This document shows, in pieces, positions 1-64,000 of a stretch of DNA of 64,000 nt. How positions within the stretch are numbered: the first letter of the stretch is position 1; every line of letters begins with the position of its first letter. A model generated the notes under the pieces. That model saw only the letters and a list, made by a program, of their open reading frames with translations, searched no databases and was not told where the DNA came from. The DNA is from Diphasiastrum complanatum (Eukaryota > Streptophyta > Lycopodiopsida > Lycopodiales > Lycopodiaceae), in the NCBI GenBank assembly GCA_029204225.1, contig CM055107.1, positions 2,345,218 through 2,409,217 of the forward strand. Reading direction: 5' to 3'. The position numbers and the translations under genes were made by a program.

Positions 1-849
1 GGTGTCAGTAGAAGACATGGTGACTGGACAGTAAGTGCGAGTGTATATCAAAAGGCAAAAAAAAGTTTGGAGAAAGTTTTGGTCACAATTTTTTTTTTTA
101 AGACCTCCGCTAGCACAAGTGACAAATGAATCGAATTCAGCCTACTTATAGGTGAATTTGGAGGGTCCATTACACAAAATACTAGTTTGATTGATCAGTT
201 CTGGACAAAAATTTGCAGGCTTGTTCAGTATTGTGAAAATAGCTCCCAAAATTCTCAGCGAAGGTTTTGGACAAAACTAGTAGTTTGGCGAACGTTCTGT
301 AGATCTGACGAAGGTTCAACATTCGCTTAAGGCCATCATTCGCCTAGAATCGGTAATAAATGCAAATTTGCAGGATCTGAACCTATGATCGACCTAAATC
401 TAACATTTTAAATCCATCTAGCATGTCGGCGAAGGTTCATCAGTATTGGAAGATGATCAGCGAATGTTCCCAAAAGGCCATGATACTGAACATTCGCCTA
501 AGGTAAAAACAGGTACCAACTGGTACAAAGAACGTTCGCCCAACTCAGTATGGGTATATATGAAGTAGATCTTGTCTTTGAAAACTCGGCGAACAAGTCT
601 AGAATAGTATGTGCACAAAATGACCCAAAAAGTAGTTTTCCAAGTCATTTTCCATAAAGATTCGATTCTTGAAAATACTTTCCTTCAATTTTTTCCTAAT
701 TAGATGACATTTTTGAATTTTGCTCATCAATCTTTTCATACATGTTTTTTTTGTTTTTTTTTTCATGCTGTCTTTTCCAAAAGAAAATGCCAATTAAGTA
801 GTGAAAACAAAAAATTGAAAAACAAGCAAATTAAAAGCATAGTTTGCAA
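1..849. repeat. non-coding repeat with scattered GCGAAGGTTC-like motifs
   Basis: No coding frame is convincing. The stretch carries many variants of GGCGAAGGTTC and its complement (for example near 258, 290, 310, 426, 460, 490, 530 and 590). The same motif family recurs at about 4140-4640 in the leader of gypsy G1, so this is probably non-coding sequence of a related minus-strand gypsy element lying beyond its integrase. Family membership is inferred from the shared motif only. Confidence 0.45.
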
Positions 850-993
850 TCATGCTAACTGAACTGGCGGAGCAGGTTGCCAAAACTTGCGTAGTCGGCT
901 GCCATTCACGGGAGTATCAAAATGTTTTCCATCCAAATGTTCAAGAATAACTGCTCCATAGTTCAGTATTTATTTGACTCTATACGGACCTTC
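850..993 (-). pseudogene. Ty3/gypsy integrase C-terminal fragment
   Basis: Read on the minus strand, this stretch encodes NEGPYRVK, a stop, then ILNYGAVILEHLDG and DTPVNGSRLRKFW, ending at TGA (850-852). The GPYRV...GGAV-like...LEHLDG...PVNGxRLRKF pattern is typical of the extreme C-terminus of plant gypsy integrases. One in-frame stop shows decay. It starts immediately after the end of a G-family LTR (996), so an LTR sits directly upstream of an integrase tail. That is not a normal element order and implies a recombination junction or insertion into an older element. Confidence 0.6.
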
Positions 994-995
994 AT

Positions 996-1555
996 TGTAG
1001 TGGGTTTCTTTCCTTGCCTATCCTCAACCCAAGATCTAATCAATCTAGCATCGAGGAGATGAAGTTAGTTGTCACACGTATAGATTCATTCCCATGAGAG
1101 CGATAGCATAGTTCAGATTTGAGCATGAATGGAAGATTCACATCTAATCCTTACATCCATTAACACTAGATTCACAATGAAGATAGCTTACTCTTTCTCT
1201 CTCTCTCCCTTTCTCTCTCATAAAAAGTATAAAAACATGCAATCCCAATAACAATCAGATCCAACAATTAGCAAAACACAATAAAAGCATAAGAGATGGA
1301 GGAAAAGTGATAGAGAGCAAGGACATTCATAAATCCATTTCACAAGAAAATCAATCTGCTTTATTGAAATGAAGATATGTCCATGTGTAGGAAACTCTAG
1401 TTTCCCCTTTTTATAATAGAGAGGAGGACCTTGGCCTCTGAATCCTATTGGTCCATTTCTGCCTCCCTAATTATTCAAATTTAAAAAAGAGTGGGAACCA
1501 TCCAAATTGGAGGGAAACCCAACTTTATTCACTAACTTGACATTTAGGTCACAAG
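996..1555 (-). repeat. truncated LTR of gypsy G1
   Basis: This is a close copy of the LTR at 5119-5846. It starts with the same TGTAGTGGG and keeps the CT-rich tract and the AATTTAAAAAAGAGTGGGAACC block. On the right it stops at GACATTTAGG and passes straight into gag-protease sequence (TCACAAGTATGATCC). About 160 bp that the full LTR carries on that side are missing. On the minus strand this is the 3' LTR of G1 with its 5' end deleted. Confidence 0.75.
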
Positions 1556-3894
1556 TATGATCCGTTGTTGATGACTCATCATCCTCTTTTTGAACCACTG
1601 GTTTGATAGTCCAAGTCACAGGATCAACCTTAACTGCACGTTCACGATTTTCAAAAGCGATTTTCCCAGTACCCCAGTTATGAATTACTTGCGCAACTCA
1701 TAACCGTGGGCGTCCCAATAGGACTCGGTAGACATTTGGTGCTTCTGGTAAGTCCATTACTACAAAAGTAATGACAAACTGTACTCCGGCAATTCTGACA
1801 GGTATATCTTCAACCATTCCTTGCGGATCAAGTGTTGTTTGATCAGCTAGCTTAATGGCAAAAGTCGCAGGTTTTATCTTTGTAAGGCCCCATTTTTCAC
1901 ATAGCTTTGTAGAAATCAGGAACCGCCATCTATCACAGCTGCTTCATTAGAAAATTGTCTATGCTGTATCGCCAGGGTGATATTTTTTTGTTCACTTTCC
2001 CAAGCTGCTTCGACATGGAGTACTTCATTAGATTCTTCAAATCCAGCACAAAAAAGTGGCTCCTGATGGACTTTTGGTTCAGGTTGAGTTAACTTTTGCG
2101 CTAATACTTCTTTTGCTTTTGGCACCAACTTCAGGAACTCTCCTAGTGAAATATTGATCTTACTAGATAAAATATTCATGAGCAGTTCTGTTTGCGGTGC
2201 TTCCGGTTCAGTCATCTTGAAGGGTTCTTTATGATGATGCAACTGAGAATTCATATTTGTATGTGAATATTCCGATGACTACAATGGTGAAGAATCTAGC
2301 AGCTTCAAGCTTCTCTTCTTCTTGCAGATGTTTAATCCACTGCCTCATATCCTGATATCTTCTTTTTTCTGCAGAGATTTTGATAGACTCTAGATGCTGT
2401 TAGTATATCAGTTAATGGTAAATATTGGATTTGCTACCAGTTCTTTCTACTTCTGTGCTCTGGTGACCACCATCAAGGGTACACTTGGTTTACTCTGAGC
2501 TACTGGTCTTTACTTGATTGTTATCAAACTTACAAGAGCTATAGCCGGTGGTGGCTTCGGTTTTGCTAGACACTCCTTATAGCAATGTCCATAACCACAG
2601 TCATGACAGAATGGTACAATTTTTTTTTTATTTGGACATTCTGCAACTCTGTGATTTTCTCCACATGTGAAGCATCCAAGTGGTGCTCTGGTCCAGTTTC
2701 TAGATGCTTGTTGCTGCGCGACAACATAAATAGCATATTGGTCTAAAGATCCACCTTCTTGATCATTACCATAGTTCCATTGCTCGGCACTTATATAAGG
2801 TTCTGGTTCCATCAGATTGGTAGAAGGAGCGAGGTGCTTTGGTGGGGCAGGTAAGGCTAATCGTTCCGGGTATCCAAGAGCAGATTGTCGAGGACTAGTT
2901 GTCGAATTTCCTCCATAATGTGGTTTTCGATATCCCATCTGCGCATACCGTTGCTCCGAGGATTGAAATTGCAAAAAGCAGTCTCATGATCAGGCAAATT
3001 ACACAAATGGCATATACTGATTTCCATTCGTTTTTTCAATTGAAGACACTCATTCACTTTGTGATTTCTTGTACAAATAAAACACCAGACATTTTCCCTG
3101 GTAGAAAAAGTCTTTGCAAAATTCTCAGATTCCTTGTTTGCTTGTCCATGAAAATCTTCCAATGCTTTGATCTTCTCATCAAATTGCGATTGTAACTTTT
3201 CCATTTGTTTCTGTTGGTTCTTCTCGAATTTTTCGAACTCATTGAGCATCATTTCTGCAGTAGCGTTGACATTCATTGATGCAATAGTGGTGGATGTCGT
3301 AGTGGTCTACCCTGCTGTATAAGGCAACATATTGATATTTGAATCATCGTCTGAATTTTCATCCTCCTCTCGAATTGCATCATCCATAGCATTTTGCAAA
3401 AGTGTATACTCATTATGGCGTTTCAGCTCACATCTGATCCTTTTAGGTAAACCTGACAAAAATCACATAATCATGACATTTTTGTTAATCAGCTCAGGTT
3501 CACACTCAGATCTGAGGCGTTTTACCCGTTCAATGTAATCTCGAACCATTTCTCACTTTCCCATTTTAATTTTACTTAAAAGTAGGAAAGGGTCTTCCAT
3601 AAACTTCTGAGGTTTGAACCGTGTGATAAGGACTCTTTTAATAGTCTCCCAATCTGTACGCTCAGTTTCATCTTGATTATAGTACCAATCTTGTGCTGCG
3701 TCTATTAAGGCCATAGGAAAAAGCTTAAGTTTATTTTGGGAAAAAATTTTGCCATAGACTTCACAAGATTCAGAATAGATCTGAAAAAATCTAACTGGAT
3801 CTGTTAATCCATTGTATTTGGGTAGATCCAAACAAGATGCTCTTCTAACAATGATTGGATTGACTTCCTGAGGAGCACCTCCAGGGGCAGCCAT
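1556..3894 (-). pseudogene. gypsy G1 gag and protease remnant
   Basis: The gag start is read at 3894 (MAAPGGAPQEVNP), followed by a retrotransposon-gag region with LPKYNGLTDPVRFF and AAQDWYYNQ. A Glu/Lys-rich coiled segment (about 3276-3100) follows, then four zinc knuckles in two pairs: CFICTRNHKVNEC, CHLCNLPDHETAFC, CFTCGENHRVAEC and CHDCGYGHCYKEC. The last part (2254-1916) matches the gag-protease linker of G2 and ends in VIDGGS, which resembles a retropepsin active-site region. The reading frame is broken at least three times. All reverse transcriptase, RNase H and integrase are missing: protease sequence joins the LTR at about 1555. Four knuckles is more than most gags have and may reflect a family trait or a local duplication. 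Confidence 0.75.
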
Positions 3895-5100
3895 CTTTAC
3901 AGATTAAATCAAGCAGACAATGAGATTGGATCTAGATTTTCAATCAAAATTATCTCAGATTAGATTTGCTAGATCTCTTCCACTTGACAAGAATTAGATT
4001 CCTATATCGTGAAAAATATTCCAAAATTCAACCAATCGATACTTCTCAAAAATGAAAAATCCTCAGAATCAAAATCAGACTGTATCAGATTTGACCCAAA
4101 ATTTGACAGGGACTTGATCTGGAAAATCAGCCTAAAAATAGAACTAGCAAAGGTTCCCTAGGCGAAGATTCACTCAGGGAAGGTTCAACAGTGCTATTTT
4201 TGAAGAAAAAAAAAACTCTCTAATCAGGCTTTTCTGACAAATTCTTCGGAAATAACCTTCGTCGAACTTTCAAACTCAGAATCTGACACTAGATAAGCTA
4301 GGGTAGAATTGACGAAGGTTTCTAGCACACAAAAACACAGTTTCGGTAGTTTGGCGAGGGTAAAAATAAAGATTTTCTATGAACTGGATAGGATGAATGT
4401 TCACCGAACTCAGAAATAGTAACTTACTATAAATAGCATGATTTGGAAACTCGGCGAAGGTTCTAGCGAAGAATAAAGAGTAATACTAGTATTTTCACAA
4501 ATTTGGCAAAAATATGACAATATGACAACTGATCCTCTGAGAAATCTTCTATTTTTTATATAATTCTTTGTCGGTCTGGTAGTAGATAGATCTGAATCAC
4601 ACCTATGCACAGTGAATTGGGCGAAGGTTCTTTTTCTGTATTTTAAAAAATTTGGTGATTTTTTTGTGTTTTTTGATGGTTTTTCTGATGTTTCTGGAAA
4701 TCTGTTGGGAAGGATTGTTCGTCCTTCAAGCTAAATGTTCTGTGATCAAAACCGAAGGTGCCTATACCTCGACAAATGTTTTCTAAAAGAGAAAAAAAAT
4801 TATCAGCTCTGATGACGATTTTTTGCCTCCTTCTGACCAAAATCTGACAGATTTGACCGATTTTTGTTGTTTTTTTTGATATCTCAGATCCAAATGGATA
4901 TTAAGATTGGTGATCTGAATAGCTTTCCCTGTTCCACAATCAGATTAGATTTCAAACAAGCAAATCCACTCAAATCAGGCAAATCACTCCCAAACTAATC
5001 CTAAATGCAGATTTAACACTATTCATGCCACGACAAGATGCCTAATACAAGCTAGCCATCCAACAAACATGCTGCAAACTGAAAAATTGGCGTAGCTCTC
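3895..5100 (-). other. gypsy G1 untranslated leader
   Basis: This 1.2-kb stretch lies between the primer-binding site and the gag start of G1. It has no coding potential beyond short frames. It is AT-rich, and between about 4140 and 4640 it repeats the GGCGAAGGTTC-like motif. Long leaders of this kind are usual in large plant gypsy elements. Confidence 0.6.
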
Positions 5101-5118
5101 CGGCAACGGTGCCAAAAT
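5101..5118 (-). promoter_or_regulatory. primer-binding site of gypsy G1
   Basis: On the minus strand, directly after the LTR end, the sequence reads TTTTGGCACCGTTGCCGG. This matches the TGGCRCCGTTGCCGGGG primer-binding site common in plant gypsy elements. It shows that the LTR at 5119-5846 acts as the 5' LTR for G1. Confidence 0.85.
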
Positions 5119-5846
5119 TGTAGTGGGTCTCTTTTCTTGCCTATCCTCAACCCAAGATCTAATCAATCTAGCATCGAGGAGATGAAGTTACTTGTCACAC
5201 GTAGATTCGTTCCCATGAGAGCAATAGCATAATTCAGATTTGAGCATGAATGGAAGATTCACATCTAATCCTAACATCCATTAACCCTAAGCACTAACAC
5301 TACATCCACAATGAAGATACCTTATTCTTTCTCTCTCTCTCTCTCTTTCTCTCTCATAAAAAGTATAAAAACATGCAATCTCAATAACAATCAGATCCAA
5401 CAATTAGCAAAACACAATAAAAGCATAAGAGATGGAGGAAAAGTGATAGAGAGCAAGGACATTCATAAATCCATTTCACAAAAGAACCAATCTACTTTAT
5501 TGAAATGAGATATGTCCATGTGTAGGAAACTCAAGTTTGCCCCTTTTTATAATAGAGGGGAGGACCTTGGCCTCTAAATCCTATTGGTCCATTTCTGTCT
5601 CCCTAATTATTTAAATTTAAAAAAGAGTGGGAACCATCCAAATTGGAGGGAAATCCAACTTTATTGACTAACTTGACATTTAGGCCCTGCGACATTAAAA
5701 GTCCCGCAAAAAGGCCTAAAGTCCTTTTATTGACTTTCTTATTAATCAAATAACTATGTGATCATCGGGTTGGACTTACACACGCATGGTGCCAAATCCC
5801 TCTAGCTAGGGTTAGGATTGCCTTGGGATCTGCAAACCCTCCAACA
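5119..5846 (-). repeat. full gypsy G LTR shared by G1 and G2
   Basis: The 728-bp LTR is bounded by TG (5119) and CA (5846). On the minus strand it begins TGTTGGAGGG and ends CCCACTACA. To its right the G2 integrase frame runs into it, so it is the 3' LTR of G2. To its left is a primer-binding site, so it is also the 5' LTR of G1. Related copies are at 996-1555 and, on the plus strand, 21746-22313. It contains a short CT repeat at about 5330-5355, which is hugely expanded in the 21.7-kb copy. Confidence 0.85.
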
Positions 5847-6974
5847 GTCTGTGATCTTCAATTTTTTCTTGATTAACTTGGCTTTATACATCAATGCTAG
5901 ATCTCCTTCTTTCAGGTCCTTTTTGTGTAATCGGCGATCATGCCATGCCTTATGACAGACTTTTTCTGCTGCTAACACATGAACTACCATCAATCTGGTT
6001 TCACATAATTTGTGCAAAGCTTCGTGACGCAGTTGTAAAGATTTATCGTCATCTAAACACTCTGTTGCTGCTATGCGTAGAGATGGTATTAACAATTCAA
6101 TTGGCATGACAACATCTTAATCATAAACCAGTTGAAACGGTGTTTGATTCGTTCTTCCTTTATAAGCGATCTTGAATGCCCATAATGCTACATGCAATTT
6201 ATGTTCCCAGTTAGAACAACTCGCTTCAACCGTTTTTGTCATAATAGTGCATAGAATCTTATTGGAAGATTCAGCTTGGCCATTACTCCTAGGATAATAC
6301 GGAGGAGTACTTAACCAGTGTATAACAAAAAAGTCTTCCAACAAACACTTTATTGTTTGATTAACAAAGTGTGTACCATGATCACTGACGATCTCAATAG
6401 GACATCCGAATCGAATAATGATGTCTTCATAGAGAAACTTAGCCATAGATTTTACATCAGCAACTTTAACAACTTTGGCTTCAACCCACTTGGTCACATA
6501 ATCGGTTGCTACGATGATATATCTAGCTTGAGATCCTCTTGCCGTAGGATGAATAGGACCAACATAATCCAGTCCCCATTTCTCAAATGGTGCTTGCGAT
6601 AAAACCGGATGTAAGGGTTCATAATTTTGTCGTGTAGGATGTCGTGCTCGTTGGCAAACATCACATGACTGAATATAATTTTTGGTGTCTTTATGAAGTG
6701 TAGGCCACCAACACCCTGATTGCAAAAGCTTGCGAATAGTGATATCTATAGCAAAATGTCCTCCGCCCATTCCATCATGTGAAAACATGATTAATTCAGT
6801 TATTTCATGTAGTAAAACACATCTTCGAAGAATATCATCCATTCCGCGATAATACAATTGTCCCGCAATCAATTGATAAGGTTGAGTCTTATGAATCAAT
6901 TGTCTCTTTTGTACTTCTGTCAAGGAGTCATTAGGTTGACCTAGCATTAGATACTCAACAATTCCGCTGCCCAC
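5847..6974 (-). pseudogene. gypsy G2 integrase
   Basis: This is a Ty3/gypsy integrase on the minus strand. The main frame (6974-6117) has the zinc-binding H..H..C..C region (HDGMGGGHF ... SCDVCQRA). The catalytic core shows aspartates in WGLDYVGPI and IVSDHGTHF and the glutamate in SNGQAESSNK, the three positions of the D,D-35-E triad. A stop at about 6117 separates the core from a C-terminal frame (6107-5847) that runs into the LTR. No chromodomain is visible, as in the Tat/Athila side of plant gypsy. The stop and frame changes make it non-functional. Confidence 0.8.
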
Positions 6975-8750
6975 TCAGCTACTGGTTCAACATAGAATAA
7001 CGCAGCATCTAGTAATTCATCATCCACCTCCGTATTAACTGGTGCGGATTCAATTCTTGGAATATGGTCGGCGAGATAATGTTGTTTTCCCTTTCGAACC
7101 ACAGCTCGAAAGTCAAATTCGGTCAATAACAGTAACCATCTTGCAATACGCCCTGTATTACACGTCTTGTTTACCAAGTAAAGTAATGGCTAGTGATCCG
7201 TATAAAATGCAAAGTGCGTTTCCATAAGATAATGTCTAAAATTTTTTACAGAGAAAATAATTGCTAAAGTTCTGTTGTCGAATAGTTTTTCTCTGAATCC
7301 GTAAGTTGTCGGCTTGCAAATCATATTGGATAGTCTTTCTTGTATTCAGTGTGAACATGAAATTCAATCGTCCAATCTGGAGAACACAGTATCGGTGCTG
7401 AAGCTAATGTTTTTTTTAATTTTTCAAAGGCTTCTAATGCCTCAACTGTCCAAATAGAAACAATAGTCAGTTTGTATATAGGTCTTGCAAGATCTGCAAA
7501 GAAGATAATAAAAATTTGATAATAATTCGCATGACCCATAAAGACATATACTCCACAAATTGTTTCTGGCGGTGGTAATTCCACAATGACTTTTATTTTT
7601 GAATAATCTGTTGCAATGCCATGCCTTTATACCACATGCCCAAAAACAACTCCATGAGGAAACCCATATCTGACACTTTTCTAGATTTAAGAAAATTTGG
7701 TACTTGCGACAACGATCAAATACTTTTTCTAGCTGATCCAGGTGGTCTGTATCTGTGTTATGGATTCCAAGGTCATCCAAGTATATTTCAAGGAATTTTT
7801 GTAGATAATCTTTGAAAGCAAACTGCATCACTCTTTGGAATGAACTAGGTGCATTACAGAGTCCAAAAGGCATTACTTTATAGGCATAAGTGCCCCATTC
7901 AGTCGCAAAGGCTGTCTTATGACGATCTGCATATGCAATCTTGACCTGGTTGTATCCACTGAATCCATCCAAGAGACTATAAGCTTCTGCTCCAACAAGG
8001 CGGTCCAAAATACTTTTAGTAAAAGGTAACGAAAAGTGAGACTTTCACGTCACTTTGTTCAAAGCTTTGAGATTCACACAAATTCTCAATTTTCCATTCT
8101 TCTTAGGAACAATGACAATTGGTGAAACCCATTTTGTGTCCTCGATCTCATAAATGGAGTCGGCTTCAAGCAATCTCTATAACTCTTTCTTTATCAAATC
8201 CATAACATTAGGATTACAATCGATAGAATCTTGTGACCTTTGGAACTACATCAGGTATTAAGGGTATGGTATGCTCAGTAACTAATGTCGGAATCCCTTT
8301 GAGATCTTTATAAGTCCACGCAAAGCAATCTTGATACTTAATAAGGAATTTTTGTAGCACTTGAAACTGTTCAGGAGTAAGTTGTGCTCCAACTTGTACA
8401 ATCTTTTCTGATTCTCCTGGTTCTACAAGATTCATAGGCTGCATCCTAGCTGGGCCATCATAAACATCTTTTGATTCTGACACTTGTTCTTCAGGTTCAC
8501 GATGTGCTTTTGGTAACATGAAAACCACATCATCCAGAGTATAACATTTGAAATGCTCTAGCATATCATGCTGGACTTCATCTGATTGTTCTTTGTCAAA
8601 AGGATTAGTCTTGGATCTTCTCTTAGCTTTCTTAGCAGAAATTGATCGTGGAGGCGATGACTTCCAAGAAGATAGACTCCATTTTGAAGGTGAAGACTTC
8701 CTAGATGGTGATATTTTGCTAGAACTTAAACGAATCAATCTTTTGAGGTG
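6947..8750 (-). pseudogene. gypsy G2 reverse transcriptase and RNase H
   Basis: Upstream is a Ser/Lys-rich linker (8738-8500), followed by the RT N-terminal region with QVLQKFLIKYQDCFAW. After a break at about 8210-8010 the RT palm follows (8008-7640) with LLDGFSGYNQV, MPFGLCNAPSSFQR and the active-site YLDD in FLEIYLDDLG. RT connection and RNase H pieces follow at 7584-7321 and 7177-6947 (GRIARWLLLLTEFDF, KGKQHYLADHIPR). At least three frame changes separate these blocks. Order and motifs match Ty3/gypsy pol (RT, RNase H, IN). The closest relative by gag-protease sequence is G1 in this window. Confidence 0.8.
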
Positions 8751-8889
8751 TATTTTCTCATTTTAGGACCGTATTATAATGTTTCTTAGCTTGTTTCTTC
8801 GTCATTGATCTTGTGATCTTGTCTTCCTTCAATATAACTACTTTTGGCGATTTTATTGCTGGTTCATGAGGAATATCACGTACTCCAAA

Positions 8890-9660
8890 TCTGGTAGGAT
8901 CCATGTAATTTAGAACCTATTCATCAATAAGTTCTACATTGTCATCATAAGTCAAGGCATGACTCACATGAATGAGTTCATCTTCAATCGGATTTGGTAC
9001 GAGTTCCGTTGATATCCAAGCTACGTTCAGTACAGTCAATGGAAAAGTGATAGGTGTATCCAAGGTTCGATCAAATAAAGAAATCTCGCTCAAATTGGAT
9101 TGGTTATCTTGTTGACACAGGTATCCTGCTGTACAATCAATTGTTGCAAGAGCTTGATTCCGGTTGACAATATCAGTTTGAGAGTCATAATGAACTCCCC
9201 AATTTTTTACTGGTTGGTCACATGTATGATCCATTGTTGATGAATCATCATCCTCTTTTTGGGCTATTGGTTTGATAGTCCAAGTGATTAGATCAACTTT
9301 GACTGCACGTTCACGATTTTCAAAAATGAATTTTTCGGTACCCCAGTTATGAATTACTTGCACAACACATAACCATGGGCACCCTAGTAGGACTTGGTAG
9401 ACATTTGGTGCATCAGGTAAGTCCATTACTACAAAAGTAATGACAAACTGGACTCCAACAATTTTGACAAGTATGTCTTCAACCATTTCTCATGGACGAA
9501 TTGTCGTTTGATCAGCTAGCTTAATGGAACAAGTCATAGGCTTAATTTTTGTAAGGCCTCATTTTGCACATAGCTTTGTTGAAATCAGGTTAACTCATGA
9601 ACCTCCATCTATCACGGCTGCTTCTTTAGAAAATTGCCTATGTTGTATTGGCAGAGTGAT
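8890..9660 (-). pseudogene. gypsy G2 protease region
   Basis: The minus-strand frame 9486-8917 contains VEDILVKIVGVQFVITFVV and a YQVLLGCPWL segment, typical of aspartic protease domains of plant gypsy elements (the LLGRPWL-like motif). The upstream part near 9660-9490 carries the matching active-site region, interrupted by stops. The corresponding part of G1 is at 1560-1930. Confidence 0.65.
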
Positions 9661-10440
9661 ATTTTTTTGCTCACTTTCCCAAGCTGCTCCGACACGGAGT
9701 ACCTCATTAGATTATTCAAATCCAGCACAAAAAATTGGTTCTTGATTGGCTTCTGGTTCAGTTTGAGTTAACTTTTGCACTAATACTTCTTTTGCTTTCG
9801 GCACCAATTTCAAAAATTCTCCTGATGTAATATCTATCTTACTAGACAAACTACTCATGAGGAGTTTTGTCTGCGGCACTTCTGGTTCAGTCATTTTGAA
9901 GGGTTCTTCATGATAATGCAATTGAGTATTCATATCTGTTTGTGGATTATTTGGTGGTTGCACTGGTGAAGAACGAACTTCGGCTGCTGCTCTAGCGGCT
10001 TCATCTTCTTCTTGCAAATGTTTAATCCACTGCCTCATATCCTGGTATCTCGACTTTTTCTGCATGGAGATTTGGATAGAATCCAGATGTTGTTGGTATA
10101 TTAGTTGATGGTATAGAATCAGCAGGTACTGGATCTGCTAACAATTCTTTCTGCTTATGAGCTCTAGTAACCACCATCAAAGGTATACTTGGTTCCGGTT
10201 GAACTGCTGGTCTTTGCTTGATTGTTATCAAATTTACAGGAGCTGTAGCCTGGGGTGGCTTTGGTCTCACTGAACACTCCTTGTAGTAATGCCCATAACC
10301 ACAGTCGTGACAGAATGGTACAAATTTGTCTTTTCTTGGACATTCTGCACCTCTGTGATTTTCTCCAAATGCAAAGCATCCAAGTGGCACTCTGGTCCAA
10401 TTTCTAGATGTTTGTTCTGGTGCGGCAACATAAATAACAT
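9661..10440 (-). pseudogene. gypsy G2 gag C-terminal part
   Basis: Zinc-knuckle sequence is read at 10390-10300: CFAFGENHRGAEC, where the second cysteine has become phenylalanine, and CHDCGYGHYYKEC. A linker follows (10065-9712) that is nearly the same as 2254-1916 of G1 (MTEPEVPQTKLLM, GEFLKLVPKAKEVL). The N-terminal half of gag, the leader and the 5' LTR are missing. The element stops at about 10440, where an oppositely oriented coiled-coil repeat begins. Confidence 0.75.
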
Positions 10441-10443
10441 CGT

Positions 10444-11396
10444 ACTAGGCAGACATCTTCAACTACGCTTGCACCCCCTGCTGCCATTTGCACTGAACTA
10501 CCCATCCCCCAATCCACTGATGCCCAAGCCTCCTCTTCCTCACAAGGTCAGTCTGTGACCATTGGTCATAGCTACCCAAGCCGCCTCACCCCCACACACT
10601 CATGTGATTTCACCAAATACCCAAGCTTTTATGGATATGTTCGATGATTCCAAGCTGTTGGGCCCAGATGAGATTTTTGAAATGCCCAAGAGTCTAGGAC
10701 CCTTTGATCCCCAATCCCCTAAAAAAGAATTTGAATAGTTCCATGACAGTTCTACATTTTTTATGACTCTTTTCAGATCAATCAGCAAGATGAAGCTGAA
10801 GTAGCACCGGATACCATCAGGGTCGATCATGCGGTCAAATCTCCGAAACAGTTTGACGTCATGGTGCTAGAAGGATTTGAAGGAGCAGATACTTTTGAAG
10901 AGAAAGAACTGGCCAGACACCAAAGCCAAACCAGCACCATCCCTACAAGTGTTGCTCCTACTATTGTTGCTACAACCCAAGTGGATTCTGGTGACGCATT
11001 AAGTTTAGTCTCAAACCTTGCGCGAGTGATCCAGACCATGATAGATGAAAAGAAAGACATGGACAAACGCATATCAGAATTGGGTACTGAGAATACCCTG
11101 ATAAGCCAGAAGGTCATTCAGTTGAATCGCGAGCTCAAGATTGCCAAGCAACATAAGGCCAAATCTGAAGCTGAGCTGAAGAAAGCCCAACAAACAGCTG
11201 ATGCTCTTGAAGGCCATGTGGGAACTCTTCAGGATTCATTGACAACAGCGCAAGATCAAGTGGACAAAGCGGTCCAAGATGCTAAACAATAGATCATGCT
11301 GCTGACTAGTCAATTGGACATAGCTGAGTTGAAATGTGAACGTCTTCAAGGTGAATTGGATGAGACTACCCTTGAACACGATTCTTATATTCAGAC
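10444..11396 (+). pseudogene. coiled-coil ORF of an unclassified LTR element, 5' part
   Basis: No known family was recognised. The open part (10861-11292) encodes about 143 residues: an acidic start (MVLEGFEGADTFEEKEL), a Thr/Ala-rich linker, then a long heptad-like coiled coil from about residue 50 (VSNLARVIQTMIDEKKDMDKR, ELKIAKQHKAKSEAELKKA). After a stop at 11292 the coiled coil continues (LDIAELKCERLQGELDE) up to 11396, where copia C2 is inserted; the remainder resumes at 21254. A diverged relative lies at 47690-48740 on the minus strand. It may be a structural or accessory ORF of a non-autonomous LTR element, because the 21.7-kb end abuts a G-type LTR. Confidence 0.5.
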
Positions 11397-11867
11397 TGAT
11401 GGGGCAAGGGACTGCGAAGAACGCTAATGGAGAAGGGAGTAGGAATATTGAGGAACAAGTCTCCTGTTATAATCAGCTGCTAGATGCAAAAATAGTCTAA
11501 TAGAAAGCTTATGCTAAATATAATCACAGCTTTATGTGTTCTAGTTGCCCAACGAGATCTTAAAAATTAGTTCGTACTCACAAAAACAAGAGTACAGTCC
11601 ACCGAAGATATTAGAAATGGTTTGTGTGTGTGGTGTTACTAGAAATTAGAGTCAAGTTTAGTTCTAAAATAGATGGAAGAGCAGTATGATATCACGATTT
11701 TCTCAAGCGTCAAAGATAGCCATCGTCTAATCAGAAGCGAAGGAGTCATAGACGTCCGTGTTCTGATCAGAGTGAGTAAACAAGCGTGATCAAACAGCGA
11801 TAAAGTGCATTCAATCACAACAAACATTCATCTACATTATACATAGATAGAAAAAGCGCGTTGCTGC
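11397..11867 (-). repeat. copia C2 3' LTR, segment 1
   Basis: Matches 19684-20155 of the 5' LTR, with shared blocks such as AATCTAATAGAAAGCTTATG and GTGTTCTAGTTGCCCAAC. The segment is interrupted at GCTGC by copia C1. Confidence 0.8.
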
Positions 11868-12136
11868 AGTTAGAATTAAAGTAGAATAACTATGCTATTG
11901 TACTGTGGGTCCTATCAGTTGATAAGGATCAGTTGGCCTCGCCACGAGGCAAGTCGACGGGACACACGTCCCGCCAACGGAAACCTGGGTCATTCATGGG
12001 TTGCATGAGTGAAAAACTATATGTACAGTGTAATTTCATTTTGAGAAACACAATTGCTATGTGAGCTTGTTGTGGAGAGTGTTTTTCTGTCTGTGTTACT
12101 GTGTAGCATGATCTATGTTCCTGTGCAAAGCAAATT
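11868..12136 (+). repeat. copia C1 5' LTR
   Basis: About 269 bp. From AAGGATCAGTTGGCCTCGCC (11928) onward it matches 14713-14925. The outermost bases are not a clean TG..CA, so the edges rest on the GCTGC target duplication. Confidence 0.7.
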
Positions 12137-12142
12137 CAAAGT

Positions 12143-12154
12143 TGGTATCAGAGC
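12143..12154 (+). promoter_or_regulatory. primer-binding site of copia C1
   Basis: TGGTATCAGAGC, complementary to the 3' end of initiator methionine tRNA, lies a few bases after the 5' LTR. This is the usual primer site of plant copia elements. Confidence 0.85.
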
Positions 12155-13457
12155 CGTACAGGGAGTGTACACAGTACATCATCGCCGTTGAAGAGAGCAG
12201 CAGGAGAACTGTCTTCTGAGAGTTCGGGGTTTACGGCGGGTTGAAGACGAAAAGAGAAGCACTGGTGCATGGTTTCTAGTTTATAGAGGCTTGCCAAGCT
12301 CATAAGAGGGATTATTAGCATGTGCATAGCATCAGACAGGGAAAAACTTGGTGAAAAATTGACAGTTTTGAAGCCAGTTGAAAATTGAAACCGGGTTTCG
12401 GGTTACGGTTTTTTATACATAACTGGTGATTTTTTCGCTGTTTGTGCACCGTTTTGGATGCCGTAAGGACAGGATGGAAACTAATTACATTGTCAACTAG
12501 CCGTGGAGAGATTCTGAGGTTTATGTCATAGATTTGTCTCCAGATAGTTAACCTAGCAAATTTGCGGTAAAAGGTGAAAAAAGCCACTTTGTTAAGTTGA
12601 GCTAAAATCACCGTTTCTCCACGGAATTTCATGATTGAACACTCTATAGACTTGGTATCAGTAGGGCGACCCTGCTACATGCCTTAGATTGTGCTCAAAT
12701 TGATCCAAAAACAAAATAGATCAAGCAAAGCCTAGCTTGGGGAGGTGCGGCTGTAGACAGGGAGGTCGCAGACTCTTCGTGCGTGGAACCAGGGTGAAAC
12801 CATAGCGTTTTGGAGTGGACAACATCTACAAGACTCTCCATTGGTGCATAGAAGTGCTTAGATCCGTTGGATAGAGAAGTTACAAGATCAACGGCTCAGA
12901 TTGTGCTACCCAAAAGGGATTCCCACAGTTGGATCAGAATCAACCATTGGATGGAGTCTGAAGGGTTGTTGAAGAGGGCCCTGAAGAAGTGAAGTGCATT
13001 TTGGCCTTCAACTTCATTAAAAATTTTCATACTAAAATTGGAGTTGGGTCCCTTCACAAGTGAAGAGTGAAGTTTCTTCAAGGTGAAGAAACAGTTCAAA
13101 AACTAGAAAAGTCCCTATTTTTGGGTCCTTTGCCCGTTTTGACCCAAACGAAAGGCTATAACCTCCAAACGAAGGGCACTCGGACTGTACCTACAAGTGC
13201 GGTATAACAAAACAGAGTGATTGCAGCAGAGAAAGTGTTCAGAGTGCGCCAGAAGTGATTTCACCATTCCATTGGGCACGTAGTTGGGAGTTGACGGCTG
13301 AGTGCATTTCGGAAGACAACGCCGATTTGGCTTTCAAATTGGTGGCGAGTGGCCTGGTAAGGGAAAAAGTGCAAGTCATTATTTTCAACTTATGACATCA
13401 CTATTGGCCTTGGCATACTGCTTTTAGCTTACGGCGAAAGTTTTAAGCAGTTTTGCG
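12155..13457 (+). other. copia C1 leader
   Basis: 1.3 kb between primer site and gag start. No convincing coding frame, no tandem repeat and no RNA gene seen. Confidence 0.55.
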
Positions 13458-13912
13458 ATGGCAAACATGGGAGAGTCCATTTTGAGTGAAAGTAACAAAT
13501 TGGACGGGATTTCCAACTATGCAGTGTGGAAATTCAAAATGAAAAACATACTGATGGAGAAAGATGTGTGGGAAATCGTCACAACTGATGAGAGAAGTCC
13601 GCCAAATGAAGCGGATATCAAAGTGTTCGATAAAAAGATGAGGAAAGCTTTGACCTTCATTAACTTGTCAGTGAAGGACCATATCATTACCCACATTTGT
13701 GATGCTGTTACACCCAGACAGGCATGGGATGTGCTAAAGGAGCAGTTCGAGATGTCAAATTCGTCAAGAATCATGTTTTTGAAGTCAAATCTGAATAATG
13801 CCCACATGGAACAAGGAGAGCACATTGAGGCGTACATGACCAGAATCAAGACAATGAGGGATGAACTGCATTCTATTGGTGAGCGCATACATGACATGGA
13901 GTTGGTGCACCC
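13458..13912 (+). pseudogene. copia C1 gag, truncated
   Basis: The frame starts MANMGESILSESNKLDGISN and continues with YAVWKFKMKNILMEKDVWEI, the hallmark start of copia gag (DUF4219/UBN2 type: a W-K-x-x-M segment followed by helices). It runs to about residue 150 (DELHSIGERIHDMEL) with no stop, then changes at about 13912 into antisense integrase sequence. No zinc knuckle remains. The role would be the nucleocapsid precursor; the truncation removes its RNA-binding end. Confidence 0.75.
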
Positions 13913-14668
13913 ATGGTACATCCTTCTCCTTGTGTTTGTCACCTGCAATTCAATCTTTTTTGCACCAAAAGGTTTGTCCCTACCTCTCCAATCTGTCTCT
14001 TGAGGTTGAGTAGTAGTATCTTGAGATGTGTCCTCTTTTTCATCACTTGGAAGGTCAATGAATGGATCATCATCAGGTGGTATCCTCACTATACCATCTT
14101 TCCCACTGGATGTATCTATCTTCTCAGCATCCTCATCTTCATACATCTTGGATTCATCAAATATAACATCACGACTTACATGGATTTTGTTTTCCACTGG
14201 ATCAAAACATCTATAGCCTTTTACATGATCATCATATCCTAGGAATATGCACTTGATAGCTTTTACATCAAGTTTATGTCTCTCTTCCTTAGGAACGTGT
14301 ACAAAGGCCTTACATCCAAAGATTCGCAAGTGGTTCACCTTTGGCTTCTTCTTCGTGAATGCTTCCTCAGGTGTTATCTTTGGTATGGCAATGGTAAGAC
14401 TTCTATTTTGAAGATAGACTGCCGTACGGCATGCTTCTGACCAAAAATCTTTTGGTAGTTTCATCTCAGCTAGCATAGATTTGGCACTTTTCACAATCAT
14501 ACGATTTTTGCGCTCAGCTACACCATTGAGAGCAGGAGTATGAGCTTGCGTAGATTGTCTTTTAATCCCACATTGATCACAAAGATCATTGAAGTCATTA
14601 GACTTGTACTCGCCTCCACTATCTGATCTTAGAACTTTGATCTTCCTACCTGTTTGATTTTCGACCAA
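13913..14668 (-). pseudogene. copia integrase segment, inverted within C1
   Basis: Minus-strand integrase core: KVLRSDSGGEYKSNDF (second catalytic Asp), HTPALNGVAERKNRM (catalytic Glu), then HLRIFGCKAFVHVPKEER and GYRCFDPVENKIHVSRDVIF, the usual end of the copia integrase. It closes with an acidic Asp/Pro-rich linker. The frame is open over about 250 residues and then runs, out of register, through the antisense of gag. The first catalytic Asp and the zinc-binding region are missing. Its orientation is opposite to the gag and LTRs around it. Confidence 0.75.
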
Positions 14669-14712
14669 AGCTTTGAAGCTCTTGAAGTTGTCAAATGCAT
14701 CTAATTTCTTCT

Positions 14713-14925
14713 AAGGATCAATTGGCCTCGCCACGAGGCAAGTCGACAGGACACGCATCCCGCCAACGGCAACTTGGATCATGCATGGGTTGCCTGAGTG
14801 AATAACTATATGTACAGTGTAATTTCATTTTGAGAAACACAGTTGCTATGTGAGCTTGATGTGGAGAGTGTTTTTCTGTCTGTGTTACTGTGTAGCATGA
14901 TCTGTGTTCCTGTGCAAAGCAAATT
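14713..14925 (+). repeat. copia C1 3' LTR, 5'-truncated
   Basis: Matches 11928-12136 closely (GGCCTCGCCACGAGGCAAGT, GTGTAGCATGATCTGTGTTC). The first 60 bp or so of the LTR are absent; integrase sequence joins it near 14712. Confidence 0.75.
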
Positions 14926-15192
14926 GCTGCTATATTACATTGAAGCACAATAAAATAGCAATTACAACCAAAATGACGACATAACTGGGAGGCTCAAATC
15001 ATACATCTCATGGACGGAGCATCACGTAGAGTGTGTCTGGATGATCCATTTATACAATCCATCCATGTACTAATTATAGTAAATGTTTGTCACCTAATTA
15101 GACAAGCCGTTGTACTTGGAAGTATTTGGCTTTTGTGACAACTACATATAGTATATACGGTCAATGAATCAAAGAATGTTAATGCGGACAAG
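14926..15192 (-). repeat. copia C2 3' LTR, segment 2
   Basis: Continues the LTR after C1 and matches about 20154-20410 (GGGAGGCTCAAATCATAC, CTAATTATAGTAAATGTTTG). Interrupted on the right by the terminal-inverted-repeat transposon. Confidence 0.8.
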
Positions 15193-17175
15193 CATTAGAG
15201 GAGTTCCAAGCACCAAAAGGGCTGTTTGTCAAGATAATTTTATTGACTATTCAACTATTCAATGTACATGTGGCCAAATAAAATTTTTACACCTGTGAAA
15301 GAACATAACGTTGTTTGTTGGTCTGAAAAATTTGGAATTTTTCGGTAATATTTTGAACATTTCGAAACTCCCACTGGGCAGGGTCTGGAGTTGTGATGTG
15401 ACAATACTTGCTGCCCGCAAGACTCCTAACTGCCCGACTCTTAAAACTTATGGTTAGTAGTAATATATTTTGAGCAAAGCATAGTTAAACAAAATTACAT
15501 GTTTTAAAGAGGGCTGACCAACAAGAAGCTGCAAAACATCATCTACAACAACATTAGCCATTAAACTACAGATGAGTAGAACAACAATATATTTTCTAGA
15601 AATTTTTTATATTTTTATAGAATCATAATCAATATGTGATCATTCCAATGTATTCTACATGAAGAGTAGATCATTTTTGCTTTTTACCTCATCTCCATCC
15701 GAGTTCAAATAAGAAAGTTATGGCTAATCATAGATTTTGATAATGTGGCATATCGCCATGACGCAAGAATAGACCAATTTTCTTTACCAGAATGCAGATT
15801 CTTACGTGGTGGAGACATTCCAATGGTTTCTACATGAAGAGTAGATCATTTTTGCTTTTTACTTCATCTCGATCCGACTTCAAATAAGAAAGTTATGGCT
15901 AATCAAAGATTCTGATGCTGTGGCATATCGCCATGACACGAGAATAGACAAGTTTTTTTACCAGAATGCAGATCCTCACGTGGTGGAGATATTCCACATC
16001 ATCAAATGCCACATCATCAAATAATATAAATGCCACATCATCAAATGCTTATCTGGTACTATAAATCTTTGATCTACCCTTTCTTATCTGAAGTTTGATA
16101 GAGATGAGGTCAAAAGCAAAATTGATCTACTCTTTGCATAGAATATGATGATGTGGCATATCGCCATGACGCGAGAATGGACAAGTTTTTCTTACCAAAA
16201 TGTAGATCCTCACGTGGTGGAGATATTCCACATAATCAAGTGTCGCGTCATCAAAAGCTTATCTTGTACTATAAATCTTTGATCTACCATAACTTTCTTA
16301 TCTGAACTCTGATAAAGAGCAAAATTGATCTACTCTCTGCATAGAATATGATGGAATGTTCGTATCTTGATTATGATTCTATAAAAATTAAGAGCTTGCA
16401 TTTTCATTTCATAATTGACCTCTTTTTAATTTGCATTTTCAAATTTGAAAAAACATAAAAGCAAAATTTAGACCCAACTTCAAATTCTCCCTTATTTTAA
16501 TAGTTTAAGCGAAGAGGATTTGAACCTCTACAAGGTTAAGCCTTGTCTTCCAAACCCTTAATCCTACACAAAGGAGTGGTTAATCTAATAACAGAGGGAA
16601 CATCTTACTCAACCAAGAAGTTGGAAACATCAATACATTATCTACAACAATATTAACTATTAATCTAAGGGAGAGCAGAATAACAATAAACTTGAACATT
16701 GCAAAAAGCAATCACATCACCTACAAGAACAAGACATATAACATCAATAAAAAAAGTTGCAAAAGGAGCCCACATTGCTAAAACTTCCTTACAAAGCTCC
16801 TCAAAGTCATTCTCAGGACGACTCAAAAGTATTTGACAAGCTGACATGCAAATTAGTGTGACAACATGACTGGAGAAATCTAAAAGACTAGAGGTTCTAT
16901 TTATGTAAAACTTCGATCTTTTACACATGAAATTTTGGAGGGAATTTTCTCCCGCTTGTGGTGTGTGCTTTGTTTCTTGGCAGCGTGCTTTGTTTCATGC
17001 GCACTATTAATATACTTCAAAAAATGAGCCAGCCACATAACTTAGACAGCGGGCAGCACCGAAAACTAAGAAAACGAGAAAAAATTTTGGTCATTTTATC
17101 ATTCTCTATCTAACATTCTCTTACTAAGGCACGATTTCTTATACGGCCCTTTTAGAGTCAAAAACTCCTCTAATG
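15193..17175. mobile_element. 2-kb non-autonomous DNA transposon with terminal inverted repeats
   Basis: The left end CATTAGAGGAGTT and right end AACTCCTCTAATG are exact inverted complements. A second matching block (AAAAGGGC-GT) follows 8 bp further in on both sides, giving an imperfect TIR of about 32 bp. The sister LTR at about 20400 shows the uninterrupted site, so the insertion edges are real. No clear target duplication was found. Inside is AT-rich DNA with three imperfect direct repeats of a unit containing GTGGCATATCGCCATGAC (15740, 15920, 16150) and a short minus frame at 16665-16928 with hydrophobic stretches and no recognised domain. No transposase is present. Superfamily not assigned; hAT or PIF/Harbinger-like are possible. 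Confidence 0.65.
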
Positions 17176-18052
17176 GACGCTGCAAATAGAGCTCTCACTT
17201 TGCATTTTACGTGAAGTGGCTTTCTCTCACTTCGTATTTTTTGGAAGTCACTGAGAACATTCCTTGTTGAAAATAGACGACTGTCGGGTTTTCTCTCTCT
17301 TCGGGATTTTGTGAAAAAGTTGGCAATGCCCTTAAAAAGATGACACTATCCTTTAAAAAGCCGACAGTGCCCTTAAAGCAAGTTAATTTCTTCAAAATAG
17401 TTGAAAGGAAGAAGTTTAAGACAAGTGTCGCTTTTTGAAAAAAGCCGACATTGTCGCAAAAAATTGACACTATCGCATTTCGGAAAAATGCGAAAAAACT
17501 AACATTGTCGCATCAACTTGAATTTGTGAACTATGCTAAAGTGTCTTTTTGAGAAAAGCCAGCATGGTCGCTTTTCGGGGAAAGCCGACACTATCGCTTT
17601 TCGGGGAAAGTCGACACTGTGAAATAGATAATTCATTTTTACAGACTGTAGCGACACTTAGAGTATTTCTGCAGACTGTTGCGACACTTAGTGTATTTCT
17701 GCAGACTGTTAAAAAAAGTAATGTGAATCTGCAGACTTGTTCTAAATGCTAGTTCTTGGAAGTCCTTGAATATGGCCAAGTCTTCAATGACTTCAAGCAA
17801 TGGAACTTTACATCTGAATTTGAAATTATGACAAGATTGGTTACCCTTTGTTGGAGATCAGCCGAAAGCCCGTTGTAGATGTTCTTCAATAATTTGGCTG
17901 TCTAAGTTGCGATTCCTGCAGATATCAGATGAGCAGATGTAAAACCAAAGTTGGTTTCACCTGACCCTAGATCAACGATCAATAAACGTGCAGGAAGAAT
18001 CATGAAAAATAGATATTCACCAAGGAGACAACTGCGGACTTAATTTTCAACA
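17176..18052 (-). repeat. copia C2 3' LTR, segment 3
   Basis: Matches 20412-21253, including a sub-repeat zone (17400-17620) of AAAGCCGACA..TGTCGC units and two copies of TTTCTGCAGACTGTTGCGACACTTAG. It ends in TTCAACA (TG on the minus strand), the start of the 3' LTR. Confidence 0.8.
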
Positions 18053-18063
18053 GTCCTCCTTAA
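18053..18063 (-). promoter_or_regulatory. polypurine tract of copia C2
   Basis: On the minus strand TTAAGGAGGAC lies directly before the 3' LTR start TGTTG, as expected for the plus-strand primer of reverse transcription. Confidence 0.7.
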
Positions 18064-18065
18064 GG

Positions 18066-18955
18066 TCACGGTTGGTGCCTTGGTATCTTCATCAGATTCA
18101 GCATGTGAAGAAATTTTGATGCTTGGTCTTGGGAAGCGCTTTGGTGAAAATGTCTGTGACCATTTCTGTTGTGGAGCAATATTGAAGGATCACTTGCCCT
18201 GAGAAAACTTTCTCCTAAATGAAATGATACTGGATTTCTATGTGCTTGGATTTGCCATGAAATTTGAAATTCAGTGACAGTGAAACACAACTCAAGTTGT
18301 CACACAGAATGGTGGTAGCATTGAACTGAGTGTGATGTAGGTCATGAAGTAATAACTTGATCCATACAGTTTCTTTTGAAGCTTGACATGCTGTGATGTA
18401 CTTTGCCTGTGTCGAAGAAAGCGCAATTGATTTTTGATTCCTTGAGTTCCACAAAATTGGTCCCCCTGCCAGATAGAAACAGGACCCGGAGGTAGATTTT
18501 CTAGTAGAGACAGTTCCTCCCCAATCAGAATCGGAGTAGTCTCACAAGACGAGTGGGTCGATAGCATTTCCATCATAACATAAAATGTCATCTAAACTTC
18601 CCTGAATATATCTCATCACTCTCTTTAATGTTTTCCAATGAGAGATCCTAGGATTAGACATGAATTGACTTAATGTGCTAATAGTGTATGCTAAATCTGT
18701 CTAGTACACAACATTGCATACATCAAAGATCCTATTAGTGAATGATAAGGGTATTTTGCTATGTCAAGTACTTCACTATCCGAGTAGGTTTAGTCAATAC
18801 TATACTTGGATCCATTGGAGTATCAATTGGTTTGCAATCAGACATATGAAATTTTTCTAAAATGCCTTTTAGATATGTCTGTTGGCTAAGATAGATCTCG
18901 TAAAGATTTTCGACTCTAGTGCATGTAGTCAGAGTAGTATCTTCCTCGGATATTG
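18066..18955 (-). pseudogene. copia C2 RT end and RNase H, decayed
   Basis: The RNase H part (18454-18215) shows SIALSSTQAKYITACQASK, WIKLLLHDL, ILCDNLSCVSLS and a decayed HGKSKHIEIQYHFI. These correspond to the copia SLSSTEAEY, CDN and SKHIE motifs; the Glu of TEAE is replaced. Upstream (18900-18780) is RT-end sequence LSQQTYLKGILEKFHMSDCK and PIDTPMDPSI. Several stops and frame changes lie between. The palm with its YVDD motif is absent. Confidence 0.7.
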
Positions 18956-18959
18956 TACA

Positions 18960-19199
18960 CTACTCAGATGAGAAAGTAACAATGTAGCCCTCATCAGTTA
19001 TCTTAGAGACCGATAACAGGTTCTTTGGTAACTGAGGAACGTGAAGGACGTTGGGAATACAAATATATAGATCATTGTTGAATGTGATCTTGACTGTCCT
19101 TTCATCTTCAATGCGTATGGTGTCTGAATCTCCCAGGTAGATGAATTGATCTCTATTGTAAGCTGCATACTCGGTAAACCATTCCTTGTGAGAGGTCAT
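18960..19199 (-). pseudogene. copia C2 protease to GAG-pre-integrase fragment
   Basis: Contains MTSHKEWFTEYAAY, which follows the copia protease active site in intact elements. Further on is VKITFNNDLYICIPNVLHVPQLPKNLLSVSKITDEG, of which LHVPxLxKNLLSVSK is a strong copia signature. The catalytic DSGA motif upstream is not preserved. The frame then jumps straight to RT-end sequence, so integrase and most of RT are deleted. Confidence 0.7.
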
Positions 19200-19615
19200 G
19201 TGTTGGGTAGCGCCGTTGTCCAGAAACTGTTGATGTGAGAAGTGATGGCAGTAGAATCAGACATGCTAAGAGTAAAGAACTTCCTTCTAAGATGTACTCT
19301 AGTGGTTACATCATGAGTCTCATAGAGATTTGATAACAAATCTAATGCATCCTTAGAGGTTTTGCATGTGGTAACATGAGATATTTGGGAGTCGGCCAGA
19401 CTGAGTGTGATACATGGTAAGGCCTTTTGATCTTTGATCTTACATGCCTTTGCTTGATCACCATCTTATGGTTTCAGGTCAGCACCTTCTACTACATCCT
19501 TATCTATCAACATCGTCTGGAGTTTTAACTTCCAGATGTAGAAGTTAGACCCATTGAACTTGTCAATGACTCTAACCTTGTTGAATGATGACGAAGAGTT
19601 ACCAATATGAGACAT
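19200..19615 (-). pseudogene. copia C2 gag, decayed
   Basis: Start ATG at 19615-19613 gives MSHIGNSSSSFNKV, then IDKFNGSNFYIWKLKLQTML and IDKDVVEGADLKP before a stop. After it come LSLADSQISHVTTCKTSKDA and VHLRRKFFTLSMSDS. The FNGxNFxxWKxxL pattern and the LRRKFF helix are diagnostic of copia gag. It begins about 55 bases after the primer-binding site on the minus strand, which fits. Confidence 0.7.
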
Positions 19616-19669
19616 CTTAACGGTAACACAAATAGAACAAACTTAGTCTCTCGGTTTATGTGAGCTATA

Positions 19670-19681
19670 CTCTGATACCAA
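19670..19681 (-). promoter_or_regulatory. primer-binding site of copia C2
   Basis: On the minus strand TTGGTATCAGAG lies 2 bases beyond the 5' LTR end; it is the iMet-type copia primer site. Confidence 0.8.
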
Positions 19682-19683
19682 TC

Positions 19684-21253
19684 TGATGGAGCATGAGAGT
19701 ACGAAGAATTCAAACAGAGAAGAGAGCAGGAATATCGCGGAACAACTCTCTCATTACAATCAGCTGCCAGATGCAAAAACAATCTAATAGAAAGCTTATG
19801 CTAAATAAAACCACAACTTTAAGTGTTCTAGTTGCCCAACAGGATCTTAAAAATTAATTCATAAACACAAAAATGAGAGTATAGTCCACCAAAGAGATTA
19901 GAAATGGTTTGTGTGTGTGGTATTACTGGAAATCAGATTCAATATGAAGTTTACTTCTAAAATAGATGGAAGAGCAATATGATATCGCGAGTTCCTTAGG
20001 CGTCAAGGACAACCATCATCTGATCATAAGCGAAGGAGTCGTAGACGTCTGTGTTCAGATCAGAGTGAGTAAACAAGCGCGATCAAACAACGATAAAGTG
20101 CATTCAATCACAACAAGCATTCATCTACGTTATACACAAATAGAAAAGCGTGATGCTGCTATATTACACTGAAAATAGCAATTACAACCAAAATAACGGC
20201 GTAATTGGGAGGCTCAAATCATACGTCTCATGGACGGAGCATCATGTAGAGCGTGCATGGATGATCCATTTATACAATTCATCCATGTATTAATTATAGT
20301 AAATGTTTGTCACCTAATTAGGTAAGCCATTGTACTTGGAAGTATTTGGCATTTGTGAAAACTACACATAGTATATACAGTCAACGAATCAGGGAATGTT
20401 GACATGGACAAAGACGCTGCAAGTAGAGCTCTCACTTTGCATTTTACTTGAAGTGGCTTTCTCTCACTTCGCATTTTTTGGAAGTCACTGAGAACATTCC
20501 TCATTGAAAATAGACGACTGTCGGGTTTTTTCTCTCTTTGAGATTTTGCGAAAAAGCGGACAGTGCCTTTAAAAAGACGATACTATATTTTAAAAAGTCA
20601 ACAGTGTCCTTAAAACAAGTTAACTTCTTCAAAATAGTTGAAAGGAAGAAATTTAAGACAAGTGTCGCTTTTTGAAAAAATCCGACCTTGTCGCAAAAGA
20701 TTGACACTTTTGCATTTCAAAAAAATGCGAAAAAGCTGACATTGTCACAAAAACTTAAATTTGTGAACTATGCTAAAGTGTCGCTTTTTGGAAAAAGCCG
20801 ACATTGTTGCTTTTTGGGAAAAGCCGACATTGTGAAAAAGATAGTTCATTTCTGCAGACTGTAGCGACACTCAGAGTATTTCTGCAAACTGTTGCAACAC
20901 TTAGTGTATTTTTGCAGACTATTGAAAAAGTACTGTAAATCTACAAACTTGTTCTAAATGCTAGTTCTTGGAAGTCGTCTTCAATGACTTCAAGTAATTG
21001 AACTTTACATTTGAACTTGAAATTATGATAGAAATGGTTACCCTTTGCTGGAGATCAACCGGAAGCTTGTTGTAGACGTTCTTCAAATAATTTGGCCATC
21101 TCAGTTGTGATTCCTTCAAGTATCAGATGAGCAGACGTAGAACCAAAGTTGGTTTCTCCTAATCCTAGATCAACGATCAATAAACGTGCATGAAGAATCA
21201 TGAAATAAAATAGTTATTCACCAAGGAGACAACTGTGGGGTTAATTTCCAACA
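19684..21253 (-). repeat. copia C2 5' LTR
   Basis: Complete 1,570-bp LTR (TGATGG...CCAACA on the plus strand). It holds the uninterrupted versions of both sites that were used by insertions in the sister LTR. Sub-repeats with AAAAAGCCGACATTGT and dyads around TGTCGC lie at about 20650-20840. Confidence 0.8.
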
Positions 21254-21745
21254 CCAACACAAGTGCCTGATCGTCCAATCACACCGGACAAAATCAGATA
21301 TCTGTTCAAGAAAGTCTAAACCTACTGCATTTCATTGGTAGGGTTTCAGAAAAATTTGATAAACTCAAAGGTACGACAACCATTGAACTGGCAAAGGCAA
21401 AAGCGGTTATCAAAGATTATGAAAAGGCAGCCACTCAAGTGTTGGAAGCCGGTCCCCAGATTCCAGTTCTTGTGATGTTGCAATTCTCTCCTCAGCACCA
21501 AGATCAAGGAGGCTTGAATATAGGTTTGGACGGGCCAGAAATCCAAAATATACCAGGTGTTCAAGCCATAGAAGACCAATAAGTGTTTTTTACCGCACAA
21601 GAAAGACTTCAATACGGCGCGCCTAGAATTTATGGAGAAGGTGCAGTATCATCTTATCAAAGTATGACAAGAGGCCAATCAGAGCCCTAAGTGAATAAAT
21701 CTTGCAAGGTGTCATGGGATCGCCACCAGTTCTTGTGCGGGATAC
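21254..21745 (+). pseudogene. coiled-coil ORF element, 3' part
   Basis: Continues the 10.4-11.4 kb element after C2. Plus-strand translation has VSEKFDKLKGTTTIELAKAK and AVIKDYEKAATQVLEAGPQI, again coiled-coil like, then a Gln/Gly/Pro-rich tail ending at a stop near 21582. Non-coding sequence leads directly into a G-type LTR at 21746. No family recognised. Confidence 0.45.
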
Positions 21746-22313
<568 letters not shown>

Positions 22314-23420
22314 ACAGTACAGAGAGAGAGTGGGTTAGTAAGACACTTGACACGTCACCCTGCCACCTAGGCTTCACACGTGCGATCAGGAAATGACTGA
22401 AATTGCAATAGGAGGGTGCACTTTTTGTAGGTGGTACCATAAAAAATCCATATCCAACCCAATATGCATCCAATCAGAGGTTACAAGAACTCTTCTAAGG
22501 GTCATTAGAGAGGCATAAAGGCTTCCATCAGGTCCAACAAGCAAACAAAAGCTCAGATCATGCAAAAATTGTATTTATGGAGTCCTTCAACAAGTAAAAC
22601 TTCAAGATATTGGTGCCTAAGCCTTCCATCTCCAAATTGGGTGCATGATGGCTAAAATCAGAGGAAATCTATCATATCTTTTAGCTTGCAAAAAAATCCA
22701 GCAGGTTCAGACCATCTATTGAGAGTTATTCAAGCTCAAAAAACCACAAAAATACACTATTTTTTGATTTTTTGAGACCCTTAATGGTGTCCAATCCTAA
22801 TCAAACTTCATGAAAGCCTTAGTACAACATCATTACACCTCTGATATTAGCCATGGATTTTATGAATATCACCAAAAACATTGAAAAAACCACAAAAAAA
22901 CCATGTTTTAAAACTATTTTCCAACCATTTTTGAAATTTTTTTGTGGATAAAACCCACATGCAAGTGAATTAGGACATATCTACTGTAATTCAATTACCT
23001 GAAAGCACTAAAATATTTGATTTCAGTCAATCATGGTTCATATAGCCCATTTCACTAGATTTTGACCAAGAATCACTATTTTTGACCATAACTATGGCAT
23101 GCAATCATTAGAATCAATCATGATGACTGGAAAACAACAAGTACAAATCTTAAAAACGTTCATGAATAGTAGATTTAGTGAATTTCATGCCAAAACATGG
23201 AATACTAGCTCAAAAACTGCAAAAAATCATAAAAAATCCCTAAATTTCCATTATTTTCTATGGAAAGTTTCCATAGTAATGATCATGCGGTTGATAGCAA
23301 ACCAAAATAAGAGGAGCCACTTACTTGGACGCCAATTCCACCACCAGAAGTAAAAAGCAAAGAGGAAATACCAAAAAGCTGGAAAAAAACAAAAAAGCAA
23401 CTCCACGTTCTGATCGATGC
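22314..23420. other. no feature recognised, AT-rich
   Basis: No coding frame, RNA gene or clear tandem repeat. Many CCACAAAAA and AAAACCATG words. It may be decayed LTR or leader of copia C3, but this cannot be shown. Confidence 0.4.
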
Positions 23421-23947
23421 AAAGCCTTGCTCTAAAGATCTATTGTAAGGATCAGCACATGAAGATCTACCTAGATCCTATTGCATGCAACCAAAAGTAC
23501 ACATGTGGAGCCAAAGCACCCAACCAACAAGAAACGAATAGTCAAATCCCTACCCGTTTCGCCCCCGAGCTATGGTGATTGAATGAAAGAGAGGAGAGGA
23601 TCTTGGATGTTAAAAACATGAATTTGGAATGAGGAGTAGGGCGAGTTTCACCATGTTATATAATCTCCAAAAGATAAAGAATCTTCTTTCTAGGATCCCT
23701 CCAATTCTATCAAAAGCAATTGATCTCCTATTCTTGCATAATAGTAGTCAAACACCACGCAAGTGCTCCATAAGTCCAATTATAGGCTTGGGTCGCGATA
23801 AGATTATTAATTACATTATCGGCCAAGTCTGAAATGACGTGGCATAACTAATAATCCTATACCCGCTATCCATGTCAGGAATTATTTCGAATCCCACATA
23901 CGGGACATGGACGTAACATAAAGATAGATGACTTTTACAATTTCACA
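23421..23947 (-). repeat. probable copia C3 3' LTR (outer edge unknown)
   Basis: The inner edge is fixed by TTTCACA (TGTGAAA on the minus strand) at 23947 followed by a polypurine tract (minus strand TTAAGGAGGAA, 23958-23948). The second LTR is not in the window, so the left boundary is a guess. Confidence 0.5.
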
Positions 23948-25735
23948 TTCCTCCTTAAAAGATATCTATCTACTTTAACATAGATCTTGGAATCAAGCCA
24001 AGATTAGATCTAAGCTTGATGAAGGCACTCTTGAGCATTGGTTTGGTGAGGAGATCGACAATACATGATGATGACCCAATATGCTCCAAGTTGATTTCTC
24101 CTCCAATGATTTTTTCCCTTACAAAGTGGTGTGCAATCTCAATATGTTTGTTTCTTGCATGAAAAATAGGATTGTTCGCAAGATCTTGAATTGAGATGTT
24201 GTCACACTTGATGATAGGTAGATCTCCATCCTTGATGCACTTGAGCTCCATAAGTGATCTTTTGATCCATAATATTTCTTTAGTAGTGGTTGTAAGGGCC
24301 TTCTACTTGGCCTCACATGAAGATAAAGATATAGCTTCTTGTTTCTTGGATAACCAAGACACAAGATTGCCTCCAATAAAGATAGTGAAAGCACTAGTGG
24401 ACTTCCTATCTACCTTGTCGCTTGCAAAGTCCAAATCCGAGTAGGCAGCCATTGATCGATCTTCACTTTCATAGAATAATCCATAATCAAGTGTGGAAGA
24501 TAAATATCTCAAGATCCTTTTGGCCAATTTCCAATGACAAATCTTGGGATCTTACATGAATTGACTCAATTTATGCACACTAAAGCTCAAATCCGGCCTA
24601 GTTATTGTCAACCATGTAAGGAAGCCAATAAGACTCCTATAAAGGGTGATGTCCTCGAAGGATCTTTCATCCCCTTTCATAGGATTTTTTATAACATGCT
24701 CCATGGGAGTATCAATGCTCTTGAAATTCTCCATAAGAAATTTCTTAAGCATAGAAAGAGCATATCTTGATTAACTAATAAATGCATGATCTTGATAAGG
24801 ATCTACTTCTAGGCCTAAGATGTACTGAAGCTCACCTAGATCTTGCATTTTGAATTCCCTAGCTAATGCACTTTCTATCTCATCAACAAGTTTCATGCAA
24901 TCTCCACATGAGATGATATCATCTACATATATTATGAGAATAACAAGATTGCTATTTACAAACTTTATATACAAGGATGGATCATAAGCACTTAGATTGA
25001 ATCCAAGTGAGAAAAGATATGAATTGAGCCTTGCATACCAAGACCTTGGGGCTTGCTTGAGCCCATAAAGGCTTTTGAATAAGAGACATTTTGGATTCAT
25101 CACCATCTTTTATAAAGCCCTCGGGTTGCTCCATATAGATTTCTTCCTCAAGGTAGCCATTGACGAAGGCTTTAGAGATGTCAAGTTGGAACATTCTCCA
25201 CTTGAAATAGTATGCAATAGAGATGACAATTCTTATAGTGACCATCTTGGCCATGGGTGTAAAGGTGTCTAATTCATAATCAAGACCATGAATTTGAGCA
25301 TATCCTTTGGCACATAGTCTTGCATTGAACTTGTTGATAGATCCATCATTGTTGTACTTCACTCTAAATGCCCATTTGCATCCAATAACATGATTGTTGA
25401 TAGGTGGATCCACAAGCTCCCAAGTATTGTTGGAAATCAAGGCTTCATACTCCTTTGACATGGCTTCATATCACTCTTTTGATTGGAGTGCATCTTGGAC
25501 ATCACTTGGCTCATCATGAGAGATGAAAAATTCATGATAAGAGTGTCATCCTCCACTTGCTTGCCTTTCTCTACATATGTGAGCCTCCTTGGTTCGGATC
25601 TCTCTCATACATCTTCTTGGATTGCTTCAAGATGCTCCTCTTCAAGCCTTAGCCCCTCCACATCTTGATTGGCATCAAGATTGACAATAGAAGATCCTTC
25701 ATAAGTTGGCTTGATCTAGATCCCATCCAATTTGA
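23948..25735 (-). pseudogene. copia C3 RT and RNase H, decayed pol
   Basis: Minus-strand order matches copia pol. RT N-terminal part: NTWELVDPP, GCKWAFRVKYNNDGSINKFN and AKGYAQIHGLDYELDTFTP (25461-25250). Then FQLDISKAFVNGYLEEEIYM, SLYGLKQAPRSWYARLNSYL, and the palm with IIYVDDIISCGD at about 24940. RNase H follows: YSDLDFASDKVDRKSTSAFT, ISLSSCEAK, IIKCDNISIQDLA, ARNKHIEIAHHFVREK and DLLTKPM, ending at 23970. Frame changes at about 25100, 24770, 24530 and 24300 disable it. Gag, protease and integrase are not present; the element ends near 25735. Confidence 0.8.
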
Positions 25736-26236
25736 GCTTTGATCAATCAAATTTGTATAGTGTCATCATAGTCAAAAGACAACCATATTTTCTCAAGGAT
25801 GATGCCATCAAATATGTCCTAAGATTTCTCAATAGCATCCTAGGACCGAGATAAACACTCAAGATATAATAATAGTTTTTCTCAGCCAACTTCTGAACTA
25901 GTTCACAATACTAGCCAAAGTCTACACCAGTCTAGCAGTGACATAACTGCCTGAGAAGCATTTCTCAAATCTTACAACCATAATGTAGGAGGCTGTATGG
26001 TTAGAAAATCACATACCTGAAACTTGTCAATGAAATTACCTTGTCCAATAAACATTATAACTACTAGTGTAGTAAGGAACACGATAATGAAAGACAAATT
26101 ACAAACCCATGTAAGATAGTAATGTCAATAGTAACTTCAAAACACTAAAAACCCAGTATTGTTGGTGAAATGTCATGAGGAAAATTTAGCCAAGTATGGT
26201 TGGAGTTTTTAGAGGAATCCTCTCCAACACATGAGT

Positions 26237-26282
<46 letters not shown>

Positions 26283-26466
26283 TGAACCTAACAAATCTAA
26301 ACAAAACTACACATTATTACCACAATACCAAGCATATGAATCTTAAAGTAAATCAAATTTGTATAGAGTCATCACAATCAAAGATATCATATAAAACCTA
26401 AAAACCATCAAAAGCTCTGAGTTGAGGAGAATATGCTCACCTGCATCCATCCACAACAACAACCGT
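25736..26466. other. non-coding, with a dispersed 35-bp direct repeat
   Basis: No gene seen. AATCAAATTTGTATAG followed by GTCATCA..GTCAAA occurs at about 25745-25780 and again at 26347-26385, suggesting remnants of one duplicated repeat on both sides of the TG microsatellite. Confidence 0.45.
26238..26279. repeat. TG microsatellite
   Basis: About 20 uninterrupted TG units. Confidence 0.97.
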
Positions 26467-26471
26467 GTTAG

Positions 26472-26625
26472 TACTAGAAAGTGTCAAGGCTATAGCCCTT
26501 GCACAATAGTCTAGGAACACAAATGGGTGAATAGCTCAATGGAAGAGCACCCCACCGGAATGGGGGAGGTCCTAGTTCAATCCCTAGCCTCCAACCACAC
26601 ACACCAAGTGTAAAAACTTTTCACA
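26472..26625 (+). repeat. TRIM 5' LTR
   Basis: 154 bp, starting TACTAGAAAGTG (TG decayed to TA; the 3' copy has TGTTAGAAAGTG) and ending TTTTCACA. Shares AAGTGTCAAGGCTATAGCCC and CACACACCAAGTGTAA with the 3' LTR. Confidence 0.87.
26524..26590 (+). promoter_or_regulatory. tRNA-like RNA polymerase III promoter in the TRIM 5' LTR
   Basis: Box A TAGCTCAATGG (26532-26542) and box B AGTTCAATCCC (26574-26584) are 31 bases apart, within tRNA spacing. GCTC...GAGC forms a 4-bp D stem, and CCCCA/TGGGG can form an anticodon-like stem. A TTTT run (26618-26621) could terminate polymerase III. The T stem is imperfect in this copy (CCTAG on both sides of the loop). The parent tRNA is not identified. Confidence 0.75.
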
Positions 26626-26638
26626 TGGTATCAAAGGC
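26626..26638 (+). promoter_or_regulatory. TRIM primer-binding site
   Basis: TGGTATCAAAGGC directly follows the 5' LTR, close to the iMet-type TGGTATCAGAGC. Confidence 0.8.
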
Positions 26639-26686
26639 ATGGTTGTGGGTGTGGTCTAGGCGGGCGGTAGCTAAAAGGTCTATGCC

Positions 26687-26697
26687 TTGAGGGGGAG
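26687..26697 (+). promoter_or_regulatory. TRIM polypurine tract
   Basis: TTGAGGGGGAG directly precedes the 3' LTR start TGTTAG. Confidence 0.75.
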
Positions 26698-26842
26698 TGT
26701 TAGAAAGTGTCAAGGCTATAGCCCTCGCACAACACTCTAGGAACACAAATGGATGGGTAGCTCAATGGTAGACCGGAATGGAGGAGGTCCTAGGTTTAAT
26801 CCCTAGCCCAACCACACACACCAAGTGTAAGAAATTTTCATA
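26698..26842 (+). repeat. TRIM 3' LTR
   Basis: 145 bp, TGTTAG to TTTTCATA. Compared with the 5' copy it has a roughly 9-bp loss in the anticodon region and several substitutions, so the insertion is not recent. Confidence 0.87.
26751..26809 (+). promoter_or_regulatory. tRNA-like promoter in the TRIM 3' LTR
   Basis: Box A TAGCTCAATGG (26758-26768) is identical to the 5' LTR. Box B GGTTTAATCCC (26793-26803) sits in a perfect T arm, CTAGG-TTTAATC-CCTAG. The D-arm 3' strand and part of the anticodon arm are deleted. TTTT follows at 26835-26838. Confidence 0.72.
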
Positions 26843-26847
26843 GTTAG

Positions 26848-28049
26848 AACAGAGACATTATTGTGGGAACTACAGGTGTCTACACATATTCTCAGTTGTT
26901 ATCCATGTTGCAACAAGTAGTCATTGCCAAGTTAGCATTGCCAAGTTAGGTGACTCTAATTTTGTCCATATCATGAGTAAAAAGTCGGACGTTGTTTCAG
27001 CTCTACTCAAAGTTACAATATTATAAGATTAATAATATATAATAAATGCTTGAAAGTCAAAAATTACATAAGTACGACTAAAGTAGACAATTACATCCAG
27101 ACTAGTTTTAAAGTAGAGTAAAAAACTATTTACCATTACACTTTTCAGAATGCATATCGGAACACCATCCCTTATCCTAAGTAACAACTTAGAGAAATAT
27201 TTATTGCACTGTCAATTTCAAATGTTAGGGCATAATAGTCCACAAATAAGTATATATAGACTTTAACAGACATGTATAATCCAAGTCATATAACTAAACC
27301 CATCATACCATTTATATTAGAAATAGTCGAGAGTAACGAAAGGTTTAAGCAAAAAGCAGTACACTTCATGTCAAAGTACAATACTTTAGGACCCTAAATG
27401 GATTACACAAGATCCACAAGAGTGATTGGATGTTTGCTAAACAATCTATTGCCAAAACTAGACACAAAAATTGTTCTAGAATAGCAATTTTGCATTTAAC
27501 AAACAAGAACAATCATAAAGCATTGATCAATTATGGAAATACGAGTCCAAACATGTGGTATAGCTTGTGTAAATGGCCTACAAACAGAGAATGGAAGTAA
27601 TATCATTTGATTGCATTTGGATAATCAAAACTCAATACAAATGTGGAGTAGACTCGAGATTGCCAATAAGCTCTAAAAAATAATCTAAATGTTTACTATG
27701 GAGAGTCTACTACATAGAAAAGTCTTTTCCTTTGTAAAGTTAGGTGAATTTCCAACATGTAATAAGGAAGTTGATTTGGCTTTCTTGCCCTAATTTGCCA
27801 TTCTAGCCTCATTCCTAGAGTCATGCCAAGTAGGTGGCTAGTTGGTCAATTTTCTCCATAAATCTAGGATCTAGGTCTTATAAAGTAGGAATCACTACCA
27901 AATTGACTCGACCCACTTTTTAGACTTGATCTAACCTACACTAGGATAGGTTTCCCACGTGGCTCCATGACCTCACATGTGTGGGACCCACTTGTGTAAT
28001 TTACAATATTTGACATGGTTAGATTTGCCAACATAGGCAATTTTTCACA
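26848..28049. other. non-coding; right end is the copia C4 3' LTR
   Basis: No coding frame. The right edge TTTTTCACA at 28049 reads TGTGAAAAATTGCC on the minus strand and follows the C4 polypurine tract, so an unknown length of the right part is the C4 3' LTR. Nothing else recognised. Confidence 0.5.
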
Positions 28050-29776
28050 CTCCTCAAATCTAGCTTTGGAAATTATGATACATCTATCAATTACTCCAAG
28101 TGAAGATCTTATCTTAACAAATGAATCCTTAGGCAAGGATTTAGTAAACAAATCAACCAAGAAATTCGATGAAGACACATGTTGGAGCTTGATCTCTTTG
28201 GCTTGCACTTTCTCCCTCACAAAATGATGAGCAATCTTGATGTGTTTGCTCCTTGCATGGAATGTAGGATTAGTTGCAAGTGATTGGGTTTACTGACATG
28301 AAGCAATATTACTAGCCTCTTGAGCCATAAGACCTCCTTGCATGTTGATGTCTAGGCCTTGTACTCGGATTTTGTGGAAGTTAAGAAAATTGTATCTTGC
28401 TTTTTGGAAAGCCATGATACTATTCCATCACATAAGAAAGTAGAAAATGCACTTGTAGACTTTTGATCTACTTTGTCACCTGCAAAATCCAAGTCACTAT
28501 AGGCTCTTAAGCCAAGATTAGTCCCTTGTACAATATGCCAAAATCCCTAGTTGATGAGATATATCTAGGACTCTTTTGGCCATTTTCCAATGTGACACCA
28601 AAGGACTTTACATGAATTGGCTTAATTTTCCAACACTATAACTAAGATCAGGTCTATTTATAGTGAAATAGATTAAGGAGCCTAAATCCTTCTATATAAA
28701 GTGATGTCCTCAAAGGATGCTTCATCACCATCAATAGATGCTTTTACATGTTGCTCCAGTCTCAATGCCTTTAAAATTCTTCATTCCAAATCTATCTAGG
28801 ATGGATGTAGTATATTTAGATTGACATATGAAGCTAGAATCCAATCCTCTTATGACTTCTATTGAAGTAGGGAAAGTATATGAAGTAAAAGATGAAATGC
28901 CTTCCCTTTGATCACCTTTGCCATCATAAGTTACCTCAATGGCTCGGCCCTTTATCTTGTGGATCTTCTTGGAGTCCTTGGATCTTGAGTTGGATCCTCA
29001 AGCTCTTGATGACTTTGAAGCTCCTCCTCCATCCTAGCATGGTCTTTCACATCAAGATGATTATTAGCATTATCATCCACTTTACAAGCATGTCCTTCAT
29101 AAAAAATAACATCCCTACTCGCTATGACTTTCTTAGTGATGGGATTGAAGACTCTATACCCTTTGATATTTTCACCATATCCCACAAAGATGCCTTTGAT
29201 AGAAGTTGCATCATGCTTTTTCCTTGTATCCAAGGATTGGTGTACATAGCATGTGGATCCAAATATCCTTAGATCCTCGAGATTTGGCTTTTCTCCAACT
29301 AGAGCTTCTTATGGTGTGATTTCTCCAATGGCTTGGTTGGGAAATCTATTGCATAAGAAGTTAGCACAAGTGATTGCCTTGCCCCAAAATGCTTTTGGTA
29401 GAGAAGCATCTAGCCTTAAGGCTTTAGCACACTCACAAAGAGATCTATTTTCTCTCTCAACCATTCCAATTTGTTGAGGGGTATAAGGACAAGATAACTC
29501 CCTCTTAATTCCATTAGAACTACAAAACTCTATCAACTTATTGGAGATATAATCTCCTCCATTATCACTTCTTAATACCTTGATCTTGGTACTAAGTGGA
29601 TTTTCAACTAGAGTTTTGAACTTTACAAATGAATCAAGCACCAAAATTTTACAAGACAAGAGGTAAATCCAAGCATATCTAGAATGAGGATCAATGAAGG
29701 TTACATAGTACTTAGCACCACCATTTGATTCTTGTGAGAAGCCATGCACATCCGAATGTATGATTTCAATCTGCAA
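28050..29776 (-). pseudogene. copia C4 integrase joined to RNase H (RT deleted)
   Basis: The integrase begins at 29776 with IEIIHSDVHGFSQESNGGAK (first catalytic Asp). It continues with KVLRSDNGGDYISNKL (second Asp), YTPQQIGMVERENRSLCECA (catalytic Glu) and FWGKAITCANFLCNR. After a frame change it resumes at 29233: KKHDATSIKGIFVGYGEN and YRVFNPITKKVIASRDVIF, then an acidic linker. At about 28860 the frame passes from linker to RT-end sequence SSFICQSKYTTSILDRFGM, so nearly all of the RT palm is deleted. RNase H remains as DLFTKSLPKDSFVKIRSSLG (28140-28080). TTTGAGGAG then the LTR start TGTGAAAA follow, as in C5, suggesting a related family. Confidence 0.75.
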
Positions 29777-31020
29777 AGTGAAAAACTCGCCTAGTTAGCT
29801 CAACCCACACCTGACTCAAGGCCACTATCTCAAGCAGAGATGAATCTCTTTAGGCATCAGGTGCAGGTCTACAGTCAAACTCTAAACAGCTTCCAGACAG
29901 AGTTTGACAAGTATCGGGCCAGTGTAACTCAGGAGCTCGCCCAAGCCAAACAAGTCCCCAAGGCTTGTCAACAGTTTATGGAGCAGAAAGCTCAACCAAC
30001 CCCGGTGGTGATTCCAATGCCACCTCTCTTTGATGCTGCACAGGCAAGTACAAGTCAAGATCAAGGCCAGCAGGCAGTAGGGGCCACAAGTCAGAATCAG
30101 GGGTCATTCGAGAAAGGCCAAGGACCTCATGATACTGGAGCTGAGACGCATGACCAAGGTCAAGACATGGGTCCCAGCCATAGCCACGGGGAAGGACAAG
30201 CCTCCTCATCAAGAGGCTCGCGCACTATATCTACCAGTCAGGCTTTCAGACGTCCCAAGTCCATGGAGGAGAAAATCAATGAATTTCTATTCAAATATCT
30301 CTACGAGTCTTCAAGGACGGTTGGCAGATATCCTTTTCAGTGCAAACTATCAAGGAAAACGAGCTGCAAGCACTCCCCGCCCTCTTACCACAACCAAAGT
30401 GGTGCCAGTAGCTCTTCGAGCATGACCCTACGGCCATCAGGGCTTATGTGACAAGTCCTCAACAACTTCGGGTAAACATTCATTTCCTGCCATGTCTACG
30501 ACAAACCAAATGGGTGGAATGCGGCACCCCAATGGACAAAATCATGCCCAACAACTACAACTGGCCAAAAATTGACTCCGAGCACAACTGGACAATGGTT
30601 GTAGACGTCCAAAGGGCTCTCAGCAAATTTTCCACGGAGTATTTCAATTGCCCAGATCCAACAGTCCACGCGGCAGCAACTTACGTCCGGGACTTGGAAT
30701 ATCTGATGGAAATCAAGACCAAGTGGGATAACTTTCTCCCACCAATTTGTTTTGATCCTAATAAGGCCTTGGCCTCAGATCACGTGGAGGATTAGCCGCC
30801 AATCGCTCGTGTGTATTACCGAGCCAACCTTCTGGGCCACCCCTGGACGAGCCGTTTTCAAGCTTGGATCGATCAACAATGGATCACCAATGTCCACAAG
30901 TCACTGCACACAAGTAAGGACTTGAAAAATATTGGCAGAATCACCTTTATGGAAGACCTAACGACGTACTTGATCAACCAGCGGCGAGTCAGACGCTCAT
31001 TTTACTGAATCGACCGAGTG
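29777..31020 (+). pseudogene. coiled-coil and Gln/Gly-rich ORF, unclassified repeat protein
   Basis: The frame 29840-30451 encodes MNLFRHQVQVYSQTLNSFQT and FDKYRASVTQELAQAKQ (helical), then a low-complexity linker rich in Gln, Gly and Ser with several DQGQ repeats. The next frame (30448-30795) has KIDSEHNWTMVVDVQRAL and a Trp/Asp-rich segment; a third (30811-31008) ends in YLINQRRVRRSFY. The frames are separated by single stops or shifts, so this was probably one long protein. It resembles the 10.4-kb and 47.7-kb ORFs in style and in its position inside repeat blocks. No known domain could be named; a gag-like or plant-transposon accessory protein is possible. Confidence 0.4.
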
Positions 31021-31734
<714 letters not shown>

Positions 31735-31853
31735 CTTTCATAAAAATCATGATGAATGTTAGCTTAATGGAGTAGATTAGGGGTGAGTAGTGTTAGTGGT
31801 GCTAGTATTAGAGAAAAAGTGGAGAACTATCTAAAAGTAGCATCTATTCATAG

Positions 31854-32219
31854 TTAGGCACCTATCCAGTGTTCTAACCCTTGTTGACAAGCGGTAGGGC
31901 TACTACGACGCGAGATCTTTGACCCTACAAAAGATCCATCAGCATGAATCTCATATGGGCGTGTGCTAGACTCGCCAGTAGGGATAAGTGACCCAGTCGT
32001 CGCGTCCTCACGCATCAACTGCTCATAGATCATCGTGCGCTCAGAAGGGTGCATACTTATAAAGAGACGTAGTGTCGTCTGGTGGTCACTGCCAGAGGTC
32101 GCCCTCAGAAGTGCACCCCCCCCAGAAGAACTAGACAACTGGTCACGTCGACCGCGTCGTCCACCACTTCCACTAGCCATCAAGACCAGTGGTACAATAA
32201 CTAACCATGTAAAAAACAT
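31854..32219 (-). CDS. hypothetical Gly/Arg/Ser-rich protein fragment
   Basis: A 121-residue frame. The likely true start is the internal MASGSGGRRGRRDQ at about residue 14, giving a low-complexity basic/Gly-Ser N-terminus, followed by TLRLFISMHPSERTMIYEQL and PYEIHADGSFVGSKISRR. This pattern is seen at N-termini of plant transposon-encoded proteins, but no family is recognised. It may be a first exon or a decayed fragment. Downstream sequence on the minus strand has no continuation that I can see. Confidence 0.3.
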   Translation of the reverse strand: MFFTWLVIVPLVLMASGSGGRRGRRDQLSSSSGGGALLRATSGSDHQTTLRLFISMHPSERTMIYEQLMREDATTGSLIPTGESSTRPYEIHADGSFVGSKISRRSSPTACQQGLEHWIGA

Positions 32220-33589
32220 TGAAACCAGAACTACAAATAAAAACTGTATGGAAAACTACCCTAAATTACTGCAATAAAACTAAACTAAACACTAAGATTG
32301 CAACTAAGTAGGTGCTAACAAGTAACAAAATCACTATGAATATGCAAATGAAAATGAGTATACAAGCAACAAGATTAATATGAGAAAACAAGTAACAAGC
32401 AACAAGATCACTATGAAAATGAGTAATGGCAAGCAAGGAAGCAAAATGAGAGGATTGAGAATGATAGAAAAAATGAGAGAGAATATCAGAAATGGCATGC
32501 AAAGAAAATTTCAAATCGTCTGTCGCTGGGCGACGGATATATGTTGCTTCAAACGTCACCAGGTGACGCATAATTGACTTTAAAAAATTAGTGACATATG
32601 TGGGCATGTAGCGACGTTTAGGTGATGTTTGTTGGCATGTAGTAGCGACGTTTGTTAATAATTCAGTGACATTTATGAGGTTTTTTTTTAACCAATTCTT
32701 GGATTTATGGACAATATTTTAGGCCGATCCTTAGATTTGTGGACAATCCTGAGGTATATTATCATCAATGGATTTATGTAGGTCAAACCATAGTAACCAT
32801 GGTTCTGAGAACTGTGCAAAAGTGATTATTGGATCACTACTGCTCTGTATCATAAATTGAAATTTTTTGCTGGTTTCTGTACATGCAAAGTTATCTTTCA
32901 AAGTATTTGAAAGACTTTTTTTGAAAGTAACAAAGACTTTGCTTTTTAGATATAGACTTTGCTACAAATTGAATTGAATCAATTAATTATTAATTACACG
33001 GTTCACTAGACGGTTCTCAGAACCGTGGTGAACCGTGGACGGTTCACAGATTCTATCGGTCAAACATATGCATCAAGCTAAGCTGCAAGACATTAGATTA
33101 TGATGTGTGCGATTGATGAGTACTACTATAGATGGACAACTATATATTTTCTTAAGAAGGATTTTAGGCCAATTCTTAGTTTTATGGACAATGTTGAGTA
33201 CTACGGTGGCCTTGTACAATTCAGCTGATCGTTGGATATTCCTGGGGAAGTTGCAACAAGATTGAAAATCTGTTGTGCAGAACCTTTCAAGAAATGATTG
33301 GCCAACATTCATGGCTTAAAAATTATTCAATGTTCAGCTTTTCTCGTGTGTATGCTCCATTGCAATTTGGTACTTTTATATTCTATGGCATTTTTTTCTC
33401 TCATGATATCCAAAGATCTTTTTGATCAGTCTTTCTGACATTGGTTGTCAAACATGGGCCACTTGCAAAAATAGAATATAATTGAGCTCAGTAACAATGT
33501 CCAGGTTTTTGAAGTTTAGATACAAAATTTTAAAATAAAGTTGGAGAATTGGAAGCTGATGATGATGTGATGATGATCGTCTTTGTGTC
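32220..33589. other. non-coding, transposon-end-like repeats
   Basis: No gene. Between 32515 and 32670 short motifs such as GTAGCGACGTTT and AAACGTCACC recur, as in sub-terminal regions of DNA transposons. The segment 32655-32740 (TCAGTGACATTTATGAGG, ATTCTTGGATTTATGGACAA) recurs at 35165-35235 and partly at 33160-33200. Confidence 0.4.
32650..32742. repeat. direct repeat, copy 1
   Basis: TTCAGTGACATTTATGAGG, a T run, then ACCAATTCTTGGATTTATGG and ACAAT.TTTTAGGC. Copy 2 is at 35160-35236. Confidence 0.65.
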
Positions 33590-33905
33590 TTGATATCTAC
33601 ATGGTGAATAGGATGAGACACAGGATGATGCACTGGATGAGCCAGAGGATTGTGCACCCGATGAGGCCTAGAGCCTAGAGCATTTGTATTCAGATGCAGA
33701 GCTAGACGACTTGATTGCCATGATGGATTCAGAGGCCCACCTCATGCCGAGTGTTAGGGCACCCCAATCATCTCTTGCCAGCGAGTCCTACACAGAGTCT
33801 CAGCCAGATCAGCTACATGAGGTGCCTCCAGTTCCTCAGAGGGTTTATATGCGGCGCACAACACCTCCAATGCCACCTATGCTATTGAGGCCTGTAGCAA
33901 TGTAA
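33590..33905 (+). CDS. hypothetical Pro/Met-rich ORF fragment
   Basis: Open frame from 33684 encoding MYSDAELDDLIAMMDSEAH, then Ser/Gln/Pro-rich sequence ending MRRTTPPMPPMLLRPVAM. An acidic stretch upstream (DETQDDALDEPEDCAPDEA) is in the same frame but separated by a stop. The style resembles a C-terminal acidic/proline tail of a transposase exon, possibly CACTA or hAT, but nothing diagnostic is seen. Confidence 0.25.
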
Positions 33906-34454
33906 TTAAGTTCATTCATGGTTTCATATCTGGTGGAGCATTTTGAATATTGCACCATATACAAAACCATGAATTTCGATGTTGCATAGAGGTTGCTGAG
34001 CATTAGTCAATGCATTATTAACATGAGTCATTCGAATTCTCTAAGATCTCTTCAGTCTCTCCAACATTGATTGTCAAACATGAGCCACATGCAAAAATAG
34101 AATTTTTTGAGGAACAACATGGGCTTGAGATACACATGCATTGAAGTCAATATAATTGTGAAAAGCTTTGTGCCGAACTTATACTAATATGCTTACCAAT
34201 CATCAATGCATTTATGGTCGAACAACAAGCAGCAAGACATTGGATCATGTACATGTGCGCTATTGAGTACCATTAACGGTTGAAAATGGTGAAGCATGCT
34301 TCAAGGACATTCATATTGGAGAGGAAATGGTGGAGGTCATGTATTGTCTAAGGGTCTTTGATGAGGATGTTTGAGTACTACAGGCCCCTCCCCGCTCGCT
34401 CCCACATGCCCAAAAACAATTAAAATTAAATTTTCTCCCCCTACGTATATTATA

Positions 34455-34473
34455 CCCCCCCCCCCCCCCCCCC
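34455..34473. repeat. C19 homopolymer tract
   Basis: Nineteen uninterrupted C followed by GCCCC. Homopolymer length may be affected by sequencing error. Confidence 0.85.
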
Positions 34474-35159
34474 GCCCCGGAATTAATTATTAGGGGACAT
34501 TTGGCGATTACCTGCCCCCTTCGGTTTGCCAAAAACCTACCCACTGCCCATGCCTCCCATAACTGATACCACCAAACGAGCTTGAAAGAGCAAACAAATT
34601 GTATTTTTTACAAGAGAACTCTCTCTCGCTCTCTCAAGCGTGTGTGAGTGTGTTTATATATATATATGATAAAGAGATTCTTATACTACAACTTGAAGCT
34701 TTCAAGATTTGGACATAGGAGGATACAACCTGAGAGCAGATTCAAGCTTCCAAAAACTCTGGCAACGAGCCAAAAGTAGTCTACTATTACTAAAGCAAAG
34801 CTTCAAAGCTAAAGTAACATCGAAAGAACAGATTGAGTCGCATAGAAAGGTGTTGTGGACACAGAGCTCTTGGAGCTAGGCAAACTTCAAGATCAACTGA
34901 AGTCCTTCAATTTTGTTCAAAGAAAAGGAATACAGACTGCTCAAGCTATGCTTGACCACATAATTTTCTTGGATAAATTTTTCTAGTGATGTTTACTATC
35001 ATGTCTCTCTTGGTGGTTGTTGAATATGATAGTTGTCATGCACAAACGTCTGAAATTCATTTGTTATAATTGTCATTGAAAGCTTCTATCCATTGTGGAG
35101 ATGTTAAGAATTAGAAAACATAGCAAACTTTGTTGATAAGTACATGTAGCAATGTTTTT

Positions 35160-35236
35160 CAAAAATTTAGTGACACTTATGAAGGTTTTTTTTTACCAAT
35201 TCTTGGATTTATGGACAATGTTTTAGGCTGATAATT
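35160..35236. repeat. direct repeat, copy 2
   Basis: Matches 32650-32742 (TAGTGACACTTATGAAGG, a T run, CCAATTCTTGGATTTATGG). Confidence 0.65.
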
Positions 35237-35515
35237 TTTTGTTCTGGAAGCTTAAAGTCCTTTTTTCTGTTGAAAAAATATAATCCCTTGGTACCATTGC
35301 TTGATAATTTAGGTTCAAGTTTTGGGAGTGCATATTCTTTGTCGAAATACTCTATTTTTCACTACCAAAATTAACTATGCTATGATTTTCTACTTATACA
35401 AACATGTTTTTGTTAACTTTACTTCTTGCAACTTATAAATTTTGGGGTTGTTGCTTGACGTTGTTTGTTAATGATCATGATTTTTATGGTTAGTAATGTA
35501 TTTTTTGCTATGGAT

Positions 35516-37718
35516 GTAGGAATGGTTTCATCAGATGATTGACCACGTCGGCCACCAGAGGCACCTCCCCTAGATCGCAAGAAAGGTCTAGCATTGGCTC
35601 GCAAAGCCCAGCAGGTAATTAAGTTCACTTTATTTTCAAATTATAGTTTTTAATTTTTTATATCTATCCTCAATGTTTTAAAGAGAAAAATTGATGTTCA
35701 TATTCCTAATTTCTATGAATGGTATTTATACAGTATCTTCTTCAGAGAAATTTCAGAAATGCCCCTATCCATGGGCATGGACGTGGACCGCAAGGCCTAG
35801 GAGGACGTCAAATGTTCCTGTTTCTTGTGAGCCAACCACTACCTCATTAGCAGTGCCACGACCTAGTATTCATGATCGTTCAACGCCTGCTCCTTCACAT
35901 GATGCAGGTCTAGTTAACGTTATTATATCCACTATTTCTATATAATGTGTTTGTGGCTCTCTTGTTATTCTCTTGCAATGTAGATTTATGTCACTAGTCA
36001 AAATATATATAGAGTATTGATGTTACTACTGAAAAAAATACATGCAGGTCGAGTTTCATCTAGCACTTCAGGTAGTGATCAATCCAGACCATCTAATGGG
36101 TCTCCAGCTATGCCTTACGAGACACAAAGATGATATCCACATCTTTTTGGACAAGTACGATAAAATATTGTTCACCATGTTTGTTTGTATCTTTTATTTG
36201 TTTGCATTATAAGTAGTTCTTTTTTTTTAGATTTCCATAAGTAGCATCTTTTGAATTTCAAGAAACTTGCTAATTTCTAATTGCAAGCCATATTTGAGTG
36301 CTCGAATATATGACAATAATGATATTTTTTCTTTTGATTTATGTAGCCAGATCCATGGGATAAAAAGATCTGTTGTAATTGTCCCGATTGCAAAGGATTT
36401 AAATATTGCAAAAGGAGGAGGCCTCCACCAAAACCTGATCAAGCGCCTGCGGGTCCTTCAAACCCTATAAATGCTCAAGGCATTGAAGATCATGTCATGG
36501 TATGTAGTTTGCTCAATCCACTAGTTTGTTACACATTCTTATTTTGCAAGTTTTATGGTAATTTATCTTATTGAAAAAAGATTATTGTTTGTTGTTTGTA
36601 TTTGCAGGTAAGTGAACATGATTCTGATCTAAATATTGTGCTTGATGTTACATCCAACGAACTACAACCACAGACGATTCCTGTCAATCTGCCTATATTA
36701 CCAGGTGGCATGCAAGAATTGTTGACTTGTCCATCCACACCTTCAGAATCACCTAGTGGATGGCTAAAAGAATGGGAGTTTGTCTAAATTTTGGATCATC
36801 ATTAACATTGGATGAAGATTTGGTGGACAATATTGACGAGGTCATAGGTCCGGCCATAGTAAATGATGTTGATGTTGTTGAAGATTTTCCTTTGGGGTTA
36901 TTTGAAAATGTGATGGAATCACCCATTGAGAGCCCCTCCAAATCTTTTTCCATTGATACTATGGACCGCCCTCTTGTAGATAGAACATGTCATCGGAGAC
37001 AAATCAGGGCACTAAATAAAAAGGTTAAAACTTTGCGTATTCATGATGTGAGTGCCACTATTTTGGACCAAATACCCGACACCATAGGTATTGTCCTACC
37101 ACACCTATTTGCCATCCAGAAACCATTCAACTGTGTACGATTTGGATGTTGGCCAGAGTTTGTTGCTTTCCCTAGAGTAGGTAATACATTTCAATATTGG
37201 AATCGAGCCTATTAGCTCTTGCCTAGCTTACGATTTCTAGACGCCGACCTAAGTTTGTATATCCACACTCATGTGGATGTGACTCAAGGTAGTTATGTCA
37301 CACTCATGGTGTATGGAGGCTCTGAGCACAATTGGGGTGATTGGCATGCTTTATGCAGACATTATTGGAGGATGCAAATATATGGTTTACATTCAAATGC
37401 ATGCTCCACAAGAGAGAAGAGCAGGGCGAGTTGATGGGACGTGGAAACTATACATACATTGATGGAAGGCCATTCAAATTTGGAAATATAGCAGGATATA
37501 TTAAAAGTGCTTATGGTTTTCCTAGTTTAACAAATTGTATTTTTGAAGAGCACAACAATGGCATGGAAGATTATTTTACTAGATTCGTTAAAAGTACTTA
37601 TGTGATAGTTTGTGCTTGTAAATCATTGCAAGCTGGAGATGAATTATTTATTAGCTACTATGACTATAATCGTCCATTGCCATCTATTATTCAAAATGTA
37701 ATGAACTCTATTTTCTAA
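35516..37718 (+). pseudogene. SET-domain-like gene, decayed and intron-containing
   Basis: Likely exons are about 35520-35614 (ending AGCAG before GTAATT), 35749-35907, 36048-36135, 36346-36500 (after a TTTATGTAG acceptor, ending before GTATGT), and 36608-37718. The 36.35-kb exon carries a Cys cluster, CCNCPDCKGFKYCKRRR. The last exon shows IGIVLPHLFAIQKP, then after a stop and frameshift (37215 and about 37370) RGNYTYIDGRPFKFGNIAGY, TNCIFEEHNN, VKSTYVIVCACKSL and AGDELFISYYDY. The order YIDG, NIAxYI, NC, then GDELFISY with a final aromatic matches the C-terminal half of SET domains; the usual NHS is replaced. SET proteins transfer methyl groups to lysine. Whether this was a host gene or a transposon passenger is unknown. 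Confidence 0.55.
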
Positions 37719-37771
37719 ATAAATGGTGTAAGTTTTTGTTTATGCAATGTCTTTTTATAATTAAATGGTGT

Positions 37772-37990
37772 AATCTTTCATGTATTAACATGTATTGTGT
37801 ATTGCATGATGTATTCAACGTTTATAGTATTATGGAGACGAAGACGATTTTGGAGGGCATGGACTCAGAGCGTTTTCGAAATGACTTAGAGAAACGGTTC
37901 GAAAAATGCGACAAGCATCATTGGAGTATATTTGTCGATGATCGACGAGCCAATGAAACAACATTCCAATCCAAGAAGGCAATCAGACTA
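37772..37990 (+). CDS. hypothetical ORF fragment cut by a gypsy LTR
   Basis: From ATG at 37832 the frame encodes METKTILEGMDSERFRNDLE, then KRFEKCDKHHWSIFVDDRR and ANETTFQSKKA, a charged, soluble segment with no recognised domain. The frame runs into the gypsy H junction at 37990. It may be a further exon of the upstream gene or a piece of a transposon protein. Confidence 0.3.
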
Positions 37991-38010
37991 TCCCCGACAA
38001 TCGCGCCAAA
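37991..38010 (-). promoter_or_regulatory. gypsy H primer-binding site, outer copy
   Basis: On the minus strand TTTGGCGCGATTGTCGGGGA follows the LTR by about 10 bases, as it does at 43261-43282. Similarity to the internal copy starts at CTATCCCC and stops there. The LTR at 38021 is therefore a 5' LTR whose body is missing. Confidence 0.7.
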
Positions 38011-38020
38011 AATTGATATA

Positions 38021-39282
38021 TGTCGTGCTATACCAACAGGGTTAATATAGATTTTAAAGTGAAAAGTATCATTCCCACAGAGGACAGTTTTAGAAAATTA
38101 TGTTTTTGGTGTGATTATGGCAGGTGGTTTTGAATGTTATTCTGGTTGTCGACAGACATTAAAAAGTAACCAATATTACTTATATTTGGAATGGTAATCT
38201 TAATGAATTCAGAACAACAATCTGGCCTCTATCGAATTGAAGGAAGCACGTTCTACAAATGAAATGTTATCAGAGTAGTACAGCAGACTACACTATGGTA
38301 GACTAAGGTGTCAACAGAGAATCAGGGATTGTTCGATGTATTCACAACTGCGCAGACAATTGATTAATCGAGTTCGCAAACTATTCGTTCCTAGACAATA
38401 GTCCTCAACAACTAAAGCCCAACTTAATGGCTAAAGAGCACGAATGGTTTTAGAGCACGTTAGGTACTTATGTCAATGCCAATCAGGAAGACAGATCAGA
38501 GACTCAATTCTTCAGAAAAGGACTGTCATCTCATTTGTATACATACAACTTAATTCAATGATCATGCTAGACTGCACAAAGATAGTCATTATTCGAGTGT
38601 CGGAAAGAAAGTAATCGTGACAGACGAATAAGATGATTTTAAGATAGTTCTTTAGAGCATGCTTTACGGAAACACAGCAAACGACTGTAATGCACTAGAG
38701 CGTCTGTCTGATCAGAGAGTAATTCATGAAATGCGTTAGAGATTGTTAGAAGACTCTAGATCACTCACACTCAGAAGTGCAGAGAACAGAGATAAGGGAG
38801 AATAACTCACAGAACTCTATTCACTTCTTCAATCTCTTACATAAGCATAAACTCTTCTCTCTCGATGATCGAGACTGAAGTGTGAGATCAATATATGTTC
38901 TACGGGGCGAACAAACACACCTCTTAAACAATAGGTGCGTCGCTCCCGCGAAAGGGTCTAGTTAAGAATTAAACTGAAAATACGTTCAACTATATCATAA
39001 GAGGTATACTTAACTATGAGTTAAAGTTACTCTAGTTTAACGCATCTTTTCATAACTAGTCATTTCGTATGGACTACCTAGTTAAGGGTTATCCAAGGCA
39101 ATGTCTTTTCCTATTAAAGGTCTAGCCCTTAATTTATAAGACAAGTCCCTAGGAGATATATTCTCGAAAAATGACTTAGGCCTCTTCATGATTTATACTT
39201 AACCAACTTATATCTTCATTTTCGAGTATATCATGTCATATTTATGTTGATATTCAATTTTTGACATTTGCATGGCATCAAA
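38021..39282 (-). repeat. gypsy H LTR, copy A
   Basis: 1,262 bp, from TGTCGTGCTATACCAAC to GGCATCAAA. Matches copy B (43291-44553) along its length, including TGGTTTTGA..GTTATT and TTCTCTCTCGATGA. The right edge abuts the Transposase_24 fragment at CTTACATTT, with no obvious target duplication. Confidence 0.8.
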
Positions 39283-40119
39283 CTTACATTTAATTTAAAA
39301 ACTTGTACTCATCATCACTTCCTCCTTCATCGCCTCCTTCATCTTGTAGGTGTATGTTGGTGTCCACATCTTCAAACTCCCCTTCGCTCTCATTCACGTA
39401 CTCTTCCACGTTCTCTTCCAATTTTCCACATTTTCTTCAACATCACGAACACATGAAGTTGTAGAGCCTCTTCACAAAATAGAATCAAAGATTTAATTCT
39501 ATTGAGATTAAACTTACTTGTAAACCACAAAGTAAACAATCACAAAACAATAAAAATTGAAAGTTTACGATTGAAAACAATCCATGGGATTCCATAAAAG
39601 TCTTAAGGCCAGCATATCCATGATCGTAACCTTGCTTGTACTCCGCGGGGGTCATGTGTCTAAGCTACATTCAACAAAAAAACATAGTTTAGCAATAAAA
39701 AACATTAACAATCTCACTACAAAAAATAGAATCATATTAAAAAATATTGCACTTACAAATTTGGCCTCTAGATTGCCCCTTCTTCCTGATCCCAAGTGAC
39801 TTTGGCCATGTTTTAAGAGCTTCTCGGCGGCGGCCCTATGTTGTTGTTCATACTTTTGGGAACTGTTTTGCAACAATTCCTCTTTCACCTTCCTCCAATC
39901 CCTTTTGGAGCACCATCCAGGCTTTGTGGGATTCTTGGGATTCCTCACGGCTCTTCTCATCAATTGCCTTTTGTTTCGAATCCAAAGGCACATTGTATTC
40001 AAGGCCCAAGTCCTACTAAAAGCATTGGATTGAGGGAATTCAAAATAGAAAGTCTCTATTATTTTATTTTTGTCTTCAAGCGATTGGGAGGACCAATCGA
40101 TCATGTAATCTTTACCAAA
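39283..40119 (-). pseudogene. Transposase_24 (Ptta/En/Spm) gene copy 1, truncated
   Basis: This is a close copy of 62945-63780. Exon 1 (40104-39753) encodes MIDWSSQSLEDKNK, AFSRTWALNTMCLWIRNKRQ, KPGWCSKRDWRKVKEELLQ and AAEKLLKHGQSHLGSGRRG, then the intron donor GTAAGT. Exon 2 (39663-39570) lacks 12 bp (four codons) present in copy 2. Exon 3 (39460-39297) encodes the acidic tail NESEGEFEDVDTN, but its stop has changed from TAG to TAC. The 5' part is missing: similarity ends at 40119 and unrelated sequence follows. It is truncated by rearrangement and bounded by a gypsy LTR. Confidence 0.75.
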
Positions 40120-40720
40120 ATATAAAGCAACTCACCTCTGAAATTGAATGGATGGAGTTCACGAATTCAGTACTGACTTCAGAGAGGATGATGGAGGGGT
40201 CCACTTTCAAATCACCCAACCTGCATCGATTAAAAAAGAACTGGATGGATGCCAGGCAAATTCCTGCGCGTGCTTTCCAAATGATATTAGAGCTCGAACC
40301 TGATGCGGAGGCCATTGTTCGAATGTTTAACGATAGCTTCGTAGATCGCAATAGTTCGCAAAAAAGTGCTTTGATCGCAAAGAGTGAGCGCAGGAAAGCA
40401 CAAACTTTGCAGGTAGAAAGTGTAAAGAGGAAAAATGAAAAATAACTCTGATAAGCAGTAGCGGTGTGGAAGGGATGACGACGTGGCATGGTGACTTGAC
40501 ATCTGTCACTTCCATTTATGGAGGACGTGCATGGCTCAGTGTTTGAAACTATAATTTGCCAAATCGATCTTTAATGAAGGAAGACCGTTTGTCAAAAGAA
40601 AAAATAAATAAAGCAAGGAAAAACAATATTTGTGAGCGTACACACGTGTGAGTAATGATGATCACGTGGCCATCATCTTTAATGGAGGGATACAAAAAGT
40701 AGGTCGAGAGATTCTCAAAA
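40120..40720. other. unassigned DNA with a weak ORF
   Basis: A plus frame at 40152-40445 (MEFTNSVLTSERMMEGSTF, then a basic C-terminus) overlaps minus frames. No domain is recognised, and I regard it as probably non-coding. Confidence 0.3.
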
Positions 40721-41180
40721 GATTCTCAAAATTATGCTAGAAAGTTTCTAGAAAGTTTCGCGAAACTTTCTCGAAGGATCTAAAAACAAAAAATGTTACA
40801 GAAACTCATGAAAATTTCTCAAAAATTTTAGCAACACACTAAAAAATTTCTCAAAAAACTGGAGATAATGCTAGAAAAATTCTAGAAAAATTCTCGAGAA
40901 CGATTTACAAAAATTTGATTAACAATTTTAGTGTCGCAAGAAAAACAAAAATCTCAAAAATTCTCGAAAATACTTTTAAAATGATATTTAAAGATTGAGA
41001 GAACTCAAGAAAATTTCTCGAAAATTTCTAGAAAATTTCTCGAAAATTTCTAGAAAATTTCTAGAAAGAAAAACAAAATAAAAGAAATGTCGCGAAAAAC
41101 GTTTTTAGACAAGATAAAAGAAAATTCTTGATTATTTTCAGAAAAATACTAGAAAATAATAAGAATTAAAAAAATTCTGG
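40721..41180. repeat. degenerate array of TTCnnGAA dyads
   Basis: About 460 bp contain at least ten TTCTAGAA or TTCTCGAA palindromes, densest at 40735-40780 and 41005-41065, often spaced as GAAAATTTCTAGAAAATTTC. The unit resembles heat-shock-element half sites (GAAnnTTC), though spacing alternates between two and three bases. It lies just downstream of the gypsy H integrase. Confidence 0.7.
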
Positions 41181-41420
41181 TCAAAGATAATATTTCTTCA
41201 GTCTGGATTTGTTAATACATGTCGGTAATAGTTCATCTTCAAGTGATTGAAGTTGCACAGAACCATTGTCAAACACCTCTATGACTTTATACGGTCCAAG
41301 CCATCGCATATGGAGTTTTCGAGGGAACTTTTGATGGCGACTGTCATATATCAGTGCATAATCATCAGCTTTAAGATTACTTTTTTTTATATGACTGTCA
41401 TATTTCTTCTTTCTTTGTTT

Positions 41421-42296
41421 CTAGATTTCCTCCGTTAGTTTTTGTGAAGTCTCTCGAGCTTCAGCTAGTTCTTCAATATTAGTCAACCTTTCATTTACTA
41501 ATCCTGCATCTGTTCGTTGTGCTTGAATACGAAAGGTTTTCACCTCGAATTCAATTGGCAAGATAGGATGCATACCATATGTAAGAAAATATGGTGTCTG
41601 TTTTGTCGTGATTTTCTCTGTGTTGCGATAAGTCCAGAGAACTGATGGTAGTTGTTGATCCCAATCCGTTGCATGTGCAATAGTAATTTTAGACAGGATC
41701 TTATATAAGATTCCATTAGCTCTTTCTGTCAACCCATTTGCTTTTGGATTATACGGTGTAGTTTTCCTGTGTTTGATCAGGAAATAGATTGTCAGCAACC
41801 GTATCGTATCATTTAGAGAATGTGTTCCTCGGTCACTTACTAGTTCGAGTGGACAACCATATCTTGTGATTATACTTTTGAATAAGAATGTTGTGACAGT
41901 TTTCGCATCGTTTCGTTTTGTCGTCTCTGCTTCACCGTTCTTGGTAGCATAATCCGTGGCAACTAGAATATAATGACATTTTGTATGTCGGGTAACAGGT
42001 TTGATTGGACCAACAAAGTCAATCCCCCACTTGTTGAATGGTGCAAGAGGCAAGATTGGTGTCAACGGCCAACACATTGTTGGCCACCAATACTTGGTAG
42101 TCAATATTTTATTAACTGTATTCTTCAAAGCAAAATGTCCGCCAGCATCTTCTGAGTGTAAGGCTTTAATGACCTTTTTAATGTTTTCAGTTTCGAGACA
42201 TCTTTGTAGTTGGTGGTCAGCACCAAGCTTGTACAGAACATTGTCAATAATTGTATAAGGTGCTACCTTATATTTAAAAACTGTCTTTTGCTCCAA
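41421..42296 (-). pseudogene. gypsy H integrase with zinc-finger deletion
   Basis: 292-residue open frame. The N-terminal HSEDAGGHFALKNTVNK and TKYWWPTM segment carries the two zinc-ligand histidines, but the following CxxC half is missing: WWPTM jumps to LAPFNKWGIDFVGPI. The catalytic core keeps the Asp in GIDFVGPI, the Asp in LVSDRGTHSLND and the Glu in NGLTERANG. A GPI-type C-terminal region follows (IEFEVKTFRIQAQ). The frame is otherwise clean, so the deletion is likely recent or selected only as a template. It cannot bind zinc normally. Confidence 0.75.
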
Positions 42297-43208
42297 ATCG
42301 TAATCATCCGAATATATTCGATCCTTAAGATAAATAATAATATCAGAATATAACGAATTTGTAGATGAAATCTCGAATAAATGTTCGTTTGGAAAATCAT
42401 CATTGACAGGGTCTTCAATTTTTCCGGTGCTGAGTCGCGATAGATAATAAGCATTTGTATGATACTTTCCTTGATGAGGTTCTACTTGATAAGTAAATTC
42501 TTGTAGAAGTAGAACCCATCGAGCAATTCATCCTGATAGATCTGGTTTATTTACAAGATACTTGAGAGCATAATGATCCACATGAAAAATAAATGCATAT
42601 CCCAGCAAATAATGTCGAAATTTTTTAATAGTGAAAATCATGCCAAGTGTTTCCCTTTCTGTAGCCGAATAATTCTTCTCTGATGCACTGAGCTGTCGAC
42701 TCGCATAGTAGATGGGATGATCCTTCTTCTGGTCATCCTTCTGGCTTAGACAGACGCCAATAGCAAATGCAGAAACATCCACATAACTGTGAAATAAAAT
42801 AGCCCAGTTGGGTGGTCTCAGAATAGGAGCATTAATCAACATTTGCTTAAGATCTTTGAATGCTTGACTGTACCATATGTGCGCCTGCCTTCTTAGCAGA
42901 CCAGGGATAATTCGTAGTTTGTCTACGTCAGTTCCCTCGTTATTCGCAATAGCGATTGACTCAAATTGTGAGACATAGCTATAGCTATCTACATCATCGG
43001 AAGAAGTCCCTTTAAAATAATCGTATTTAATTTTGGAGATAGAAGTGAAACGTGCAGTAGGACCCTCCATACCGAAGCTAATTAGGAGTTCAAGTAACTG
43101 GGCAGCGATTTCGTCTAGATTTTTTCGACTAGTATTCTCACTTTGTCTTCGTAAAAATTTCTCTCTAAGCTTACGGTATCGTTCTAATCTGGATTTTCTA
43201 TCTGACAT
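42297..43208 (-). pseudogene. gypsy H gag fused to RT end and RNase H by deletion
   Basis: Starts MSDRKSRLERYRKLREKFLR (gag N-terminus). It proceeds through YFKGTSSDDVDSYSYVSQFE and PGLLRRQAHIWY, then switches within one open frame to RT connection and RNase H: AFKDLKQMLINAPILRPPNW, ILFHSYVDVSAFAIGVCLSQ, HPIYYASRQLSASEKNYSAT and FRHYLLGYAFIFHVDHYALK. Most of gag, all of protease and the RT palm are gone. A stop at 42528 and a frame change lead into the integrase linker (GKYHTNAYYLSRLST). This is an internal deletion derivative that keeps primer site and LTR. Confidence 0.75.
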
Positions 43209-43260
43209 ACACTAGAGATGGAAATGGATTTGTCAGATTTGTTATAACTTTCCTAAACTA

Positions 43261-43282
43261 TCCCCAGCAACGATGCCAAAAA
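43261..43282 (-). promoter_or_regulatory. gypsy H primer-binding site
   Basis: Minus strand TTTTGGCATCGTTGCTGGGGA lies about 10 bases after the 5' LTR end; it is the TGGCRCCGTTGCCGGGG-type plant gypsy primer site. Confidence 0.8.
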
Positions 43283-43290
43283 TTGGTATA

Positions 43291-44553
43291 TGTCGTACTA
43301 TACCAACGGGGTTAATATAGATTTTATAGTAAATAATGTCATTCCCACAGAAGACAGCGTTAGAAAGTTATGTTTTTGGTACAATTATGACAAGTGGTTT
43401 TGAGGGTTATTTTGGTTGTCGACAGACATTAAAAAGTAACCAGTATTACTTATATTTGGGATGGGTAGTATTAATAAATTCAGAATAACAATTTGGCCTC
43501 TATCGAATTGGATGAAGCGCGTTCTACAGATGAGATGTTATCAGAGTAGTACAGTGGTACTACACTCTGGCTGATTAAGGTGTCAACAGATAATCGAGAA
43601 TTGTTTGATGTATTCGCAACTGTGCAGACAATTAATTAATCGCGTTCGCAAACTATTCGTTTCTAGACAGAAGTACTCAACAACTAAATGTCCAACTTAA
43701 TGGTTAAAGAACTTATGGTTAAAGAGTTTTAGAATATGTTAGAAACTTATGTCAATGCCAATCAGGAAGACAGATTGGAGACTTAATTCTTCAGACAGGG
43801 ACTGTCATCTCATATGTATACATACAGCTTTATTCAATGACCGTGCTAGACTGTACCAAAGATAGTCATTATTCGAGTGCCGAAAAGAAAGTATTCGCGA
43901 CAGGCGAATAAGATGGTTTAAAGACAGTTCTTTAGAACATGCTTAACGGAAACACAACAAACGACTGTAATGCACTAGAGCATCTATCTGATCAGAGAGA
44001 AATTCATGAAATGCGCGAGAGATTGTTAGAAGACTCTAGATCACTCACACTTAGCAGTGTGGAGAACAGAGATAAGAGAGAATAACTCACAGAACTCTAT
44101 GCACTTCTTCAATCTCTTACATAAGCATAAACTCTTCTCTCTCGATGACCGAGACTGAAGTGTGAGATCAATATATGTTCTACGAGGCGAACAAACACAC
44201 TTCTAAAACAACAGGTGCGTTGCTCCCGCAAAAGGGTCTAGTTAACGATTAGACTGAGAATACGTTCACCTATACCATAGGAGGTATACTCAACTATGAG
44301 TTAAAGTTACTCTAGTTTATCATGTCTTTTCATAGTTTTGTATGGACAACCTAGTAAAGGTTGTCCAAGACAATGTCTTTTCCTTTAAAAGGTCTTGCCC
44401 TTAATTACAAAGCAAGTACTTAGGAGATATATTCCCAAAAAATGACTTAGGCCTCTTCATGATTTATACTTATCCAGCTCATATCTTCATTTTCGAGTAT
44501 ATCATGCCATATTTGTGTTGATATTTAATATTTAACATTTTTGTGGCACCACA
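43291..44553 (-). repeat. gypsy H 5' LTR, copy B
   Basis: 1,263 bp, TGTCGTACTATACC to GGCACCACA. Followed directly by GAACA (44554-44558), the target duplication also found left of copy C at 50689-50693. It interrupts a CACTA transposase gene. Confidence 0.85.
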
Positions 44554-46512
44554 GAACACCAACTGGATTTGCCCATTCTCTACAGTCATCATTCACAGTT
44601 GATGGAAAGTTGCAAGGTCTCAAATCTCATGATTGGCTAAAGATGATTCAATTCATCTATCCATTGTCAATTCGTGGGTGCTCATCAAAAGACATTTGTG
44701 AGACCATATACAAACTATCAATCATTATCAGGTATTTACATGTACTTGGTGCATTTTTTTATTTAGTATTTATCGATTGGAAATTCAAATATACATAAAA
44801 TGGATTGAATATGTTGCAGATGGATGTGTTCACAAGAAATCCGTGAGCTGGATCTTTGCAAGAGACATGAGGATATGGTGGAGATTGTGTGCATGTTTGA
44901 GAGATATTTTCCGACTTCCATCATGGACTCACAAGTGCATTTATTGGTGCACTTGGTTGAAGAAGTTTCTATTGCTGGTCCAGTGCACACTAGGTATAAG
45001 TGCATAAATTATCTTTTGCATGTGTATTTAAACTAAATCATTTGATACATGAACTCATTAAATAAAACACTTACTTTTAATTATTTGTGACTTTTTAGGT
45101 GGATGTTCTTTATGGAAAGGTACATGAAAGTCTTAAAAGATTTTGTGCATCAAAAGGCAAGGCCTGAAGGTAGCATGTCAGAGGGATGGTTAGTACATGA
45201 ATCTCTCTTTTATGTTACTAAAATTTTGCACCAACTACATCCATCTTCTCCACTATTGTGGCGTGATGAGGTAGCCGAAGAGGTAACTAGTGAAAAATCT
45301 CAAGGGATGGGAAAGGTCCATAGGTTGGCACCCTTCCAACGAGATAAAATTTCTACATTCATGCTTTATAATTGTGAATGGTTAGACCTATATGAAGAAG
45401 AAAAAAAAAAAGAGGGCCTTGTCTAGAAAGTGCCAATGACAGAATAGAGGCAGACATATGGCCTCAAGTTCACATGATCTTGAGCCATTGCCCAAGCAAT
45501 GCACTATAGAGTGGATGCATGTCACACTACAAAAAGCAACAAAAGAGGGACAAAAAATATCAAACGCAGAATGGGACTATGCAAGAGGATGCGAATGGAA
45601 GGTATTATTCTTTAGATACTTTATTATTAGAACATTCTTGTTTATAACAATATTTGTTTAATCATTTTGAAACACCATGTTCATTCACAGTGATTATTTA
45701 TGAGATTCATGTTTGTCGTGTGGCAGTGCAAAATGTATAATGTTATATGGGCTTTTGGTTTCCACTTTCGTGTTGAAAGGATTGCTAGCAAGAGACGCAC
45801 ACACGATTGTGGTGTAATAACATCTTTTCAACAAGAAAGTCAAAGCAGTGCATGAGATCGAAATCCCATCTCAGGAGATATAGAATACGTAGGAACTATA
45901 CAAAATATTTATGATGTGTCATTTGGTGAAAGTGGACACTATTTTTTATTTGATGTGAAATGGTTCAAGGTAGTTTGTAGAGGGCTAAATGCAACCATAA
46001 AATCGGATCCAAGTGGATTTTTTGCGATTGATTAATCAAAAACATTGAACATGGAGTCCTTTGACGCATTGGTGTTGCCTTGTCACTGTGAGCATGTGCA
46101 CATGCTATGCTATAATGTTTTTCATTTTATTGCAAGTGACTTCAATAATTGAGTTTTTGATATGTTCTAAAATAGTGATTTTTGCAGGTGTTTTTTCAAC
46201 CAGATCGACTAAACAAGATATGGTGGTTGTAGCTCAAGTTGAACCACGTTCACAACGAGTATTTGAGGGTGCAAATGTTGAGAATGAAATGGAAAGCCTT
46301 CATTTTAACTATGAGATTGAGCTACCTAGAGATGTAATAAATCGTCAAACCATATTTAAAGCACCCACTTCCATAGATGTTGAGAATAGAAATTCTAATA
46401 GTCAGGATGATGAAATAATTTTTGAAAGTGAGAGTGATGATGAAAATCATCTAAGAGGAGATGAATTGCAAGATGTTGTTGCTGATGAAATTGATTCTTG
46501 TAATTCTGAATA
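44554..46512 (+). pseudogene. CACTA/EnSpm transposase, C-terminal half
   Basis: Exons by GT..AG: 44554-44730 (TPTGFAHSLQSSF, GLKSHDWLKMIQFIYPLSIR), 44821-44994 (WMCSQEIRELDLCKRHEDMV, FPTSIMDSQVHLLVHLVEE, AGPVHTR) and 45099-45425 (MERYMKVLKDFVHQKARPEG, SMSEGWLVHESLFYVTKIL). These match the DUF4218 region of TNP2 transposases. Further exons (45458-45600, 45727-46035) carry a DUF4216-like part: YARGCEWK, VIWAFGFHFRVERIASKRR, DIEYVGTIQNIYDVSFGE, HYFLFDVKWFKV. An acidic tail ends at 46512. Stops at 45426 and 45855 and a shift near 46195 disable it. It starts exactly at the gypsy LTR edge with the target duplication. Confidence 0.8.
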
Positions 46513-46651
46513 AAAATTAAATTGCAATTCTGAATGAAATTGATTCTTGCAATGCTTTCAAATGATTGTTATTTAGCCAAAATAGAGTCTCATTTATGGT
46601 CAAGTAAGTGAAAAGAATAGACATAGTTTGACTTCAATCCCGTTTTTTTGG
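46513..46651. other. CACTA 3' flank
   Basis: Non-coding sequence between the transposase stop and the fold-back element. No CACTA terminal repeat was found. Confidence 0.35.
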
Positions 46652-47158
46652 AGATAATGTCGGTGAAGATAGATGTACGGCTTCATGTTCCAAGAAAATT
46701 CTCATTTTTTAACAAATGCTGCAAAGGCAATAAATCACTAAAAACATGTGAGTTAATGAAATCACCACCACAAACTATGACAAAATCAAGTGTTTCATCA
46801 TAGTCAATTTCCTTGTATTGAGCATATCCCTTGGCAACTAGTCTTGATTTATAATTGTTCACACTACCATTTTGATTAAGCTTGATCTTAAAGACCCATT
46901 TGCAAACAGTAACATTTTGTATCTTTGATGGAGGATCAATAATTTTACAAGTATCTCAAACAATGCATCATGTACTCACCTCACTTTTCATTACATCAAA
47001 TCACTCTTTTGTTGCTACAGTTTCATTCACACTTGAAGTAACATCATCAAACTTAAGGTAGTAATAAGGGCAATAAAAATTAAACAATCATCAACTTGTA
47101 ATTGCTTCTCTCCTCTTTGTATTTGAGCCTTGATGGTTGCATTTGGGCTCTGATACCA
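46652..47158 (-). pseudogene. copia scrap in the left inverted arm
   Basis: Minus-strand RT piece with [19 protein letters not shown] and LVAKGYAQ. The primer site TGGTATCAGAGCCC is at 47158-47145, directly beside the LTR start at 47159. Gag, protease and integrase are essentially absent. Confidence 0.65.
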
Positions 47159-47261
47159 TGTTAAAATCACCTCATTTGGATACTAAAACCTTGAAAAAGC
47201 ATCAAAGGTTTCACTTATATCTAATAGATAGAAAACTAGCACACAATTCAACCTATTTCGA

Positions 47262-47560
47262 AAATTTTGTTTGCGTGGAACATCCACGCGTGGATTATCC
47301 ACGTCAAAAAAAAATTGAACATGCCTCCGGCCAGTCCACCGGTGTTTTTTTGACACGGCACCAAAATATTTATGCGCGTGGATAATCCACGCAAAATTAA
47401 ATTCTAAAAATTTTGACAACTGTTTGGGAGGGAAGGTTGGCGGCGCCAGATTGCAGTTTTGGCATGGATTATCCACGCAAATTTCAGTTTGTGCATAGGA
47501 CCAGACCGGAAGTTAAAGATATCCACGCGTGGATATCTTCTACATGGATTATCCACGTTT
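47262..47560. repeat. palindrome-rich unit, copy 1
   Basis: Repeats of GTGGATNATCCAC: GCGTGGAACATCCACGC and CGTGGATTATCCACG (47270-47302), GCGTGGATAATCCACGC (about 47377-47393), TGGATTATCCACGC (about 47465), a perfect 22-bp palindrome at 47517-47538 centred on CCACGCGTGG, and ATGGATTATCCACG at about 47544-47557. Shares its full core with 48888-49172 in the same orientation. Confidence 0.85.
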
Positions 47561-47689
47561 TTTTTTTTGCATGTTGATAATGACATAAAATTAGTTAAAT
47601 AAATATATTTCTAAAGTGAAATATATTATAATTAGGCTATATTTTTTTTTCTAAAGTGAATTATATTATGATGAGGTTTTTTTTTTTTT

Positions 47690-48740
47690 TGCATGTTCAT
47701 AATGAATAATTTTCTGACTGATGAGAGTATTTTTCGATTTCATATCTGAGATGTGCTGCTCCATTTTTTTTTTCTTATCCAGCATAGACTGGATCACTTG
47801 CACAAGGCTTGAGACCAAACCGAGAGCATCACCAGAATCTACTACTATGGAGGTGGTAGCAGCAGAAGGACCTGATGGTACTGTCCTTGGTTGGCATGGA
47901 ACGGGTGCCTGTAACTCTTCTTCTTAAAAGAGGTCCTCTTCTTCATAGCCCTCAGGCACTGTGGCATCGAACTGCTTTGGTGATTTGACAGCTTGCTCGA
48001 CCCGAAGTGTGGCTGGTGCGGCTTCAGCTTGAGGTTTCTGCGGTAGCTGGAATGAATCTTCAACACCAGTAATAGAATCATGGAATTGTTCGAATTTTCT
48101 TCCAGGGGATTGGAGTTCAAACGGCGCAGGACTCTAGAACATTTTGAAAAACTTTTGAAGTCCCAAGGGGGTCAGAATCATTGAACATATCCATAAAATA
48201 TTGCATGTTTGGAAAAACAGCTTTTGTGTGTGGGGGTGAGACGGCCTGGATAGCTGTGATGGGAATGGTAGCTCCAATGGTCACAAATTGTCTGTGAGAG
48301 GAAACAGAGGCGAGGGAAGCCTCAAAGGAAGGGGGGGGGAATATGGAGTTCAATGCGAACAACAACAGGGGGTGGAAGCGCAATTGACGATGTCTACCTA
48401 GTACGACGTCGTGACGCGGAAGGCGAGTTAGGAATGACGATCTCGCTGCGTGGACAATGCCGACTATGTGAACTAGAGGCCTGGTGAGATGACTCAGTCG
48501 GTGCTTCTTCATAAATAGAAAGCACAGAATCCAAACGAAACCCATGGATTTTATTTTCAAGGTGAGAGACTGCTAGGAGAGATAACAAGGGGCCAACAGC
48601 AAACTGCTGCTTGGTATTGCTCTTAATGGCTCGTTTGAGCTCACCAAAAACAGTCTTAAACCAATTATATGGTTCCAGAAGGGCCTTGGCTATCTTGAGT
48701 ATGACTCAACTATCCTATGCAAGATTTGAAAAGTAATGCG
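47690..48740 (-). pseudogene. coiled-coil ORF element, minus-strand copy
   Basis: Relative of 10444-11396. Shared protein features on the minus strand are VVLGRHRQLRFHPLLLFALN (10.45 kb has GRHLQLRLHPLLPFALN), the segment FMDMFNDSDPLGTSKVFQN, and a VDSGDALGLVSSLVQVIQSM stretch at about 47850-47780, the start of the coiled coil. Upstream the minus strand adds KQQFAVGPLLSLLAVSHLE and NKIHGFRLDSVLSIYEEAP, not seen in the first copy. Frame shifts occur at about 48400 and 48120. Function unknown. Confidence 0.5.
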
Positions 48741-48837
48741 GTCTTTCCTGAGGTTGCCAACCATCAGGAAATTATTAAGAAACTGAGCAGCGGCATGTAT
48801 GGCAAGCTCAGTAATGCACAACTAGAAAACTCTGTGT

Positions 48838-49172
48838 TTATCCACGTAGAGTATCCACGCGAGACCCGACACTTAGTCGATTTTTTGAAATTTTGTTTGC
48901 GTGGAACATCCACGCGTGGATTATCCATGCCAAAAAAAATTTGAACACGCTTCTGGCCAGTCCACCGGTGTTTTTTTGACACGGCGTTGAAAACTTTATG
49001 CGCGTGGATTATCCATGCATGGATAATCCATGCAAAATTGAATTTTGAAAATTCCGACAAATGTTTGGGAGGGAAGGTTGGAGGCGCCGAAAAGCAATTT
49101 TGACGTGGATAATCCACATCCACAGGTGGATTATCCACGCAAATTTCAGTTTGTTTATCGGACCAGACCGGA
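48838..49172. repeat. palindrome-rich unit, copy 2
   Basis: Same unit as 47262-47512, with GCGTGGAACATCCACGC, GTGGATTATCCATGCATGGATA (split here by position: 49003-49030), and GTGGATAATCCACATCCAC with GGTGGATTATCCACGC at about 49104-49141. Ends with the same CAGTTTGT..GGACCAGACCGG. Extra palindromic steps precede the core at 48838-48870. Confidence 0.85.
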
Positions 49173-49546
49173 TATCTTCTAATGGCACTCTACCTAATCT
49201 CATATCCGAGATCATTTGATATGGATTGAGAGCTCCATACTTTGAGAGATTATCAAGAGATGGTGATTTTGGCAAGTTTGCTCTTTAATGAGGACTTGAT
49301 GAATGATGAATGTGATATTTTTTGTGTCTAATGAATAGATCTGAATCTGAACAAAGTATTATACTTTCCACGTGTGTGACAGGATGTGAAGATCAATTAT
49401 TTCTAGTTTTATTGTGGTGTTCAAAAGCCTTTGCCAATTAGATGCAAAATAGGTTGAATTGTGTGCTAGTTATCTATCTATTAGATATAAGTGAAACCTT
49501 TGATGCTTTTTCAAGATTTTAGTATCCAAATGAGGTGATTTTAACA

Positions 49547-50053
49547 TGGTATCAGAGCCCAAATGCAACCATCAAGGCTCAAATACAAGGAGGAGAGAAG
49601 CAATTACAAGTTGATGATTGCTTAATTTTTATTGTTCTTATGCCTACCTTAAGTTTGATGATGTTCCTTCAAGTGTGAATGAAACTGTAGCAACAAAAGA
49701 GTGATTTGATGTATTGAAAAGTGAGGTGAGTACATGATGCATTGTTTGAGATACTTGTAAAATTATTGATCCTCCATCAAATAAACAAAATGTTAATTTT
49801 TGCAAATGGGTCTTTAAGATCAAGCTTAATCAAGATGGTAGTGTGAACAATTATAAAACAAGACTAGTTGCCAAGGGATATGCTCAATTCAAGGGGATTG
49901 ACTATGATGAAACACTTGATTTTGTCATAGTTTGTGGTGGTGATTTCATTAACTCACATGTTTTTAGTGATTTATTGCCTTTGCAGCATTTGTTAAAAAA
50001 TGAGAATTTTCTTGGAACATGAAGCCGTACATCTATCTTCACCGACATTATCT
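49547..50053 (+). pseudogene. copia scrap in the right inverted arm
   Basis: Primer site TGGTATCAGAGCCC (49547-49560) follows the LTR end TTTTAACA. Gag-like scrap FDDVPSSVNETVATKE is followed by RT scrap [28 protein letters not shown] and [10 protein letters not shown]. It is the mirror image of the left arm. Confidence 0.65.
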
Positions 50054-50693
50054 ACATACAACTAGTAATTCTTGACATTTACATGATATACTACAATGGC
50101 TATAATTATTCTTTGACATATACTTTCTTTAATAGTGATTGATAGTATCCATTTGTTGGGCAGGCTTTCAAACGACTGGAGAAAATGCTTGTTTTTTGTG
50201 CGGGCCAAATCTTGTGGGAAGATACTCTCTTAGTCTCAAAAAAGTGGTTTATGAAAATCATCATAAATACTTGCATGAAGGCCATCCATTCAAAGACACT
50301 CATAGAAGAGGTTTTGGAGGAAGACTTGGGAGAGAGATGCCTCCAAAGAGGATGTCCGTGAAAGATTGGCGAATACTATGGGAGGAATCTCAAGCAAAGC
50401 CAATCGATGGTATGAAAAAATTATCTATATTTCATCGATTAAAATATTGGAATAACCTTTTGATTAATCACCTACTTGATCCCATGCACATATTTAAAAA
50501 TGTGGGTGAATCTATTTGGAAACACTTGATTGGTGAAAAAGATACCATTGCTGCAAGGTGCAATCTAAAAGAATCAAACACCAAAAAAGAATATTGGATA
50601 AAGGATGGTGAAGATCATGCTCTAAAAGTACCTTGGACATTCACTAAGGAGGAGCTTGACCATGTGCGCTCCATTATTCATGACATTAGAACA
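50054..50693 (+). pseudogene. CACTA/EnSpm transposase TNP2, central part
   Basis: After an acceptor (TTGGGCAG at 50163) the frame reads GFQTTGENACFLCGPNLVGR, FGGRLGREMPPKRMS, KKLSIFHRLKYWNNLL and HLLDPMHIFKNVGESIWKHL, the TNP2 H-N-LDxMHIxKNV signature. It then reads KEYWIKDGEDHALKVPWTFT and KEELDHVRSIIHDIRT. It stops at GAACA (50689-50693) against gypsy H LTR copy C. The next residues of the protein (RT-PTGF) are found at 44554, so this is the N-terminal side of the same gene. The transposase N-terminus lies in missing sequence. Confidence 0.8.
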
Positions 50694-51094
50694 TGTCGTA
50701 CTATACCAACATGGTTAATATAGATTTTATAATAAATAATGTCGTTCCCACAGAGGACAACATTAGAAAGTTATGTTTCTGGTACAATTATGGCAAGTGG
50801 TTTCGAGGGTTATTTTGGTTGTCGACAGACATTAAAAAGTAACCAATATTACTTGTATTTGGGATGGGTAGTGTTAATAAATTCAGAACAACAATCTCGT
50901 CTCTATCGAATTGGATGAAGCGCGTTCTACAGATGAGATGTTATAAGAGAAATACAGTGGTAATACACTCTGGCTGATTAAGGTGTCAACAGAGAATCGA
51001 GAATTGTTCGATGTATTCGCTACTGTGCAGACAATTAATTAATCACGTTCGCGAACTATTCGTTTCTAGACAGAAGTCCTCAACAACTAAAGTC
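50694..51094 (-). repeat. gypsy H LTR copy C, left segment
   Basis: Starts TGTCGTACTATACC after target site GAACA; continues at 57528. No primer site on its left, so this is the 3'-LTR outer edge of a minus-strand gypsy H insertion. Interrupted by copia C5. Confidence 0.85.
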
Positions 51095-51750
51095 TGTGAA
51101 AAATACAGATCCTAAGTGGATCTAAACTCCAAGATCATTGGCTTGAATGCTTGCACTCCAAACTACATAAGCTAGGAATTGGCAACACATTCTATGCTAC
51201 CTAGAATGCAAAGAACTTGATCAAAAAGCATTTATCACAAATGGAAACTTCCATAGACATCAAGTGCGGCCCAAAATAGCATTATACAGTCCATAATACA
51301 TCAGCCTATCACTTTTGGAAAGCACCTAAGATCATACACAATAGCTTGAAGACAATACACACAACAATGCTCTCAATGGAGGAAGAAACAATGACAATGA
51401 TCTATTGATCTCAATGAAGCATACAAAAGGTTTCTCCAACCTGTTCTCCACGACTTCTCTACTATTTATGGATGAGGAAGATGACTCTCTCTCCTCTCTC
51501 TAGAAGGTACTTGACCCTAGATATTCCCTATATAGGAAAAATAGCTAAAAAATGGCTTATATGACCAAAATACATCAAAATGGTCTCATTTTGAAGGGTA
51601 TGAAGTTTGACACTTCATCATACTGAAAAAATACAGTAAATAAAAACATTGTGGCCTGGTTCACACGTGTGAAACTCCAGAACCAAAACTATTTACAATT
51701 TTAGCCAATTTAGGCCTCAAACTAGCTAGGAAATGTTGACAATTTTCACA
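51095..51750 (-). repeat. copia C5 3' LTR
   Basis: TGTGAAAAATACAG to ATTTTCACA on the plus strand. A CTCTCTCTCC patch (51488-51500) and TATTCCCTATATAGGAAAAA (51520-51540), which contains a TATATA-like promoter candidate read on the minus strand, lie inside. Confidence 0.95.
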
Positions 51751-54700
51751 CTCCCTCTTCAACATTGGATGCTAGTTTCAACATAGTCTTTGAGCACATT
51801 CCAAGATTAGATCTATGCATTAAATATAGGTCCTTTCCCAATGGTTTGGTGAAGATATCAGCCACACACTCCTTTGAAGAGACATGTTGAAGCTCCACCT
51901 CTTTGGCAATGACTTGATCTCTCACAAAATGGTGAGCAATCTCAATGTGCTTGCTCCTTGCATGAAAAACAGGATTGCTTGCCAAGCTTTGGGCTGAAAG
52001 GTTATCACAAAGTATGATTGGAGTCTTCTCTGGTTCCAGCAAGTGAATATCCAATAACATCCTCTTGATCCAAAGAATCTCCTTGGTGCATGTTGTTAAT
52101 GCCTTGTACTCGGCTTCGGTGGAAGATAGAGAGATAGTTGGTTGCTTCTTTGATAGCCATGAGACCACTCCATCTCCAAGATAGATTGCAAAGGCACTTG
52201 TTGACTTCCTATCCATTTGATCACCTGCAAAATCTGAATCTGAAAATCCACAAAGGTTAGGTGTAGTACCTCCATACAAGATGCCAAAATCTCTAGATCC
52301 CGAGATGTATCTAAGTACTCTCTTTCCTAGCTTCCAATGAGCCTCACTAGGATCTTGCATAAATTGACTTAGTTTACCAACCACAAAGCTTAGATCAGGT
52401 CTTGTGATGGTTAACCATATAAGAGATCCTATTAGCTTTCTATAGAGAGTAATGTCCTTGAAGGATCTTTCATTACTTCTTGTAGTTAGCTTTACATTTG
52501 ATTCCATAGGAGTAGAAACAACTTTACAATCTTCCATATGAAACCTTTTTAGAATAGAGTTAACATACTTTTCTTGACATATGAATGTAGATTTAGAAGT
52601 TCTAATAATCTCTATTCCTAAGATATAATGAAGTTTACCAAGATCTTGAATTTCAAACTCTCTTTTGAGTGCCATCTTGATTTCATCTATATCTAGATTG
52701 TTACCACCACTTAAGATAATGTCATCAACATAGATCAAAAGTAAAGTGATATCATTTTCATTCAATCTAAAGTAGAGAGAATGATCATACTCACTCATAA
52801 CAAAGTTTTGAGAAAGTAAGAAGGAATTGAGCTTAGCATACCAACTCCTTGGTGCTTGCTTTAGCCCATACAAACTCTTTTGGAGATAGCACACATGATT
52901 AGGCTCATCATGTGAAACATAGCCCTCGGGTTGCTCCATGTAAATATCTTCTTCAAGATCACCATTCAAGAAGGCATTAGTAACATCCATTTGCCACATA
53001 TCCCAATCATAAAGAGTTGCAAGAGAGATTAGGATTCGAATAGTTACCATCTTTGCCACGGGTGCAAAGGTCTCATCATAGTCAATACCATATTCTTGAG
53101 CATACCCCTTTGCCACCAACCTTGCCTTGTACTTGTTGATTGATCCATCTTGATTTGTCTTGATCTTGAAGATCCACTTACAACCAATTGCCTTCTTGTC
53201 CTTTGGAAGCTTTACCAACCTCCATGTGTTGCTTTTGATGAGTGCTTGATGCTCATGATCCATGGCTTGGATCCATTCCTTCTTTTGAATTGCTTCACCT
53301 ACACAAGTTGGTTCATCAAAAGAGGTAAGAAAAGCAAAGTTAGAGTTGTCCACCACTTGCTTTCCTTTTTCATCATAGGTTAGCCTTGATGGCTTAGCCC
53401 TTTGCCTTTGAGTCTTCCTTGAAGTTTGCTTTGGAGTGGCATCTCCATCTTCATCCAAGACATCTTGCACATCATGATGATTAGTAGGCACATCAACATC
53501 AACATCAACAACATTGGAAACATTCTCTTCATGAAAGATGACATCTTTACTTATGACAACTTTCTTTGTAGAAGGAATGTACACTTTGTAAGCCTTGCTT
53601 ACTTCACTATAGCCAACAAACACACCCTTCTTTAATGAAGGATCTTCTTTAGTTCTATCATCAAGTGTGATATTGACAAAACATGTACATCCAAAGATCC
53701 TACAATGCTTGACACTCGGCCTTCTACCATAAAGAACCTCATGAGGAGTTTTACCATCCAAGGAAGCACTTGTCCATCTATTACATAGATAGTTAGCACA
53801 TGCTAAAGCTTCCCCCCAAAAAGACTTAGCAAGATTAGCATGTAGTCTCATTGCCTTGGCACATTCACAAAGGGTTCTATTCTTCCTCTCGGCCACTCCA
53901 TTCTGTTGTGGAGTCCTAGGACTAGACATCTCCCTCTTAATCCCATGTGCTATACAAAAGTCTTTGAACCTATTTGAGGTGTATTCCCCTCCATTATCAG
54001 ATCTTAAGCATTTGATCTTTGTATTGAATTGGTTTTCCATTTCATTCTTGAACTTGACAAATGCAGCAAACACTTCATCCTTACTTTTAAGAAGATAGAT
54101 CCAAGTATACCTACTAAAGTCATCAATGAAAGTTGCATACATCTTTGCCCCACCATTGCTAGTTGTACTAGAAGAATGAATATCAGAATGCACAAGTTGA
54201 AAAGCTTCTTTAGATCTAGAAGTAGATCTAGAATAAGCAAGTCTATGAGATTTGGACAAGGCACAATGTTCACAAACACTATTGTTTGCAACAAGACTTT
54301 TAGGGAGACCAAGAACAAGCTCTTTCTTTGCCATTACCTCCAAAGATTTGAAGTTGGGATGGCCCAACCTCTTGTGCCAAACTTCTTGGTTTGTCAATTG
54401 CTCCCTAGCCATACATCCTTCATGATTAGAGATCACACATGCATCAAGCTTGAAAAGTTTACCATGCCTCCTACCTTGAGCAATCAAGGATCCACATTTA
54501 CTTATCAAACATGCATCTCCAATGAACTCCACATCAAGTCCTTTGTCAATCATTTGACTTACACTAAGCAAATTCTTAGTGATTGAAGGAATGTACAAAA
54601 CATTTTCAAGATTTGCTTTCCTATTTGTTGAAAGGGAAATAGGAATAGTGCCTATGCCTTTGATGTCACATTGACCATCATTTGCAGTGTAGATGATGTT

Positions 54701-55699
54701 ACCTTCTCCCTCATAAGACAATAAGGATGTACAGTATTCCTTATGTCTTGTCATGTGAGATGAGGCTCCACTATCAATCCACCAAGGATCATTATAATCT
54801 ATGTTGGCTAACAAACTTGAAGTCATAACAAGTGATTCACATGTGTTATGTTCTTCCTCATCTATTGTAAGATTTCCTTGCCTCTCTCCTTGCTCTCTTT
54901 TCTTCTTATAACATTCATTTGCAAAATGACCTTTTATCCCACAATAAAAGCACTTGAACTTTGACTTATTGTTCTTAGTAGAAGAGGAAGAGGAAGAGTG
55001 ATCATCATGATCAAAGTTACCACCTTTGGACCATTTCCCTTTGCCTTTACCTTTGCCCTTGAATTTGCCTTTTGTGAAGAAAGCCTCTTCACCTCCACCT
55101 TGCAAGGATGCACCATCAAGCTTTGATTGCAACCTATGTTCTTCAGCCAATAAGATTTCTTGCAAGTCAACCACACTTGGCAAGACTCTTTGAATGACAA
55201 AACTTTGCACAAGGTTAGCATGTTCATTTAGCAAACCATTCAACATAACTTGGACTATTTCACCATCTTTTATGTTCTCATCAATGCATGCTAAATCATC
55301 ACTTAGGGACTTAACTCTCAAGATAAATGCATGAGCACTTTCACCCTCTCTTTGCCTACTAGAAAATATTTGTCTCCTTAGGGTCAATACCCTAGATGTG
55401 GACTTTGATTCAAAGAGCTTCTTTAAGGCATTCCATGCCTCACTTGCACTTTGACACTTTCCAACTTCCTTGAGAAGTTCATTTGTAACATTCATTTTAA
55501 TGATATGAAGAGCCCTTTTGGCCTTCTTATCAAACCTTTGTTGCTCTTGAAGTGTGAGAGGTCTCTCTTCAATTTCTGCAACTATGTCCATGAGTTCATT
55601 CAACTCAAGTAAGGACTCCATCCTCACTTTCCAAGTAGAGTAGTTTGATGAACTCAACCTTTCACTAGACTCTAGCATGATCCCACCATTGGAAGCCAT
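51746..55699 (-). CDS. copia C5 gag-pol polyprotein
   Basis: 1,317 residues, uninterrupted. Gag (about 1-245, UBN2 type) is followed by a Gly/Lys linker and CCHC knuckle at 250-263 (CFYCGIKGHFANEC). Protease active site DSG at 309-311 (WWIDSGASS). GAG-pre-integrase and zinc finger have H442, H446, C476 and C479. Integrase triad is D506 (HSDIHS), D568 (RSDNGGEY) and E604 (GVAERKN). Reverse transcriptase at about 820-1065 has D905 and YVDD at 990-993. RNase H has D1154/D1156, SSTEAEY at 1193-1198 and CDN at 1231. Length and domain order are standard for copia. The stop TGA is formed by the first bases of the 3' LTR. It supplies replication and integration enzymes in virus-like particles and the nucleus. 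All catalytic residues are intact. Confidence 0.97.
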   Translation of the reverse strand: MASNGGIMLESSERLSSSNYSTWKVRMESLLELNELMDIVAEIEERPLTLQEQQRFDKKAKRALHIIKMNVTNELLKEVGKCQSASEAWNALKKLFESKSTSRVLTLRRQIFSSRQREGESAHAFILRVKSLSDDLACIDENIKDGEIVQVMLNGLLNEHANLVQSFVIQRVLPSVVDLQEILLAEEHRLQSKLDGASLQGGGEEAFFTKGKFKGKGKGKGKWSKGGNFDHDDHSSSSSSTKNNKSKFKCFYCGIKGHFANECYKKKREQGERQGNLTIDEEEHNTCESLVMTSSLLANIDYNDPWWIDSGASSHMTRHKEYCTSLLSYEGEGNIIYTANDGQCDIKGIGTIPISLSTNRKANLENVLYIPSITKNLLSVSQMIDKGLDVEFIGDACLISKCGSLIAQGRRHGKLFKLDACVISNHEGCMAREQLTNQEVWHKRLGHPNFKSLEVMAKKELVLGLPKSLVANNSVCEHCALSKSHRLAYSRSTSRSKEAFQLVHSDIHSSSTTSNGGAKMYATFIDDFSRYTWIYLLKSKDEVFAAFVKFKNEMENQFNTKIKCLRSDNGGEYTSNRFKDFCIAHGIKREMSSPRTPQQNGVAERKNRTLCECAKAMRLHANLAKSFWGEALACANYLCNRWTSASLDGKTPHEVLYGRRPSVKHCRIFGCTCFVNITLDDRTKEDPSLKKGVFVGYSEVSKAYKVYIPSTKKVVISKDVIFHEENVSNVVDVDVDVPTNHHDVQDVLDEDGDATPKQTSRKTQRQRAKPSRLTYDEKGKQVVDNSNFAFLTSFDEPTCVGEAIQKKEWIQAMDHEHQALIKSNTWRLVKLPKDKKAIGCKWIFKIKTNQDGSINKYKARLVAKGYAQEYGIDYDETFAPVAKMVTIRILISLATLYDWDMWQMDVTNAFLNGDLEEDIYMEQPEGYVSHDEPNHVCYLQKSLYGLKQAPRSWYAKLNSFLLSQNFVMSEYDHSLYFRLNENDITLLLIYVDDIILSGGNNLDIDEIKMALKREFEIQDLGKLHYILGIEIIRTSKSTFICQEKYVNSILKRFHMEDCKVVSTPMESNVKLTTRSNERSFKDITLYRKLIGSLIWLTITRPDLSFVVGKLSQFMQDPSEAHWKLGKRVLRYISGSRDFGILYGGTTPNLCGFSDSDFAGDQMDRKSTSAFAIYLGDGVVSWLSKKQPTISLSSTEAEYKALTTCTKEILWIKRMLLDIHLLEPEKTPIILCDNLSAQSLASNPVFHARSKHIEIAHHFVRDQVIAKEVELQHVSSKECVADIFTKPLGKDLYLMHRSNLGMCSKTMLKLASNVEEGV
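51751..51760 (-). promoter_or_regulatory. copia C5 polypurine tract
   Basis: Minus strand GAAGAGGGAG directly precedes the 3' LTR start TGTGAAAA. It also encodes the last residues of the polyprotein. Confidence 0.85.
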
Positions 55700-56859
55700 G
55701 ATTCTAATGTTTCTTCAACTTTTAGGTTCTGTCCTAAAGCACTTAGCACTCACTTTTCTCTCAACAAATGATAGATAAAGAGATCTATGAAGATTTAGGA
55801 CCCTAAAACACTTCTATCTTGAACCTAGATGGTTTCCAAGCATAGAAAGGAAGATTGAAACACATGCAACACTTTGCACACACTAAGAATGGATTACAAA
55901 ATCAAACCAACCTGAACACACTCTTGCTTAAGCTCTCAAACTTTCCAGCAAGTGACCAAATCAAGTTATGGTGTGAAGAGTTACTTGCATTCTTAGAAAA
56001 TACCCAAAACTAGGATGCCAAGATTACCTAGTAATGAACAAACTTGATCAACATATGATCAACACACTAAGATATTGATTCAACCTGTAAAACCACATGT
56101 AAACCACACTTCTAAAAGTTTATAAACTCCAGCAAGTGATAAATACAAGATTTAGAGGTGAATGAATGAGCACACTTAGTGAATCACAAGACTAGCTTCA
56201 CTATCTTGTCAAATCTTGGTGTTTAGATGTAGATCTAAGATCACTTCACATGAGAATGTTCCTCAACCTGTTAAGAACCTGAAAACACACTTGCATAATG
56301 GTTAACACCTTCCAGCAAATGCTCCAATCAAATTACATAAGGAGAGTTACTTACATGCTCAACAAAGTACACCAAAATTTATGCCAAAATTGATGACAAT
56401 CTTTACAATATGCTCTTCACAATGGAGCTTGCAATATGTTCACCCAAAAAAGGGGATCTTTCATCAAAATGGGAGCTTTGCTCAGCCTTTAGGAGAATTA
56501 CAACTCACTCAAAAGAGCATTTGTCATCCACTTAAGGAGAAGTTTCATCCACTTAAGGAGAGTGTTCATCCAAGAATGGAGATTGTCAACAATAGGATTG
56601 AAAAGAACATTGTTAGTATTGAATATGCACAAGCCTCACAATCACAAATGATTAGGTGTTATGATCTGATCCAAAATAGTTTCTTTTCAGCCTCTGATCT
56701 TCAATAGACCTGAAATATGCTTTTGATCCACAAGTTCAACTCACAAAACAAAGGTTAGTAAGATTTGATCAACAAAGCAATGCAAAATCATGCTAGAACT
56801 TGATCAAACATCCAAATATCACCAAAAATGGAATACTTACTGTAAATAGAAGCCAACCA
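55700..56859 (-). other. copia C5 leader with degenerate tandem repeats
   Basis: 1.16 kb between primer site and start codon. From about 55905 to 56360 three imperfect units recur, each with CAACCTG, an ACCACA or ACACAC run, TCCAGCAAGTG or CCAGCAAATG, and GAGTTACTT. At 56515-56560 CACTTAAGGAGAAGTTTCATC repeats twice with small changes. A plus frame here (56381-56707) looks fortuitous. Confidence 0.7.
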
Positions 56860-56871
56860 GTTCTGATACCA
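56860..56871 (-). promoter_or_regulatory. copia C5 primer-binding site
   Basis: Minus strand TGGTATCAGAAC starts with no gap after the 5' LTR. It is the iMet-type site with one change (A for G at position 11). Confidence 0.88.
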
Positions 56872-57527
56872 TGTGAAAAATACAGATCCTAAGTGGATCT
56901 AAACTCCAAGATCATTGGCTTGAATGCTTGCACTCCAAACTACATAAGCTAGGAATTGGCAACACATTCTATGCTACCTAGAATGCAAAGAACTTGATCA
57001 AAAAGCATTTATCACAAATGGAAACTTCCATAGACATCAAGTGCGGCCCAAAATAGCATTATACAGTCCATAATACATCAGCCTATCACTTTTGGAAAGC
57101 ACCTAAGATCATACACAATAGCTTGAAGACAATACACACAACAATGCTCTCAATGGAGGAAGAAACAATGACAATGATCTATTGATCTCAATGAAGCATA
57201 CAAAAGGTTTCTCCAACCTGTTCTCCACGACTTCTCTACTATTTATGGATGAGGAAGATGACTCTCTCTCCTCTCTCTAGAAGGTACTTGACCCTAGATA
57301 TTCCCTATATAGGAAAAATAGCTAAAAAATGGCTTATATGACCAAAATACATCAAAATGGTCTCATTTTGAAGGGTATGAAGTTTGACACTTCATCATAC
57401 TGAAAAAATACAGTAAATAAAAACATTGTGGCCTGGTTCACACGTGTGAAACTCCAGAACCAAAACTATTTACAATTTTAGCCAATTTAGGCCTCAAACT
57501 AGCTAGGAAATGTTGACAATTTTCACA
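56872..57527 (-). repeat. copia C5 5' LTR
   Basis: Same length as the 3' LTR; no difference was spotted on reading both. Ends TTTTCACA before target duplication AAGTC. Confidence 0.95.
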
Positions 57528-57958
57528 AAGTCCAACTTAATGGTTAAAGAGCACGAAGAGTTTTAAAATACGTTAGAAACTTATGTCAATGCCAATCAGG
57601 AAGACAGATCAGAGACTTAATTATTCATACAGGGACTGTCATCTCATATGTACACATACATCTTTATTCAATGACCGTGCTAGACTGTACCAAAGGTAGT
57701 TGTTATTCGAGTGCCGAAAAGAAAGTATTCGTGACAAACGAATAAGATGGTTTAAAGACAGTTCTTTAGAGCATGCTTTATGGAAACACAACAAACGACT
57801 GTAATGCACTAGAGCGTCTGTCTGATTAGAGAGAAATTCATGAAATGCATGAGAGATTGTTAGCAGACTTCAGATCACTCACACTCAGCAGTGCGGAGAA
57901 CAGAGATAAGAGAGAATAACTCACAGAACTCTATTCAATTCTTCTGATTCAGTCTCTT
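57528..57958 (-). repeat. gypsy H LTR copy C, right segment, truncated
   Basis: Resumes after C5 (AAGTCCAACTTAATGG) and follows copy B to about CTCACAGAACTCTATTCA (57935). Then it diverges, losing the last 450 bp or so of the LTR. Confidence 0.8.
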
Positions 57959-59090
57959 TGGATTACCCATCTGTCTTTTTTAGTTTTTTCTTTTCATATT
58001 TGACTTGTGACCTTGGCTGTCGATCTTGCTGATGTTGTTGTTGGCAGCGTAACTGCTCCAGTGGATCCAAGCAGATCCACTCTCTCCCCCCCCTAAAAAA
58101 AAAAACATCTGTTGCTGGTGACTGTTCATGCTCAAGATTGAATCGGCATGTGGAACACGTAGTTAAAACTCGTTGAACATGCAACTGGACTAAAGATTGA
58201 ACAAATTTTAACTAAATTTGTTTCGATTTTGCTGTAGTTGACTCAAGAATAATATGGCACTGAGATGCAAGAATCAGCTTTAATTTGACATGGATTTCTC
58301 ATATGTCTCAAAAATCCTAAACTGCTATACAAGGAAATCTAAAGATGGACAGATGAATGAAAATGTGTTCTAGAGATGCTTTATAGAAGACTCTCGTGCA
58401 ATAGCTATTTCTCATGCAAAAATCAATCACACAAAATAGGTGAAGAGAAACAAGGAAATAAACAAACATGACAAAGAGTGAGAACTATATAGTACTTGTC
58501 AAACAAAACTTGCATTCATCAACATTGATAATGTACCTTGATAGTTGCAATATTTTAGTTGTTTTGTAGAGTAATGTGACTTACTCTGACATGTCCTTTT
58601 CAAAACAAGACAGGGTTGGTGACACTAAAATCTACCATCATTGATAGCAGATATTGTAAGATATAGCTTGAGATGTAGGTATTATTGAGGTACTATGTCC
58701 TGAGGACCTCTGTGAACAAGAGATTCAGAACCGAATCTCTATTTGGATTTCCGAATCCGAGAAATATTGTGTATTGGCACATTGGAAATCTTATCAGCAT
58801 GTGGAAAGACAAATAGATTTGAGGTTGTAGAAGGGGAGAAAAACCGTCAATTCCCTGTGGAGGTTGCTCTTGGTTGGACATTGTAGCAGATGACAGAATA
58901 TCGGTTTCACTTTCTTTCGACAAGGACTCATTTCATATTGTCTTTTTTGCATTATGGAGCTGGTGTATTGGATGGTGATGTAGAAGTTTACAAGAAACTT
59001 CTCAATTGAGCAGCAGGTTGAGCGGGAGGGTGCTATAGTGCTTGTGTTGTTGTCATGAAGATATTATTGTGATTCATAACTGACGTGACA
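57959..59090. other. no feature recognised
   Basis: About 1.1 kb without a credible frame. A 10-base A run lies near 58097-58106. A minus frame at 58693-58923 has no family resemblance and no support. Confidence 0.4.
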
Positions 59091-60370
59091 GACATGTAGG
59101 ATCTTAGTTGGTTGTTTTGGACAGTCTTTGAAACTGTGTTTTCGGATACAATCAGGACACCCAGCATGGTACTGGGTCTTTTCTGGACAATCAATCATGA
59201 AGTGGCCGGTTTCACCACAAATGAAACATCTGATGTGCAGTGGCCCTTGTATAACGGCGTAGCCATCTTGTAGTGGTTCTGGACTTGCTGGTGGATATCC
59301 ATGATAAGGAAAGGAATGTCCAGATGGTGATGGGTGTTCTTCATATTGTTGAACTGTATGTGTTTGGATAGGTCGATATGAAGGACAAGCATCAACAAGA
59401 TGCGTAGCCCGACAGTGTGGGCACCATATTATTTTTCGTCTATAAGGTACCTATATAGGGTTTGACTGACCAGACATACTGCTTTGGATAGACTTCAGGG
59501 TAGCTTGAAACTCATTGGTGAGTTTCTCCAACTGTAGTTAATGTTGCTTATTAAGCAACTCCAGCTGTGATTTTCAAAGCTGATCTCGGGTATCCTCGAT
59601 CGGCTTTGACTCATGGAGAGGAGCACGTGGTGCTCATCTTTCCTTGGATTCGTCAACATCTGATCCTTCGTCTTCTTCCTTGGTGGCATCAGACATAGCT
59701 AATTTGAGACTCATATATTCATCATTGGATTTAAGCTCGTGTCTAATCCATCTTGGAAGGTCGACTAAAAATCAGATGATGAGCATCTGTTCGGAGGGTT
59801 GTTCCTATACTTGATTTTTGAGGCATTTGAAATGCTCGATATAGTCTCATACACGTTCATTTTTTGCCATCTTGATGTTACTCAATTTGACAAAAGGACT
59901 CTCGATCAAGCGAAAGGGATTAAAGCGCTTGATAAAGGACTCTTTCAATATTGACCAGTCTGTCTTATCTTCACGATCAAGGTTGAAAAACCAATCACGT
60001 GCTTTAGCGATCATGGTCATTGAAAACAGTTGGACCATCGCATCGGGAGATGTTTTGCCATACACATCACATGCATTCTCAAAGATTTGTAAAAAACTTT
60101 GAGGGTCCGAACTACCATCAAACTTTGGTGGGTAGCAGAAATGCCATTAAGGTTGGTTCTGGCATGGGATGTTTCAAAACCATGAACATGGGTTCTGGCT
60201 CGTGAGGACTGGGCTCTATCAGGTTCTTGTCCTTTGAGTGAATTTGGGGATGGCTCGTAGGGTTGGGACCGCATTCGGTAGAACCTATGACGTCTGATTT
60301 GTTCAGCTACAGGGGACCTGATCTCGTATGGATAATCTTCTGGGATTTCAGGATCTGTATTGTCAGCCAT
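59091..60370 (-). pseudogene. gypsy G3 gag
   Basis: Start at 60370 (MADNTDPEIPEDYPYEI), a Pro/Arg/Ser-rich N-terminal region, then after a frame change the gag core (60065-59847): MYGKTSPDAMVQLFSMTMIA, KARDWFFNLDRE and FIKRFNPFRLIESP. An acidic Ser-rich linker leads to zinc knuckles near 59225-59110: CFICGETGHFMIDC and CPDCIRKHSFKDC. Three or more frame shifts are present. Protease and pol are absent; the element is cut at about 59090. It belongs to a different family from G1/G2 and H by sequence and primer-site variant. Confidence 0.7.
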
Positions 60371-61301
60371 TGGGTATTGTTGTCTTTTTTGTGTTGGGTA
60401 TGTGTTTATGATGTTCTTGGATTTTTTAGGATTTTTGGTGTTTTTGGATTTTTTAGGGTTTTTGGTGTTTTTGAATTTTTTAGGATCTTGAAGGAAGTGA
60501 AGGTGGAGACTCAGTATAAAAAGGGCTTTCTATTGGTATGAGTTTTATTTTTTGAGATTTTTTTGGTGTTCATGTCTTTTTTTCTTTTTTTTTTCAGCAT
60601 CTAAGGCTTTGGGAAGATGGAATTCGGTCGAAATGCCAATCAGAGGTGTCGTTTGAAAGTTCTGTGGTCTGACATAGAGTTGGTCGGTTGAGATGGCGAG
60701 GAATCTCGTCGGTCGAGATTGGACCCAGAACCGTCGGTCGAGATCTGACGCTAACCCGTCGGTCGAGATCTGATCGAAAATCCGTCGGTCGAGATCTGAC
60801 GTGAACCCGTCGGTCGAGATCTCAAAAAAAAAACGTCGGTTGAGATTTCAAAAAACACGTCGGTTGAGATTTCAAAAAAAAAAAAAATTGTCGACTGATA
60901 TATGAGTTGAGGGCATCGGTTGAGATATGAGCAGAGGGCATCGACTGAGATGAGAGCGGAGGGCGTCGGCTGAGATGTGAGCGGAGGGCATCGGTTGATA
61001 TGTGAAGGGAAGCGTCAACTGAGATACGAAAAAAATGGAGCGTGACGGAGCGGCTGAAGGAGTGTAGTTGATGGGTGTGGGCTCTAGTTTGTAGTTGTTG
61101 TGGCTTGCTGGTTGGTTTGCAGGTTCAGGTGCAAGAAATTTAGTTTTCAGACAGATTTGCAAGCAAGTCGTTTTGTCTGCAATTGTTGTTTCTTGCTGGT
61201 CGTTTTGCAGGGTAGATTGCAGATCAGAACACTGTTGCAAGGTAGACTGCAGATCAGAACACTGTTGCAGCAGGTGTGGGTTTATGAGGTGTGGAGTTCA
61301 A
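60371..61301 (-). repeat. gypsy G3 leader with TCGGTYGAGAT tandem repeats
   Basis: Between about 60675 and 61030 roughly fourteen units of CGTCGGTCGAGATCTGA or its variants (CATCGGTTGAGATATGAG, CGTCGGCTGAGATGTGAG) are spaced 22-30 bp apart. Nearer the gag start (60418-60485) TTTTTAGGATTTTTGGTG recurs three times. At 61208-61266 GGTAGATTGCAGATCAGAAC and CACTGTTGCA are duplicated. Confidence 0.75.
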
Positions 61302-61318
61302 GCAGCAATGGTGCCAAA
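61302..61318 (-). promoter_or_regulatory. gypsy G3 primer-binding site
   Basis: Minus strand TTTGGCACCATTGCTG directly follows the LTR end; it is the TGGCRCC-type plant gypsy primer site. Confidence 0.75.
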
Positions 61319-62452
61319 TGTTGGCTGGTTCTTCTATCTGTCTACTAGTTCTGCTTGTTTGTTTCTTGTTACAACTTATGCTGCCTCCATTTTGGTTTTT
61401 AGTTGGGCATGTTCTTGATCATTTCTATTTGGTTCAATGCCCAGATCAGGTAGCAGATTCTCGAGGTTGTAGTATGGTTCAACCTGTCACGGATACTCAG
61501 ATTTCAAACACTCTTGAACTCTTGAAATCACTTGCAATCATTCTACCATACAAGCACACCAAGAATGCCCAAAAACAGCTCTTCTTGAAACACGGTTGGG
61601 CATTATTATGGCACTTAAAAACAGAATGCTAAAACAGATCATTGCAAAATGAACTAATATCAGATCCTACACTACTTTACTTGCATAAATTGACAAAACA
61701 AGCAACAAAAAGTAATCTATAGCATGTTAGAAGTCCAAGAATCAAGAAACTAACCAGTCTTTTGATTTTGGGACATTCCAAGAAGATCAAGAACTAGAAT
61801 GTTAGAGAATATGCAAGATTTATGCGACATTTCTAGCCTATTTAGTTTACTTGAATGTTGGCTCCTACATTAATCCACAAGAAAATATGAAATCTAATCC
61901 ACAACTAGGAAAGCAAGAAAACTAATCCACTCTAAATCCACAACCACACATAATATGAATGGAAGGGCATGATCATAGGGGCATCACTCAAAAAATCATC
62001 ATGATCAAGGAGCTTAGTGTAGCATCAAACTCATGGGAAATCTTCTTATTAAGCATGGAGTAGATACAATGCAAAAAGCTCCTCTTCACAAACAGGGAGT
62101 CTCTTAAATAAACAAGAGAGCTCCTTAGGTGGCATCCTAGTGGAAGTTCCACATTTCACAAATTACAAGTGGAATCAAAAGGTTACTCTACTTTCTTTAA
62201 GAGGGATCTACTTGCATTTATTACATTTGCTTAGAAATACTAGTTCCTACATGGTCATTCCATCTTTCGGGATTCACCACGAGGCTTACACAGTTCTTGC
62301 ATGTTATTACTAATTAGCATTTCTCGGCTCTCATACTCGGCTCTCAGTCTTCATTAGTCTCGTCTTTTCAGAGACCTCCTCGGTCTAAAGTGAGAGGTGC
62401 TCTTGAGTTGTTCTGTCTGAGTATCTTGGGGATTCGTCAGAATCAGCCAACA
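61319..62452 (-). repeat. gypsy G3 5' LTR (proposed)
   Basis: The inner edge TGTTGGCTG is fixed by the primer site. The outer edge CAGCCAACA at 62444-62452 is its exact inverted complement, giving a 1,134-bp LTR with 9-bp inverted ends and TG..CA. No second copy is in the window to confirm the outer edge. Confidence 0.6.
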
Positions 62453-62944
62453 AGGTTTGGATATGAAAAATGAAAAATGAGCTTTGGATTCAAAGATCAA
62501 GTGCATGCAAAAGGAAAAGCAAAGATTGCAAAACAATGGAGATACAATAGTAAAGGTAAATTCACATTTATTTTGATTCATTTGATATTTAGTTGATAAC
62601 TTAAACTTTTTATTGTGCATTCTAGCATGCAAATCATGTGATAAAAAAGATACATTGCATTGAATTCATCAACGGATACATTTGCATTGCATAGATATGC
62701 ATTAAATAGACTATACATTGCATTAAATACATCAATAGATACATTTGCATTCAATAGATGTGCATTCAATAGACTATACATTTGCATTCATGGATTAAAA
62801 ATATACGCATTCAAAATTTTTGCAAGAATGATGTGATGCCAAAACATTATATTGATTGATTAAAAAACAAGTACATTGATGAGAGAATAAATTCTCTCTT
62901 CCTACATTGCCTTCTACAAGGCCTTACATTTAATTTAAAAATCT
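62453..62944. other. intergenic DNA with a 63-bp tandem repeat
   Basis: No gene. Holds the 63-bp repeat described separately and the untranslated end of the Transposase_24 gene. Confidence 0.5.
62651..62800. repeat. 63-bp tandem repeat, 2.4 units
   Basis: Units start at 62651, 62714 and 62777 with TACATTGCATT. Each contains ATACATTTGCATT and ends ATAGACTA. Exact 63-bp period. Confidence 0.8.
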
Positions 62945-64000
62945 CTACTCATCATCACTTCCTCCCTCCTCGCCTCCTTCATCTTGTAGGTGTACGTTGG
63001 TGTCCACATCTTCAAACTCCCCTTCGCTCTCATTCACGTACTCTTCCACGTTCTCTTCCACATTCTCCTCCACATCATGAACACTTGAAGTTGTAGAGCC
63101 TCTCTACAAAATAGAATCAAAGATTTAATTAAATTGAGATTAAACTTACTTGTAAACCACAAAGTAAACAATCACAAAACAATAAAGGTTAAGAGTTTAC
63201 GATTGGAAACAATCCATGGGATTCCATAAAAGCCTTAAGGCCGGCACATCCATGATCGTAACTTTGCTTGTACTCCACGGCGGTCATGTGTCTTCCAAAA
63301 TCACTAAGCTACAGTTAACAAAAAAACATAGTTTAGCAATACAATATAGTTTAGCAATAAAAAAACATTAACAATCTCAATACAAAAATAGAATCATATT
63401 AAAAAATATTGCACTTACAAATTGGGCCTCTAGATTGCCCCTTCCTCCCGATCCCAAGTGACTTTGGCCATGTTTTAAGAGCTTCTCGGCGGCGGCCCTA
63501 TGTTGTTGTTCATACTTTTGGAGATTGTTTTGCAACAATTCCCCTTTCACCTTCCTCCAATCCCTTTTAGAGCACCATCCAGGCTTCGTGGAATTCTTGG
63601 GATTCCTCACAATTCTTCTCATCAATTGCCTTTTGTTTCGAATCCAAAGGCACATTGTATTCAAGGCCCAAGTCCTACTAAAAGCATTGGATTGAGGAAA
63701 TTCAGAATACAAAGTCTCTATTGTTTTATTTTTGTCTTCAAGCGATTGGGAGGACCAATCGATCATGTAATCTTTACCAAAATATAAAGCAACTAAATCA
63801 TGCAAACGGGCATGAACTACATTGCCACACATATTTTTTATAACTCCACCACGTGGATTAAGATCATAATACATGCTACACGATTCTTGGGAAGGGGCAC
63901 CTTTGGAAGCTCTTCTCTCGGATGATTCACCCGAAGAAGATAACACAAGATTTTTGATTCTATCTCTTTGTTGAGGAGATAGATTCTCAAACCACTCTTG
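62945..64000 (-). CDS. Transposase_24 (Ptta/En/Spm) gene copy 2, spliced, 5' end outside the window
   Basis: Inferred exons are 64000-63419 (open from the window edge), 63308-63201 and 63103-62945, all phase 0, with donors GTAAGT and GTAAAC and AG acceptors. Exon 1 encodes EWFENLSPQQRDRIKNL, YYDLNPRGGVIKNM, ALYFGKDYMIDWSSQSLE, AFSRTWALNTMCLWIRNKRQ, KPGWCSKRDWRKVKGELLQ and the HGQSHLGSGGRG segment typical of the Ptta/En/Spm plant transposase family. Exon 2 encodes FGRHMTAVEYKQSYDHG; exon 3 encodes an acidic tail (EENVEEYVNESEGEFEDVD) and stops at TAG. These proteins accompany CACTA-type transposons and probably bind DNA. The visible part is open. An in-frame methionine used as start cannot be chosen here. 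Confidence 0.75.

Follow-up and report, generated by a model that had tools for sequence, protein, structure and literature searches.

The locus at positions 26472-26842 of the window raises the question of whether a miniature LTR retroelement carries a tRNA-derived polymerase III (Pol III) promoter in each of its two LTRs, and whether such an arrangement belongs to a single locus or to a family. The window is the whole stretch of DNA that we analyzed, namely 64,000 nt of Diphasiastrum complanatum (GCA_029204225.1, CM055107.1, positions 2,345,218-2,409,217, forward strand). The initial annotation had described a complete miniature LTR element here, and each of its parts was indeed located in the sequence, all on the plus strand, as a decayed TRIM of 371 bp. 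The 5-bp target site duplication GTTAG, found by inspection of the sequence and by the duplication script, flanks the element exactly on the left (26467..26471) and on the right (26843..26847). The 5' LTR of 154 bp (26472..26625) opens with a degenerate TACTAG in place of TGTTAG and ends in TTTTCACA, and it is followed by an internal region of 72 bp (26626..26697) that holds the primer binding site (PBS) TGGTATCAAAGGCATGG, beginning TGGTATCA (26626..26642), and the polypurine tract (PPT) TTGAGGGGGAG (26687..26697). The 3' LTR of 145 bp (26698..26842) lacks 8 nt in the anticodon arm of its tRNA-like module and ends in CATA. When aligned with each other, the two LTRs share 130 of 144 bases (90.3%), with 11 further gap positions, and no ORF of at least 120 aa overlaps this copy. 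The window copy is old, as seen in its diverged LTRs, its altered LTR ends, and the 8 nt missing from the 3' module.

Boxes A and B at tRNA spacing, together with a TTTT run shortly before the LTR end, had also been claimed for both LTRs, and they are present in both. In the 5' LTR, a tRNA-like module (26525..26593) contains box A TAGCTCAATGG (26532..26542) and box B AGTTCAATCCC (26574..26584), preceded by a TATA at -34 relative to the module (26491..26494) and by a CAA at -5 (26520..26522), a motif known upstream of plant tRNA genes, and followed by a TTTT that is a candidate weak Pol III terminator (26618..26621). The 3' LTR repeats this order, with TATA at -34 (26717..26720), CAA at -5 (26746..26748), the module (26751..26814), box A TAGCTCAATGG (26758..26768), box B GGTTTAATCCC (26793..26803), and TTTT (26835..26838). 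The box B core is altered in both LTRs, reading AGTTC and GGTTT. A sensitive local scan with the Rfam tRNA model gave 31.1 bits for the 3' module, above the gathering score of 29, and 22.5 bits for the 5' module, below it; the whole-window Rfam scan with fast filters at the gathering threshold returned zero tRNA matches, and ARAGORN called no tRNA in the whole window. The pattern TAGCTCANTGG-N20..45-GTTNAATCC, drawn up with the element already known, occurs exactly twice in the 64 kb, and none of 100 shuffles contained it. The TATA lies within a U3 near-palindrome, AAGGCTATAGCCCTT (ending ...CTC in the 3' LTR), at 26486-26500 and 26712-26726, whose columns vary little between copies (minority fraction about 0.01).

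The element is one of many, which is what the initial annotation had set as a test. A search of the 1.74-Gb assembly (5176 contigs) gave at least 48 matches, the scoring having covered 40 of the 578 candidates, and the full-length matches measured about 370-377 bp at mostly 88-91% identity to the window copy; the query included the tRNA-like part, so that copies devoid of the module rank lower and could be missed. We retrieved 40 stretches, removed one (L040) that overlapped the array of L012, and added the window, which left 40 copies at 30 sites. The retrieved copies are 374-382 bp long, with LTRs of mostly 153 bp and internal regions of mostly 72-73 bp (range 69-74); having two short LTRs, a total length below 1 kb, a PBS and a PPT, and no coding capacity, they have the makeup of a TRIM. 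Exact 5-bp duplications flank 17 of the 30 sites and comprise 16 different sequences; the script alone found 16, and shifting the end of L023 by 2 nt added one more, with GTTAG on both sides. Three further sites match at four of five bases, and the other 10 have no good duplication, some of them being array members or adjoining other LTR elements. The identity between the LTRs of a copy, computed for 21 of the 30 sites, is 93.5-98.7% at the 20 retrieved sites vs. 90.3% in the window copy, and therefore the window copy understates how recently the family was active. Of the 22 family sites listed, 12 have the PBS TGGTATCAGAGCCATGG, and the others differ from it by one or a few changes; we take this sequence to match the 3' end of the plant initiator tRNA-Met. 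Tandem arrays with shared LTRs were found on C6 (L030) and on C4 (L012/L040). The array of L030 (G000:C6:17887600-17890100) contains eight matches to the LTR, 129-156 bp long, and a ninth that is partial, and its internal regions are shared and partly deleted.

The tRNA-like module accompanies the family and is not limited to the window locus. The Rfam tRNA model matched all 40 LTRs at 20 sites with 38.5-61.4 bits, 39 of them from end to end, and a model of the module itself (R1) detected it at seven further sites and in the window, which brings the sites with a model-detected module in their LTRs to 28 out of 30, the remaining two (L037 and L047) lying outside these scans. Wherever it was mapped, it occupies a constant position in the LTR, and boxes A (TRGCY..YGG) and B (GGTTC), on which Pol III depends, are kept across the family. 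ARAGORN made calls in 25 of 28 loci, all of them tRNA-??? with a 2-nt anticodon except for one tRNA-Ser (L033), which indicates that the anticodon loop is abnormal and that the module differs from a normal tRNA. Within this family, which is young, the conservation of the boxes does not clearly exceed that of the other positions (minority fraction 0.008-0.038 vs. 0.027 overall), and the covariation of the cloverleaf equals that of shuffles. The cloverleaf pairs in 88.8% of cells, compared with at most 51.4% when it is slid along the alignment; folding did not favor it in four of five modules tested, and none of the five was more stable than its shuffles (z -0.03 to 0.45). We infer that the tRNA-like part serves as a promoter only, and a tRNA function is not expected of it. 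Among the Rfam matches to the LTRs there was tRNA but no 5S rRNA. The scan of the 20 sites also gave, in antisense, 18 matches to a plastid leader family, which fell far short of its gathering score and which we took as chance.

The signals around the module were surveyed in 55 modules from 30 copies, these being the ones that have the box A search word out of about 60 expected. TATA stands at -34 in 50 of them, CAA lies within -10 in 45 (44 of these having it at -5) and at -21, but not within -10, in the other 10, and a run of at least four T follows within 50 nt downstream in 53. By chance, in the window, TATA would be found at -40..-26 in 5% of cases and CAA within 10 nt in 21%. We suggest keeping in mind that these counts come from one inherited layout and are not independent, so their real weight is about that of one 1% coincidence. 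Plant tRNA genes are described as having a TATA element, a CAA at -1..-10, and a poly(T) of at least 4, with the TATA in only 22-32% of the genes, the CAA within 10 bases in 36-45%, and T runs averaging 5.0-5.4 (PMC11700998). Judged from the sequence, the order TATA, CAA, box A, box B, and T4 is the layout of a plant tRNA gene, and the tRNA-derived, Pol III-type promoter arrangement proposed for each LTR is supported. The T4 at the LTR end is retained in 54 of the 57 ends that were read, out of 60. This T4 sits within TTTTCACA, with which an ordinary Copia LTR in the window also ends, and for this reason it is perhaps a plain LTR end and not a chosen terminator. The T run needed for termination is given as 4 for human Pol III, 5 in fission yeast, and 6 in budding yeast, and read-through is common (PMC5356446).

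The search with the R1 model covered 262,820 bases and found the module outside the first family at two places, both in L053, at 1141-1213 (+) and 3000-3072 (-). These belong to a second TRIM-like element at L053:1099-1358 (+) and to its inverted copy at about 2934-3161 (-), which have a related module in a different LTR. The module of the plus copy scores 49.8 bits and lies within an LTR of 144 bp; the LTR sequence is followed by TGGTATCAGAGCCAAG after one copy and by TGGTATCAGATCCAAG after the other, and TTGAGGGGGGG precedes it in the minus copy. Aligned to an LTR of the first family, the L053 module shares 59 of 72 bases (z 14, 500 shuffles). The U3 shares 30 of 36 aligned bases in a gap-rich alignment whose score is also reached by shuffles (z 3.1), and for the U5 side the figure is 16 of 28 (z 3.4). 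Both copies have CAA at -6 and AATAT at -36, and one has a T5, while the other has no T4. The two copies are inverted and rearranged, and no duplication was established for them. From these alignments, L053 is the best sign that the module may be kept while the remaining LTR turns over, and a separate capture from the same source could account for it as well.

Most likely, the window element is an old copy of a non-autonomous TRIM of the Helenus type (TRIMp3, see below), in which each LTR would hold a complete transcription unit like that of a plant tRNA gene, and we consider this reading probable. Its main competitor, unlikely but to be taken seriously, is an ordinary TRIM transcribed by Pol II, where the module would be a harmless passenger, left by an old SINE or tRNA insertion that became fixed in the founder LTR. 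The lack of excess conservation of the boxes within the family is what such a passenger would show, and the Copia LTR that also ends in TTTTCACA speaks in the same direction. Nevertheless, the module recurs with intact boxes in L053, where the other LTR parts align close to chance, the TATA and CAA stand upstream of it with the spacing published for plant tRNA genes, and the whole tRNA-like domain still gives its 38.5-61.4 bits in 40 LTRs, all of which argue against a mere passenger. Very improbable is a SINE or SINE dimer mobilized by a LINE through its tRNA-derived head and misread as a TRIM, given that, although the element is short and has a tRNA-derived region with boxes A and B, it also has two full LTRs, a PBS, a PPT, and TG..CA ends, together with the varied 5-bp duplications at 17 of 30 sites and the tandem arrays that share LTRs, whereas a SINE-like 3' tail is absent by eye from the window copy. 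Least credible of all is an independent SINE insertion into the LTRs of the window copy alone, a case raised by the initial annotation and not seen here, since 28 of the 30 sites have the module in their LTRs and, where mapped, in the same LTR position, although a search with a query that includes the module favors copies that have it.

For the Helenus-type TRIM, a cycle can be proposed in which boxes A and B in the 5' LTR would be the site of Pol III assembly and transcription would begin close to the CAA, around base 50 of the LTR. The polymerase would sometimes pass the weak T4 at bases 146-149 of the 5' LTR and terminate on reaching the same T4 in the 3' LTR, and the product would be an RNA of about 325 nt with a U3 of about 49 nt, an R of about 100 nt, and a U5 consisting of CACA only. 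The presence of R at both ends of this RNA would permit the strand jump of the cDNA, reverse transcription would be primed at the PBS by initiator tRNA-Met, and enzymes of the Copia type would copy and integrate the element, thereby making the 5-bp duplication. RNAs ending at the first T4 would stop four bases short of the PBS and would be dead ends. The wider proposal is that of a lineage of tRNA-type TRIMs, represented by two or more families in a single genome. Each LTR in this lineage would be a complete plant tRNA gene unit, made up of TATA, CAA, boxes A and B, and T4, and transposition would depend on leaky Pol III termination. This proposal is a tentative one, which we hold to be possible but somewhat doubtful. 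If this reading of leaky termination is true, transcription would have to run through the weak T4 of the 5' LTR and yet end at the same T4 of the 3' LTR.

As for the enzymes, the window contains an intact-looking Copia on the minus strand (51095-57527), whose 656-bp LTRs are 100% identical and which has GACTT on both sides, with an ORF of 1317 aa (51746-55699, minus strand) that includes gag, integrase, and RT domains; this Copia is a very recent insertion. It shares with the TRIM 16 bases at the junction of LTR and PBS, TTTTCACATGGTATCA, and it may be considered a candidate helper, although only LTR-end and PBS bases are in common and nothing links it to this TRIM in particular. The 5-bp duplication, the PBS, and the PPT would be compatible with a Copia helper. 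Pfam gave nothing for two ORFs that do not look like transposable elements.

The initial annotation knew Cassandra as the parallel and took a tRNA-type counterpart to be novel, a claim that finds no support, because Helenus, comprising TRIMs with tRNA-derived sequence in their LTRs, was published by Kojima in 2024 together with TRIMp3, the class proposed for TRIMs having Pol III promoters (PMC10886601). Its suggestion of a new TRIM family stands in one part, the family being new, and falls in the other, the kind being already known: the D. complanatum elements are a new family of the published Helenus kind (PMC10886601). Like Helenus, they have tRNA-like sequence in both LTRs, a PBS and a PPT, boxes A and B that are kept, and a module that is abnormal as a tRNA, and their 5-bp duplications have the length described for the Helenus of plants and fungi. 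In the Helenus table of PMC10886601, Selaginella moellendorffii is the only plant, and the elements described here extend the tRNA-type TRIMs beyond it. Compared by description only, Helenus-1_SMo has an LTR of 120 bp and an internal region of 85 bp vs. 153 and 72-73 bp here, and our elements constitute another family in another host, with a PBS resembling the 3' terminus of initiator tRNA-Met. The TATA and CAA upstream elements present here are unmentioned for Helenus in the text of PMC10886601 available to us. In the open-access literature, as far as its accessible text goes, Helenus was found in PMC10886601 and mentioned in PMC12859917, with no flowering-plant Helenus among the results.

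The resemblance to Cassandra is that of a plant TRIM with a Pol III gene in its LTRs and with tandem arrays, the difference being 5S rRNA in the LTRs of Cassandra vs. a tRNA-like sequence here. Tandem arrays with shared LTRs are known for Cassandra and other plant TRIMs (PMC4717578). The plant TRIMs of Gao (2016; PMC4717578) and Wukong (PMC4528315) are alike in the anatomy of LTR, PBS, and PPT and in their tandem arrays, and 5-bp duplications are common to those of Gao and the family here; no tRNA-like LTR part was seen in either paper, and the word tRNA was not found in their main texts. Inflated counts of tRNA genes have been noted for rust fungi (Kojima 2024; PMC10886601), and the counts in the present genome and in others with such LTRs could be inflated likewise. 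With 578 first-look candidates, highly alike LTRs, and a clear promoter layout, the family is open to testing.

Some minor observations concern the surroundings of individual copies. One of the L053 copies adjoins sequence that resembles, by eye, a Copia reverse transcriptase. In L013, L017, and L029, the TRIM adjoins a PBS-like word (TGGTATCA/TGATACCA) joined to sequence of another LTR element, with no target duplication at these junctions and in both orientations, and these could be cDNA-cDNA joins made before integration. In L051, at about 5229 (+), a very short internal-like stretch has TGGTATCAGAGCCATGG and then GGAGGAG ahead of TGTTAAAAATTCAC, which suggests another tiny LTR element beside the TRIM.
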